Below are positions 1 to 44,198 of a stretch of 44,198 nt of DNA, piece by piece. Every line of letters starts with the position of its first letter. Positions within the stretch are counted from its first letter, which is position 1. Made by a program: the position numbers and the translations under genes. This DNA comes from a virus: the IMG/VR virus record IMGVR_UViG_3300020222_001393, positions 1 to 44,198 of that record. One strand, given 5' to 3'. Under the pieces are notes generated by a model. That model was not told the DNA's origin. It searched no databases and saw only the letters and a list, made by a program, of their open reading frames with translations.

Positions 1-252
1 TTAAGTTTGGTGTTCCCTCAAGACCAAAAGAAGTCGTTGCATATCCTGCTGTTGATGCATATCCTGCTGTTGATGCAGTTCCCGAAAGTGGACCACTAAA
101 ACTCGTAGCAGTAACGACACCAACATTTAAGTTTGGTGTTCCCTCAAGACCAAAAGAAGTCGTTGCATATCCTGCTGTTGATGCATATCCTGCTGTTGAT
201 GCAGTTCCCGAAAGTGGACCACTAAAACTCGTAGCAGTAACGACACCAACAT
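1..252. repeat. Two identical 126-bp tandem direct repeats
   Basis: Bases 1-126 and 127-252 are identical and in frame with the overlying gene (42 codons each). Inside each unit an 18-bp unit encoding a six-residue STAGYA-type repeat occurs twice. The array may continue beyond the left edge. Confidence 0.95.
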
Positions 253-313
253 TCAAATTACTTGTTGGATTTATACTTGGTACAAATCCTGCTAAGTTAG
301 AAGCCTTAGACAT
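1..313 (-). CDS. Tail-fibre-like repeat protein, 3' part beyond window
   Basis: An ATG at 313 opens a frame that stays open to the left edge, giving 104 visible codons. The protein starts MSKASNLAGFVPSINPTSNL and then consists of a 42-residue unit containing VGVVTATSFSGPLSG and FGLEGTPNLN, present twice without change. The same VTATSF / GTPNxxVGV wording occurs in the fibre genes at 2421-3860 and 5275-6501, so this is very likely another trimeric fibre or structural protein. A late promoter lies 20 bases upstream. The gene is truncated by the window edge, so total length and C-terminal domain are unknown. Confidence 0.75.
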   Translation of the reverse strand, partial: MSKASNLAGFVPSINPTSNLNVGVVTATSFSGPLSGTASTAGYASTAGYATTSFGLEGTPNLNVGVVTATSFSGPLSGTASTAGYASTAGYATTSFGLEGTPNL

Positions 314-333
314 CTTTATGATTACTTTTTAGG

Positions 334-341
334 TATTTATG
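334..341 (-). promoter_or_regulatory. T4-type late promoter CATAAATA
   Basis: Minus-strand CATAAATA lies 20 bases upstream of the ATG at 313 and next to the stop codon of the preceding gene (345). It fits the NATAAATA late promoter of T4-like cyanophages. Confidence 0.65.
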
Positions 342-344
342 TGA

Positions 345-2405
345 TTACTTATTGGGGAATGCTCTGGTTGGTGGTGTAAATGTTGTTGTGTATCTTGCAA
401 ATCCATTTGTGACTCTTAGATCGTCTATGTAACCGTTAAGATATCCAGATGCAATAGAATCTCCAGCAGTTCCAATCCACCAGAAATTCTGAGTTCCTAA
501 CACATTAGCAGTCGATGTATGAGTTCCATTTGACACACCATCAACATAGAGAGTAATTGTAGAACCTGAACGAACCAGTGCTATATGTTGCCAGTTTCCA
601 TAGGAAATGCTGGTTGTACTATTGATAACTGGAAATGTACCGTTAAATGCAATATTATACTTATTTGCAGTTCCACTTGCGTGAGAAGCAAATATTCCAA
701 AACCACCATTAGTTGTATATGTACTATAGTTGTTTACAATACAGGGAAAAGAAGTGATAGTTGATGTTACATTTACCCAACATTCAATCGTAAAATTTGT
801 AGGGAAATTAAGTTGTGGGGTATATGCAATTATTAAGTAGTCTCCACTACCATCAAATGCCATAGAACCAGTACCATACTTTTTAGTTGAGGTATTGATT
901 TGTGCATTACCTACAGTTTCCACATTATTCATCATGGCATTATCAAAGATACCAGCATTTGTTCCATTTAAAAGTAGACTGGTATTTGTAATGTTTGTAA
1001 GTGGTGCTGTGGGTACTGTTATTGTTGTTTGAGTTGGATCATAAACTGCAGTTCCCTTTACCAATCTTAAATTTGAAACATATCCATTTAATTTACCTCC
1101 AGGCAAATATCTATCTGTTCCAACGGTAATTGCATCAGAACTATTGCTGTATGAACTAGAATTTGTAATTGTTCCTGTTCTAGTCCCATTCTGGAAAATG
1201 GAAACTGTGCTTCCACTTTTAACAAGAACGCAATGTACCCAAGAATAAGTTGGTATTGTTACTCCTGTACTGAATAATCTTGAGTCGCCTGGAGTATTTA
1301 CTGTCAATGCATTACTATAAATTTGAAAAGCCCATCCGGGAGTCCAAGAAGGATCTCCATTGTTTGGTGCTTTATTGACCAATCCTACATTATTTCCTTG
1401 ATTTCCATTTAACCAAACCCAACATTCAACAGTAAAATTCCCAACCCAAATATCAAGAGCAGTGTTGTGAGAAATACTTAAGTAATCTCCACTTCCAAAG
1501 CCAAGAGAAAGAAAATGCAAACTTCCACCAACAGTGCTTGAATTGTATGAAGATGTTGGAGAGAATGGACTAAACTTTTGAACACTTACATTACCTGCAG
1601 GAGTAAGTGTAAAGTTATTAGTGCTATTATCTTTAAATCTATTTGATTGACAAGTGAGTAATGATGTTCCCGAGATTGCTGTAAGTGGTGCTGTTGGAGG
1701 TGTGAAGTTTGTTGTATAGAGTGCAGTTCCTTTGAGGATTCGTAGGTTTGAGATGAAACCATTAAGGTTGTTAGTGGTAGGACTTAAATCATTACCTCCA
1801 AAATACCAAGTGCCCGATGTTGTAGTATAATTTGTTGCATCAGTCCCGCTTGCAGACTGAACTCCATCTACATAAAGTTTAACATTATTGCTACTATCAC
1901 GAACAATTGCACAATGGTGCCAAGAATTATCTGTAACTAATGATGTGGAAACTATTGTTGAACTTCCAACATATCTTAAAGCACCAATTAAAGTTGAATC
2001 ATATCCTCCAGTTGTAATATGTAGAGTTCCAATTGCACTTCTTCCACCCAGAAAAAATTTATTATTATTTGAAGGACCATTAACCCAAAATTCAATCGTA
2101 AATGCACCAGTTCCAAATGCAAAATTAGAATTATTAGAAAAACTTAAATAATCTCCACTTCCATCAAAATAATTACTCCAATTATCTCCAAAAGGAGTCA
2201 AAGTTCCTTGAGTTGTATTGCCGTTTCTGGTAATTGTAAAGTTATTACTACTACTATCCGTGAAAGTATTATTTTGTGCTCCATTGGTTCCATCACCGTG
2301 CAGAAGCATTGTCACATAATTGAAATACTCATCAGATATCTCAGTAGCACCACCAAACCTTGATAAACCACCACCAAATCCGGATAAACCTAATAAAGGA
2401 CTCAT
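345..2405 (-). CDS. Triple LamG/concanavalin A-like domain structural protein
   Basis: A 686-residue protein of three similar beta-sandwich modules at about residues 33-240, 255-470 and 480-680. Each has a variant of DNSxNNFTxTxxGN near its start, an FDGSGDYL or GSGDYLSIS strand, a FTIECWV strand, and ends with a (L)RxxxGTAxYTxxFTPPTxP segment. This pattern is the LamG-like jelly roll (Laminin_G_3), a carbohydrate- or protein-binding fold common in marine phage adhesins. A good ribosome site (AGGAG) precedes the ATG. Its position among fibre genes points to a virion surface adhesin; the ligand cannot be told from sequence. Confidence 0.8.
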   Translation of the reverse strand: MSPLLGLSGFGGGLSRFGGATEISDEYFNYVTMLLHGDGTNGAQNNTFTDSSSNNFTITRNGNTTQGTLTPFGDNWSNYFDGSGDYLSFSNNSNFAFGTGAFTIEFWVNGPSNNNKFFLGGRSAIGTLHITTGGYDSTLIGALRYVGSSTIVSTSLVTDNSWHHCAIVRDSSNNVKLYVDGVQSASGTDATNYTTTSGTWYFGGNDLSPTTNNLNGFISNLRILKGTALYTTNFTPPTAPLTAISGTSLLTCQSNRFKDNSTNNFTLTPAGNVSVQKFSPFSPTSSYNSSTVGGSLHFLSLGFGSGDYLSISHNTALDIWVGNFTVECWVWLNGNQGNNVGLVNKAPNNGDPSWTPGWAFQIYSNALTVNTPGDSRLFSTGVTIPTYSWVHCVLVKSGSTVSIFQNGTRTGTITNSSSYSNSSDAITVGTDRYLPGGKLNGYVSNLRLVKGTAVYDPTQTTITVPTAPLTNITNTSLLLNGTNAGIFDNAMMNNVETVGNAQINTSTKKYGTGSMAFDGSGDYLIIAYTPQLNFPTNFTIECWVNVTSTITSFPCIVNNYSTYTTNGGFGIFASHASGTANKYNIAFNGTFPVINSTTSISYGNWQHIALVRSGSTITLYVDGVSNGTHTSTANVLGTQNFWWIGTAGDSIASGYLNGYIDDLRVTNGFARYTTTFTPPTRAFPNK

Positions 2406-2420
2406 TTTCTTATTCTCCTA

Positions 2421-3860
2421 TCAAGCAAAGTTATTGACAGAACCTAACACAGTATATGTTGCTGATGCTGTTTTGATAATTTGTAGTGAGTAAACATCAT
2501 TACCACCTGTACCACCTGTTGATGGGTCAGTTCCACCTAACCACTTAACATCATTATAAGAACCATCAATGTTGATACACGTTGAGTATCCAGCAGCTGC
2601 AGCAGTTGTGATAATCGTTACTGCAGAAGTTTCACCTACTGCCATCTGAGTATTGATACCAACAGATGATGTTATATTTGGTGTTGATGTAGTAGTTTCT
2701 ATTATTGTAAAGAAGTGAACCATTCCATTATCCAAATTAATGTTTGAATTATTACTTAATTTTCCCGTAACAATATTAACTCCTTCTCTTAACAGATTAC
2801 TTAAATCAAGACCACCAGAGATTGTTGAGATTCCAGAGGTTACTCTAAGACCTCCAGCAGCAACACTAACACCACCACCAACGACCACAACTCCACTACG
2901 AGCAGTTACAAGTCCAATCGAATCTACGTTAGTAACATCTTCATACGTCAGAGTTCCTGCGATACTTACGTTACCACTTACCGATACACTCGTAGCAGTT
3001 ACAACTCCAACAGTAACATTAGGAGTTCCACTAAGACCTGTTGCATTTCCTGTTAAGTTTCCAACAAAACTTGAAGCCGTTGCAACACCAACAGTAACAT
3101 TAGGAGTTCCACTTAATCCAAATGAAGTTGTTGCAAAAGAAACTGATGAGATGCCAGTGATTCCTGATCCATCACCAACAAAACTTGTGGCGGTTAAGAT
3201 TCCACCAACAGATGCATTATTTACAACCGTTAAATTTGTTGCATAATCACCCAAAGTATAAAGTGTTGTCTGAAGATAAGTAATTCCCTCAACAACATCA
3301 CCATTTTGTGCAGGAACTGTTAAATCAAATGATGTTCCATTTGTTGCTGTATAGTCAGTTCCATCAACCAATTTAACTCCATTTTGATACACTTCAAAGT
3401 ATCCTGGAGTATAGTTACTGGTGAAAGTAAAGGTTGTTTGAACTCCAGTTGGATTATATTCCTGTCTTGCGAAAATATTACCACTATTCGGTGCATCTAC
3501 AGGAACAGCAGGTCCTAAAGATACAATAGAACAATCTAAACCACTACTTGGTGCAGTCGTAAAGACAATCGTAGATCCTGCAACATAATAATCGGTAATT
3601 GGTTCTTGAACAATACCACCCAAAACTACACGAAGTTGTTGTGAGTTTGCTGGAGAGATAGATGTTCCAGATGCTGTTAATGAAAAATTGTCAGTAGATC
3701 CATTAAAAGAACCAGAAATATCATCAAGAATTGTAATCTGACTTGATGATGAAGGAGTGTAACTTTTCCAAACAACTCCATCCCACTGATAAGAGAAACC
3801 AGATGTAGTATCAGTATAAACTTGATTCAGTGTTGGTGAATCAGGGAAATTTAGAGCCAT
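2421..3860 (-). CDS. Repeat-rich tail fibre protein
   Basis: A 479-residue protein. The N-terminus (MALNFPDSPTLNQVYTD, then YQWDGVVWKSY) is a typical marine phage fibre head, followed by beta-rich modules with a FEVYQNGVKLVDGTDYTAT segment (about 150-200). Residues around 220-340 repeat GLSGTPNVTVGVxTATSFVG and include TLTYEDVTNVDSIG, also found almost unchanged in the gene at 5275-6501. The C-terminal 100 residues resemble a globular beta domain. There is no S74 autoprotease end. Late promoter at 3879-3886. Probably a trimeric fibre or adhesin; exact place on the virion unknown. Confidence 0.75.
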   Translation of the reverse strand: MALNFPDSPTLNQVYTDTTSGFSYQWDGVVWKSYTPSSSSQITILDDISGSFNGSTDNFSLTASGTSISPANSQQLRVVLGGIVQEPITDYYVAGSTIVFTTAPSSGLDCSIVSLGPAVPVDAPNSGNIFARQEYNPTGVQTTFTFTSNYTPGYFEVYQNGVKLVDGTDYTATNGTSFDLTVPAQNGDVVEGITYLQTTLYTLGDYATNLTVVNNASVGGILTATSFVGDGSGITGISSVSFATTSFGLSGTPNVTVGVATASSFVGNLTGNATGLSGTPNVTVGVVTATSVSVSGNVSIAGTLTYEDVTNVDSIGLVTARSGVVVVGGGVSVAAGGLRVTSGISTISGGLDLSNLLREGVNIVTGKLSNNSNINLDNGMVHFFTIIETTTSTPNITSSVGINTQMAVGETSAVTIITTAAAAGYSTCINIDGSYNDVKWLGGTDPSTGGTGGNDVYSLQIIKTASATYTVLGSVNNFA

Positions 3861-3878
3861 CTTATTGTTCTTTTTAGG

Positions 3879-3886
3879 TATTTATG
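3879..3886 (-). promoter_or_regulatory. T4-type late promoter CATAAATA
   Basis: Minus-strand CATAAATA 18 bases upstream of the ATG at 3860. It overlaps the TAA stop of the upstream gene (3882-3884). Confidence 0.65.
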
Positions 3887-4259
3887 TTGTTGGTTGTTCT
3901 ATTAGATTCCAATTTTGAGTATCTTCATTCCAATTATAAAAGTTCTCATCATCGGGTATTGGTACTGGAGGTTCCCACTGGCCTATAGATTCATTTAAAG
4001 TCCAAGATGGATATGGTTGAGGGGAAATGAACATATCAAGGTCTTCTCTGTAAGTATCACCAAGACCTGCATACTTGTTTCTAAAGTTTCCACGATATGA
4101 AGTTCTTATCCATCTACGATCTGCTCCATGATGAGTATGAAGATGGTTTACACCAAGTTCTTCTACTTCATTACCATTCTCATCGGTGATAATCTCATTG
4201 TCCATATAGACAACATAGATTACTTCATTGTTCTCGTTGAGTTCTGCGTAGTGTGCCAT
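3882..4259 (-). CDS. Conserved small cyanophage protein (copy 1), fibre-associated
   Basis: A 125-residue protein beginning MAHYAELNENNEVIYVVYMD with a WIRTSYRGNFRNKYAGLGDTY core and a PQPYPSWTLNE..WEPPVPIPDDENFYNWNEDTQNW tail. This is a family often seen beside fibre genes of cyanophages and other marine myoviruses; the function is not known to me. A second, diverged copy lies at 8767-9135. Both copies sit directly downstream of a glycine-rich adhesin, which suggests a partner, chaperone or capping role (inference). A weak late-promoter-like TATAAATC lies at 4269-4276. Confidence 0.75.
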   Translation of the reverse strand: MAHYAELNENNEVIYVVYMDNEIITDENGNEVEELGVNHLHTHHGADRRWIRTSYRGNFRNKYAGLGDTYREDLDMFISPQPYPSWTLNESIGQWEPPVPIPDDENFYNWNEDTQNWNLIEQPTT

Positions 4260-4271
4260 GAGTTTTTAGAT

Positions 4272-5273
4272 TTATATAGGATATCTGATTGCTACTATAC
4301 CAGATCCCCCAGCACCTCCACGTCCACCGGAAGCATTTGTTCCAGCTCCTCCACCACCGCCAGTATTGGCACTAGCGGCAGGGCCATTAGGACCTATTCC
4401 AGGAGCACCACCTCCAGCTCCACCTGGAGATTCAATATTATTTCCTCCAAAAGAAGGACCGCCGCCGCCTCCACCAGAAAAATAACGACCTGGTGCAGGG
4501 CCTTGAGTTCCATAATTAAATGGAATCCAAGTAATTGGAGAACCTATACCACCATTACCTCCTTGAGCAGGTCTACCGGGTGTTCCTGTACCACCTACAC
4601 CACCAGCACCGCCTCCTCCACCTCCTGAGTTATCGCCTCCAGTAGCTGCAGGGCCTCCATTGTTTCCTTGTGGAGGAGAAACAGGAGGACTATTTCCAGC
4701 ACCTCCAGCGTTAGCAGTTCCGGGTCCACCTTGACCACCTCCACCAGATCCTCCTGGTCTTGCTTGTCCAGGAGCTCCTGGTCTTCCTCCTCCACCTCCT
4801 CCACCAGCAGAAATTATTGTTGAAAATATTGAAGGATTTCCATTATTACCCCAGGTTGCTGGACCTGAACCACCTCCTCCAATTGTAATTGGATAAGTAG
4901 TTGCAGTAATAGGAAATCCTGTTCCTGTTCTAAATCCTCCTCCGCCTCCTCCACCTCCCGCATCTCCGCCAGCTGAACCACCACCAGCAACTACAAGATA
5001 CTCAACAGTTCCTGGTCCTGCGTTAGAAACCACAAAAGAACCTGGAGATGTAAAGACGTGAATTCTAAATCCACCAGAATCAATTATAGTTCCACCAGTA
5101 GCACTTATAACAGAACTCTTATTCTGCAGATTACTCATCGAAATCTGACCAGAAGGAACTCCAGCAAGACCTCTAAATGGTGCAGAACCAAGATTTGCTT
5201 GAGTTGATGTAGGTGAAACTCCTAACTCAGCATTTACCTGAGAAAATGCAATCTGACCTGAAGGTGTTGGCAT
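4272..5273 (-). CDS. Glycine-rich tail adhesin
   Basis: A 333-residue protein. Residues 1-50 (MPTPSGQIAFSQVNAELGVS and FRGLAGVPSGQISMSNL) are a phage fibre N-terminus. Residues about 60-90 form a beta region, and from about 95 the chain is dominated by long glycine runs with GGGGSG and PGAPGQ turns, ending GGSGIVAIRYPI. This resembles glycine-rich receptor-binding tips of T-even phages, built of polyglycine II helices. GAGGAG precedes the ATG at good spacing. It adjoins the S74 fibre upstream and the small MAH protein downstream. Confidence 0.75.
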   Translation of the reverse strand: MPTPSGQIAFSQVNAELGVSPTSTQANLGSAPFRGLAGVPSGQISMSNLQNKSSVISATGGTIIDSGGFRIHVFTSPGSFVVSNAGPGTVEYLVVAGGGSAGGDAGGGGGGGGFRTGTGFPITATTYPITIGGGGSGPATWGNNGNPSIFSTIISAGGGGGGGRPGAPGQARPGGSGGGGQGGPGTANAGGAGNSPPVSPPQGNNGGPAATGGDNSGGGGGGAGGVGGTGTPGRPAQGGNGGIGSPITWIPFNYGTQGPAPGRYFSGGGGGGPSFGGNNIESPGGAGGGAPGIGPNGPAASANTGGGGGAGTNASGGRGGAGGSGIVAIRYPI

Positions 5274-5274
5274 A

Positions 5275-6501
5275 TCACTTCTCCTCTAATCTTGCTTTTA
5301 GTTCATCGATTTGATGTTGTTGGTCCTTAACTGCTTCAATCAGAAGTGCAACCAGTTTCTCATATCTAACTGCCTTATATCCATTCTCACGAGTTGCAAC
5401 AACTTCTGGGAGAACTTTCTCAACATCTTGAGCAATTACACCAACTTCAGTTTCTCTTACAAAGTATCCATCAACCTCTTTATCTTTCAGATATTCTTCA
5501 TTCCACTTATAAGTAACACCAGAAATCTCCATCAGTTTTTTGATGGGTTCTGAGATTGGTTCAATATCTTTCTTTAATCTGATGTCTGATGAATAGAATG
5601 CAGTGATGTCTCCTGTTGCATAGATTGCTCCTGCTCCAGGGTTTGCTATGGTTCCTACAGAGAAACCACCTGAATTTGATATTCTACATCTTTCTGTTGG
5701 ACTTGATGCCCCGTCGGCCGTTGTCGAAAATACAAGTCTTCCCGGCATATCATTATCGCCAGGGGTGCCGTCTACCGCAGCCTGAATTGCAGCAGCAACT
5801 ACAAACTCATTACCGTCTGCTCCTGAGAAATCAACAGTCCCAATGCCGTCACCACTTTGCAAGATTGTGTAATCGGTATTGGACGTACCTCGCGTAGCCG
5901 AAAGCTCTAAAAGTGCTCCGCCTGCACCAACTGATGTATGGCGTGTAATTTGAGCAGCACCGTTCACCCCGCTAGCACTTATAGCAAACGTCGGTGTAAC
6001 GCTGTTTTTGTTGCTAGGGACAGTAGACGTGCCAAATAATGCCCTTCCGGAACTATCAACCCTAACTCTCTCACTACCACCAGTAAGAATCGTAAAAGCA
6101 TTAGAAGCAGGAGAACTAATCGTGGTTCCTGTTCCTAATTGAATCGTATTTGCTGTTGGTCCAAGAACAATACCAGCACGAGCAGTTACAATACCAATTG
6201 AATCTACATTGGTTACATCTTCGTAGGTTAATGTTCCTGCGATACTTACGTTACCACCGACATTTACATTACCACTAATCGAAGCTCCAGTGGCAGTAAT
6301 GAATCCTACAGTAATATTAGGAGTTCCTGTGAGTCCATAGGCCGTTCCTGCTACCGTTGCAGTGGATGCAGTTCCCGTTAAAGGTCCAACAAAACTACTT
6401 GCAGTAACAACACCAGTAGCATTTACTCCACCATAAACTGTTAAGTCTCCTACGGTGGATAACCCCACACCACCCAATAATTGTGCCTTTGTGACTGACA
6501 T
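5275..6501 (-). CDS. Tail fibre with C-terminal S74 autoprocessing chaperone
   Basis: A 408-residue protein. The N-terminal third has fibre repeats (TGVVTASSFVGPLTG, TLTYEDVTNVDSIG), the middle has GGSERVRVDSSGRALFGT and a block of different base composition, and residues about 300-408 are an intramolecular chaperone of peptidase family S74. The S74 catalytic serine-lysine pair is visible as SDIRLKKDI (Ser305, Lys310), followed by GVIAQDVEKVLPEVV and a C-terminal coiled coil. S74 domains trimerise the fibre and then cut themselves off. A late promoter variant TCTAAATA lies 24 bases upstream; no clear ribosome site. Confidence 0.85.
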   Translation of the reverse strand: MSVTKAQLLGGVGLSTVGDLTVYGGVNATGVVTASSFVGPLTGTASTATVAGTAYGLTGTPNITVGFITATGASISGNVNVGGNVSIAGTLTYEDVTNVDSIGIVTARAGIVLGPTANTIQLGTGTTISSPASNAFTILTGGSERVRVDSSGRALFGTSTVPSNKNSVTPTFAISASGVNGAAQITRHTSVGAGGALLELSATRGTSNTDYTILQSGDGIGTVDFSGADGNEFVVAAAIQAAVDGTPGDNDMPGRLVFSTTADGASSPTERCRISNSGGFSVGTIANPGAGAIYATGDITAFYSSDIRLKKDIEPISEPIKKLMEISGVTYKWNEEYLKDKEVDGYFVRETEVGVIAQDVEKVLPEVVATRENGYKAVRYEKLVALLIEAVKDQQHQIDELKARLEEK

Positions 6502-6525
6502 TATAGGTCTTATAGTTCTTTTACT

Positions 6526-6533
6526 TATTTAGA
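6526..6533 (-). promoter_or_regulatory. Late promoter variant TCTAAATA
   Basis: Minus-strand TCTAAATA 24 bases upstream of the ATG at 6501, at the same distance as the NATAAATA boxes of neighbouring genes. Confidence 0.5.
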
Positions 6534-6537
6534 CATC

Positions 6538-7257
6538 TCATATATCTTCCACTTTAATAATGTCCTTATATCTTTTTGATTTTCCACAACTAACTAATCT
6601 AACAGATGATTTAGGATAACCATTCTTTTTACAAAATTGTGGAATGGTATCTATAAAAGTTCTTCCATCTAATAGAGTAAATTTGTAAACCTTAGCTTGT
6701 TTTCTAAGTTTATTTCTTGTCTCTTCTGTAACAACTCTACCCTTATTTCTTTCACTTATCTTTTTGCGATGTTCTTCTGACTTAGGGACTCCCTTGTGTG
6801 TTTCGCTTATTTTCTTTCTATTTTCTTCAGTATGAGTTTTACCATACATAGGATTTTTTTCTTTTATAAATCTACCTTTCATAACTTGTCTTTGCTTCTC
6901 TCTTGTTTCTTCCGAAGGAGAAACACCGTAAAGAGGATGCTTTTCACCCATTCGGGATAATGCTATTTTTTTACGTTGTTCTGGAGTAGGTTTATATCCC
7001 ACTGGACCTTCTCCACCATCACTCAGATTTCTTAATATTCCAGTATTTAAATCTTTTCTGCCGAACATTAAAATATAAAGTTTCTCCAACTCATATGACT
7101 CCACTTCACTTAAGTTAGATTTGAGTATATGAATTCTTGATTTATCTTTAGGTGCTTTAATCCTATGATTAGCATAGGCATATGCTCTCCCCTTAGTTCC
7201 TTTTCCAATATAATATGGACTATAATCTTCCCGTAAATACGAGTAAACGTAATACAT
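6538..7257 (-). CDS. GIY-YIG homing endonuclease with NUMOD3 repeats
   Basis: About 239 residues from the ATG at 7257. The N-terminus YYVYSYLRED..PYYIGKGTKGRAY is the GIY-YIG nuclease core, with the first motif degenerate (YVY) and YIG intact. The central part has repeated NUMOD3 DNA-binding motifs (KKIALSRMGEKHPLYG, KNPMYGKTHTEE, EEHRKKISERNKG), and the C-terminus resembles a NUMOD1/helix-turn-helix unit (IPQFCKKNGYPKSSVR). This architecture matches free-standing phage homing endonucleases of the Seg/I-TevI group. A TTG 18 bases upstream could extend the frame but lies upstream of the predicted late start, so the ATG is preferred. The gene sits between a fibre gene and the oxygenase cassette. 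Confidence 0.85.
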   Translation of the reverse strand: MYYVYSYLREDYSPYYIGKGTKGRAYAYANHRIKAPKDKSRIHILKSNLSEVESYELEKLYILMFGRKDLNTGILRNLSDGGEGPVGYKPTPEQRKKIALSRMGEKHPLYGVSPSEETREKQRQVMKGRFIKEKNPMYGKTHTEENRKKISETHKGVPKSEEHRKKISERNKGRVVTEETRNKLRKQAKVYKFTLLDGRTFIDTIPQFCKKNGYPKSSVRLVSCGKSKRYKDIIKVEDI

Positions 7258-7278
7258 TTCTATAGTTGGGTGCAATAA

Positions 7279-7286
7279 TATTTATA
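7279..7286 (-). promoter_or_regulatory. Late promoter TATAAATA of the GIY-YIG gene
   Basis: Exact T4-type late promoter box 21 bases upstream of the ATG at 7257, within the loop of the 7264-7339 inverted repeat. Start of RNA expected near 7273. Confidence 0.7.
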
Positions 7287-7310
7287 CAAGAAAAGGAGCA
7301 TCTCTGCTCC
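7287..7310 (-). terminator. Rho-independent terminator of the oxygenase cassette
   Basis: Minus-strand stem GGAGCA / TGCTCC (7295-7310) followed by TTTTCTTG. It lies 47 bases after the stop of the oxygenase at 7357. Confidence 0.75.
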
Positions 7311-7356
7311 CTCTCTACCTGTGAAGATTGCACCCAACTCAGGCATCACTATTTAG

Positions 7357-8031
7357 TTATCGTGCCATATCGTTAGCACAGTGAGCTCTTAGACCATCTC
7401 TTAACACGTAGTGCATAAAAACTTGATGGTAGTAAAATTCTTTCATACCCAACCATTTACGAATCTTATTTCTTCTTTTCCCTGGCATAGGATCTCTCCA
7501 GTGACAAAGTTCACACCCTTTGTACAATAGACCATCACCAGGATTTAAAAATACTTCTTTCTCATTACCCTCCACATCAATCAATTTAAATCCCCATTTA
7601 TCCTTAAGATTGGTTCCAATATGAATACTCACTGAAATCTCACAAGAATCACGATCTGCGTGTTTCTTTAATTCCATAGAGGAAAAATAGTAACGATCGT
7701 AATAATATGTGGTAGAAAGTGGTTTTCCTATAATATTCTCAAGCCTCTTTTTTACTTTAAAGTATGCCTCTTTATATGGAGGATAATAATACCTTGCAAG
7801 AGAACCTTCTACTTGCATTTCTACAGGACTGTATGAGTATTTCTCAAGTTTCCCATAGTAGTTGAGTTGTCCTCTAACTTCAGGTACTTCACAATAAAGT
7901 TCCTTTGGATCAATAAGATCTCTAATCACCAAATATCCTTGTTTCTCAAAGATATTATTATCTGTCTTTGCTGTTCCACGATTGACCTTAACTTGCCAGT
8001 CAATCTGTTCTTGTGTCATTCCTTCTGCCAT
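7357..8031 (-). CDS. 2OG-Fe(II) oxygenase-like protein
   Basis: A 224-residue protein with a double-stranded beta-helix pattern. The likely iron ligands are H124 and D126 in LKKHADRDSC and H177 in GCELCHWRDP, preceded by the NPGDGLLYKG turn typical of viral and bacterial 2OG-Fe(II) dioxygenases. Such enzymes hydroxylate proteins, nucleic acids or small molecules; the substrate cannot be inferred. The arginine that would bind 2-oxoglutarate may be R211 in YVLRDG (uncertain). Ribosome site GAGGTGA precedes the ATG. It is the second gene of a two-oxygenase operon ended by the terminator at 7287-7310. Confidence 0.75.
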   Translation of the reverse strand: MAEGMTQEQIDWQVKVNRGTAKTDNNIFEKQGYLVIRDLIDPKELYCEVPEVRGQLNYYGKLEKYSYSPVEMQVEGSLARYYYPPYKEAYFKVKKRLENIIGKPLSTTYYYDRYYFSSMELKKHADRDSCEISVSIHIGTNLKDKWGFKLIDVEGNEKEVFLNPGDGLLYKGCELCHWRDPMPGKRRNKIRKWLGMKEFYYHQVFMHYVLRDGLRAHCANDMAR

Positions 8032-8039
8032 AATTCACC

Positions 8040-8675
8040 TCAGCGCCACCGGTTTCCCACACACCATCCAACCAGTGACTTTCTGACACCTTTAGTTACC
8101 TTTTGAACTCGGTGTTGTGTACGAGAATCAAAGAGAATAATGGTTCCTCGTTGGCGTGGAGCAATATAAGATTTCCCATCTTCTGCTAAAAGTTGTAAGT
8201 TTCCACCTTCATAAGTATCAGGATCGGAGAGGAGTACGCTAAAAGACAACTTCCTTACTTTCTCACAGTTCTCATTTACAAAGTCTTGAAACTGTTCTGC
8301 ACCGTGACCACGATTTCCCTGTGATACTGGTTTGTAATAAGAAGCAAGTCCAGCATCATTATGCCAACCATAATACTCACCTTCCCCATACACAGTATAT
8401 TGAAGACTTTCGCCATCAATATTTGTCAAGTCATACAGAAAGTTCTCACGGTTTGCACGTTGAACATAATGCCATACAAAACCAGCAACCCAATGAGTTG
8501 TAGGAACCCATGCATTTTTTGCATTTCTCTTATCTTTATCTACTGTTCCATAATCACCACCACCAACTTTTGAATCTTGAAGTTGTGGATCAAAAGTTAC
8601 TGCAAGATCTTCTTCAATAATATCTACGATCTTATCTGGTAGGTTACTATAGTACCAAATTGATTGGAATGCCAA
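8040..8675 (-). CDS. 2OG-Fe(II) oxygenase, prolyl 4-hydroxylase type
   Basis: A 211-residue protein with clear motifs of the prolyl 4-hydroxylase/PKHD group: H105 and D107 in YYGWHNDAG, the YEGGNLQL strand, H188 in DSRTQHRVQKV and R198 in KGVRKSLVGW for 2-oxoglutarate binding. The enzyme should hydroxylate a target using O2 and 2-oxoglutarate; the target is unknown. The start is a TTG at 8675, with a strong ribosome site AAGGAG eight bases upstream and no alternative ATG. A consensus sigma70 promoter lies at 8705-8733. It is the first gene of the oxygenase operon. Confidence 0.85.
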   Translation of the reverse strand: MAFQSIWYYSNLPDKIVDIIEEDLAVTFDPQLQDSKVGGGDYGTVDKDKRNAKNAWVPTTHWVAGFVWHYVQRANRENFLYDLTNIDGESLQYTVYGEGEYYGWHNDAGLASYYKPVSQGNRGHGAEQFQDFVNENCEKVRKLSFSVLLSDPDTYEGGNLQLLAEDGKSYIAPRQRGTIILFDSRTQHRVQKVTKGVRKSLVGWCVGNRWR

Positions 8676-8704
8676 AAGTCAATCTCCTTATGTTATTCAG
8701 TCGT

Positions 8705-8733
8705 ATTATATATCAGTTTGGTTTTGATGTCAA
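8705..8733 (-). promoter_or_regulatory. Consensus sigma70 promoter of oxygenase operon
   Basis: Minus strand TTGACA (8728-8733), exactly 17 bases, then TATAAT (8705-8710): a full match to the bacterial housekeeping promoter. It starts immediately after the U-tract of the terminator at 8735-8760, separating the early-type oxygenase genes from late structural genes. Confidence 0.85.
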
Positions 8734-8734
8734 A

Positions 8735-8760
8735 TAAAAAAGAGGGTGATTAGACCCTCT
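8735..8760 (-). terminator. Rho-independent terminator after small fibre partner
   Basis: Minus-strand stem AGAGGGT / ACCCTCT with six-base loop, followed by a T-run. It begins seven bases after the stop of the gene at 8767. Confidence 0.85.
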
Positions 8761-8766
8761 TGAGTA

Positions 8767-9135
8767 TTATACGGTTGGAGATAACTCCCAACTTTTAGAT
8801 TCTTCATTCCATTCATAAGAATTTTCCTCATCTGGTTTTGGTATTGATGCTTCCCAACTTGCGGTTGTTTCGTTTAGAATCCAAGAAGGATAAGGTTTTG
8901 GTGGAATAAAGGCATCTAAGGTTTCATTATAAATATATCCTACACGACCAAAACGAACTCTTATATTATCATTATAAGAAGTTTGTTTCCAAATGGTATC
9001 TTCACCATAAACTGATTTAAGATGGTCAACACCAATTTTTTCGACTTCAATTCCATCTTGAAGAATGTAGTCGTCATTAACTACAATACATCTTTTAACA
9101 ACATTATTTTCGTCAAGTTCTACAAAGTGTGCCAT
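8767..9135 (-). CDS. Conserved small cyanophage protein (copy 2), fibre-associated
   Basis: A 122-residue homologue of the protein at 3882-4259. It shares MAHFVELDENN, WKQTSYNDNIRVRFGRVGY, a near-identical PKPYPSWILNE block and the PDEENSYEWNEE tail. Diverged enough that the duplication is old or came from another phage. Like copy 1 it follows a glycine-rich adhesin. It ends at a strong terminator, so it closes the late fibre operon. Function unknown. Confidence 0.75.
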   Translation of the reverse strand: MAHFVELDENNVVKRCIVVNDDYILQDGIEVEKIGVDHLKSVYGEDTIWKQTSYNDNIRVRFGRVGYIYNETLDAFIPPKPYPSWILNETTASWEASIPKPDEENSYEWNEESKSWELSPTV

Positions 9136-9149
9136 TATTGATTACCTCC

Positions 9150-9992
9150 TTAGAATGTAATTGAACCTGGACCAGAGTTCCAACGATACACATAATATCC
9201 TGGTTGAGCAGGAGTTGGAGTGTTTGCTGAAACTGAAGGAGCATCTGGATATGCAGTTGGCCAGCGAATTACGCAAATACCGGATCCGCCGGCACCACCC
9301 GAGGTGGGAGAGGGATGTGGGTATCCCCCCCCACCTCCGCCGGATCCAGTATTGGCGACTGCTGGAAGCCCTGATCCGTTCTGCCCGCCGCTTCTTCCTC
9401 CGTTAGTGCCTCCAACTACGGCTCCCCCGAACCCGCCACCGCCGCCGGAACCGTATGTATTATAAGACCCTGTAATATTAATCGATACTCCCTCTCCTCC
9501 CGCTCTGGAAGAACCAAATACGTTGCCTTCTCTGCCAGGTTGTAGTGCACCGCCTCCACAAGTAGGTGTTCCGTGAGTCGTCAAATCAGGGGATACATAT
9601 GGTCTAGCTCCTCCAAATCCATAAGACGTAGTGTATTCATCTAATTTACAGTTGCGATGGCCGTAGATTTGGGGGCCGTTGCCAGAGTTGCCGGCATAAG
9701 CAATTAAGTTTAAGTCTGTGCCAACAATTGAGCTATTAGAAGCTGCACCGCCAATAGTGATTGTATAAGAAGTGCCCTGCGTAAAAAACAAGGCGGTGGA
9801 ATATATGACTTCTCCAGAACTTCCTCCAGTACATCCTCCATCAAAAAGAGGACTTCCAGCTCCGTTGCCGCCACCGCCGACCAATAAAACCTCCGCTACG
9901 GTGATTCCGTTAGCGACAGGGCCTCCCTGAAATGCAGGTACAGTTAGACCACCACCACCAGAACCACCAAAAAACTGACTTAAAGTTGACAT
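9150..9992 (-). CDS. Glycine-rich tail adhesin (second copy type)
   Basis: A 280-residue protein: short N-terminal anchor (MSTLSQFFGGSGGGGLTVP), beta region with VAEVLLVGGGGNG and a TITIGG turn, then glycine runs ending GGAGGSGICVIRWPTAYP and a PGYYVYRWNSGPG tail. Same general plan as the adhesin at 4272-5273 but little direct identity outside glycine stretches. The codons of the glycine-rich part are richer in G and C than neighbouring genes, suggesting a separate history. Likely a variable receptor-binding tip (inference). Confidence 0.7.
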   Translation of the reverse strand: MSTLSQFFGGSGGGGLTVPAFQGGPVANGITVAEVLLVGGGGNGAGSPLFDGGCTGGSSGEVIYSTALFFTQGTSYTITIGGAASNSSIVGTDLNLIAYAGNSGNGPQIYGHRNCKLDEYTTSYGFGGARPYVSPDLTTHGTPTCGGGALQPGREGNVFGSSRAGGEGVSINITGSYNTYGSGGGGGFGGAVVGGTNGGRSGGQNGSGLPAVANTGSGGGGGGYPHPSPTSGGAGGSGICVIRWPTAYPDAPSVSANTPTPAQPGYYVYRWNSGPGSITF

Positions 9993-9993
9993 T

Positions 9994-10335
9994 TTAGAAA
10001 ATCCTCCAACCTACTGTGCCACCAACATAAAGAAACGCAACGTTCACATATTGAGTGTCTATTGTAATATTTTCAGAAAGACTCATAATACTACTACCAT
10101 TTCTCGAAACAACAGTATCTGTAAAAGTTCCGACACCAATCTGAACCTCATTACCAATACTTGGAGTTGCTGGAAGTGTAATTGTAAGACCTGCTCCAGT
10201 AACTTCGCAGAAATCACGATTAACAAGAGTTGTATTAACTCCAACTGTAAATGTTCTATCATAAATCGATTGCATTCCTGATGCAATCTCTGATTGATCA
10301 TTAATAACAGTTGTTCCTGATATTTTAATTGCCAT
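9994..10335 (-). CDS. Short fibre/adhesin-associated structural protein
   Basis: A 113-residue beta-rich protein beginning MAIKISGTTVINDQSEIAS, a start common to cyanophage short fibre proteins, with GLTITLPATPSIGNEVQIGVG followed by VVSRNGSSIMSLSENITIDT. It resembles the C-terminal tip modules seen on longer fibres but is free-standing here. Ribosome site GGGAGG lies upstream. Stop and next start are separated by one base, so it is translated with the downstream adhesin. Exact role unknown. Confidence 0.65.
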   Translation of the reverse strand: MAIKISGTTVINDQSEIASGMQSIYDRTFTVGVNTTLVNRDFCEVTGAGLTITLPATPSIGNEVQIGVGTFTDTVVSRNGSSIMSLSENITIDTQYVNVAFLYVGGTVGWRIF

Positions 10336-10408
10336 TCATCACCCTCCCATCATAAGAAAGAGTTTTCTTGGTGCCATCTTCGTGTCTCCACTCGGCTTGA
10401 CTTGTTAA

Positions 10409-10416
10409 TATTTATG
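10409..10416 (-). promoter_or_regulatory. T4-type late promoter CATAAATA
   Basis: Minus-strand CATAAATA overlapping the end of the upstream S74 fibre gene; 73 bases before the ATG at 10335, longer than the usual 20-30. Confidence 0.5.
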
Positions 10417-12277
10417 AAAGTTTGTTCTTAAGATCTTCAACTTCAGCAGAAAGTTCTTTTACTGCTTCAATCAGAACTCCAATAATACCATTATAGTTTA
10501 CAGTCTTTAGTTCACCACTACTTACAAGTTCTGGGAGAACATTCTCAAGTTCTTGTGCAATTACACCATAAGAAGTTCTACCATCTTCTTTCCAATCAAA
10601 CTTAACACCACGAAGATCATTTACAGTATCTATTGCATTTTCAATGGTTTCAATGTTTTCTTTCAGTGAAGCATCGGATGAAGAGTTAAGATCAGTTGCT
10701 GTTAGAGTTCCTGTAGATGGATTAAATGTCAGTTTTGTAGTAGAAACTTTTGATGCAGTAATGGTTCCTGTTGTTGTTGCAGTAAAAACTGGATAGAATG
10801 TAGAGTTTGTTGTTGTATCATCAGCAACTGTAGATCCTGCTCCAGTTAGACCAGAACCATCACCAGAGAACGATGATGCTGTAATCGATCCAGCAAACAC
10901 TGCATTACCATTTGATCCATTGATTGTTGCACCAGATCCTACAGTGATTACGTCAGTATTTCCGTCAAGAATAATACTTGAAGTGCCAACTGTTAAAATA
11001 CCAGTAACTCTTGCATCACCCTGAACAACCAGATCCTCGGGGAAAGTAGTAGCTGCTCCAATGTTTGCTTTGGTTGATGTGGTAATACCAGTAACTCTTG
11101 CATCACCCTGAACAACCAGATCCTCGGGGAAAGTAGTAGCTGCTCCAATGTTTGCTTTGGTTGATGTGGTAACACCAGTAACAATAACACCTGATGAATT
11201 TATATTAAGAACAGAAGAACCAGTTGATACAAACGTAAGTTCTCCGTTTACAGGTGAGAATACGCCAGTAGTTGAATCACCTTCAAAGTACCAACTTGGA
11301 GATGATGCAGAACCATCACTGAACGAAACACCCCCATAAATTGCAGTGATGATACCAATGTTAAATGGTGATGAATCAATCCAGAATGCAGAAGATCCAA
11401 CTCCAAGAATGACTTCATCGTAATAGATAAAGGTTCTACCATAATCAATATGGAAGAATAAGTCACCATTTGAAGGTACTGGATCAATTGATAATGGTGT
11501 TCCTGGGAATGTGGATCCAATACCAATAGCTCCTCCACCACCTCCTCCACCACCACCTTGGAAGAATATTGTTGCAATACCTACAGAGGAATCATAGAAT
11601 GATGTAGATACTCCCGCTCCAAAGAAATTTAAGAATGTAACACCATATCCAAGTGCTCCACCTGCAGTAGCGATTCCAATACCAGCACTTGAGTTATTAG
11701 AAAGATCAAGATATCTTCCATCACCATAATAAGTGACAACTCCTGAGGTAGCAGTAACGATACCAGAAACAATTTCTACTGTTCCAATTGTTGCTGCTGT
11801 ACCAGTAAGATTAGTAACTACTCCTGATATAACATAAGCATTATCAACACTCAGATTAGTGATATCAACTGTCGTGAAAGTACCAATAGTACCAACAAGA
11901 TTGGTGGTATTGATATTTGTAATAGTGCTGATAGTACCAGTAAGATTAGTAACTACTCCTGATACAACGTATCCAACATCAGCACTTAAAGTTCCAATAT
12001 CTGCATTTGTATATGTTAATGCAGTACCAGTAATTGATGTTACGACACCACTTACAATATAAGCATCACCAATATTTGAAATATTTGAAAATGAGATTGG
12101 TATTGTTCCAACACCACTTAAAACAATACTTGTAGCACCAATTCCACCATTAACTTGTAATTTTTCTGGTGTTATTGTTGTACCAATACCAACCTTATTT
12201 GCTGTATTATCTGCAAATATTAGGTTCTCGTTTACTTCTATGCCGTTCTTGACGACAAAGTTCTTTTGTACTGCCAT
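10412..12277 (-). CDS. Long tail fibre with C-terminal S74 autoprocessing chaperone
   Basis: A 621-residue fibre. The N-terminus is KNFVVKNGIEVNENLIFADNTANKVGIGTT. Residues about 60-170 repeat the pattern YVISGVVTxLTGT, a central region has a polyglycine stretch, and residues about 365-440 hold two copies of a 29-residue unit (TSTKANIGAATTFPEDLVVQ). Residues about 530-621 are an S74 chaperone: SDASLKENI gives the serine-lysine pair at five-residue spacing, followed by YGVIAQELENVLPELV and a C-terminal coiled coil. Expected to trimerise and cleave itself. Late promoter TATAAATA at 12304-12311. Confidence 0.85.
   Translation of the reverse strand: MAVQKNFVVKNGIEVNENLIFADNTANKVGIGTTITPEKLQVNGGIGATSIVLSGVGTIPISFSNISNIGDAYIVSGVVTSITGTALTYTNADIGTLSADVGYVVSGVVTNLTGTISTITNINTTNLVGTIGTFTTVDITNLSVDNAYVISGVVTNLTGTAATIGTVEIVSGIVTATSGVVTYYGDGRYLDLSNNSSAGIGIATAGGALGYGVTFLNFFGAGVSTSFYDSSVGIATIFFQGGGGGGGGGAIGIGSTFPGTPLSIDPVPSNGDLFFHIDYGRTFIYYDEVILGVGSSAFWIDSSPFNIGIITAIYGGVSFSDGSASSPSWYFEGDSTTGVFSPVNGELTFVSTGSSVLNINSSGVIVTGVTTSTKANIGAATTFPEDLVVQGDARVTGITTSTKANIGAATTFPEDLVVQGDARVTGILTVGTSSIILDGNTDVITVGSGATINGSNGNAVFAGSITASSFSGDGSGLTGAGSTVADDTTTNSTFYPVFTATTTGTITASKVSTTKLTFNPSTGTLTATDLNSSSDASLKENIETIENAIDTVNDLRGVKFDWKEDGRTSYGVIAQELENVLPELVSSGELKTVNYNGIIGVLIEAVKELSAEVEDLKNKLS
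11001..11174. repeat. Two near-identical 87-bp tandem repeats in fibre gene
   Basis: Units 11001-11087 and 11088-11174 (29 codons each, in frame) differ at one visible position near the end. They encode the ARVTGITTSTKANIGAATT unit and neighbours twice. Confidence 0.9.
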
Positions 12278-12303
12278 CGGTGGAGAGCGCCAACCTTTTT
12301 ACT

Positions 12304-12311
12304 TATTTATA
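12304..12311 (-). promoter_or_regulatory. T4-type late promoter TATAAATA
   Basis: Exact box 26 bases upstream of the ATG at 12277, just before the stop of the 1620-residue gene. Confidence 0.7.
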
Positions 12312-12312
12312 A

Positions 12313-15300
12313 TCAGGAAATAAGTCCGAAAGGTCTCCACTCATTGTCTACAGTATAAACCCATCCAACATATCCACCATTTGTGGGATTTGAATCGTAA
12401 GTAATATCACCTGGATTTCCCGCAAGTGATGGTGTTGAGATTCCAACAGTAATCTTTCTAGATACTTCAGCATCACCTTGAATAAAGATTGACGATGCTT
12501 CAATACCCTTATCTGAGTTTGAAGTAATCTTATTGTTGAATACTACTGGACCATCAAATTCAGAAACCAGATTTCCATTAGGACCACCTTCAACTCTTAA
12601 AGATCTTGAAATCGATGCTTCAAGTGGAGAAAGAACATCAAATCCTACACTAATATTTCCAGTATCAATCTCTTCACCAACAACAGAAGGAACAGGTGCG
12701 TCAAATACTTCTTCTTGACCAGTTGCAGAATTGACTTTCTTATTACCAGTATAGAAGTCACCATCACTATTCATTGCGGTGAAGATACTTACACCACCAT
12801 CAATTCTAGTATTTTGTGCAATCAGTTCTTCCGCTGAAGAAATGATTCTATCTTGTCTCTCGGGAAGAGCCGTTGAGTAGTTACCAGGACCGAAACCAAG
12901 ATATTCAAAAGTATGACCAGATGCACGAATGATTGAATTTCTACGGAACTCAATAGGTTGTACTTTGATTCTTCTAACTACTGTTCCAAGATCATGAGTT
13001 TCTCTTCTTGTTCCAAAGAGTCCTCTGAAGACAGAAACGGAATTACTGGTAACGTCAGACTTAATTCTGAAAATTTCACTATCAACTAAGAGATAATCAC
13101 CAAGTTTAAGACCAATTGCATTTGCATTTGGAATATTTAATGGAGTTGAATCTGATGCGGTTGATACGATTTGAGTTGCAAGAGTAGTCGTAATACCAGC
13201 ATATTCAAAGTTAAATCTTCCACCAATATTCTCATTATCTGTAGTTATATCTCCACCGTTTGATGCAAATCCAAATCTATAAACTGTAATGTTTCCACCA
13301 GTAGACACTGCAGTTGTACCAAGACCAATATTAACAGTCAGAGAGGTGAGACTATTTAATCTCTTGACAACAAAATCACCATTGAAGAAACTATCTGTAG
13401 CACCACCGATACGAAGTTTATTGTCAACTCTGAATCCATGTGAAGTGGTGAATCCGATGGTCGCAATACCAGTTACTGGAGAATAATTGATTGTGGAAAT
13501 ACCTAATGATTTTCCAGTTACGGTAGCATTTCCATAAGTAGCAGCTGTAATTCCGATACCAGTAGATGAAGCTCCACCAACAGTTACAGAGGATTGTACC
13601 TCAAACTGTCGAACACTACTAATTCCAGTGATCTTATAAAGAGTGTTATAACCACTATTAGATGATGGAGTAATACCCTCCAACTGAACAGAATCTCCGA
13701 TGTTATTGGTAGTTCTTGTTACTTGAACAACAGCCTGAGAGAATCCAGTTGTTGTAGAAATACCAACAATAGCAAGAGTATTACCAATACCATATGCACT
13801 ACCACCATCCATAATCTTGACGGTAGTGATTGTTCCTGATGAGTTGAAAGAAACAACAGCTGTTGCATTTGCACCTGTAGAAGAACCAGCAAATCCAACT
13901 AATCTTGCGTTATAAGCATTTCCAGCAACACCAGATGTTGGACCGTATCCAGTTCCCCCAGTTACAATACTTACGGAGGTTATTCCTGCAAGTCCATGAT
14001 CAAGTGAAGTGTAGAATGTATGTGCAGTTCCAGTAGTATTTGAAACAATATTGGTAAGTCCCATACCAACATTAAAGTCAATTAATCCTCTACCCAAACT
14101 TTCTTTAGTGATGCTCTTTTGCTCATCATTAACGATCACTTGACCGATTGGATCGGGAACAGCAAAACTGGATGCTGCAATTGGATCAGACTCTGGATTA
14201 TCTCTGTTTGTTTGAGGATAAAGATTCTGAATTGATTGAGAGAATCTTTGATCTGTAAATGGAGCAACTGTTGGAGAATTTGATGAGTTTACAACAATTA
14301 AATGATAGACACCATCTTGCTGGCCAGGAATATACTTTTGTGTTTCTTGACTTCTGTAAACTTGATAGGTTCCAGTAAATCTCTTTCTTCTGAAAGCAGG
14401 AAGACTTGAAGTTCTTACAGAAACATCATTGGTGAATGTTCCAGGATTAGTTGCAAGTGAATAACTGAAATGTTTTGTACTACTGATTCCAGTTACAGTA
14501 TGAGTTCCATTGTATCCAGAGTTTGCAACTCCAGTAGGATTATTAACACTCGTTACATTAATGATTTCAACTTGAGAACCAACATTCAGATTATGAGGAA
14601 CTTCTGTGATGACATTTGCAGTATTTGATGACCAATATGCATCGGCAATAAATCTTGGATTTCTTAATTCTGTTGAATTAGAAAGTGATGAAGAACCGGT
14701 AGGATCAAAATATTTCTGAATCTCCGTTGTTCCAGATCCAATTACATTATTTGATTCTTGAATAATATATCCATCAAGTGGTGGTCTTGCTGTAAGTGAA
14801 GAATCTTTAGGAAGAACATAACGAAGACGATAGACAGTATCAATTAAACCTCTAGTGTCTGGTTTTCTTCTAATATAAGTTCTTGGTGTTGCTTCTCCAA
14901 GACCAGCAGTTCCAAGTTCTCTTATTTTTGTGTAGATAGAATTTTCTGAAGATGCTGTTGAAACATTAACATACCATTGAGATCCATCCCATTGAACTGG
15001 ATGACCAGCATCTCCAGGAGATTTATCAGATACTCTACTAACAACACTTAAAATTCCACCCTTATTATTTACAGTTATTGGAGAATTGATCAGTGCATCA
15101 TTGAGTGATTGTGCAATTCTGATCTGATTTGATCCAAGTCCCCCATCAATTTCACTTGTAACCGCATAATAAACTTGCTTGGAATTTAATCCATCAGGAA
15201 GATGTCCATTTTCACTGAATACTCGAATACTTTCTCCAGGATTTAATGTATGACTAGATGTTAATGTGAATACATTTGAAGAGATACTATTGATTCCAGC

Positions 15301-17175
15301 AGTACTTCTACCAATATTGAATAATTTTTGGGATGAATTAGTAGAATTCGACATTACGATTCTTGCCGAATGTTCTGTTGTTATTCCACCTTGAGAAAGT
15401 TGAACAAAAAGAATATCGTTTAATTTTGCACCGAAACGATATCCATCAAGAACAGTAGTTGGAGGAATATCTTGGTTTGTTTCATTGTATAAGTATAACT
15501 TACTCGTTGTAGCTGCTCCAGCAGAAACAGAAGTAGTCAATCCAACATCAAGAGAAATAAACTCTACGCTTGTTTGATTAGTTTCAATTTCTTTAGGGGG
15601 AATAATGTGAGTGATATAACCAATGTCATCTCTAGGGAATGCCTCACTTCTAAAACCTGATGCGACTAGAGACTTAGCACCAAAGTTAGAGTTTGAGTTT
15701 GTAATTGAGTGGTCTCCACCAGACTCAGCAACAAAATGCTGAGCATATCCAATAGCAAAAATAGAAACTAACTGTAAAAATGCATTATTGGTTGCTTTAA
15801 TGTGGAAGTTTTGATACTCTGGTTTAAATCTTGCTAATGAATCGGTATGTAAGTTATCATAAGCAGTGTAATCTTTGTAGACACCTGCAGTAGAATCATA
15901 CTTTACAAATGCTTTATCATCTTTCTGAAGACCAATTCCAGTGAATTGGGCAATGACCATACTCTTAAATCCATCTGCCTTGCTACCATCAGCAAGCAGA
16001 CCACACATTCCGTAAACAGAACGTAGAGAACAATTGAAAATGTATGGAGATGCAGAAGTTACAGAATCAACTGCAATATTTAAAGTTGATCCAGAAACCG
16101 ATGGAAGTGGATCTGAAGGAGCATTTTGAACTTGATAAACAATTTCAGTTGCACTATTAACCTCAGAAACGACATACTGACCATCATACCCAGCAGCACC
16201 AACACCATTAATTTGAATTGGGGTATCTAAATTAAGTCCATCAGTAACGGCACTTAATGTTACCGTAATCCTATTTGTTGGAGTTATGCCGTCTCCTGCT
16301 CTGATACTCGTAATACCAACTTCAGAACCACGAGATCCTACAATACGATATTCATCTACTAAAGGTTGAATATCTAAAGTTGATGATGGATAATCTGGGA
16401 AAATAGGTCTGCCACTAGATTGACCATAAACAATACCAACTTTTTCATAATACATATCCAGATCAGTTCTATCTGAATTAAAGTTGGCAATAAATGCATC
16501 ATTGATACTTACATTATTCACACCATCTGCATATTCGAAACCAGATAACTTATGGTGAGAAAAATTAGGAACAAAAATATTGCTAGTATAGTCCTTATAG
16601 CAAGTACCATTTGGATCAGCATCAAGAATACTGAACTGCCATAAGTAACATCCACCAGTTACACGAAGAACACAAGATCTCTCGATATTATCATTTTCTG
16701 GATTTGGAACATAAGTTGGGCGGATTTTAGTCTTACGAAGATCAAGACCAACGATGGATGTTCCGCGAGGGATGACTACACCACCATGAACCGAGTTCAA
16801 CTTGTAGAGAACATTATCTACGGTTGTTAAGTCAAAGTTTGTGTTCAGATCAAATGGAACAAGATCATCAATGGTAGCACCACTACGAAGTCTAAAGTTA
16901 TTTGCACCATCTGGAATATATCCAGGACGGTTATCTACAAGATGTTCCCCTGGATATAACAGAATTGTTGTTTTATTGAATCTATCATTATCCAATCCTC
17001 TCTGATATGAAAATCTGGCAGATTCAATCAGTGCTCTCTGAATCGTTTTAAATGGTCTTGTGAGGCTATTTCCCTGATTCTCAATACTGTCAGTGGAATC
17101 TAAACTATTCGGATCAACATAGAGAATAGTTCCACGAGTTGATTTCAGAAAATTATCTAATCTGGAGAGACCCAT
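12313..17175 (-). CDS. Very large virion structural protein (1620 aa)
   Basis: The largest gene in the window. It starts MGLSRLDNFLKSTRGTILYV, then SLTRPFKTIQRALIESARFSYQ and ILLYPGEHLVDNRPGYIPDG, a head typical of a very long cyanophage structural protein. Residues about 130-270 have right-handed beta-helix character (GGVVIPRGTSIVGLDLRKT). Later parts alternate TGISS-type turns with beta strands, and the end carries fibre modules (QGDAEVSRKITVGIST and DNEWRPFG). Probably a tail fibre or baseplate-peripheral component; I cannot name the T4 counterpart. Late promoter at 17207-17214. It lies between the fibre cluster and a small-gene cassette. Confidence 0.75.
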   Translation of the reverse strand: MGLSRLDNFLKSTRGTILYVDPNSLDSTDSIENQGNSLTRPFKTIQRALIESARFSYQRGLDNDRFNKTTILLYPGEHLVDNRPGYIPDGANNFRLRSGATIDDLVPFDLNTNFDLTTVDNVLYKLNSVHGGVVIPRGTSIVGLDLRKTKIRPTYVPNPENDNIERSCVLRVTGGCYLWQFSILDADPNGTCYKDYTSNIFVPNFSHHKLSGFEYADGVNNVSINDAFIANFNSDRTDLDMYYEKVGIVYGQSSGRPIFPDYPSSTLDIQPLVDEYRIVGSRGSEVGITSIRAGDGITPTNRITVTLSAVTDGLNLDTPIQINGVGAAGYDGQYVVSEVNSATEIVYQVQNAPSDPLPSVSGSTLNIAVDSVTSASPYIFNCSLRSVYGMCGLLADGSKADGFKSMVIAQFTGIGLQKDDKAFVKYDSTAGVYKDYTAYDNLHTDSLARFKPEYQNFHIKATNNAFLQLVSIFAIGYAQHFVAESGGDHSITNSNSNFGAKSLVASGFRSEAFPRDDIGYITHIIPPKEIETNQTSVEFISLDVGLTTSVSAGAATTSKLYLYNETNQDIPPTTVLDGYRFGAKLNDILFVQLSQGGITTEHSARIVMSNSTNSSQKLFNIGRSTAGINSISSNVFTLTSSHTLNPGESIRVFSENGHLPDGLNSKQVYYAVTSEIDGGLGSNQIRIAQSLNDALINSPITVNNKGGILSVVSRVSDKSPGDAGHPVQWDGSQWYVNVSTASSENSIYTKIRELGTAGLGEATPRTYIRRKPDTRGLIDTVYRLRYVLPKDSSLTARPPLDGYIIQESNNVIGSGTTEIQKYFDPTGSSSLSNSTELRNPRFIADAYWSSNTANVITEVPHNLNVGSQVEIINVTSVNNPTGVANSGYNGTHTVTGISSTKHFSYSLATNPGTFTNDVSVRTSSLPAFRRKRFTGTYQVYRSQETQKYIPGQQDGVYHLIVVNSSNSPTVAPFTDQRFSQSIQNLYPQTNRDNPESDPIAASSFAVPDPIGQVIVNDEQKSITKESLGRGLIDFNVGMGLTNIVSNTTGTAHTFYTSLDHGLAGITSVSIVTGGTGYGPTSGVAGNAYNARLVGFAGSSTGANATAVVSFNSSGTITTVKIMDGGSAYGIGNTLAIVGISTTTGFSQAVVQVTRTTNNIGDSVQLEGITPSSNSGYNTLYKITGISSVRQFEVQSSVTVGGASSTGIGITAATYGNATVTGKSLGISTINYSPVTGIATIGFTTSHGFRVDNKLRIGGATDSFFNGDFVVKRLNSLTSLTVNIGLGTTAVSTGGNITVYRFGFASNGGDITTDNENIGGRFNFEYAGITTTLATQIVSTASDSTPLNIPNANAIGLKLGDYLLVDSEIFRIKSDVTSNSVSVFRGLFGTRRETHDLGTVVRRIKVQPIEFRRNSIIRASGHTFEYLGFGPGNYSTALPERQDRIISSAEELIAQNTRIDGGVSIFTAMNSDGDFYTGNKKVNSATGQEEVFDAPVPSVVGEEIDTGNISVGFDVLSPLEASISRSLRVEGGPNGNLVSEFDGPVVFNNKITSNSDKGIEASSIFIQGDAEVSRKITVGISTPSLAGNPGDITYDSNPTNGGYVGWVYTVDNEWRPFGLIS

Positions 17176-17206
17176 CTTATTAATACTTATAGTTTCCGTT
17201 ATGGAT

Positions 17207-17214
17207 TATTTATC
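17207..17214 (-). promoter_or_regulatory. T4-type late promoter GATAAATA
   Basis: Minus-strand GATAAATA, 31 bases upstream of the ATG at 17175, directly after the terminator at 17220-17250. Confidence 0.65.
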
Positions 17215-17219
17215 ATATG

Positions 17220-17250
17220 AAAAAAGAGGAGATCCCTAAGGATCTCCTCT
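17220..17250 (-). terminator. Strong rho-independent terminator after Mom-like gene
   Basis: An 11-bp perfect stem (17225-17235 / 17240-17250, AGAGGAGATCC arm) with a four-base loop and a minus-strand T-run. It ends the small-gene cassette that starts at the promoter at 19088-19116. Confidence 0.9.
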
Positions 17251-17276
17251 CCGCACTTCCTTCACACCATATTATT

Positions 17277-17885
17277 TTACCACTTCTCCTGCTTCCATGT
17301 CAACCTTTTTTTGAGTCCCTCATCGAATACCATAAGATACCGATGTTTACGAGAGCGATCCCTCCACTCACCATCAGCACCGTTAATGCTACCCCTAGAA
17401 TGTTTGGTTCCGTCTGCATAATAAAAATCCTTTTTGGGTGCAGTTAGACCGTAGTATTGAAAATTGCAAGCTCTGTATATAACTCCAGTGTGGTGATTAG
17501 AGTCAGCGTAACTAAGAATAGCACGAACTGTGGCATCTTTTTTAAATCTCCTTATACAACGACTGACGAACCAAGATGTGATGTTATACTCTTCTTTTTG
17601 AATATCTGGGTGAATACAAAGTCTTGAAAGTTCATAGATGCCTTCTTGTTCATGTCTTTGTAATCCAAAAGCACCTACTGCTATTTCTGGGACGGGCAAA
17701 CCAGTAAAGACACAAGTGCCCAAGCAACCACCAACCCGCAGAATATCAGAAACCGAGGATCTGAAAAGCCCATAGTTGAAACCAGATTTAAAATCTTTTG
17801 ATTCGTCTTTAAGATAATGATAGGTATAAAGAAGATCTTTTATTTCTTCTTTACCTACCCTATCTATGTAAAAATCTGATTTCAT
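17277..17885 (-). CDS. Mom-like acetyltransferase-fold protein, possible DNA modifier
   Basis: A 202-residue GNAT-like protein. The visible core is YELSRLCIHPDIQKEEYNIT, then SWFVSRCIRRFKKD, AILSYADSNHHTGVIYRACNF and QYYGLTAP. The order ELSRL ... SYAD ... G.IYRACNF.Y.G is the signature of the Mu Mom family, which modifies adenine in phage DNA to block restriction. No com-like translational activator is visible next to it. Last gene of a sigma70-driven cassette. It could also be a more general GNAT enzyme; the Mom assignment rests on motif order only. Confidence 0.65.
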   Translation of the reverse strand: MKSDFYIDRVGKEEIKDLLYTYHYLKDESKDFKSGFNYGLFRSSVSDILRVGGCLGTCVFTGLPVPEIAVGAFGLQRHEQEGIYELSRLCIHPDIQKEEYNITSWFVSRCIRRFKKDATVRAILSYADSNHHTGVIYRACNFQYYGLTAPKKDFYYADGTKHSRGSINGADGEWRDRSRKHRYLMVFDEGLKKRLTWKQEKW

Positions 17886-17894
17886 TAAGTATTT

Positions 17895-18068
17895 TTACTC
17901 ACTTTGTTTGCATTCCATCATATATTCTACCGTATTTGCTACATCATCCATAGCATCACGAAGAAATGGTTGTTGCCCAGATTCTTGTTTGAGAATGGGA
18001 CGTGAATCGTCAGTAAGAACCCAACGCCACTGTTTCATATCCGTACAATACCAAAGATTAATTTTCAT
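17895..18068 (-). CDS. Small conserved cyanophage protein (57 aa)
   Basis: Starts MKINLWYCTDMKQWRWVLTD and continues with a charged helical part (FLRDAMDDVANTVEYMMECK). The ATG at 18068 is chosen over the upstream in-frame ATG at 18179 because another good reading frame (18058-18216) occupies the upstream region, leaving an 11-base overlap. The protein resembles small cyanophage proteins of unknown function; aromatic-rich N-terminus, no recognisable catalytic motif. Part of the small-gene cassette. Confidence 0.65.
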   Translation of the reverse strand: MKINLWYCTDMKQWRWVLTDDSRPILKQESGQQPFLRDAMDDVANTVEYMMECKQSE

Positions 18069-18216
18069 TCTTGAAATGTTCCAGTCTAATCCAGTTGATA
18101 AGTGCGTTGACTTCCATTCGGTCTTCTTCCGACCATTCGAGAGCATCTTTAACTCTAGAATAACAGGTAAGTGCATCAATTGCGAGTTGTCTATCTCTTT
18201 GTGAAATAAGTGACAT
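18058..18216 (-). CDS. Small protein (52 aa)
   Basis: An ATG at 18216 opens a frame reading MSLISQRDRQLAIDALTCYS and then RVKDALEWSEEDRMEVNALI, ending with HFKNEN. The chain is helical and charged with normal codon use. It fills the space between tRNA-Thr and the next gene and overlaps that gene's ATG by 11 bases, the usual packing here. No recognised family. Confidence 0.6.
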   Translation of the reverse strand: MSLISQRDRQLAIDALTCYSRVKDALEWSEEDRMEVNALINWIRLEHFKNEN

Positions 18217-18234
18217 TTGGAGTTTTTGAACTCA

Positions 18235-18306
18235 AGCCCCCGACAAGATTTGAACTTGTGACATCGGCTTTACAAAAGCCGCGCTCTACCACTGAGCTAC
18301 AAGGGC
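18235..18306 (-). tRNA. tRNA-Thr (anticodon UGU)
   Basis: 72 bases on the minus strand: acceptor GCCCUUG / CGGGGGC with two G-U pairs, D-arm GCUC-AGUGGUA-GAGC, anticodon stem CGGCU / AGCCG with loop UUUGUAA (anticodon UGU), T-arm ACAAG-UUCAAAU-CUUGU, discriminator U. CCA is not encoded. It lies directly downstream of the 89-residue gene. Confidence 0.9.
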
Positions 18307-18307
18307 A

Positions 18308-18577
18308 TTAATCGGCAGGTAACATTTCTGGATTTTCCAGTTCGACTTCAAACAACATTGGATGACACTCTTCGTCTATAAGATAGAAAGAAGAATGGTA
18401 CAAATCCTCAGGATCAAAGCGTCTTTCGTTATCTGCTAATTTGATTAATTCCAGATCGTAAATAGATTCATCTGGAAGTTCATCAAAAGTAAACGGAACC
18501 TGATTTATGAAATACATCAGAACAATCATAGTTCCCTTGTTGTACCAAACGTATTTGGCATCAATACGGTATTTCAT
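18308..18577 (-). CDS. Small conserved hypothetical protein (89 aa)
   Basis: Starts MKYRIDAKYVWYNKGTMIVL, followed by PFTFDELPDESIYDLEL and an acidic tail (EVELENPEMLPAD). Longer in-frame starts to 18652 would run into tRNA-Leu, so the ATG at 18577 is used. A late promoter variant TCTAAATA lies 20 bases upstream. No catalytic motif and no recognised family; cytoplasmic by composition. Its stop is one base before tRNA-Thr. Confidence 0.65.
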   Translation of the reverse strand: MKYRIDAKYVWYNKGTMIVLMYFINQVPFTFDELPDESIYDLELIKLADNERRFDPEDLYHSSFYLIDEECHPMLFEVELENPEMLPAD

Positions 18578-18597
18578 ATGGGTTCCGTACTTTTGGT

Positions 18598-18605
18598 TAT
18601 TTAGA
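18598..18605 (-). promoter_or_regulatory. Late promoter variant TCTAAATA
   Basis: Minus-strand box 20 bases upstream of the ATG at 18577, between tRNA-Leu and that gene. Confidence 0.45.
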
Positions 18606-18618
18606 GGGGTAAACCTCA

Positions 18619-18693
18619 TAGGCGGAGCGGGATTCGAACCCGCACTGTACAAATTTTAAGTTTGGTGTCTCCTGCCAGTTGGACTACCCGCCC
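18619..18693 (-). tRNA. tRNA-Leu (anticodon UAA), short variable loop
   Basis: 75 bases on the minus strand: acceptor GGGCGGG / UCCGCCU, three-pair D-stem GUC / GAC with large D-loop, anticodon stem CCAAA / UUUGU with loop CUUAAAA (anticodon UAA), variable loop ACAGU, T-arm GCGGG-UUCGAAU-CCCGC, discriminator A. CCA is not encoded. Bacterial tRNA-Leu normally has a long variable arm; this one does not, which makes the identity slightly uncertain. Confidence 0.8.
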
Positions 18694-18695
18694 AT

Positions 18696-18719
18696 AAAAA
18701 ACTCAGAGAAGACTGAGTT
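18696..18719 (-). terminator. Rho-independent terminator before tRNA-Leu
   Basis: Minus-strand stem AACTCAG / CTGAGTT, six-base loop, then a T-run. The stop codon of the 59-residue gene falls inside the hairpin. Confidence 0.75.
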
Positions 18720-18882
18720 GATCACTTGATTCTACCACATATGTGGGTAGGTGTAAACGACAGTATTCATTAAATGTAATCTTCATCTCTTTATTGGTGA
18801 GACCACAGTTTGATGCTGCCTTAGGAACATTCCATTTTGATGAGAACAGCATTTCCATTGATTGTCTTGTTTCAGGTCTCAT
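18703..18882 (-). CDS. Small protein (59 aa)
   Basis: ATG at 18882 overlaps the TGA of the upstream gene (ATGA). Reads MRPETRQSMEMLFSSKWNVP, then KAASNCGLTNKEMKITFNEY, ending ESSDQLSLL. The middle (NVPKAASNCGLTNKEMKITF) looks like a helix-turn-helix-like segment in which helices are separated by a GLTN turn, so DNA binding is possible but not shown. Translationally coupled to the 60-residue gene and ends inside the terminator stem. Confidence 0.65.
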   Translation of the reverse strand: MRPETRQSMEMLFSSKWNVPKAASNCGLTNKEMKITFNEYCRLHLPTYVVESSDQLSLL

Positions 18883-19061
18883 AGAGGATTTGCGTAAGAG
18901 AGAGTGTCCTCGTCAACTGTGGCACGAACAAAGTCCAACACGTTCATGAATTCATCTACGGTCTCACAGACCACTTCCTTTTCTGTCCCCTCGTTGGAGT
19001 ACAGATACACAGTTCGTTTGATTGGATCAACCACACAACGTGTCAGATACTCATCTTGCAT
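18879..19061 (-). CDS. Small conserved protein (60 aa)
   Basis: Reads MQDEYLTRCVVDPIKRTVYL, YSNEGTEKEVVCETVDEFMN and a short acidic end. A beta-hairpin followed by a helix is predicted by eye. First gene of the small-gene cassette, 27 bases below a sigma70-like promoter. Its stop overlaps the next start. No function can be given; early expression is inferred from the promoter. Confidence 0.65.
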   Translation of the reverse strand: MQDEYLTRCVVDPIKRTVYLYSNEGTEKEVVCETVDEFMNVLDFVRATVDEDTLSYANPL

Positions 19062-19087
19062 TCGGTTCGTCTGTTGATTACCTTAGT

Positions 19088-19116
19088 ACTGTACCAGGTC
19101 CCGAGGCCCTTGTCAA
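19088..19116 (-). promoter_or_regulatory. Sigma70-like promoter of small-gene cassette
   Basis: Minus-strand TTGACA (19111-19116), 17-base spacer, TACAGT (19088-19093, four of six matches). It lies between a late structural gene and the 60-residue gene. The -35 box is inside a short palindrome CCCTTGTCAAGGG. Confidence 0.65.
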
Positions 19117-19120
19117 GGGG

Positions 19121-19678
19121 TCAGTAGAGAGCCAATGATGTAGATCCAACTCCAGGAACACTAAAAGTGACAACAGTTCCTGCAACACTTACGTTTACAC
19201 CATTTATTGGACCACTAAGTTCCGCATTTATTTTTAACTCATCTCCTTGTTTTTCTTCTGTGAAAACAACTTCACCAGTAGTTTTGATACCAACGATCAA
19301 AGTAGATTGTCTCAGAGTATTTGTAGTGTCATCAAACTCTGTTCTCATAGTTGTTTTCACTATGACAGGTTGTGTTGGTGACAATCTATGAGTTGATGCT
19401 GCTCCAGCAAAACTAGGAATACTTTCTGGAGGTAATCCTAACAAAGTAGGAGGTTCAATATATGGAGATTTTTTTCCAGGAGGAATCATTGCATTACTAA
19501 CAGATGGTTTATCTGTTGGAGTAAATTCAAATGGTTTTGGAACAACGGCTCCTTCAGAATTAATCGTAGTCCCAGATCCAACTGGACTCACTATACTAAT
19601 TATTGCAGCATCTACATCCGAAGTAAGATTGCCATCATAATCAAAAACTGGTGCGTATATGTTTGGTGGTGTAGTCAT
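19121..19678 (-). CDS. Putative baseplate-associated structural protein (185 aa)
   Basis: Beta- and proline-rich protein starting MTTPPNIYAPVFDYDGNLTS, with a PPGKKSPYIEPPTLLGLPP linker near the middle and a C-terminal beta domain (LSGPINGVNVSVAGTVVTFS). No known domain recognised. It is the last gene of the long baseplate operon, two bases behind the preceding gene, so a virion role is inferred from context only. Confidence 0.55.
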   Translation of the reverse strand: MTTPPNIYAPVFDYDGNLTSDVDAAIISIVSPVGSGTTINSEGAVVPKPFEFTPTDKPSVSNAMIPPGKKSPYIEPPTLLGLPPESIPSFAGAASTHRLSPTQPVIVKTTMRTEFDDTTNTLRQSTLIVGIKTTGEVVFTEEKQGDELKINAELSGPINGVNVSVAGTVVTFSVPGVGSTSLALY

Positions 19679-19679
19679 A

Positions 19680-20687
19680 TCAATCCTCCTTTACATCGTA
19701 GTGATATCCAGCAATTGACCTTTGAGAATTATCACCAGGATAATCTTCAATAGTTCCTTGATACTCTGGAATTAGTTTTTCGGTATCTTTTCTTTCTGCC
19801 ATTATGTGATAAAAACAATCGATTGGCATACCCCCCTTTGCTTGGAGATATACTTTAGATTCATCCCATCTTTTAATAATAACATCTTGATGAGCACCGA
19901 TTGGTGTTAAATTGACAGTAATGGTATCAATATCTACAAGACCTTTCCAATATTCTGGTAGATGAATTTCAGTATTATTCTTTACCCTTCCGCGAATATA
20001 AACTGATGCTTCTGGACCTTCTACACAAGTATGAGTCAGTCTCCATCCTTCTTTTGTTGGGTGAGGAATATCAAAGTTTTTCTTTGAAGATAAAACGTGA
20101 GCACCACACCCAGACTTTACTTCTCCTGATGCAACAAGGTCACCCTTTAATTTTATGTCATCGTCAGTTTTTACTTGACCTTTAATAATTACATCATCAT
20201 AAAAATCCGCTTTATCGACAACAGATAATTTTTCTTTAATTCTTACATTCTCATAAAAATCAACATCTCCAATAAAGATTGCAGCTGCAGGACCTTTTAT
20301 TGGACCAACACATCGTGGAGGGCAAGATTCTGGACCCTGTACAATTGCTGGACCTTTTCTAACAACAAGAGAATATGGATTGAGGAGTTCTTTCCCTTTC
20401 TCCATTCCAATACCAACAGTTCCGCAAGGAGTGATTTGCCATTTTGGTATATATTCTAAACCACCACAAACAAAAGGATGAGGAGAATCTAAGTTTTTGA
20501 TAGGACCTATCATTACGGTCCCTTCAATTGCCTCAAAGGTCTTATCATTTCCCAAGATTGAAGGACACTGCATATAAGCAGCACCTCTAATAGTGCAGGG
20601 ACCTCTACCCAATGGTTCTGGTTGTGCTGGATCTTTTGTCACATGAAGTTGACCATGAATCAACTCAAAATCACTTGAACTTGACAT
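19680..20687 (-). CDS. Virion structural protein with fibre-tip-like C-terminal domain
   Basis: A 335-residue protein. Residues about 20-150 have repeated GPxxxxG turns with several cysteines (GRGPCTIRGAAYMQCPSILG). Residues 145-200 read like a small beta-helix (GDVDFYENVRIKEKLSVVDK, FYDDVIIKGQVKTDDDIKLK). Residues about 205-290 contain KKNFDIPHPTKEGWRLTHTC and VEGPEASVYIRGRV, then LPEYWKGLVDIDTITVNLTP, a domain found at the ends of several phage fibres. In baseplate context it may be a spike or short-fibre component (inference). Confidence 0.65.
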   Translation of the reverse strand: MSSSSDFELIHGQLHVTKDPAQPEPLGRGPCTIRGAAYMQCPSILGNDKTFEAIEGTVMIGPIKNLDSPHPFVCGGLEYIPKWQITPCGTVGIGMEKGKELLNPYSLVVRKGPAIVQGPESCPPRCVGPIKGPAAAIFIGDVDFYENVRIKEKLSVVDKADFYDDVIIKGQVKTDDDIKLKGDLVASGEVKSGCGAHVLSSKKNFDIPHPTKEGWRLTHTCVEGPEASVYIRGRVKNNTEIHLPEYWKGLVDIDTITVNLTPIGAHQDVIIKRWDESKVYLQAKGGMPIDCFYHIMAERKDTEKLIPEYQGTIEDYPGDNSQRSIAGYHYDVKED

Positions 20688-20690
20688 AGA

Positions 20691-21269
20691 TTATAATGGG
20701 AATGGTTTAGTTAACTGAAGTAAATTTCCAAGAATTGGAAGAGATGGACCTTTGATAGCACTCATAGATGTCATTTTTTGAATACTACCACTATAAATTT
20801 TCATAATATTTACCGCTGCCTGTTGCATTTCACCATCAGTATATAGACTGATAGATTCACTCGTGTTTGCGGTAAACTTCTTAGTTTCTACATTTACACT
20901 TTCATTAGATATAATATTAATAACACCTTTAGAAGCATCAGGTCCACGAGCAATCAGGTCAATATTTTCTGCTTCTAGTCTCAATCTACCTTTAGTCTGA
21001 ATTAAAATGTCACTACGGTCAGCATTAAACCACATTCCAACTTGATCTTTTGGAATATCATCACCACATTTAACTTGATATCTACCACGACATCTAGATG
21101 TCATCCATCTTTTTCTTGGTTCAGTTTGATCAATTGAAATATATTCAAGAGACTCCTGACCCTGAAGCATGATTGAAGACTTTACTTGATCTCCATGAAT
21201 ATGCCCAAAAGATATTTGTCCATCCTTTGTTCCTGTCCTTTTAGTTTCGTAATTTTTAGATTTTGCCAT
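20691..21269 (-). CDS. Beta-helix spike-like protein (gp5 C-terminal-like)
   Basis: A 192-residue protein. Residues about 85-145 have the alternating pattern of a trimeric beta-helix needle (DILIQTKGRLRLEAENIDLI, GVINIISNESVNVETKKFTA), as in the C-terminal part of T4 gp5 or in VgrG tips. The N-terminal part (YETKRTGTKDGQISFGHIHG) is of unknown type. It is separate from the OB-fold protein at 23447-24133, so the spike may be divided between genes. The assignment is structural guesswork from repeat pattern. Confidence 0.5.
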   Translation of the reverse strand: MAKSKNYETKRTGTKDGQISFGHIHGDQVKSSIMLQGQESLEYISIDQTEPRKRWMTSRCRGRYQVKCGDDIPKDQVGMWFNADRSDILIQTKGRLRLEAENIDLIARGPDASKGVINIISNESVNVETKKFTANTSESISLYTDGEMQQAAVNIMKIYSGSIQKMTSMSAIKGPSLPILGNLLQLTKPFPL

Positions 21270-21270
21270 T

Positions 21271-22398
21271 TTATCTTGGTACTATATCAAATGTTGTTTT
21301 TGGTGGAATTTTTCCTACACAATCAACAATAGAAACTAATTGAGTTCCCTCAGGAATGATTGTCGGGTCAGGAAAATCTGCTATTGGAATGACCCTAAGA
21401 ACAGGAATCAATTTAACATTATAACCTCTAGGCGAATTTATGACAATCTCTGGAAGATCGACAAATCCAATACCCGGATTTACAACTCTTACCTGAGCAA
21501 TCTCTCCTCTATCATTTATAACAGGTTCAATAACAGCTCCATTATCAGGAACAACTTCTAAGGTGTCTCCTGGTTCATACCCAAATCCAGGATCATCTAC
21601 AAATACTTCTTCTATTTCAGTGACACCAGGATAAGTTGGCACTTCACTATCTGGTTGTGGTTGTGACTGTGGTTGTGGTGGAACAAAAGTATCTCCCGGT
21701 GGAAGTTCTGGTGGATTTAATGGATCGGGAACAACGTAATAACTTCCATCTTCTCTTTCAACATATCCCTCATCAACATCTTTCCATACTCTACCATTTC
21801 CTCCTAATGCACCATTAGGAGCAGGAAGATATCCATCACCAGGAGCGGTAACTACAATATTTCTAATTTCTAAACCACCTTTTTGAGGATCCCCACCACT
21901 ATATGGTCTAGTTTGTACTCTTAAAGTTCCACCTGATCCATATCCACATTCATCGACAAGATTTGCAAAAGGTGGAGTAAGATAATTGAATCCAGGATTG
22001 ACAATATCAAATCCAATAATTGATCCTGAGTTAGGACTAATGACAGCATTTGCCATTGCTCCCATACCCATTCCACCAAAAAATTGAACTCTTGGAGGAC
22101 CACAGAGTTGAGGATCTGTTGGACAACCTGGAGCATTTGGAAGAGCATCAATAAGGGAAAGAGAATTTACTTGACTGATCAATAATTCTCTTTGATATCC
22201 ATTACCATCTTGGTAGAAAAATTGTTGTTGAGGGTTTATCTTTGCAATACAATTTGCTTCACTACGAGTCACATCATTAATCCTTGTCCCATCTTTATCA
22301 TAAAAAGATACGCGAATAGGATCAACGGGATTTCTTCTAAACGATTTTCTATTTTTATTTTGCCTGTCTACACAGGAATCTCTAAATTGATCTGCCAT
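21271..22398 (-). CDS. Repeat-containing virion structural protein (375 aa)
   Basis: Starts MADQFRDSCVDRQNKNRKSF. Several copies of a short unit with the wording NPGFNYLTPPFANLV, DPGFGYEPGDTLEV and NPGIGFVDLPEIVI are spread along the chain, each a beta hairpin with G-Y or G-F turn. A proline/glutamine linker (PPQPQSQPQPDSEVPTYPG) lies near residue 235. The same repeat style is seen in cyanophage structural proteins of the tail. Part of the baseplate operon; role unknown. Confidence 0.6.
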   Translation of the reverse strand: MADQFRDSCVDRQNKNRKSFRRNPVDPIRVSFYDKDGTRINDVTRSEANCIAKINPQQQFFYQDGNGYQRELLISQVNSLSLIDALPNAPGCPTDPQLCGPPRVQFFGGMGMGAMANAVISPNSGSIIGFDIVNPGFNYLTPPFANLVDECGYGSGGTLRVQTRPYSGGDPQKGGLEIRNIVVTAPGDGYLPAPNGALGGNGRVWKDVDEGYVEREDGSYYVVPDPLNPPELPPGDTFVPPQPQSQPQPDSEVPTYPGVTEIEEVFVDDPGFGYEPGDTLEVVPDNGAVIEPVINDRGEIAQVRVVNPGIGFVDLPEIVINSPRGYNVKLIPVLRVIPIADFPDPTIIPEGTQLVSIVDCVGKIPPKTTFDIVPR

Positions 22399-22399
22399 A

Positions 22400-23434
22400 T
22401 TAGAATAGAGTTAGATCATCTTTACCAGGTGGAATCTTTGCTTTTGAATCTGCCAGTGATTGATCAATGCCAGTATTATCTGAAGTAGATGTTCTAACAT
22501 CTTGAGCAGCATTAGCACTTCCTTGAGAAACACCTGAAGAATATTGACCAGATTGAGATCCACCTTCATCTGATGGTGTAGGTTGAGTTCCTGCACTTGG
22601 TCCAACAGGATCACCACCTTGGGGATTGTTTTGTCCTGCTCCAGAAAGAGTTATCTCTTGGACAGATGGACAAGCTTTATCATCATCACACTTAAAGAAA
22701 TTAAGAATACCAGTAATAAAATCTAGTGCATTGAATAAACTATTTGCAAGTCCTGCAACTTGTGATAGAGCTCCACCAATTATTCCAAGAACAGATCCTA
22801 TTGCAGATTCAATTGGTCCAAGAATTTGATTTAAAAGATTGCTAATAAAATTTTCAGCCAAGCACATAGGACCATTGATAAATTTATCAAGCATTTGGAG
22901 TAGAAGATTACCAACGGTCTTTGCTAATCCACGAATGATTTTAGCAAAAGCACAAGAGAGACCATTCAAACCTTTACCCAATTTATCCAAGAAAGATGGC
23001 ATTTCTCCTGGAAAAAGAAAAGGTAACGTCTTTTTAACTTGATTTTGAATCGTATTCATGACCCACCCACGAACACGTCCCATAATATTTTTTACATAAC
23101 CAGCAATGTCAGTTGCAGAAAAATTGATAACTTTCTTAATAGACTTCCAAGGTTCAACATTTTCATTAGTCAACGCATCAAAAGCAGAATTTACATTTGA
23201 AAATCTTTTAATTTTTTCAAGATCATTCTGAAGATTTTTAATGACACGTTGAATTCCTTTCATGTCACTATTATCAGATTTGCATGGACTTTGCACATCC
23301 AAAACTTTTTCAAGATCTAATTTTTGTTCCCATGCAGCTTTTGTAATTTTATCAAAATCTACAGATCTTGACTTATCAATAGCCGATTGAAGAATAGAAG
23401 TAGTTGATGGTGACCCTGATGTGATTACTGACAT
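22400..23434 (-). CDS. Putative baseplate/tail structural protein (344 aa)
   Basis: Residues 1-110 are helical and charged; 105-250 are rich in hydrophobic helices (GLANSLFNALDFITGILNFF) with several cysteines (SPCKSDN, FKCDDDKACPS); the last 80 residues are disordered, rich in G, Q, S and P. Hydrophobic helices without a signal peptide fit a hub-internal or membrane-contacting tail protein, but no family is recognised. One base separates it from the next gene. Confidence 0.55.
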   Translation of the reverse strand: MSVITSGSPSTTSILQSAIDKSRSVDFDKITKAAWEQKLDLEKVLDVQSPCKSDNSDMKGIQRVIKNLQNDLEKIKRFSNVNSAFDALTNENVEPWKSIKKVINFSATDIAGYVKNIMGRVRGWVMNTIQNQVKKTLPFLFPGEMPSFLDKLGKGLNGLSCAFAKIIRGLAKTVGNLLLQMLDKFINGPMCLAENFISNLLNQILGPIESAIGSVLGIIGGALSQVAGLANSLFNALDFITGILNFFKCDDDKACPSVQEITLSGAGQNNPQGGDPVGPSAGTQPTPSDEGGSQSGQYSSGVSQGSANAAQDVRTSTSDNTGIDQSLADSKAKIPPGKDDLTLF

Positions 23435-23446
23435 ATCATTATTTCT

Positions 23447-24133
23447 TTATAAAGTTCCTGTTCTTCCAATTTGTCTTTCCTGCTCTATAAGATTTTGAGT
23501 TTCTTGATCTGTTACTATATCACCGACTTGTGGACCCGATGCTTCTCTTGCTGCAGTTCTTTGTCTAAGTTCATCAATGGTTAGTGGTGTTTGTTGTGCT
23601 ATTCTATATTGAGTGCTTGCACCTGAAGGTCTTTCGATAGGTTTAATTGCCTGAAGAAAGTCAGGTACAAATGATCCAGTCTGAGGGTTGCTTCCTTTAT
23701 ATGTATCATTAAAAAGTTGAAGTCCTCCAGTCTCATCTTTTGGTTGAGACTTCTGTACGGCATTATTTGAATTGATTAGAATTCCATCAATGTAAGGTTC
23801 TTGTCCTGCCATTCCATCTAGAAAAAATCCAGTAACAATAGTTCCAGCGGAAAGTGATGGTGTATCTATGAATCCACCTAGACCAGAACCAGATGTTACT
23901 GGCATGACAACGTTTGCCATTGGTAACTGATCATCTGGAAGTTCTAAAGTATTTCCAGAATGTAAACCAAAATATCTAACACGATATCGATATCCCCAAC
24001 CTTTTTGGTTTTCTGGATCAAAATGTGCTGCTTCAATATTATCTTGCCAGGAAACACTGGAAACTACTCTACCAAACCATCTAGGTAAAGCAGATACGGT
24101 TGATAAGTCAAAGTTTCCAGAGTATTGATTCAT
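23447..24133 (-). CDS. gp5-like baseplate spike protein, OB-fold only
   Basis: A 228-residue protein. Residues about 18-122 match the N-terminal OB-fold of T4 gp5: RWFGRVVSSV, YRVRYFGLHSGNTLELPDDQ, LPMANVVMPVTSGSGLGGFI, AGTIVTGFFLDGMAGQEPYI and DGIL. T4 gp5 continues with a lysozyme domain and a beta-helix; neither is present here, and the C-terminus is a charged linker. It should bind the gp27-like hub encoded just upstream (24353-25669). The lysozyme activity seems to be moved to the two large proteins at 25676-30153. Confidence 0.75.
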   Translation of the reverse strand: MNQYSGNFDLSTVSALPRWFGRVVSSVSWQDNIEAAHFDPENQKGWGYRYRVRYFGLHSGNTLELPDDQLPMANVVMPVTSGSGLGGFIDTPSLSAGTIVTGFFLDGMAGQEPYIDGILINSNNAVQKSQPKDETGGLQLFNDTYKGSNPQTGSFVPDFLQAIKPIERPSGASTQYRIAQQTPLTIDELRQRTAAREASGPQVGDIVTDQETQNLIEQERQIGRTGTL

Positions 24134-24351
24134 CAGCTATCGTAAACTCTACATTCAAGAGCGTCTGGATTCTCATCACAATACATTTCAAATCCAGTAG
24201 GATCATGATCAGTATCGGGATGATTTGCTTGATATCTTTCGAGGTGTTCTACTTCATCCTCTAAATGACGACGACGTTGCCCACTGGTATTGGGATCATC
24301 GAGTTGATCCTTGTCGTCATTAATATGTTGTTGGAGTGATCTATCTGTCAT
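24133..24351 (-). CDS. Small charged protein in hub operon (72 aa)
   Basis: Hydrophilic, helical protein (SLQQHINDDKDQLDDPNTSG, RRRHLEDEVEHLERYQANHP) ending in an acidic part with two cysteines (YCDENPDALECRVYDS). The stop overlaps the gp5-like start by one base, so the two are translationally coupled. No family known to me; possibly an assembly factor (inference). Confidence 0.6.
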   Translation of the reverse strand: MTDRSLQQHINDDKDQLDDPNTSGQRRRHLEDEVEHLERYQANHPDTDHDPTGFEMYCDENPDALECRVYDS

Positions 24352-24352
24352 T

Positions 24353-25669
24353 TTACTTAAAAGATTTACGGCCGATTGATTCTCTCACCAAGTTAAGCCT
24401 AGTGTGACATCCTGTTCTTGTTATTCGGTGACACACATCTACTATCATATATATACCACTTTTCTTAGAACTATAAGTCTTTTCTTGTTTGTTTGAAATT
24501 TCAGCAAAGTCACAATGAACCAAATCACCAGCTCTTAAACTCATATCACCAGCAATAGTAAGAGACATCTTGACAGAGAAAAGATTATTATATCTCATAT
24601 AAGATTGTCTTAGAATCTCATCATTACTATAATTAACATATGTTGATTTGGGAAGTTGTTCCTTCAAATTTTTACCGGGAACGAGAAATCCTGGATCATC
24701 CCACTTATAAGATATTCTAGATACTTGTTCTTGAACTCCAAGATCTGAAGCAATCTTTGGTTGTTCTTTTCCCCCAGTATTATCCTCATTAAATTGACTA
24801 GATGCCTCGAAAGGATTTTCTCTATATGCACTCTCATAAGAATTAACCGCTTTCATTTTAGCAGCAGTTTGAGATCCAGTTGTTAATGCACTCTTCATAT
24901 CAAATGAATTATCAAAACTAAAATCTAATATTTTTGCATCATATCCTGGAGGAACTTCACCAATAGAATTTGTAAAAACTAATTTTCTTTTTGGTTCTTG
25001 ATCGATAAAAAGTTTGTCAATTGATTTAAATTTAAATCCTTCATAGGTTTCATAAAAGAAATATCCAGCAAGATTACCTTTTGCGTCTTTGACATCAGGA
25101 ACTGACCTTGGACCTAACCATGTACACTTGTAAAATGGCTTTTCTACATTTCCAATAAAACTCAAATTATTCAATGTAGGATCAATATCTACTTCTTTTT
25201 CCGTCTTTAAAACTTCAGTAAGTATCTTCTCTACTGAATCAGATATCTTTCCATCAAATCTTTGTCTTACTCTATATTGTTCTAACTCATTATTAATTGA
25301 CTCTTTTGAGAATAAGTCGATTGTGAAAGCCATCTTATTTGTACTTTCCTCAATAGCTCTTGTTTTATCAATCCTTAGTTGTTTGTCTCCAGTAAAGTCC
25401 AAAGAAAATCCATAACCATCATTCATCCTGAGTTGAACTTTTTCACCAACTGTTAGATTAATACTACCATCTTCAAATAAAGAAAAATCTTTGCCACCAG
25501 CATCTACAATAGTTGAAGTCACCCTAACAGTATTATCCAAAATACTCTCATAATAATTTAACTCAATTACTCCAGAAGAAATTTCTAAACTTCCAGAATA
25601 GTTTGAGGTAATTTCAAATAAACTTATTTGAGCTTCTCCTGCTTGTGCTGCAATATTTGCTGCTGGCAT
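24353..25669 (-). CDS. Baseplate hub protein, gp27-like
   Basis: A 438-residue protein with beta-barrel character. Residues 20-120 (SLEISSGVIELNYYESILDN, TVRVTSTIVDAGG) and 130-240 resemble the two tail-tube-like domains of hub proteins. The C-terminus SLRAGDLVHCDFAEIS...GIYMIVDVCHRITR...TRLNLVRES is the ending shared by T4 gp27, P2 gpD and similar hubs. A trimer should connect tube and spike. It is followed by the OB-fold protein as in T4 (27-5 order). Confidence 0.65.
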   Translation of the reverse strand: MPAANIAAQAGEAQISLFEITSNYSGSLEISSGVIELNYYESILDNTVRVTSTIVDAGGKDFSLFEDGSINLTVGEKVQLRMNDGYGFSLDFTGDKQLRIDKTRAIEESTNKMAFTIDLFSKESINNELEQYRVRQRFDGKISDSVEKILTEVLKTEKEVDIDPTLNNLSFIGNVEKPFYKCTWLGPRSVPDVKDAKGNLAGYFFYETYEGFKFKSIDKLFIDQEPKRKLVFTNSIGEVPPGYDAKILDFSFDNSFDMKSALTTGSQTAAKMKAVNSYESAYRENPFEASSQFNEDNTGGKEQPKIASDLGVQEQVSRISYKWDDPGFLVPGKNLKEQLPKSTYVNYSNDEILRQSYMRYNNLFSVKMSLTIAGDMSLRAGDLVHCDFAEISNKQEKTYSSKKSGIYMIVDVCHRITRTGCHTRLNLVRESIGRKSFK

Positions 25670-25675
25670 TTAATC

Positions 25676-27934
25676 TTATCCTCTGAAATTATTCATACCA
25701 CTACTATTTACTCCACCAATTACTGGAAATGAAGTTTTACTTCTGTTCATAGACATCGGGACTGGCTTTTCAATAATTACTGGTTGAATTAGCATCATAG
25801 TTCCACTTTCTGAGTATGATGGATATGATGAAACTGATGATGTATTTTTCTTTTCTGGTTTTTCTATTGGAGGAACTTCACCACCTCCCTTCATTCCAAA
25901 CCAACCACGAGGATCCGTTGCCCATCTCTTTGGAGTTAATCCTTTTTGAACTTCAGGATCTTTTAAAGCTTCAGCGTAACTTCCATAAGTTTTTCCAGTT
26001 GTACTTGAATAATATTTACCTTTAGAAGCTGCATATTCTTGAGCAGCTTTATCTGCAGATTGAGATGTTGGTGTAGATTTTGCAGTTGATGATCCCTGTT
26101 TAATCTGATTAAAAACAGGTTTCATTTTTTCAAAATCAATACTTCCAGTATTGTTTGGTAGAACAAACCCAGAAGCACTCTTAAATGTCCCAAATTCTCC
26201 TGCTAGTTGTTCACTGAAAGCCTCATCAGATATCTTACCTTGCAACCATAAGTCAAGTTTTCTATTCTTCTTAAGATAAGCAATAACCATTCTATCTTGA
26301 TTCTCAGGTGAGAACTTTGATTGTAGTGAGAGTCCAGCAGCGGCAGCATAAGTTTCTGGATACAACATTTGATATCTACCAATTGCTGCCGATCTTCTAC
26401 CATCTTTCAGTTTTTCTTTCTGAAATGCAATAACCTCACCAATTGTCATATCCAAAATCTGAGGATGTGATTCACTTGGGAACATTGCAGAATATCCACC
26501 ACCTGGAGATTCACCAGAACTAATCATATCTAATAAAGGTTTTAGATTTCCACCACCGCCTCCCGAAGGAACTCTTGATACTTTTTGTTGACCTTGCTCT
26601 TCACCAGAAACTCTAGAATATCTTTCAGTTTCTTCCTTTGTCCATTTCTTTGGAGTGAATTTTCTATTACCTTTTTCATCAACGGTAACAAAACCCTCTT
26701 TACCTTTTTCTTTAGCAAGTTGTTTAACCTGTTCGGAAGGTTTAACCTTAACATCTCCACCAATTCTAAAAACACTATCTTGATGAGGTCTTGGATCTAT
26801 GAATCCACCTGGATTCCATCCGTCCCATTTAGTTGCAACTTTAAAATCTAAGTGAGGTCCAGTAGAAAATCCAGTATCTCCTATTGTTCCAATAACTGGA
26901 GCATTTCCTGCGCTTGCACTTATCTTTTGGCCCTTCTTAACATATATGTCTTGAAGATGATTGAACATTGAATAAGTTCCATTATTATGTTTAACTAATA
27001 TAAAATTACCATATCCACCATTATCTCCCATAGCTGCTTCAACTACTTCACCACTTTTTATCAAAGAAATTTTAGTTCCTTCAGGATAACCATAGTCTAT
27101 ACCTGTATGAGGTTTTGGTCTAAACCTTTCTTGAGAACCATAAGTGCTTGTAATTACTCCTTGAGAAGGAATAATACCTCCGCTTACTTGTGATGGAGGT
27201 GCTTGAAGAGTAGATGGTTGAGATCCTTGACCTGGTTGTTGTGGAAGTTTGGAAAGAGTTCCAGTTGAAGGTGAAGTTTTTTGTCCTCCAGGTGCACCGG
27301 GAGCTCCAGGTAATGCACCAGGTTGAGCTTGTTGTTCGGGAGGTTGTTCAACAATTCCAAGTAAACTTAATACACCTCCAAAGAAAGAATCAATATCTAA
27401 GAGAACATTATTCAAAGCACTTTGAAGTTTTTGAGAATCTCCTGTACCACGAATTACATCCCAAGTTTTATATCCTATGTCAATAAAAGTCACAAACCCA
27501 TCAAAAATTCCAAAAGCAATTTTTGAAAAAGCATCAATAACTTTTACTGACCCCATTACAATATTTGAAAGTGGTCCACTCAGTTCACCAAAATACTTTG
27601 AAAAGGTATTGTATAACCATCCAAAAGCCATAAAAATTAAAAACTTTTGAATCGTATTTCTTCCAGGAATTGCATTAGCTAATTTACCAACACCTCTCAC
27701 AATAAATTTACCAGCCTCAATTTTATTTTCCTTTTCCTGTCTTTGATTTTTTTCTTCCTCTATTTTCGTTGTACTAACACTTCTTTGTCTGATTGATAAG
27801 ATCTTTTTTAGAGATCCATCAATTTGTGTTAATTTTTCTTTAGCTACTACAGATCCTTCCTGATTAATTTTTGCAGTTCTATTAAAAAATTTAATAGGAG
27901 ATAGTGTTGGTTTATTTGGTGATTCTACTGCCAT
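25676..27934 (-). CDS. Tail protein with M23 endopeptidase and lysozyme-like domains
   Basis: A 752-residue protein. Residues 90-200 contain hydrophobic helices; 200-250 is a P/G/Q linker. Residues about 258-385 are an M23 peptidase domain with H276 and D280 in HTGIDYG, H326 in MFNHLQ and H361 in TGPHLDF; the usual second histidine of the last motif is D363. Residues about 465-605 resemble GH104 (lambda endolysin R-like) muramidase: GESPGGGYSAMF, SHPQILDMTIGEVIAFQ, AIGRYQMLYPETY, FSPENQDRMV. Near the end is RWATDPRGWFGMKGGG (670-685), shared with the neighbour. Likely cuts host peptidoglycan during injection. Confidence 0.8.
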   Translation of the reverse strand: MAVESPNKPTLSPIKFFNRTAKINQEGSVVAKEKLTQIDGSLKKILSIRQRSVSTTKIEEEKNQRQEKENKIEAGKFIVRGVGKLANAIPGRNTIQKFLIFMAFGWLYNTFSKYFGELSGPLSNIVMGSVKVIDAFSKIAFGIFDGFVTFIDIGYKTWDVIRGTGDSQKLQSALNNVLLDIDSFFGGVLSLLGIVEQPPEQQAQPGALPGAPGAPGGQKTSPSTGTLSKLPQQPGQGSQPSTLQAPPSQVSGGIIPSQGVITSTYGSQERFRPKPHTGIDYGYPEGTKISLIKSGEVVEAAMGDNGGYGNFILVKHNNGTYSMFNHLQDIYVKKGQKISASAGNAPVIGTIGDTGFSTGPHLDFKVATKWDGWNPGGFIDPRPHQDSVFRIGGDVKVKPSEQVKQLAKEKGKEGFVTVDEKGNRKFTPKKWTKEETERYSRVSGEEQGQQKVSRVPSGGGGGNLKPLLDMISSGESPGGGYSAMFPSESHPQILDMTIGEVIAFQKEKLKDGRRSAAIGRYQMLYPETYAAAAGLSLQSKFSPENQDRMVIAYLKKNRKLDLWLQGKISDEAFSEQLAGEFGTFKSASGFVLPNNTGSIDFEKMKPVFNQIKQGSSTAKSTPTSQSADKAAQEYAASKGKYYSSTTGKTYGSYAEALKDPEVQKGLTPKRWATDPRGWFGMKGGGEVPPIEKPEKKNTSSVSSYPSYSESGTMMLIQPVIIEKPVPMSMNRSKTSFPVIGGVNSSGMNNFRG

Positions 27935-30153
27935 TATCCTATACCATAGATATTAGCGTTAATTGACCTAACCTCAGATCCATTTGGCGACTCTGCCGAC
28001 ATACCAGGAGCCACACTTCCCTTACCTTCAGATGAATACTGTTGACCACCAGAAATTACTTGTGGGGGTAATGTCATCATACCACCAGTTCCAACTTTAG
28101 GAAGAGGGGTAGGAGTATATCTATCTATTTTTGGTTTATCAATTAATTTAGAAGGATTGGAATCTGAATCAGTTTTAGCGACTAACTGATCTATCAAATT
28201 TTTACCAAGTAAATCAACAGTTCCCTTAGGAAGAATATATTCTCCTGGTTGAACTGATATTCCTTGAGTATCACTAGCATTTGGAGGATTATCAATCTCT
28301 ATTCCAGTATGATCTCTGATCATTCCACCACCCTTCATTCCAAACCAACCACGAGGGTCTATTGCCCATCTTTCTTGCTTCGTTGGCTTGGATTTGGCAG
28401 GTTGGGTTTCTTCCTTCTTTGGTTTTGGTTTCCGTATAACTTGTTCTAGTTGTTCACCAACACTATATCTTCTGTCTAAATGAGCAACTCCAGCCTTTTC
28501 ATACCTTGTAAGGAATGCTTCAGTAGCTTCTTGAACTGTTTTTGCGGTGTTAATAATATTTTTTACTTCTCTATATTCTGGATGATTATTTAATTCATGA
28601 AGAATGAAATCAATCTGAGTATTTAAATCATTCCATGGCTTTCTTCTAGATTTAGCAAAAGATACCAAATTAATATTATCAGTATCATATCTTCCACCTT
28701 GTTCCCATTGAACTAATCCTCTTCCTGGCCCTCCATCTTGTTGCATAGTAGATGGATCATAAGTATACCCAGTTTCTACTCCAATATTAGATACAATACC
28801 CATTGCAGCAGTTGAAGTAAGTCCACCAGATATTAGTCTATTGTAAATATGAAGTGCTTTTTGGTTTATAAGAGAATTTTGTTTTCCAACTAGACCACCT
28901 GTGTTGAATTTCATCATTTTGGGTTGATTGGCATCGGGACCTCCATAAAGTCTATTCAATGCTAAGAATACTTCAGCCCCGATTGCATTTACAGTTTCTT
29001 TATTGATTACTACTTCACCCTCAGTCAACATGGCTGGAACTTTATCAATTCCTTTTGGACCAGACACTAAACCACCAGAGGCATATGCCGCCATACTTCT
29101 ACCAACATCAGCTCCCAAAAATCCCAAACCAATTGGTCCAGGAATAGCAGATCCAGCAGCTAAAGCAGCTCCACCAAAATCACCTTGAACTGCTCTAACT
29201 CCAGCCAATCCAAGACCGACAGCTGTTTGAGCTCCGGGGAGAATTCTAGCACCAAGTTTTCCTGCAGATTGAAGTCCAAATCTTCCAGCAAATCTAGAAA
29301 GAACTCCTCCAGCTTTACTAAAGATAGGCCCAAGAGCTTTAGAAGCCAATCTAGCACTAAATTGTAAAAGACTTCCTGTAAGTTTAAAAATAAATCCCCT
29401 AAGAGGTCTAATATAGAGTGCAAGCAAAAGAGGCCAAAAATCTTTTAGGAATCTACCAAGAGATTGTATTTTTTCAACATTACTTGGATCCTTTAACCAC
29501 TCAACTAATTGTAAAAATATTTTACCAAGAAAAATAAATTTAATAAATCCAAATATTTTATCTAAAATATTCTGAAATGGTGCAACAATTTTATTAAAAG
29601 TATCAGAAGCTTTTTGAATTATATTAGATTTACTTTCTAAAGACTCTTCTTTAATTCTTCTAGATTTCTTTTCTTGATCAAGAGCAGCTTCACCAGCTTT
29701 TTTTATCTCAAGTTCATAAAGATTATTTACAGTCTCAAGTATTGAAGAAAGTGTTTTATTTAATTCAACAAATTGATCTTGAGGTATAGGTTGCTGTACA
29801 ACTTGTTGTTGTGGAACTTCAGTAACTTGTTGTCGTAATTCTGCGGTTTTTTGAGATAATGCTAAGAGACCAGCACCAGGTAAAGATAATTTTTTAGATA
29901 CAATATTACCAACACCACCAAGACTATCTACAGTTATCTTTTTGGGTTCTGGTTTAAATCTTCCTTCAATTCCCCTTATTCTTTTTCTTTCATTTGCAAG
30001 AAGTGCAAGTTCTTCTTGAGGTAACTTATTTGCACCTTTAATCATAGCCTCCCGAAGGAGAGTCATATAGGTATCATAATCTAAGTCAAAAACGTCCTCA
30101 AGACCCAGTAGCCTTAAAATCCTTTCATCAATTTGTTCGGATACTGGGTTCAT
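27934..30153 (-). CDS. Tape-measure/hub-like tail protein with tail lysozyme domain
   Basis: A 739-residue protein. N-terminus MNPVSEQIDERILRLLGLED then helical; hydrophobic stretch 200-255; residues 355-400 have the GPKGIDKVPAMLTEGEVVIN motif common in tape-measure proteins. Residues about 433-573 are a phage tail lysozyme domain (IYNRLISGGLTSTAAMGIVS, NIGVETGYTYDPSTMQQDGG, GLVQWEQGGRYD), with E460 as candidate acid. Residues 595-610 are RWAIDPRGWFGMKGGG. One-base overlap with the next gene. It may act as ruler/hub and peptidoglycan hydrolase; exact T4 equivalent (gp29 position) is inference. Confidence 0.7.
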   Translation of the reverse strand: MNPVSEQIDERILRLLGLEDVFDLDYDTYMTLLREAMIKGANKLPQEELALLANERKRIRGIEGRFKPEPKKITVDSLGGVGNIVSKKLSLPGAGLLALSQKTAELRQQVTEVPQQQVVQQPIPQDQFVELNKTLSSILETVNNLYELEIKKAGEAALDQEKKSRRIKEESLESKSNIIQKASDTFNKIVAPFQNILDKIFGFIKFIFLGKIFLQLVEWLKDPSNVEKIQSLGRFLKDFWPLLLALYIRPLRGFIFKLTGSLLQFSARLASKALGPIFSKAGGVLSRFAGRFGLQSAGKLGARILPGAQTAVGLGLAGVRAVQGDFGGAALAAGSAIPGPIGLGFLGADVGRSMAAYASGGLVSGPKGIDKVPAMLTEGEVVINKETVNAIGAEVFLALNRLYGGPDANQPKMMKFNTGGLVGKQNSLINQKALHIYNRLISGGLTSTAAMGIVSNIGVETGYTYDPSTMQQDGGPGRGLVQWEQGGRYDTDNINLVSFAKSRRKPWNDLNTQIDFILHELNNHPEYREVKNIINTAKTVQEATEAFLTRYEKAGVAHLDRRYSVGEQLEQVIRKPKPKKEETQPAKSKPTKQERWAIDPRGWFGMKGGGMIRDHTGIEIDNPPNASDTQGISVQPGEYILPKGTVDLLGKNLIDQLVAKTDSDSNPSKLIDKPKIDRYTPTPLPKVGTGGMMTLPPQVISGGQQYSSEGKGSVAPGMSAESPNGSEVRSINANIYGIG

Positions 30154-30332
30154 GTTATCCCTTGTTGCAACTTGTGTTTGAGTTCTTCTTCTTCCAGATG
30201 ATCCTTAAGGAGTCCGACATAGATATCTCTCTCCCAAGGTATCATATTTTCAATCTCCGTTAATGAATATTTATGATACTGCATTAACGCAAAATTAAGT
30301 TTGAAGTAGTTCTCAAGGTCCATGTGGACCAT
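30150..30332 (-). CDS. Small baseplate hub assembly protein, gp51-like (tentative)
   Basis: A 60-residue helical protein, LENYFKLNFALMQYHKYSLT then MIPWERDIYVGLLKDHLEEE. The pattern of a short Y-rich helix and WERDIYVxLLxxHLEEE is typical for the small protein following gp26 in T4-like cyanophages; I name gp51 only tentatively. Stop overlaps the next ATG by four bases. A GGTCC-ACAT-GGACC palindrome at its start may affect translation. A CATAAATA box inside it (30268-30275) could serve the next gene. Confidence 0.55.
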   Translation of the reverse strand: MVHMDLENYFKLNFALMQYHKYSLTEIENMIPWERDIYVGLLKDHLEEEELKHKLQQGIT

Positions 30333-30334
30333 AC

Positions 30335-31054
30335 CTATGCGAAAAAACTTGAGAGTCCCTCCAATATAATCTCATTTTCTACACCAGTATTTGGATTCTT
30401 TACATGAATAGTATGAGAGAGTTTTGGCATCGTTTCAAAAAACTTCTCAATTTGTTTGAACTGGCTTGAGTTCATCTGTTCGAGAAATTCTTCAAGTTCC
30501 TTTTTAGTAACATCCGAAGAGCTCCAAACTTCCTCTTCATTATAAATTTTATCAATACAAGAAGCAATCAAGTCAAATGATTGATCCATTGCATTATCAG
30601 TATTAAAATCAAAATTACTCTTGATAAACTGATCTAATGATGGATATTTCATTTCCATCACCAAAGAATCATCTAGTTTAATTTTATTACTATGATCTGG
30701 ATTTTTTATTACTTGAATGTCATCTAAAAGAATTTTAACAGGAACAGTAGTAACTCCATCGTCTTGACAAATAATATTTAATTCAACTTCTTCTCCAACT
30801 GATTTACATCTAATATTGAGGAAAAGATATTCAATATCAAAAGTGGGAAGTGTTTCTACTTTAATTCCTCTCGTTTCTATACAATTTTTGATAACTGTTT
30901 TAATAGCAGTGGTAATCTGTTTAGGATCTTCAGATTCCATTGCAAGAACTAAAAGCTTTTCTTCTCTTACAAGAAAAGGTCGATACTTGATTGGTTTTCC
31001 TGTAGATGGCAACTCAAGTTCATAAGTTGGCGTCGAAATCTTAGGTAAAGGCAT
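30335..31054 (-). CDS. 26: Baseplate hub subunit gp26-like (T4_baseplate family)
   Basis: A 239-residue protein. KYRPFLVREEKLLVLAMESE near residue 24 and LPTFDIEYLFLNIRCKSVGE around 84-103 are hallmarks of the T4 baseplate family (PF12322). The C-terminus (QIEKFFETMPKLSHTIHVKN) also fits. It builds the hub to which wedges attach. A late promoter AATAAATA lies 27 bases upstream and the gene opens the long hub operon running down to 19121. Confidence 0.75.
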   Translation of the reverse strand: MPLPKISTPTYELELPSTGKPIKYRPFLVREEKLLVLAMESEDPKQITTAIKTVIKNCIETRGIKVETLPTFDIEYLFLNIRCKSVGEEVELNIICQDDGVTTVPVKILLDDIQVIKNPDHSNKIKLDDSLVMEMKYPSLDQFIKSNFDFNTDNAMDQSFDLIASCIDKIYNEEEVWSSSDVTKKELEEFLEQMNSSQFKQIEKFFETMPKLSHTIHVKNPNTGVENEIILEGLSSFFA

Positions 31055-31081
31055 AATATCCTATAGTGTTTTCAGTACGAT

Positions 31082-31089
31082 TATTTATT
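31082..31089 (-). promoter_or_regulatory. T4-type late promoter AATAAATA (hub operon)
   Basis: Minus-strand box 27 bases upstream of the gp26-like ATG at 31054. Confidence 0.65.
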
Positions 31090-31091
31090 GT

Positions 31092-31865
31092 CTAAAATAA
31101 AGCCCCAGATCCAGCTGACTTATTATACAATGGATTTTCAATTACAGTTTGTCTGATTTTACTATTTTCATCCAATCCTATTTGAGGATCTCCATAAGTT
31201 GGAGGAATCTCTGAAGGAAATGCTGGGTTTGGTACACCATTAGGTGTTGATGGTTTTGGTTCAGTTTCAATCGATTGTTGTCCAGTAGTAAAAATATATC
31301 GATCATAGTTAAATGAAACTCGACATCTCAAGATATCAGAATTTTGATAGGAGACTGGCATCGAACTCATCGCAATTGGATATGCATTAATAAATTTATA
31401 CTCTAATAAATCTCCTTTGAAGTCTCTTTCAAATTTTGTAAGATAAATTACTTTTTTATATTCATTAGGATACTTTACTCTGTAAAAAAATCCACCAAGA
31501 TCTTCCTGAGTATCATTTGTAATATATCTTATCCAGGATTCAAAAAATAAAATTATTTTATATCCTTGAGAATCTCTATGATCAACATAAAAATTTAAAT
31601 CAATTGTCTGATCATAAGCTTTTCTGTAAGCAAATCTCTCAGTAATACCAGTAAAATCATCCGTAACTTCATTGGTAAACAAAGAAGATCCTGGTAGGGC
31701 AGTTTCATAACAAGATAATGAAAGCAATTCTGTATCATGAAATTTATCTATTTCACCAATACCTGTTGGGGGAATATTACATTGAAACGTTGAAGTTAAA
31801 GCAGGTCGAAGTAACTTTTCCTTTACCTGAAACATCTTTACAGGTTGTGGCTTTGGAGCAGGCAT
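31092..31865 (-). CDS. Tail-tube-fold baseplate protein (gp19/gp54-like)
   Basis: A 257-residue protein. After a short N-terminus it reads LLRPALTSTFQCNIPPTGIG, ETALPGSSLFTNEV, ERFAYRKAYDQTIDLNFYVD, ESWIRYIT, FFYRVKYPNEYKKVIYLTKF, FINAYPIAMSSMPVSYQNSD and RCRVSFNYDRYIF. This is the strand order of T4 tube-type proteins (gp19, gp54, gp48). The disordered proline-rich tail is additional. Divergent from gp4 at 31901; only 35 bases separate the two starts. Likely at the tube base; not a certain gp54. Confidence 0.6.
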   Translation of the reverse strand: MPAPKPQPVKMFQVKEKLLRPALTSTFQCNIPPTGIGEIDKFHDTELLSLSCYETALPGSSLFTNEVTDDFTGITERFAYRKAYDQTIDLNFYVDHRDSQGYKIILFFESWIRYITNDTQEDLGGFFYRVKYPNEYKKVIYLTKFERDFKGDLLEYKFINAYPIAMSSMPVSYQNSDILRCRVSFNYDRYIFTTGQQSIETEPKPSTPNGVPNPAFPSEIPPTYGDPQIGLDENSKIRQTVIENPLYNKSAGSGALF

Positions 31866-31866
31866 C

Positions 31867-31874
31867 TATAAATA
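31867..31874 (+). promoter_or_regulatory. T4-type late promoter TATAAATA (plus strand)
   Basis: Exact box on the plus strand, 26 bases upstream of the gp4 ATG at 31901, in the divergent gap between gp4 and the tube-fold gene. Confidence 0.7.
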
Positions 31875-31900
31875 CTATTTGACCCGATATATTATGTATA

Positions 31901-32347
31901 ATGGCAGAAAGCATTAAGAGTCGTTATAAACCTGAGTATCCAAACAAGTATAAAGGTGATCCCAATAATATTATTTGTCGTAGTAGTTGGGAAAGAAAAT
32001 TTTGTCGGTGGTGTGACTTAAGTGAAAGTGTATTGGAATGGGGATCAGAAGAGTTCTTCATTCCATACTTTGATCCAACCACTAGTAGAGTCAGAAGATA
32101 TTTCCCAGACTTTATTATCAAGGTTCGTGAACAGTCTGGTGAAATTAAAAAGTATGTGATTGAAGTAAAACCAAAAAGGCAAACCATGCCTCCTGTTCAA
32201 ACAAGTAAGAAGAGAACAAAAACTTATATCAACGAAGTGAAAACTTATGCCATGAATGAAGCTAAGTGGAAAGCAGCTCAAGAATGGTGTAAGGATAGAA
32301 TGATTGAATTTAAGATAATTACAGAAGATAATCTAGGTATCAGATAA
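31901..32347 (+). CDS. 4: Head completion protein gp4
   Basis: A 148-residue protein closely following T4 gp4: YKPEYPNKYKGDPNNIICRS, SWERKFCRWCDLSESVLEWG, SEEFFIPYFDPTTSRVRRYF, PDFIIKV and KKYVIEVKPK. The E-x-K strand after PDF fits a restriction-endonuclease (TnsA N-terminal-like) fold. gp4 completes the filled head before tail joining. First gene of the only plus-strand block; its stop overlaps the next ATG (TAATG). Confidence 0.85.
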   Translation: MAESIKSRYKPEYPNKYKGDPNNIICRSSWERKFCRWCDLSESVLEWGSEEFFIPYFDPTTSRVRRYFPDFIIKVREQSGEIKKYVIEVKPKRQTMPPVQTSKKRTKTYINEVKTYAMNEAKWKAAQEWCKDRMIEFKIITEDNLGIR

Positions 32348-32691
32348 TGTCAAGAATAGAACTTCTCAAGAAAAAACTAGATGGTTCTGAAGATGCTGAC
32401 ATTATTATGATGAACATTCTTGAAATATTCAGAGAAATTGAATATGTTCCAGATCCTGGAAACTACTACACATTCATATACTATCCAAAAACTGAAGGTA
32501 TTCGATATGATGAACATCCTTTAGTTGCCGTAACTGAAATAGAACGATGGGGATTTAGAGGATTTAATTATCATTGGGGAATGATGAGAAACTATACATG
32601 GCAAGAAGTTGTAGGTGCTTGCCATCTTGTCCAACCAGATGAGATCGATTATCTTCGTTCTTTACCTTATGGCAAAATCAGAACTAAATAG
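32347..32691 (+). CDS. Conserved cyanophage protein (114 aa)
   Basis: Helical N-terminus then PDPGNYYTFIYYPKTEGIRY, HPLVAVTEIERWGFRGFNYH and NYTWQEVVGACHLVQPDEID. I recognise it as a small protein commonly accompanying gp4 in T4-like cyanophages but know no function. Beta-barrel-like centre (aromatic and glycine rich) suggests an RNA/protein-binding or structural fold. It overlaps gp4 by one base, and its stop overlaps a late promoter for the next gene. Confidence 0.7.
   Translation: MSRIELLKKKLDGSEDADIIMMNILEIFREIEYVPDPGNYYTFIYYPKTEGIRYDEHPLVAVTEIERWGFRGFNYHWGMMRNYTWQEVVGACHLVQPDEIDYLRSLPYGKIRTK
32683..32690 (+). promoter_or_regulatory. Late promoter variant ACTAAATA (plus strand)
   Basis: Overlaps the TAG stop of the gene ending at 32691, 78 bases upstream of the gp48-like ATG. 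A TATAAT-like box at about 32702-32707 has no clear -35 partner. Confidence 0.4.
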
Positions 32692-32768
32692 ATAAAAAAG
32701 TCTATAATGTCTCATACTCTACAAAAAATTGAGATACTTAATCCTCTTGTAATTGGGGAGGATTTCTA

Positions 32769-33998
32769 ATGGCAACTGTTAGGAGTGGAATTAATAAAGT
32801 CGGAAATAATTATTACCAATCTATAACTCAAGAAAACTCTGATGGGAGTGTAGGAACTACTTTTTATCGTGTTGATGCTCAAGGAAATAATGGAGTTCCA
32901 ATTTATGACGTTGATAAATCGGCTGGATCGGACGAATTAGTAAAATCTTTTGATCCTAATGCAACCGAAGAAGAACAGAGACTTCTTTCAGATCCAAACT
33001 CACAATTAAGTCAAGTTAGATCTCAACAAGTTATTTCATCGAACCCAAATGCTAATGTTGATCAACAATCATCATTATCACAAGCAGGTGGAGGTAGTGG
33101 AAATCAAGCAACTATCGACGAAAATCAACCTGGAGCCGCTGGAGGATCTACACCCACAGAACCAAACACAGAAGAACAACAACAATCACAAAGTCAAGAT
33201 TTAAGATATCCAGTGGATATGACACCTGCTCAAGATACTATAGTATTCACAGCTGTTGAATATATCCCTCCAGGTTTAAACCCAACAGGAGGTGGAACCG
33301 GAAGAGTTGCTGCCGCACGCAATAGTCAAAGATCCACAAAAGGAACAGTAACATTACCAATACAGTCTCAAATTAGTGATGGTAATATTGTCGGTTGGGA
33401 ACAAGGTTCGCTTGATGAAATAACAAGAAAAGCTTTAAATTTTGCCACTAATGTAGTTAAAGGAACAGTAGGAAACTTTGAAGAAAGTATTTCTAAATCT
33501 ATAACAGAATTTACAAATAAAACGAGTCAAGACTCTATGCTAGCTCTTTTAGCTGAAAAAGTTATTAATATACAAAATTTACAGGGAAGAACTGGGGGAA
33601 TTTTAAATCCAAATATAGAACTTCTTTTTACAGGGCCTGGACTTAGAGAATTTTCTTTCAACATCAAAATGTCACCAAGGAGTAAAAAAGAATCCGTCCA
33701 AGTAAAGTCTATTATAAAATTCTTTAAACAAAATATGGCGCCAAAACGTCAACAAGATAATTTATTTTTAAAAGCTCCTAATACATTTTTGATAAAATAT
33801 CAAGGAGCTGGAGAACAGGGATTGAATAAAATAAAAGAATGTGCTTTGTTAGGATGTTATGTTAATTATACTCCTCAAGGAACATATATGACGTATGAGG
33901 ATGGTACAATGGTTTCATATTTTATGCAACTTTCATTCCGAGAAATTGAACCCGTTTATGATGTGGATTACAAAGATAATCACCCAATCGGATTCTAA
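32769..33998 (+). CDS. 48: Baseplate tail-tube cap protein gp48-like
   Basis: A 409-residue protein. Residues 85-145 form a low-complexity Q/S/G linker; from about residue 150 the chain is a tube-type beta protein (ELLFTGPGLREFSFNIKMSP, IKFFKQNMAPKRQ, CALLGCYVNYTPQGTYMTYE, DGTMVSYFMQLSFREIEPVY). The ending is typical for T4-type gp48. It should cap the hub and start the tail tube. Strong ribosome site GGAGG. gp48 versus gp54 cannot be separated with certainty. Confidence 0.65.
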   Translation: MATVRSGINKVGNNYYQSITQENSDGSVGTTFYRVDAQGNNGVPIYDVDKSAGSDELVKSFDPNATEEEQRLLSDPNSQLSQVRSQQVISSNPNANVDQQSSLSQAGGGSGNQATIDENQPGAAGGSTPTEPNTEEQQQSQSQDLRYPVDMTPAQDTIVFTAVEYIPPGLNPTGGGTGRVAAARNSQRSTKGTVTLPIQSQISDGNIVGWEQGSLDEITRKALNFATNVVKGTVGNFEESISKSITEFTNKTSQDSMLALLAEKVINIQNLQGRTGGILNPNIELLFTGPGLREFSFNIKMSPRSKKESVQVKSIIKFFKQNMAPKRQQDNLFLKAPNTFLIKYQGAGEQGLNKIKECALLGCYVNYTPQGTYMTYEDGTMVSYFMQLSFREIEPVYDVDYKDNHPIGF

Positions 33999-34000
33999 AA

Positions 34001-35023
34001 ATGACAAGACCTTACTTCAGACAAGTTCCTAACTTTGAATACGTCAGCAGAGTTTCTGGGGAACAAAATATTTCGGATTACATTGAGGTAAAGAATCTTT
34101 TCAAAAAAGGAAAGTTAAGAGATGATATTTTTGGAAATTTAAGTTATTTTACTAAGTACAATATTATTGGAGATGAAAGACCAGATAATGTAGCTTATAA
34201 ACTTTATAACGATTCAACTCTTGATTGGGTAGTTCTTCTTTCCAATAACATTCTGAATATTCAGTCAGAATGGCCTATGACTCAAGTGGTGTTTGATCAA
34301 GTAATGCTTGAAAAATATGGTTCTTATGAATCACTTTACTCCAGTATTCACCACTACGAGACTGAAGAAATTAGAGATTCGAAAGGTAGAATAGTCTTGA
34401 GAAGTGGTCTAAGAGTTTCACCAACTTGGAAGACAAATGGTAACTTCGTTGAAATTGTAAATGCTCAGATAGATTCAATTTCTTCTAGAGATGGATCAAT
34501 ACCATCAACAGTAGTTACAGTAGTTCTTGTTAACTCTATTCCTGGATTAGAAGTTGGAGATCAAGTGAACATTAATAATGTTTCCGAAAATCAATACAAT
34601 GGGTCACAAATTGTTGATACCATTTTAACTCAAGAAGGTTCTAATGTAACCTCGTTTACATATGTTCTTCCTTTTACTCCTAATGTTGCCTCTCCGACAA
34701 TGGCATCGCCAAGAAAAGAGGAAGTTCTTTTTGTAATTTCAGAAACATCATCAATTTCAGCAAACTCATACTACTATGAATATTGGGATGCAAGTCTAGG
34801 ATACTCAGTTTATGTTCCATCGACAGAATTTGTGAAGTCAGTTACAAATTTTGAGTACGAAATACAAATCGAAGAAAATAAAAGAAATATATTTACTCTT
34901 AAACCACAGTATTTAAATGTAATCTTTAATGATCTTGATGATATTATGCCATATAAAAAAGGTGGCAGTCAGTATGTGAATGCCACCTTAAAGAGAGGAG
35001 AAAATATTAGACTGTTTGAATAA
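34001..35023 (+). CDS. 53: Baseplate wedge subunit gp53
   Basis: A 340-residue protein beginning TRPYFRQVPNFEYVSRVSGE, with LFKKGKLRDDIFGNLSYFTK, YNIIGDERPDNVAYKLYNDS and LDWVVLLSNNILNIQSEWPM, the conserved N-terminal half of T4 gp53. Residues about 150-260 insert a beta module; the C-terminus FTLKPQYLNVIFNDLDDIM resembles the LysM-like end of gp53. It joins adjacent wedges in the baseplate. Convergent with gp32, with no bases between stops; the end of the coding region includes the gp32 terminator on the other strand. Confidence 0.8.
   Translation: MTRPYFRQVPNFEYVSRVSGEQNISDYIEVKNLFKKGKLRDDIFGNLSYFTKYNIIGDERPDNVAYKLYNDSTLDWVVLLSNNILNIQSEWPMTQVVFDQVMLEKYGSYESLYSSIHHYETEEIRDSKGRIVLRSGLRVSPTWKTNGNFVEIVNAQIDSISSRDGSIPSTVVTVVLVNSIPGLEVGDQVNINNVSENQYNGSQIVDTILTQEGSNVTSFTYVLPFTPNVASPTMASPRKEEVLFVISETSSISANSYYYEYWDASLGYSVYVPSTEFVKSVTNFEYEIQIEENKRNIFTLKPQYLNVIFNDLDDIMPYKKGGSQYVNATLKRGENIRLFE
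34955..34989 (-). terminator. gp32 terminator inside gp53 coding sequence
   Basis: Minus-strand stem (34981-34989 / 34959-34967, AAGGTGGCA arm) with 13-base loop and T-run over 34955-34960. It lies 35 bases beyond the gp32 stop, entirely within the last codons of gp53 on the opposite strand. Confidence 0.8.
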
Positions 35024-35962
35024 TCAGTCTTCAGCCAGTCGTTGGAAATAACTCAGAGCATCATCCTCATCTTCATCAGAAGTCTCGATCTTCGGAAGTG
35101 AAGGTGACTTACTGCGAGCATAAGACTGTTCCAGTTCTGCAATCACACTCTCTTCCTTAGAGGGAGTTTGAGTGTAAGAATCGTACTCATCTTCCTGTTC
35201 TTGAACAGCAGCACGAGCAGACTTCTGACCCAAAACATACTTCAGACGCTTTTCAAGATCTTCATATGACTTGAACTGATCAGGAGCAACAATAGCAGAG
35301 AGAGAATACTCTTTCTTCCATAGTGCTTCCAGAGCATCATCATCATCCAAAAGTGATGAGGGAGAATCAAACTCAGACTTATCGTAGTTCCAGTAACCTT
35401 CAACCTTACGAATCTTCAGACGGAAGTTAGCACCACCCCAGAAGTCAAAAGGATTGATGGGTTCTTCATCTTCAAACTCGGGTTGCATAGCATTCAGGAT
35501 CTTATCAAAGATCTTCTTACCGAACTTGAACAGGAAGACTTTACCTTCGTTCTCAGGATGTGCAGGATCTTTCACAACATAGATGTTGCTGTAATAAGAC
35601 AATTTACGCTTCTGTTTACGAACAGTTTCTTTGTCCTTATCACTACCACTGTTCCACAGTTCACGATTGTGTTCAGACACAGGATCCTTCTGACCAATAG
35701 TAGTCAGAGAGTTCTCAATGTACCAACCACCAGGACCTTGGAAGGCATGTGCATACATCTTAACCCAGGGGAGTTCTTCACCTTCGGGTGCAGGAAGGAA
35801 ACGGATAATGGCAGAACCAACACCAGTCTTATCCATTTCTGGTTTCCAGAAACGTTCGTCTGCTCCACCACTCGAACCAGTGTTCATTTTCTCTACTTCC
35901 TTCACCAGTTTCTCGGTGAGAGAACCCAGTTTGGATTGCTTTTTCAGATTTTCAAAAGACAT
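35024..35962 (-). CDS. 32: Single-stranded DNA-binding protein gp32
   Basis: A 312-residue T4 gp32 homologue. Basic N-terminus (MSFENLKKQSKLGSLTEKLV) for cooperative binding, OB-fold core (IIRFLPAPEGEELPWVKMYA, SYYSNIYVVKDPAHPENEGK, VFLFKFGKKIFDKI, INPFDFWGGANFRLKI) and acidic tail (DEDEDDALSYFQRLAED) for partner proteins. Cysteines of the T4 zinc site are absent; there is no cysteine in the protein. Ribosome site GAGG eight bases from the ATG. Last gene of the 33-59-DUF1825-32 operon. Confidence 0.9.
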   Translation of the reverse strand: MSFENLKKQSKLGSLTEKLVKEVEKMNTGSSGGADERFWKPEMDKTGVGSAIIRFLPAPEGEELPWVKMYAHAFQGPGGWYIENSLTTIGQKDPVSEHNRELWNSGSDKDKETVRKQKRKLSYYSNIYVVKDPAHPENEGKVFLFKFGKKIFDKILNAMQPEFEDEEPINPFDFWGGANFRLKIRKVEGYWNYDKSEFDSPSSLLDDDDALEALWKKEYSLSAIVAPDQFKSYEDLEKRLKYVLGQKSARAAVQEQEDEYDSYTQTPSKEESVIAELEQSYARSKSPSLPKIETSDEDEDDALSYFQRLAED

Positions 35963-36010
35963 TTGTATACCTCGGATTGTTTGGATTTGGCCTTTGTGTA
36001 CCCCACCAGT

Positions 36011-36355
36011 CTACAGGTCGGAACCTGTCTTGTCAATACGTTCCTTCATGGACTCAAGCAGTTGTGTCATGTTGTTAAAGATGACATTCATATCGACATT
36101 ATCAGGGAGTCCCATCATAGATGCAGACTCTTTGATTCTTTCTTTCATCCTGATGGCCTCAGGATCATCGGAAAGTTTCAGACGAGTATAAAGAATCTGT
36201 TGTTTATTCAACAGTTTCTCTAGAAGAGCAACATGAAATAACTTTTCCTCTTTATTCATACGAGGAAATTCAAATACATTTCTGTATACATCTTCTTGTA
36301 ATGCTGAGATTTCAGCCATCTCTGCACGAACAAGATCGGAATCAAAAAAACTCAT
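36011..36355 (-). CDS. DUF1825 family protein
   Basis: A 114-residue all-helical protein, MSFFDSDLVRAEMAEISALQ then MNKEEKLFHVALLEKLLNKQ, LYTRLKLSDDPEAIRMKERI and NMTQLLESMKERID. This is the DUF1825 family (PF08855), known from cyanobacteria and cyanophages, of unknown function. A cyanobacterial origin is plausible. It overlaps gp59 by four bases and sits between gp59 and gp32, so a replication or recombination partner role is suggested by context. Confidence 0.8.
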   Translation of the reverse strand: MSFFDSDLVRAEMAEISALQEDVYRNVFEFPRMNKEEKLFHVALLEKLLNKQQILYTRLKLSDDPEAIRMKERIKESASMMGLPDNVDMNVIFNNMTQLLESMKERIDKTGSDL

Positions 36356-36942
36356 GTTCCTCCAACAATTTGATTGAGTATCTTTTTATAATGGAATACA
36401 TCTATATGTAGGAACGGAGAGTACTTCTTTATTTTTAGACTGACGGTTTCCCACACAGGGTCCTTTAGTTTCTTATCAAAGTTTTTCCCGAACAGGAATA
36501 TCTTATCGTATATGACCAGTGTTTCCAGGCTAATATTACCTACCAGGAACATTTTTAAAAGGGGTGGATGTCCCTTTGAACAGTCAAATATTTCTTCAAA
36601 CTTATTTTCAAATAGTTGTTGAGACTCTTCCTTAAACAAATAGGATAGAGATTGTATTCTTTTTTGCCAAGACCTATATCTCGATTCACCTTCCTTGATC
36701 ATCTCTCCAATCCATACAGTCTGAGGATCAGTACAACTTACAAAGTTTGCTACAAAGAAATCTATCACTTCGTTATCTTCTTTCTGACGTGATAGTTTCT
36801 CGAACCAATATCGATCCTTCCTCTTATAAAAGGATTGAAGAGATGCTCGACTTTTACCTTGATACTTGTGATAATCGTAAGAGTCTTTCGTAAAGTGACT
36901 CTTCAGGGCAAGGTAAGTCTTATAAGTATCAAAAGGCACCAT
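36352..36942 (-). CDS. 59: DNA helicase loader gp59
   Basis: A 196-residue, mostly helical basic protein: VPFDTYKTYLALKSHFTKDS, YDYHKYQGKSRASLQSFYKR and DRYWFEKLSRQKEDNEVIDF. This start is diagnostic for T4 gp59, which places the gp41 helicase on gp32-coated forks. T4 gp59 has 217 residues. Its position between gp33 and gp32 is conserved with T4. No ribosome site is visible; an A/T-rich inverted repeat (36972-36986, GGGAAAA / TTTTCCC) lies in the 56-base gap before the ATG. Confidence 0.85.
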   Translation of the reverse strand: MVPFDTYKTYLALKSHFTKDSYDYHKYQGKSRASLQSFYKRKDRYWFEKLSRQKEDNEVIDFFVANFVSCTDPQTVWIGEMIKEGESRYRSWQKRIQSLSYLFKEESQQLFENKFEEIFDCSKGHPPLLKMFLVGNISLETLVIYDKIFLFGKNFDKKLKDPVWETVSLKIKKYSPFLHIDVFHYKKILNQIVGGT

Positions 36943-36998
36943 TCAAAAAAAGTAATATAGGGATTTTTACCGGGAAAATTTTTCCCCCTAAAATGGAA

Positions 36999-37256
36999 TT
37001 AAAAGACCAATCTGGCTCGGGAGGTCTTCTTAAGGAAGTTCAACTCCATAGCCTCATACTTAATCTTTTCCTTTAGTGGTTTGGAAATAAGTTTCGGAAC
37101 AGACTCAACATCGATACTATTCTTCTCACAAAAGTGAACGATAGCATCAATATAACTCATATCCTCATTATGTTGTACAAGATTCTCGATCTCTTGGGCA
37201 AATCGAGAAGGACAGAAAAACTTATTCTCTAGTGCTTTTTCTAATTCATTCTCCAT
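36999..37256 (-). CDS. 33: Late transcription co-activator gp33
   Basis: 85 residues from the ATG at 37256: MENELEKALENKFFCPSRFA, MSYIDAIVHFCEKNSIDVES, VPKLISKPLKEKIKYEAMEL and NFLKKTSRARLVF. The YIDAIVxFCExNxIDxESVPKLI block resembles sigma region-2-like/gp33 proteins of T4-like phages; gp33 couples RNA polymerase to the sliding clamp at late promoters. An earlier ATG at 37280 is in frame but has no better ribosome site. First gene of the replication operon behind the promoter at 37303-37330. Confidence 0.75.
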   Translation of the reverse strand: MENELEKALENKFFCPSRFAQEIENLVQHNEDMSYIDAIVHFCEKNSIDVESVPKLISKPLKEKIKYEAMELNFLKKTSRARLVF

Positions 37257-37302
37257 TTGACCTAACACAGTGATGTACAATCTTTTTCCTCAACTTTTGT
37301 TC

Positions 37303-37330
37303 ATTCTAACACATAAAAATAAAAAGTCAA
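37303..37330 (-). promoter_or_regulatory. Sigma70-like promoter of the gp33-gp59-gp32 operon
   Basis: Minus-strand TTGACT (37325-37330), 16-base spacer, TAGAAT (37303-37308). The TGA stop of the exonuclease gene is part of the -35 box. Confidence 0.65.
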
Positions 37331-38001
37331 GAAACCTGTTCAAGTTTATCGTTGACAAATTTCTTGATGTATTGTGTAAGTAGTCTAATATATTTTGATT
37401 TATCGTATTCTTCGTAGACCTCTACTTCTCCGTTCTCACAAGTCATAATGATCACAAACTTCTTAACTGAGATTCCAGTGAGTTCATGAAGCATACACGC
37501 ATATGCACAACACTGAACGAAGTATCCATCAATCCACTCTCGTGGTTTTGGTTGTTTAGAAGTTTTAAAATCGATGATGGCAAGTTCACCATCAAATTCT
37601 GCAATACAATCTACAGTTCCAGCCACACCCAAGTATTGACTATAAAGTGAACCTTCAAGGGTGTAGATATTATTTATACGATTGAGTGCAGGTTTTGCAA
37701 TCTTAAAGAGATGTTCTGAAATAGGTTGAACATCGGATAGATTCCGATTATGCAGATAATCTTCGACGAGTGTATGAAGATCTGTTCCCCGACTAGTCGC
37801 TTTTCTTGTGATTTTGTTTGCTTCTTCTTCACCAACTTTAGCTCTCCAAAAAGCAAACTTATCCTTATTAAAGTGACTAATAATAGAGGTGATGGAAACA
37901 AACTTTTGGAGTTCTTCTAAAGTTGGAACTTTATAATAACGAACTCCATCAATCATCTCCCTCTCAAGTTGAGGGAGATCCAATTCAACATGATTAAACA
38001 T
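37327..38001 (-). CDS. PD-(D/E)XK exonuclease, MGME1/RecB-like
   Basis: A 224-residue nuclease. H76 in RGTDLHTLVEDYL, D131 in GVAGTVDCIAEF, D144 and K146 in LAIIDFKTSK, and Q163 in YFVQCCAYA form the RecB-type active site of the PD-(D/E)XK superfamily, closest in plan to mitochondrial genome maintenance exonuclease. Likely processes single-stranded or flap DNA in phage replication or host DNA degradation. One-base overlap with phoH upstream. Confidence 0.85.
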   Translation of the reverse strand: MFNHVELDLPQLEREMIDGVRYYKVPTLEELQKFVSITSIISHFNKDKFAFWRAKVGEEEANKITRKATSRGTDLHTLVEDYLHNRNLSDVQPISEHLFKIAKPALNRINNIYTLEGSLYSQYLGVAGTVDCIAEFDGELAIIDFKTSKQPKPREWIDGYFVQCCAYACMLHELTGISVKKFVIIMTCENGEVEVYEEYDKSKYIRLLTQYIKKFVNDKLEQVS

Positions 38002-38750
38002 TACAATCCAAGTTCCATCTTAGCAATAATATATTCCTTACAAAGTCCAGAACGAACAATATCCTCTGCACCAAACTCAATGATATCAAAAGAAGGCATG
38101 TTTTGAAGAATTCTCATGAAGTCTACAATACCATTCTTTTCGTTAGTCTTCACAAGATCCGATTGAGTCGCATCACCACAGAACATAATCTTAGAGTTCT
38201 CACCTACACGAGTAATGATACTATCAAGTTCATGAAAGTTCAAATTCTGGAATTCATCAACGATGATGATTGCATTATCCAGAGTAGTTCCCCGAATAAA
38301 AGAAGTACTCCAGAAACTAATTGTACCTTGAGTCTTAAGATTTCCATAAAGCATTTCAAATGCAGAGTCATCAGGCATCTCAAACATGTACTTCACCATG
38401 TTCTTATAAGGAATCTGATAAAGACTCGATTTGTCCTCATGATCTCCAGGTAAGAATCCAATCTCACGAGTAGCTACAAGAGAACGGACAAGATAGATTT
38501 TCTCATAAGGAGTCTTTTCACTCAGAACATCTCTCAAAGCATTGTAGAGTGTAATGAATGTCTTACCAGTACCAGCAGCTCCATAAGCTACAAGATTTTG
38601 TTCTAGATTATAACGATCATATAACTTCTCCTGATTGTCAGTCAGAGGCTCAATCGTCTTCATGATATCAAGATTGATTGGCTTCTTGCGTTTCATCTGT
38701 CTGTTGCTCATTCCAAAAGGTACAGGATTCAGTGATCTTTTACGTGCCAT
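38001..38750 (-). CDS. phoH: PhoH-like P-loop ATPase
   Basis: A 249-residue PhoH-family ATPase. Walker A GAAGTGKT at 57-64, Walker B IIIVDEFQN at 161-169, and the motif IMFCGDATQSDLV. Very common in T4-like cyanophages, sometimes linked to host phosphate status; the biochemical role in phages is unsettled. No pho-box-like repeat is obvious upstream. Tight coupling with the exonuclease suggests DNA or RNA metabolism. Confidence 0.9.
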   Translation of the reverse strand: MARKRSLNPVPFGMSNRQMKRKKPINLDIMKTIEPLTDNQEKLYDRYNLEQNLVAYGAAGTGKTFITLYNALRDVLSEKTPYEKIYLVRSLVATREIGFLPGDHEDKSSLYQIPYKNMVKYMFEMPDDSAFEMLYGNLKTQGTISFWSTSFIRGTTLDNAIIIVDEFQNLNFHELDSIITRVGENSKIMFCGDATQSDLVKTNEKNGIVDFMRILQNMPSFDIIEFGAEDIVRSGLCKEYIIAKMELGL

Positions 38751-38753
38751 AAA

Positions 38754-38999
38754 TCAACTAAATGGTTTTACTGTTGCGCCAGGCATTTTTGAAGCTTTAC
38801 GAAGAACTTCATTCCATCCTGGATTTTTCTTAACAAGTTTTTCTTGCCATTCACCTACCTCACCAACTCCAGCACATCCCTGAGACCAATCTTTATCCCA
38901 ATCTGGATTATCTTTTCTCCACTGCTCATAGACAGCAACTGTCATGACAAGTTCTTGAGTCTCACCTGTCTTTAAATTTTTAACTGGATATACTGGCAT
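38754..38999 (-). CDS. Small conserved cyanophage protein (81 aa), FmdB-like start
   Basis: ATG at 38999 chosen because a late promoter lies 22 bases upstream and the longer frame would overlap thyX entirely. MPVYPVKNLKTGETQELVMT then VAVYEQWRKDNPDWDKDWSQ and a KKNPGWNEVLRKASKMPGAT end. The start resembles FmdB-type small proteins that carry a zinc ribbon, but the cysteine pairs are missing (one cysteine only). Function unknown; three bases before phoH. Confidence 0.7.
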   Translation of the reverse strand: MPVYPVKNLKTGETQELVMTVAVYEQWRKDNPDWDKDWSQGCAGVGEVGEWQEKLVKKNPGWNEVLRKASKMPGATVKPFS

Positions 39000-39021
39000 A
39001 GTTAAGAATAATGTATAGGGA

Positions 39022-39029
39022 TATTTATT
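39022..39029 (-). promoter_or_regulatory. T4-type late promoter AATAAATA
   Basis: Minus-strand box 22 bases upstream of the ATG at 38999, overlapping the thyX stop at 39025. Confidence 0.65.
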
Positions 39030-39744
39030 CGATAGTAATAGATGGCGCATCATTACACTCAGAGCATCCTTCACGAGTCCAACCAAGTGCTTCAGATACA
39101 GCAGGGAATTGACAAGTAAAGATGCAACGAACAAGTTCTGCAATTTCCATGTGTTCCTTTTGTGTTCCATGCGAAGAACGAAGATCAATATAATGTACCC
39201 ATGACCTTACTGAACCGGTCATGTAGAGTCTTGTGGGGGTTGCCAAGGGGAGTACAAACCTTGCACACTCCTTTGCCACACCTTTCTCCAGAAGACGGTT
39301 ATAGAGTCTCAGACCATGCTCAAAATGAATACGAATGTCTTCAGTCAGAGTCAGTTTCAAATAATCAGGAATATCATCAATTGAGTTCTGACGATTCTTA
39401 TCATCCTGACGACGAAGTTCGGGAAGAGGAATGGTCTTATTCAGAAGATTCGTATCAGCATATCGTTGTGAAAACTCTTGATATGTGAAGGACCTATGAC
39501 GCAAAATCTGAGCGGCAATTCCACGAGTAGTATTAATCTCTACAGTCATCGTTGCTTGCTCAAAGATACTCCAGTGTTGATGTTGAATACAATACTTGAG
39601 CAATCCAGAGAACTTTTCATTCTCTTGATTTGCAGGATTACTCACTCGTGCACAGTAAGCCATATGCTTTTCTGCATCTGGAGTAACACTAATGAGTTTT
39701 ACTTCTGGTTTCATAAACTCAAATTCTGTTTTTTCAATAGTCAT
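39025..39744 (-). CDS. thyX: Flavin-dependent thymidylate synthase ThyX
   Basis: A 239-residue enzyme converting dUMP to dTMP with methylenetetrahydrofolate, FAD and NADPH. The ThyX motif RHRx7S is present as RHRSFTYQEFSQRY (R82-H83-R84, S92). Further family features are HWSIFEQATMTVEI and ARFVLPLATPTRLYMTGSVR, and W-x-HYIDLRSSHGTQKEHMEI. Gives the phage an independent thymidine supply. The ATG overlaps the preceding gene by 11 bases; transcription should come from the sigma70 promoter at 39927-39955. Confidence 0.95.
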   Translation of the reverse strand: MTIEKTEFEFMKPEVKLISVTPDAEKHMAYCARVSNPANQENEKFSGLLKYCIQHQHWSIFEQATMTVEINTTRGIAAQILRHRSFTYQEFSQRYADTNLLNKTIPLPELRRQDDKNRQNSIDDIPDYLKLTLTEDIRIHFEHGLRLYNRLLEKGVAKECARFVLPLATPTRLYMTGSVRSWVHYIDLRSSHGTQKEHMEIAELVRCIFTCQFPAVSEALGWTREGCSECNDAPSITIE

Positions 39745-39904
39745 CTAAATCACTATCCTCAAAGATTTCATCGTAGTCAGCAAGATGAGGAGCAACTTCC
39801 TCATAGTTTAGGTAAGAACCTGTATCAGAATACACTTCCGACTTCAAACAGTCAACAAGAGATTCTAAGTTCCTTATGATTAACTTAAGCTTTTCTTTGT
39901 CCAT
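39734..39904 (-). CDS. Small acidic protein before thyX (56 aa)
   Basis: ATG at 39904 with GAGG ribosome site. MDKEKLKLIIRNLESLVDCL then YLNYEEVAPHLADYDEIFED: a helix followed by a strongly acidic tail. A longer frame to 39955 would begin within the terminator and promoter region and is not preferred. It lies directly behind a consensus sigma70 promoter. No known family; acidic small early proteins are often inhibitors of host proteins, but that is only a thought. Confidence 0.65.
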   Translation of the reverse strand: MDKEKLKLIIRNLESLVDCLKSEVYSDTGSYLNYEEVAPHLADYDEIFEDSDLDDY

Positions 39905-39926
39905 CTCATTGAACCTCAACAAAGGT

Positions 39927-39955
39927 ATTATAGTTAAAAAAAAGAGGGGTGTCAA
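39927..39955 (-). promoter_or_regulatory. Perfect consensus sigma70 promoter (thyX operon)
   Basis: Minus-strand TTGACA (39950-39955), 17 bases, TATAAT (39927-39932). The -35 hexamer occupies the loop of the preceding terminator and includes the TGA stop of the 51-residue gene. Confidence 0.85.
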
Positions 39956-39963
39956 GACCCCTC
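39936..39963 (-). terminator. Rho-independent terminator of the microprotein operon
   Basis: Minus-strand stem GAGGGGT / ACCCCTC (39957-39963 / 39944-39950), loop of six, then eight T. The last codons of the 51-residue gene run through the stem. Confidence 0.9.
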
Positions 39964-40107
39964 CGACTTAAATATTCTTTCAAACCATTCCACCAGATGA
40001 ACTTGATAACAAGACCAATAACGACACCCACGATATGTTAAAAGATAACAAGCAGGTGGTCTATTGTCCCTATCCATATCATCATGATGGTAATGGTAAT
40101 GTTGCAT
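39952..40107 (-). CDS. Microprotein 3 with YRG motif (51 aa)
   Basis: ATG at 40107 overlaps the preceding stop (TGATG). Reads MQHYHYHHDDMDRDNRPPAC, YLLTYRGCRYWSCYQVHLVE and WFERIFKSEGS. The LTYRGxxY core is the hallmark of the cyanobacterial DUF4278 family. The N-terminus is rich in histidine and aspartate, a possible metal-binding stretch. No own ribosome site, so coupled translation. It ends inside the terminator. Function inferred only through the motif: small regulators such as PirA. Confidence 0.6.
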   Translation of the reverse strand: MQHYHYHHDDMDRDNRPPACYLLTYRGCRYWSCYQVHLVEWFERIFKSEGS

Positions 40108-40205
40108 CACTTCTTACCAACAAGTTGTGCAATAGATGCTTGGTGACGACGAGTTTCTTTTTGCTTTTGTTCTTTAATCAGTTGAAGTACATTAAGTTTC
40201 TTCAT
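40107..40205 (-). CDS. Microprotein 2, basic (32 aa)
   Basis: ATG at 40205 overlaps the TGA of microprotein 1 by four bases and has a perfect AAGGAGG ribosome site seven bases upstream, which argues that it is translated. Reads MKKLNVLQLIKEQKQKETRR and HQASIAQLVGKK: a basic amphipathic helix. No relatives known to me. Confidence 0.6.
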   Translation of the reverse strand: MKKLNVLQLIKEQKQKETRRHQASIAQLVGKK

Positions 40206-40339
40206 TTGTGACCCTCCTTTACAAACTTAACACCACGATAGGTTTCGTTGTATTGTTGGGGTTGCTGCATCATCTGTTGTTGATATGCGATACGCTTTTC
40301 GGTATCATACTCAACACCACGATAAACTAATTTAGACAT
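40202..40339 (-). CDS. Microprotein 1, DUF4278/PirA-like with two YRGV motifs (45 aa)
   Basis: ATG at 40339 with GGAGG eight bases upstream. Reads MSKLVYRGVEYDTEKRIAYQ then a Q-rich linker and YNETYRGVKFVKEGHK. YRGV motifs near both ends are the plan of DUF4278 proteins, including PirA, a small cyanobacterial protein that binds the nitrogen regulator PII. It is the first gene downstream of a glutamine-riboswitch-like leader, exactly where Downstream-peptide RNAs of cyanobacteria and marine phages have short peptides. A role in host nitrogen control is inferred. Confidence 0.75.
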   Translation of the reverse strand: MSKLVYRGVEYDTEKRIAYQQQMMQQPQQYNETYRGVKFVKEGHK

Positions 40340-40372
40340 TGGGGTTTCCTCCAGAATGAGAGTTTTAATTCC

Positions 40373-40454
40373 CGTTCCTTTGGGCGGTTTGCGTCCTATT
40401 AAGGATGAACGATCCGTTCCGCCGTCCTACTTGCGTCCCTTGAGGGATGAACGT
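40373..40454 (-). promoter_or_regulatory. Glutamine riboswitch-like leader, two related modules
   Basis: On the minus strand, module 1 (40415-40454) has P1 CGTTC / GAACG, P2 TCCCT / AGGGA and the core CGCAAGTAGG, matching glnA / Downstream-peptide glutamine-binding RNAs. Module 2 (40373-40413) repeats ATCGTTCATCC, GGACGCAA and the closing AAAGGAACG, but has ACCGCC where GTAGG is expected. GGCGG of module 1 (40419-40423) could also pair with CCGCC (40383-40387), forming one nested fold instead of two aptamers. It begins right after the promoter at 40461-40489. Confidence 0.8.
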
Positions 40455-40460
40455 AAGGTC

Positions 40461-40489
40461 ATTATAGACCCATCAACCTAGTTATACAA
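40461..40489 (-). promoter_or_regulatory. Sigma70-like promoter of the riboswitch operon
   Basis: Minus-strand TATAAT (40461-40466), 17 bases from TTGTAT (40484-40489, three of six). Transcription should start around 40454, at the first base of the aptamer. The gap 40490-40525 shows only a weak A/T-rich hairpin. Confidence 0.65.
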
Positions 40490-40525
40490 GTAAGTTTGTA
40501 AAATGTAATACCATTTTATTATTTC

Positions 40526-40843
40526 TTAATCTCTCTGTCTCCAATCGTCTGGTTTATCTCCAGTGAAGAAATCAATAATATCATCAGCTCCATTAAATCC
40601 TGTACGATGATTTGATGGATCAGGATCTCCAAGATCCAAAGCATTCATAAATCCATCAAGACTATCTTCAGTCATATCAGGACTTGCAGCACGTCGTCTT
40701 GCCTGCCTCAAAATAGTTGCAGCAGAACGATTTGATTTGGCAAGTTTTTCTGCCCAAATCATTTCACTTAACTCTACTGATTCGCCTGTGACAATTCGTT
40801 CGCAGATTGCTTCTAGGCGCAAACGATATTGAGTAGAGAGCAT
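40526..40843 (-). CDS. Conserved cyanophage protein (105 aa)
   Basis: MLSTQYRLRLEAICERIVTG, VELSEMIWAEKLAKSNRSAA and TILRQARRRA form a helical N-terminal half; the C-terminal half (LDGFMNALDLGDPDPSNHRT, DDIIDFFTGDKPDDWRQRD) is acidic. A familiar protein of T4-like cyanophages without known function. A late promoter variant lies 20 bases upstream, overlapping the speD stop. Confidence 0.7.
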   Translation of the reverse strand: MLSTQYRLRLEAICERIVTGESVELSEMIWAEKLAKSNRSAATILRQARRRAASPDMTEDSLDGFMNALDLGDPDPSNHRTGFNGADDIIDFFTGDKPDDWRQRD

Positions 40844-40863
40844 AGAATTCTCCAGATATAGTG

Positions 40864-40871
40864 TATTTAGT
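40864..40871 (-). promoter_or_regulatory. Late promoter variant ACTAAATA
   Basis: 20 bases upstream of the ATG at 40843; preceded by the TAA of speD, giving TAACTAAATA. Confidence 0.5.
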
Positions 40872-41197
40872 TAACGCTCAATATAACTCAGAGTATGATT
40901 CTGAGCAAAAAGTTGTTGAATGATAATATCACATCCAATCTTAGGATTACAATCGCCACAGGTATAAACATCTACTGCTGCTTTACCTTCCTCAGGCCAA
41001 GTGTGAATACTAATATGACTTTCTGATAACATGCAAATTACAGTGACGCCTTGGGGTTCAAACTTTTTTGATATGGTTTGAACCACTGTAGCACCACTAG
41101 CAACTGCAGCGTTTTCTAGTAAATCTATAAGACAACGCTCGTCGTCCAAAAGAACAAAAGAACATCCATAAAGATTTAAAAGATAATGCTTACCCAT
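40871..41197 (-). CDS. speD: S-adenosylmethionine decarboxylase proenzyme
   Basis: A 108-residue bacterial-type (SpeH) AdoMet decarboxylase. It cleaves itself before S60 in LSESHISIHTWPE to form the pyruvoyl cofactor; H65 and C80 (VYTCGDCNP) are the other catalytic residues and are present. The product, decarboxylated AdoMet, is used for spermidine synthesis; no spermidine synthase is visible in the window. Known auxiliary metabolic gene of cyanophages. Eight-base overlap with the upstream gene. Confidence 0.9.
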   Translation of the reverse strand: MGKHYLLNLYGCSFVLLDDERCLIDLLENAAVASGATVVQTISKKFEPQGVTVICMLSESHISIHTWPEEGKAAVDVYTCGDCNPKIGCDIIIQQLFAQNHTLSYIER

Positions 41198-41372
41198 CCT
41201 CAGGGTCCCTCAAAAGTTCACTGACAATCTTCTCAGTTCCATCTAATTTCTTGACAGTGAACATAGGAGACCGCATGTACTTTTTAATCTTCTTATATTT
41301 CTTAAGAAGACTTCTTACTTCATCTTTATTGATTGATACTTCAATCTTTTCTTCACTAAATCCTTCACTCAT
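41190..41372 (-). CDS. Small protein upstream of speD (60 aa)
   Basis: MSEGFSEEKIEVSINKDEVR then SLLKKYKKIKKYMRSPMFTV and KKLDGTEKIVSELLRDPEDG. Starts in a four-base overlap with the preceding stop and overlaps speD by eight bases, the usual packing in this operon. A basic helix is flanked by acidic ends. No known family. Confidence 0.6.
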   Translation of the reverse strand: MSEGFSEEKIEVSINKDEVRSLLKKYKKIKKYMRSPMFTVKKLDGTEKIVSELLRDPEDG

Positions 41373-41677
41373 CTCTTTTTCTTTTTTTCTGGTGCTTTAT
41401 ATCCCCACAGTTTTGGGTTTACTCTTCCGTATCCAAAATCAATCTTACGAACTGCTCCTGGACCATACTTATCATAATAGAAATCAAATAGATCAACTCT
41501 CTTTCTAGTACGAGTTACATCCATAAAAGTTTCACCATCTACATCATACCAAATAAGATATGCATCATTTGGAAGTGATGAATCTTTTGCTTGAACCATA
41601 GTTGCTCTTTCAAAGAGAATCTCACATCCATACTCATGAGGCAGATGTCTCGTGTTTTCTCTTTTAGAATCTGCCAT
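41369..41677 (-). CDS. Conserved cyanophage protein (102 aa)
   Basis: ATG at 41677 with GGAGAG ribosome site; the frame extends to 41716 but into the upstream gene. MADSKRENTRHLPHEYGCEI, LFERATMVQAKDSSLPNDAY, LIWYDVDGETFMDVTRTRKR, VDLFDFYYDKYG and a lysine-rich end. I recognise the family from cyanophage genomes but know no function. Mixed alpha/beta with conserved aromatic residues. Confidence 0.7.
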   Translation of the reverse strand: MADSKRENTRHLPHEYGCEILFERATMVQAKDSSLPNDAYLIWYDVDGETFMDVTRTRKRVDLFDFYYDKYGPGAVRKIDFGYGRVNPKLWGYKAPEKKKKR

Positions 41678-41697
41678 TGTTCTCTCCGCAACTACAC

Positions 41698-42228
41698 TCA
41701 CGAACGATTGCCCCACACAATATCAGGATATGCTTTTTGTACGATATCAAATGAGATATCATATTTATCTTCCAGTTTCTTATCCTTTACAAGAACCAGA
41801 ACATCAGCTTCATTTGGATGAAGAGATTCAAGAATCTGAATAAAGATTGTCTCTCTACGAATCTTAGAGAGTGAATCATTACCACCCTTCACAAAGTTGT
41901 AAAGATTCTTATAGTCCCTACGGAGAGAAGAGTGATCTACTCCCAGAGGACTTTCATTTGGTTGATATGGAACTTCACCACTGGGAAGAAGTGAAATAAT
42001 ACTCTCATCAAAATTCCAAATCAAAAGAGTCTTCAGGGCATCATTAGCATGATGTTGAAGTACTTTGATCTTATCTTCTTCAGTTTCCTGTTCGTGAACA
42101 AGATCTAGAATCTCATTCATAAAAGGATTAGGAGGAAGTTTTTTAATTTCTTTTGGTTGAGTTGAACTTGTAGTGGGTTTCTTTGCTCTACTAGTCGTCC
42201 TCTTCTTCGTCGTCGTATTCGTAGTCAT
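41698..42228 (-). CDS. DUF6433-type conserved phage protein
   Basis: About 176 residues from the ATG at 42228. A Thr/Lys-rich N-terminal tail is followed by the conserved part: KIKVLQHHANDALKTLLIWN, FDESIISLLPSGEVPYQPNE, LYNFVKGGNDSLSKIRRETI and FIQILESLHPNEADVLVLVK. This block (LLPxGxxPYxP ... FVKGG ... RExxFIQxLESLHPxEA) is the phage family I know as DUF6433; no function is known. The N-terminal 38 bases overlap the end of the upstream gene in another frame. Confidence 0.75.
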   Translation of the reverse strand: MTTNTTTKKRTTSRAKKPTTSSTQPKEIKKLPPNPFMNEILDLVHEQETEEDKIKVLQHHANDALKTLLIWNFDESIISLLPSGEVPYQPNESPLGVDHSSLRRDYKNLYNFVKGGNDSLSKIRRETIFIQILESLHPNEADVLVLVKDKKLEDKYDISFDIVQKAYPDIVWGNRS

Positions 42229-42415
42229 TTTCAAATCTCACTGCTAAAATTTCGTCTGGAATTATGTTTCCATTTTGATCAAACATTTCTGGGTGTGTAT
42301 ATGAGGGATATGAGCTCTCATAGAAATGTTGCTTGGCCATCCATCCTATTACTCCACCAACAAAAAAGAACATCACTGAAACAAGAGTGCCGATGGTGAG
42401 TGTTACTGCTAACAT
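42191..42415 (-). CDS. Small membrane protein (74 aa)
   Basis: An N-terminal transmembrane segment (MLAVTLTIGTLVSVMFFFVG, then GVIGWMAKQ) and a hydrophilic tail ending in DYEYDDEEEDD. Ribosome site GGAG. Single-pass inner-membrane protein by composition, with the acidic tail probably in the cytoplasm. Resembles small membrane proteins of cyanophages near psbD. Unknown function. Confidence 0.7.
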   Translation of the reverse strand: MLAVTLTIGTLVSVMFFFVGGVIGWMAKQHFYESSYPSYTHPEMFDQNGNIIPDEILAVRFENDYEYDDEEEDD

Positions 42416-42432
42416 TTTTCTTTCTCCGAGAG

Positions 42433-42639
42433 TTACTTTTTCCGAATGTCCAGATGAAATTCGAATAGTATGTGTATCTCTCGCCGAAAGAGAGAAATCA
42501 TCTTACCAAACCTCATTTGGAATGTCTTTGGTTCTTCAGATTTCCTCCTCCGTTTTCTTAACAATAATTCCACACCCCGATTGATCTCGGGTTCAGAGTT
42601 ATTTAGTTTGCTTTTTGCGTCTCCCTTTCCTTTTGTCAT
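42433..42639 (-). CDS. Small basic protein (about 68 aa), start uncertain
   Basis: From the ATG at 42639: MTKGKGDAKSKLNNSEPEIN, RGVELLLRKRRRKSEEPKTF, QMRFGKMISLFRREIHILFE and FHLDIRKK. The C-terminal part looks like a genuine small cyanophage protein. The start overlaps the end of the preceding gene by 41 bases; a GTG at 42573 is the alternative. ACTAAATA at 42600-42607 is a possible late promoter for the short form. No known function. Confidence 0.5.
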   Translation of the reverse strand: MTKGKGDAKSKLNNSEPEINRGVELLLRKRRRKSEEPKTFQMRFGKMISLFRREIHILFEFHLDIRKK

Positions 42640-42958
42640 AATTATACTTCCATGCATCTTCAAGGATGCCATACAAATAGTTTCTTATTTTTCGTGCCTC
42701 TGGTTTAGAGATATGACCATAAGCTTCACGAAGTTGTTTATGAATCTCATCAGCACCTCCTTCAAGATAGTCATCAAGATCCATCACAACAGTACTGATG
42801 TTTGATGCCGTTGAACTCTCAATAAATTCTTCAACTTCAAACTTTCGAGCACCCTTTACTTTAAGGTAATCGTAAAATTTTAGCACAAATTTTCCCTGAA
42901 ATGCATAATCAATTGCTTTTTCAACATCATTATAAACTTCGTGAAAATTAGTTTCCAT
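42599..42958 (-). CDS. Conserved cyanophage protein (119 aa)
   Basis: ATG at 42958 overlaps the glutaredoxin stop by one base (TAATG). METNFHEVYNDVEKAIDYAF, QGKFVLKFYDYLKVKGARKF, VVMDLDDYLEGGADEIHKQL and AYGHISKPEARKIRNYLYGI, then a basic tail. A regular member of T4-like cyanophage genomes without assigned function; helical. Confidence 0.7.
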   Translation of the reverse strand: METNFHEVYNDVEKAIDYAFQGKFVLKFYDYLKVKGARKFEVEEFIESSTASNISTVVMDLDDYLEGGADEIHKQLREAYGHISKPEARKIRNYLYGILEDAWKYNYDKRKGRRKKQTK

Positions 42959-43194
42959 TAAACTAAGTTTTGCTCCTTGAGGTATTGAACTGTATCGGTA
43001 CAACCACCGATGTGTTGATCATTCACAATTACTTGAGGGAATGTAGAACCCTCACCGAATTCTGCATAGAATTCTTCTTTGGTAAAATCAGTATTCAGTT
43101 TGTATATTACGTGTTGCAGGTCTGCTAATTGTAACACCTGCTGCACTTTTGTACAATATGGGCAACCGTCTTTTGAATAAACTGTAAACTTCAT
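42958..43194 (-). CDS. Glutaredoxin
   Basis: A 78-residue glutaredoxin: MKFTVYSKDGCPYCTKVQQV with CPYC active site (C11, C14), cis-proline in STFPQVIV, and GGCTDTVQYL near the C-terminus. Likely reduces ribonucleotide reductase or other thiol proteins, a role known for T4 NrdC. The frame is open to an ATG at 43293, but the standard family start and the promoter variant ACTAAATA 23 bases upstream favour 43194. Confidence 0.9.
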   Translation of the reverse strand: MKFTVYSKDGCPYCTKVQQVLQLADLQHVIYKLNTDFTKEEFYAEFGEGSTFPQVIVNDQHIGGCTDTVQYLKEQNLV

Positions 43195-43217
43195 AACATT
43201 TGTTAAGTTTTGAAAAT

Positions 43218-43225
43218 TATTTAGT
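43218..43225 (-). promoter_or_regulatory. Late promoter variant ACTAAATA
   Basis: 23 bases upstream of the glutaredoxin ATG at 43194. Confidence 0.45.
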
Positions 43226-43294
43226 AAATATAACTGAGGCCAAGTATCTCGAATAATCTCAGCAAGTTTATATGGTGTCTCAGAACTAATCATT

Positions 43295-43316
43295 AAAAAA
43301 GGAGGGTTTCCCCTCC
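43295..43316 (-). terminator. Rho-independent terminator of psbD
   Basis: Minus-strand stem GGAGGG / CCCTCC with GAAA tetraloop and six T. It lies 30 bases after the psbD stop. Confidence 0.9.
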
Positions 43317-43317
43317 C

Positions 43318-43346
43318 ATACTACATTAGTGAAAATAAAATGTCAA
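43318..43346 (-). promoter_or_regulatory. Possible sigma70-like promoter after psbD
   Basis: Minus-strand TTGACA (43341-43346) directly after the psbD TGA, 17 bases, TAGTAT (43318-43323, four of six). Start would fall in the terminator stem, so RNA from here would not form the complete hairpin. Confidence 0.45.
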
Positions 43347-44198
43347 TCAGAGAGCGTTTCCTCTTGGAAGCACTTCTTCTGGGAACACAAAGTTTTCATG
43401 AGGTTGATCTACGGGTGCCATCCAAGCACGAAGTCCTTCATTCAGAAGAATATTCTTAGTGTAGAAGGTTTCGAACTCTGGATCCTCTGCCGCACGAATC
43501 TCCTGACTTACAAAGTCGTAAGCACGAAGATTAAGAGCCAAACCAATAATCCCAATAGAAGATGTCCAAAGACCCATAACGGGAACAAAAAGCATAAAGA
43601 AATGAAGCCAACGCTTATTGCTAAAAGCAATACCAAAGATTTGAGACCAGAAACGATTCGCCGTGACCATCGAGTAGGTCTCTTCCTCTTGCGTAGGTTC
43701 AAATCCTTTGAATGTATTTGCTTGTTCGCCATCTTCATAAAGCGTATTTTCTACTGTAGCACCGTGAATTGCACAGAGAAGTGCTCCTCCAAGAATACCA
43801 GCAACTCCCATCATATGGAAGGGGTTGAGGGTCCAGTTGTGGAAACCCTGAAGGAACAGAAGGAACCTGAAGATTGCAGCAACACCAAAAGAAGGTGCGA
43901 AGAACCAACTGGACTGTCCCAATGGATACATCAGGAACACAGATACGAATACCGCAATCGGTCCAGAGAATGCGATTGCGTTATAAGGACGGATGCCCAC
44001 CAGTCGGGAAATCTCAAACTGGCGAAGCATAAATCCGATCAGACTAAAGGCCCCGTGGAGCGCCACAAAAGTCCAGAGTCCCCCAAGTTGGAACCACCTG
44101 ACGATATCCCCTTGAGCCTCAGGACCCCAGAGAAGAAGAAGAGAATGACCCATAGAATCTGCTGGAGTACTAACTGCCGCAGTAAGAAAGTTTGCACC
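43347..44198 (-). CDS. psbD: Photosystem II D2 protein, 5' end outside window
   Basis: 283 codons, open to the right edge; about 70 N-terminal residues are missing. Sequence is unmistakable: [100 protein letters not shown] and C-terminus [19 protein letters not shown]2 pairs with D1 in the photosystem II reaction centre in thylakoids; the phage copy keeps photosynthesis running during infection. The visible helices and the Fe/quinone-binding histidine regions appear intact. Followed by a terminator. psbA probably lies beyond the edge (not seen). Confidence 0.97.

Follow-up and report, generated by a model that had tools for sequence, protein, structure and literature searches.

A candidate same-strand antisense RNA and leader lock in front of endonuclease genes of T4-like cyanophages

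What is controlled by a long, perfect inverted repeat that lies directly in front of a mobile endonuclease gene and encloses both a terminator and a late promoter? The window analyzed here, that is, the whole stretch of 44,198 nucleotides of the IMG/VR virus record IMGVR_UViG_3300020222_001393, carries such an arrangement on its minus strand, and a sequence-only reading had interpreted it as a timing switch of the I-TevI type. All elements named in that reading are found, yet its list was incomplete, as it missed an upstream late-promoter motif (P1, ACTAAATA) and a short stem, CCTG/CAGG (stem A). In what follows, we refer to the unit that starts with P1 as the module, and summarize its parts in Table 1.

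Anatomy of the module

The 13-bp perfect repeat is the longest close inverted repeat of the window. Its arms are complementary at 13/13 positions and both are unique in the window, and 0.1 such repeats with a gap of at most 60 are expected per shuffled 44 kb. As had been claimed, it surrounds the terminator and the late promoter P2, and the end of its 3' arm is separated from the endonuclease ATG (7257-7255) by exactly six bases. Read from the stop codon of the upstream gene, which is overlapped by the P1 motif, the order on the minus strand is TAA CTAAATA GTGAT G CCTG AGTTGGGTGCAAT CTTCA CAGG T AGAGAGGGAGCA GAGA TGCTCCTTTTCT TG TATAAATA TTATT GCACCCAACT ATAGAA ATG. Folding, which had been put forward as a check of the leader, bears the proposed structure out: 7345-7215 gives -46.8 kcal/mol (z = -5.7), with both stems contained in the minimum free energy structure.

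Table 1. Features of the module and its surroundings in the window
Feature	Position	Strand	Basis or remark
P1, upstream late-promoter motif ACTAAATA	7350..7357 (core 7350-7355)	-	left edge of the module; predicted start G7344
Predicted P1 RNA, ~55 nt, two hairpins (5' seed-loop and terminator)	7289..7344	-	prediction
Stem A, 5' strand CCTG	7340..7343	-	covariation, 66 modules with distinct arms
Stem A, 3' strand CAGG	7318..7321	-	covariation, 66 modules with distinct arms
5' arm AGTTGGGTGCAAT, loop of stem A, putative seed; complement of the mRNA leader	7327..7339	-	
Intrinsic terminator, inner hairpin and T-run	7289..7316	-	fold; T-run counts over 59 modules
P2, predicted late promoter TATAAATA of the endonuclease mRNA	7279..7286	-	predicted start G7273 (T4 spacing)
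3' arm ATTGCACCCAACT	7264..7276	-	late mRNA leader predicted to begin within it, at G7273
Perfect sigma-70 promoter TTGACA-17-TATAAT, upstream of the module	8705..8733	-	possible source of early read-through RNA
GIY-YIG endonuclease ORF with NUMOD3 motifs, 239 aa	6538..7257	-	ATG at 7257

The inner hairpin is clear in the fold (7316-7305 paired with 7300-7289, loop GAGA). A consensus terminator scan of the window did not list it, probably because its T-run lies partly within the extended stem. Across modules, at least 5 T within 8 nt follow in 54/59 cases, a good T-run being absent in a few. The predicted P1 RNA folds with -25.0 kcal/mol in the window, and the family as a whole is more stable than shuffled sequences (mean z of -3.9 over 66 modules).

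As for the promoters, T4 late promoters carry TATAAATA at -13 to -6 (PMC1524935), and the same rule places the start of the late RNA at G7273, in agreement with the start near 7273 that had been predicted. A purine stands 6 positions past the last A of the motif in 57/59 modules for P1 and in 58/59 for P2, and P1 has T at -1 in most modules. Given this fixed spacing, the predicted +1 falls on the start of stem A in the case of P1 and on the start of the 3' arm in the case of P2. The base preceding the TAAATA of P1 is A in 136 and C in 57 of the 193 modules, and never G or T, which resembles the virion late promoters of Synechococcus phage S-SRM01 (A 15, C 4), but not the complete set of TAAATA in the same genome (A 98, T 86, G 62, C 28). 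Further upstream nothing is conserved in the 193 modules, and we therefore take P1 to be the left edge of the module. Between P1 and stem A, the modules keep a constant distance. On a related note, one record (G003, the record of L072) has two modules, at 51855 and 67057, with identical arms and bodies and different 4-nt spacers after P1, and this difference suggests that the conserved unit may begin at the predicted P1 transcription start.

RNA entering the module from further upstream may have an early origin as well: read-through RNA from the sigma-70 promoter at 8733-8705 is plausible, judging from the sequence. The gene immediately upstream of the module (7357-8031) matches PHROG families named ferrochelatase and has no Pfam match; it adjoins a 2OG-Fe(II) oxygenase, and its name may be wrong.

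Recurrence and covariation

The sequence-only reading had raised the prospect of the same arrangement in other cyanophages, and the fetched loci, 3.35 Mb in all, indeed yield ~190 distinct modules, placed upstream of endonucleases that belong to several families, as against 7 in a reversed-sequence control. The first loci were fetched by similarity to the endonuclease protein, and therefore represent a sample without bias for the leader: 11/19 of them (L001-L010, L019) have the same arrangement, with arms that differ and yet remain complementary. Scanning everything that had been fetched yielded 59 good modules, and two further pattern scans brought the number to 199 candidates, 193 with an ORF. 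The loci in this collection are fragments, and were partly picked by P2/terminator patterns, which contain neither P1 nor the arms. What is more, the promoter-pair pattern alone returns 57 modules in 31/39 whole records, and 0 when written backwards, while the pattern TTTTTARTATAAATA was too loose for use alone. The modules are found mostly in IMG/VR contigs, and in addition in T4-like cyanophage isolates, namely Synechococcus phages S-SRM01, whose complete genome has six, B23 and S-B68, as well as, in more divergent form, in MA01 and S-CREM2. BLAST searches of annotated phages with two modules as queries returned S-SRM01 and short pieces only, which we ascribe to the divergence of arms and hairpins. 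No Rfam 15 family scored above threshold for the module, and our literature search found no paper describing it.

For the analysis of covariation, we used 66 modules with distinct arms, picked by promoter motifs only and with no requirement on the arms, because selection by paired arms would have been circular for stem B, that is, for the pairing of the arms with each other. In this set, own arms pair over at least 8 positions in 97% of modules and swapped arms in 4.5%, and in stem A GCTT occurs with AAGC in 17/24 modules versus 0/42 of the others and CCTG with CAGG in 26/33 versus 2/33. Because the modules share ancestry, these counts should not be read as independent, although every distinct pair of arms represents a compensated change. 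In other words, the arm sequences differ almost everywhere among modules, while their complementarity is kept, G-U pairs included. The duplex predicted between the P1 RNA and the leader has a mean of -20.7 kcal/mol for own and -9.5 kcal/mol for swapped partners (66 modules); in the window, the duplex with the translation-start region has -21.3 kcal/mol. Finally, the complementarity has a sharp border. Counted along the P2 mRNA, the arms pair in 100% of modules from +1 to +7, in 89% at -1 and in 36% at -2, and the complementarity of the P1 RNA to the late mRNA is high until about +12 and at chance level at -2. Such a sharp start at +1 is expected if the target is an mRNA begun at P2.

A combined model and its alternatives

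The model that we favor, with somewhat better than even confidence, is that the module joins a same-strand antisense RNA to a cis lock on read-through RNA. Namely, P2 would make an endonuclease mRNA that begins at 7273, inside the 3' arm, and has an open leader, while P1 would make an RNA of ~55 nt from 7344, with the 5' arm exposed in the loop of a small hairpin and with its end at the terminator, ahead of P2. This short RNA would pair with the P2 mRNA over its initial ~12 nt, directly ahead of the start codon, and block its translation, the outcome being low endonuclease expression although both promoters are late. RNA that comes from upstream, or runs past the terminator, would carry both arms and lock its own start region. 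At the level of sequence, the combined model has support in the anatomy, the recurrence in ~190 places, the covariation of both stems and the fixed spacing of the promoter motifs; transcription from P1, the existence of the short RNA and its action in trans we infer.

The two halves of the model do not stand equally firm. The cis lock is the safer one, and we consider it highly probable: the I-TevI-type lock of the sequence-only reading is upheld by covariation and by folds in which the read-through leader is closed and the late one open, even though it turns out to be only half of the module. Action of the P1 RNA in trans is, in our judgment, close to evenly balanced, leaning slightly in its favor. 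We would hold as evenly poised the more general proposition that endonuclease cassettes of T4-like cyanophages harbor same-strand antisense RNAs that are widespread and form an undescribed class, in which the P1 RNA would repress in trans an endonuclease mRNA whose promoter, P2, lies a few dozen bases downstream, resulting in copy-number-dependent self-restraint like that of IS10, but built from one inverted repeat. That said, the complementarity is short (~12 bp, as against 35 for RNA-OUT). As for arms within one genome, all six are different in S-SRM01 and they are identical twice in G003, which are too few pairs for a conclusion.

Could the cis lock be all there is? If so, upstream RNA would either terminate or hide the start, only the P2 RNA would be translated and the P1 RNA would have no role in trans. 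The design is known from I-TevI, SegB and MobE (PMC2988022), stem B covaries, the predicted unpaired fraction of the leader is 0.24 in read-through RNA and 0.68 in late RNA (66 modules), and the same phages have simpler relatives without P1 and terminator (L047, L054, L064, L079). However, a lock in cis leaves unexplained why P1 is conserved together with its late-promoter flanking base, and why a covarying stem A is found at the predicted 5' end of the P1 RNA. Nor does it explain why complementarity stops so abruptly at the P2 start, since pairing further upstream would be tolerated, if not required, by such a lock. For these reasons, we regard the cis lock alone as a serious but clearly less likely explanation than the combined model.

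It could further be argued that P1 is a leftover native late promoter and that the terminator serves the upstream gene, the endonuclease needing P2 and the arms only. P1 does mark the left border of what is conserved, and in comparisons with empty sites it is absent from some empty relatives and coincident with a native motif in others. In particular, the empty relatives of L400 and L391 have TCTAAATAA in the same place, and this coincidence of P1 with the native late-promoter motif (L400/L331, L391/L331), which also speaks against the combined model, means that P1 could be partly inherited from the insertion site. This reading is nevertheless improbable, as there is no TAAATA at the empty-site junction in L008/L035, L069/L277, L092/L267 and L395/L380, nor in the duplicated native flank of L010, and P1 keeps its constant distance from stem A. 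Least likely is a DNA-level element, either an operator for autorepression by the endonuclease or a homing or insertion signal: although I-TevI binds an operator overlapping its own late promoter, the module stands before endonucleases of unrelated families, and its arms vary freely while RNA pairing persists, G-U pairs included.

Relation to known systems, downstream genes and mobility

In I-TevI, I-TevII, I-TevIII, T4 SegB and Aeh1 MobE, RNA initiated upstream has its start region covered by a stem, and transcripts from a late promoter inside lack the 5' arm; we predict the same for the module. Here as there, the gene encodes a homing endonuclease, and SegB and MobE are free-standing ones. 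Accordingly, a start-covering stem, an in-loop late promoter and a downstream homing endonuclease are all present in our sequence. The use of this design by a free-standing endonuclease is not in itself new, as the late-promoter/hairpin lock had already been described for free-standing segB and mobE (review PMC2988022). What the cyanophage module adds to these systems is an in-loop terminator, a second, upstream late-promoter motif and a covarying stem showing the 5' arm in a loop; unlike them, it is one common module before several nuclease families. As a separate observation, the simpler locks (L047, L054, L064, L079) have a long arm reaching or nearing the ATG, with the late promoter inside, and share a small loop hairpin like CTTGCGTAAGTCCC.

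For the antisense half, the closest parallel in function is RNA-OUT of IS10, an opposite-strand RNA with 35-nt pairing (PMC5006887). Like it, the candidate P1 RNA of the module is short, structured and complementary to the 5' end of the mRNA of a mobile element, including its translation start region. Unlike RNA-OUT of IS10/Tn10, it would come from the same strand, from an inverted repeat, with ~12 bp of pairing and with both promoters being late phage promoters; thus, it would work like RNA-OUT but is not a member of that group, P1 and P2 lying on the same strand. Transcripts entering IS10 from outside fold their own start away, as the read-through RNA of the module would. The nearest same-strand case is the c4 antisense RNA of phages P1, P7 and P22, which lies upstream of its target, pairs near the ribosome binding site and is processed from a shared transcript, whereas the cyanophage module has a separate promoter motif and a terminator.

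Turning to the genes behind the module, the endonuclease of the window matches NUMOD3 in Pfam (E 4.8e-21) and phrog_314, homing endonuclease, in PHROGs, and the Pfam search of this protein reported no GIY-YIG domain. In an alignment of 17 relatives, Y-x-Y...YYIGKG, R24, E58 and N77 are invariant, and we take the conserved Arg, Glu and Asn to be the GIY-YIG catalytic core. Judged by start motif, ~160 of the 193 downstream ORFs are GIY-YIG-like, in four sequence types, two of which have no Pfam match and are so labeled by motif alone, ~17 are HNH and a few are others. Pfam and PHROGs confirmed NUMOD3, GIY-YIG, HNH, HNH_3 and Endo VII-like genes, and gave a weak hint of PD-(D/E)XK. In S-SRM01, all six modules precede nuclease or nuclease-like genes, among them a gene at 56059 whose annotation is only hypothetical and whose start, YIYKIIFEEVPYYYYG, is GIY-YIG-like.

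One RNA control module is, in other words, common to mobile endonucleases that are not otherwise related (GIY-YIG, HNH, Endo VII-like and possibly PD-(D/E)XK). This suggests that selfish genes carry the leader along with them or exchange it among each other. The module offers a testable case of how such genes limit their own harm in a promoter-sharing virus, and its hundreds of natural arm variants are a ready set of matched antisense pairs. A self-made small blocking RNA, if real, would be a new way of self-restraint for selfish genes. What is more, should the P1 RNA act in trans, mutual silencing of relatives within one cell would become possible and, if true, would bear on marker exclusion and phage-phage competition.

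The endonuclease cassettes occupy different sites, empty counterparts of which are found, and one is flanked by a direct duplication: in L010 (IMGVR_UViG_3300020603_001302), a 53-bp direct repeat (CACCATTAAATTACATTAGAG...CCAAACTGAATA) lies on both sides of the cassette, at ~180-240 and after 930. With its native-looking downstream copy, this repeat is a sign of recent insertion with a long target duplication. In L002-L010, the genes on the left side are unrelated, and most cassettes lie directly before the early promoter of one and the same 2OG-oxygenase gene; the equivalent site in the window (~8740) is empty.
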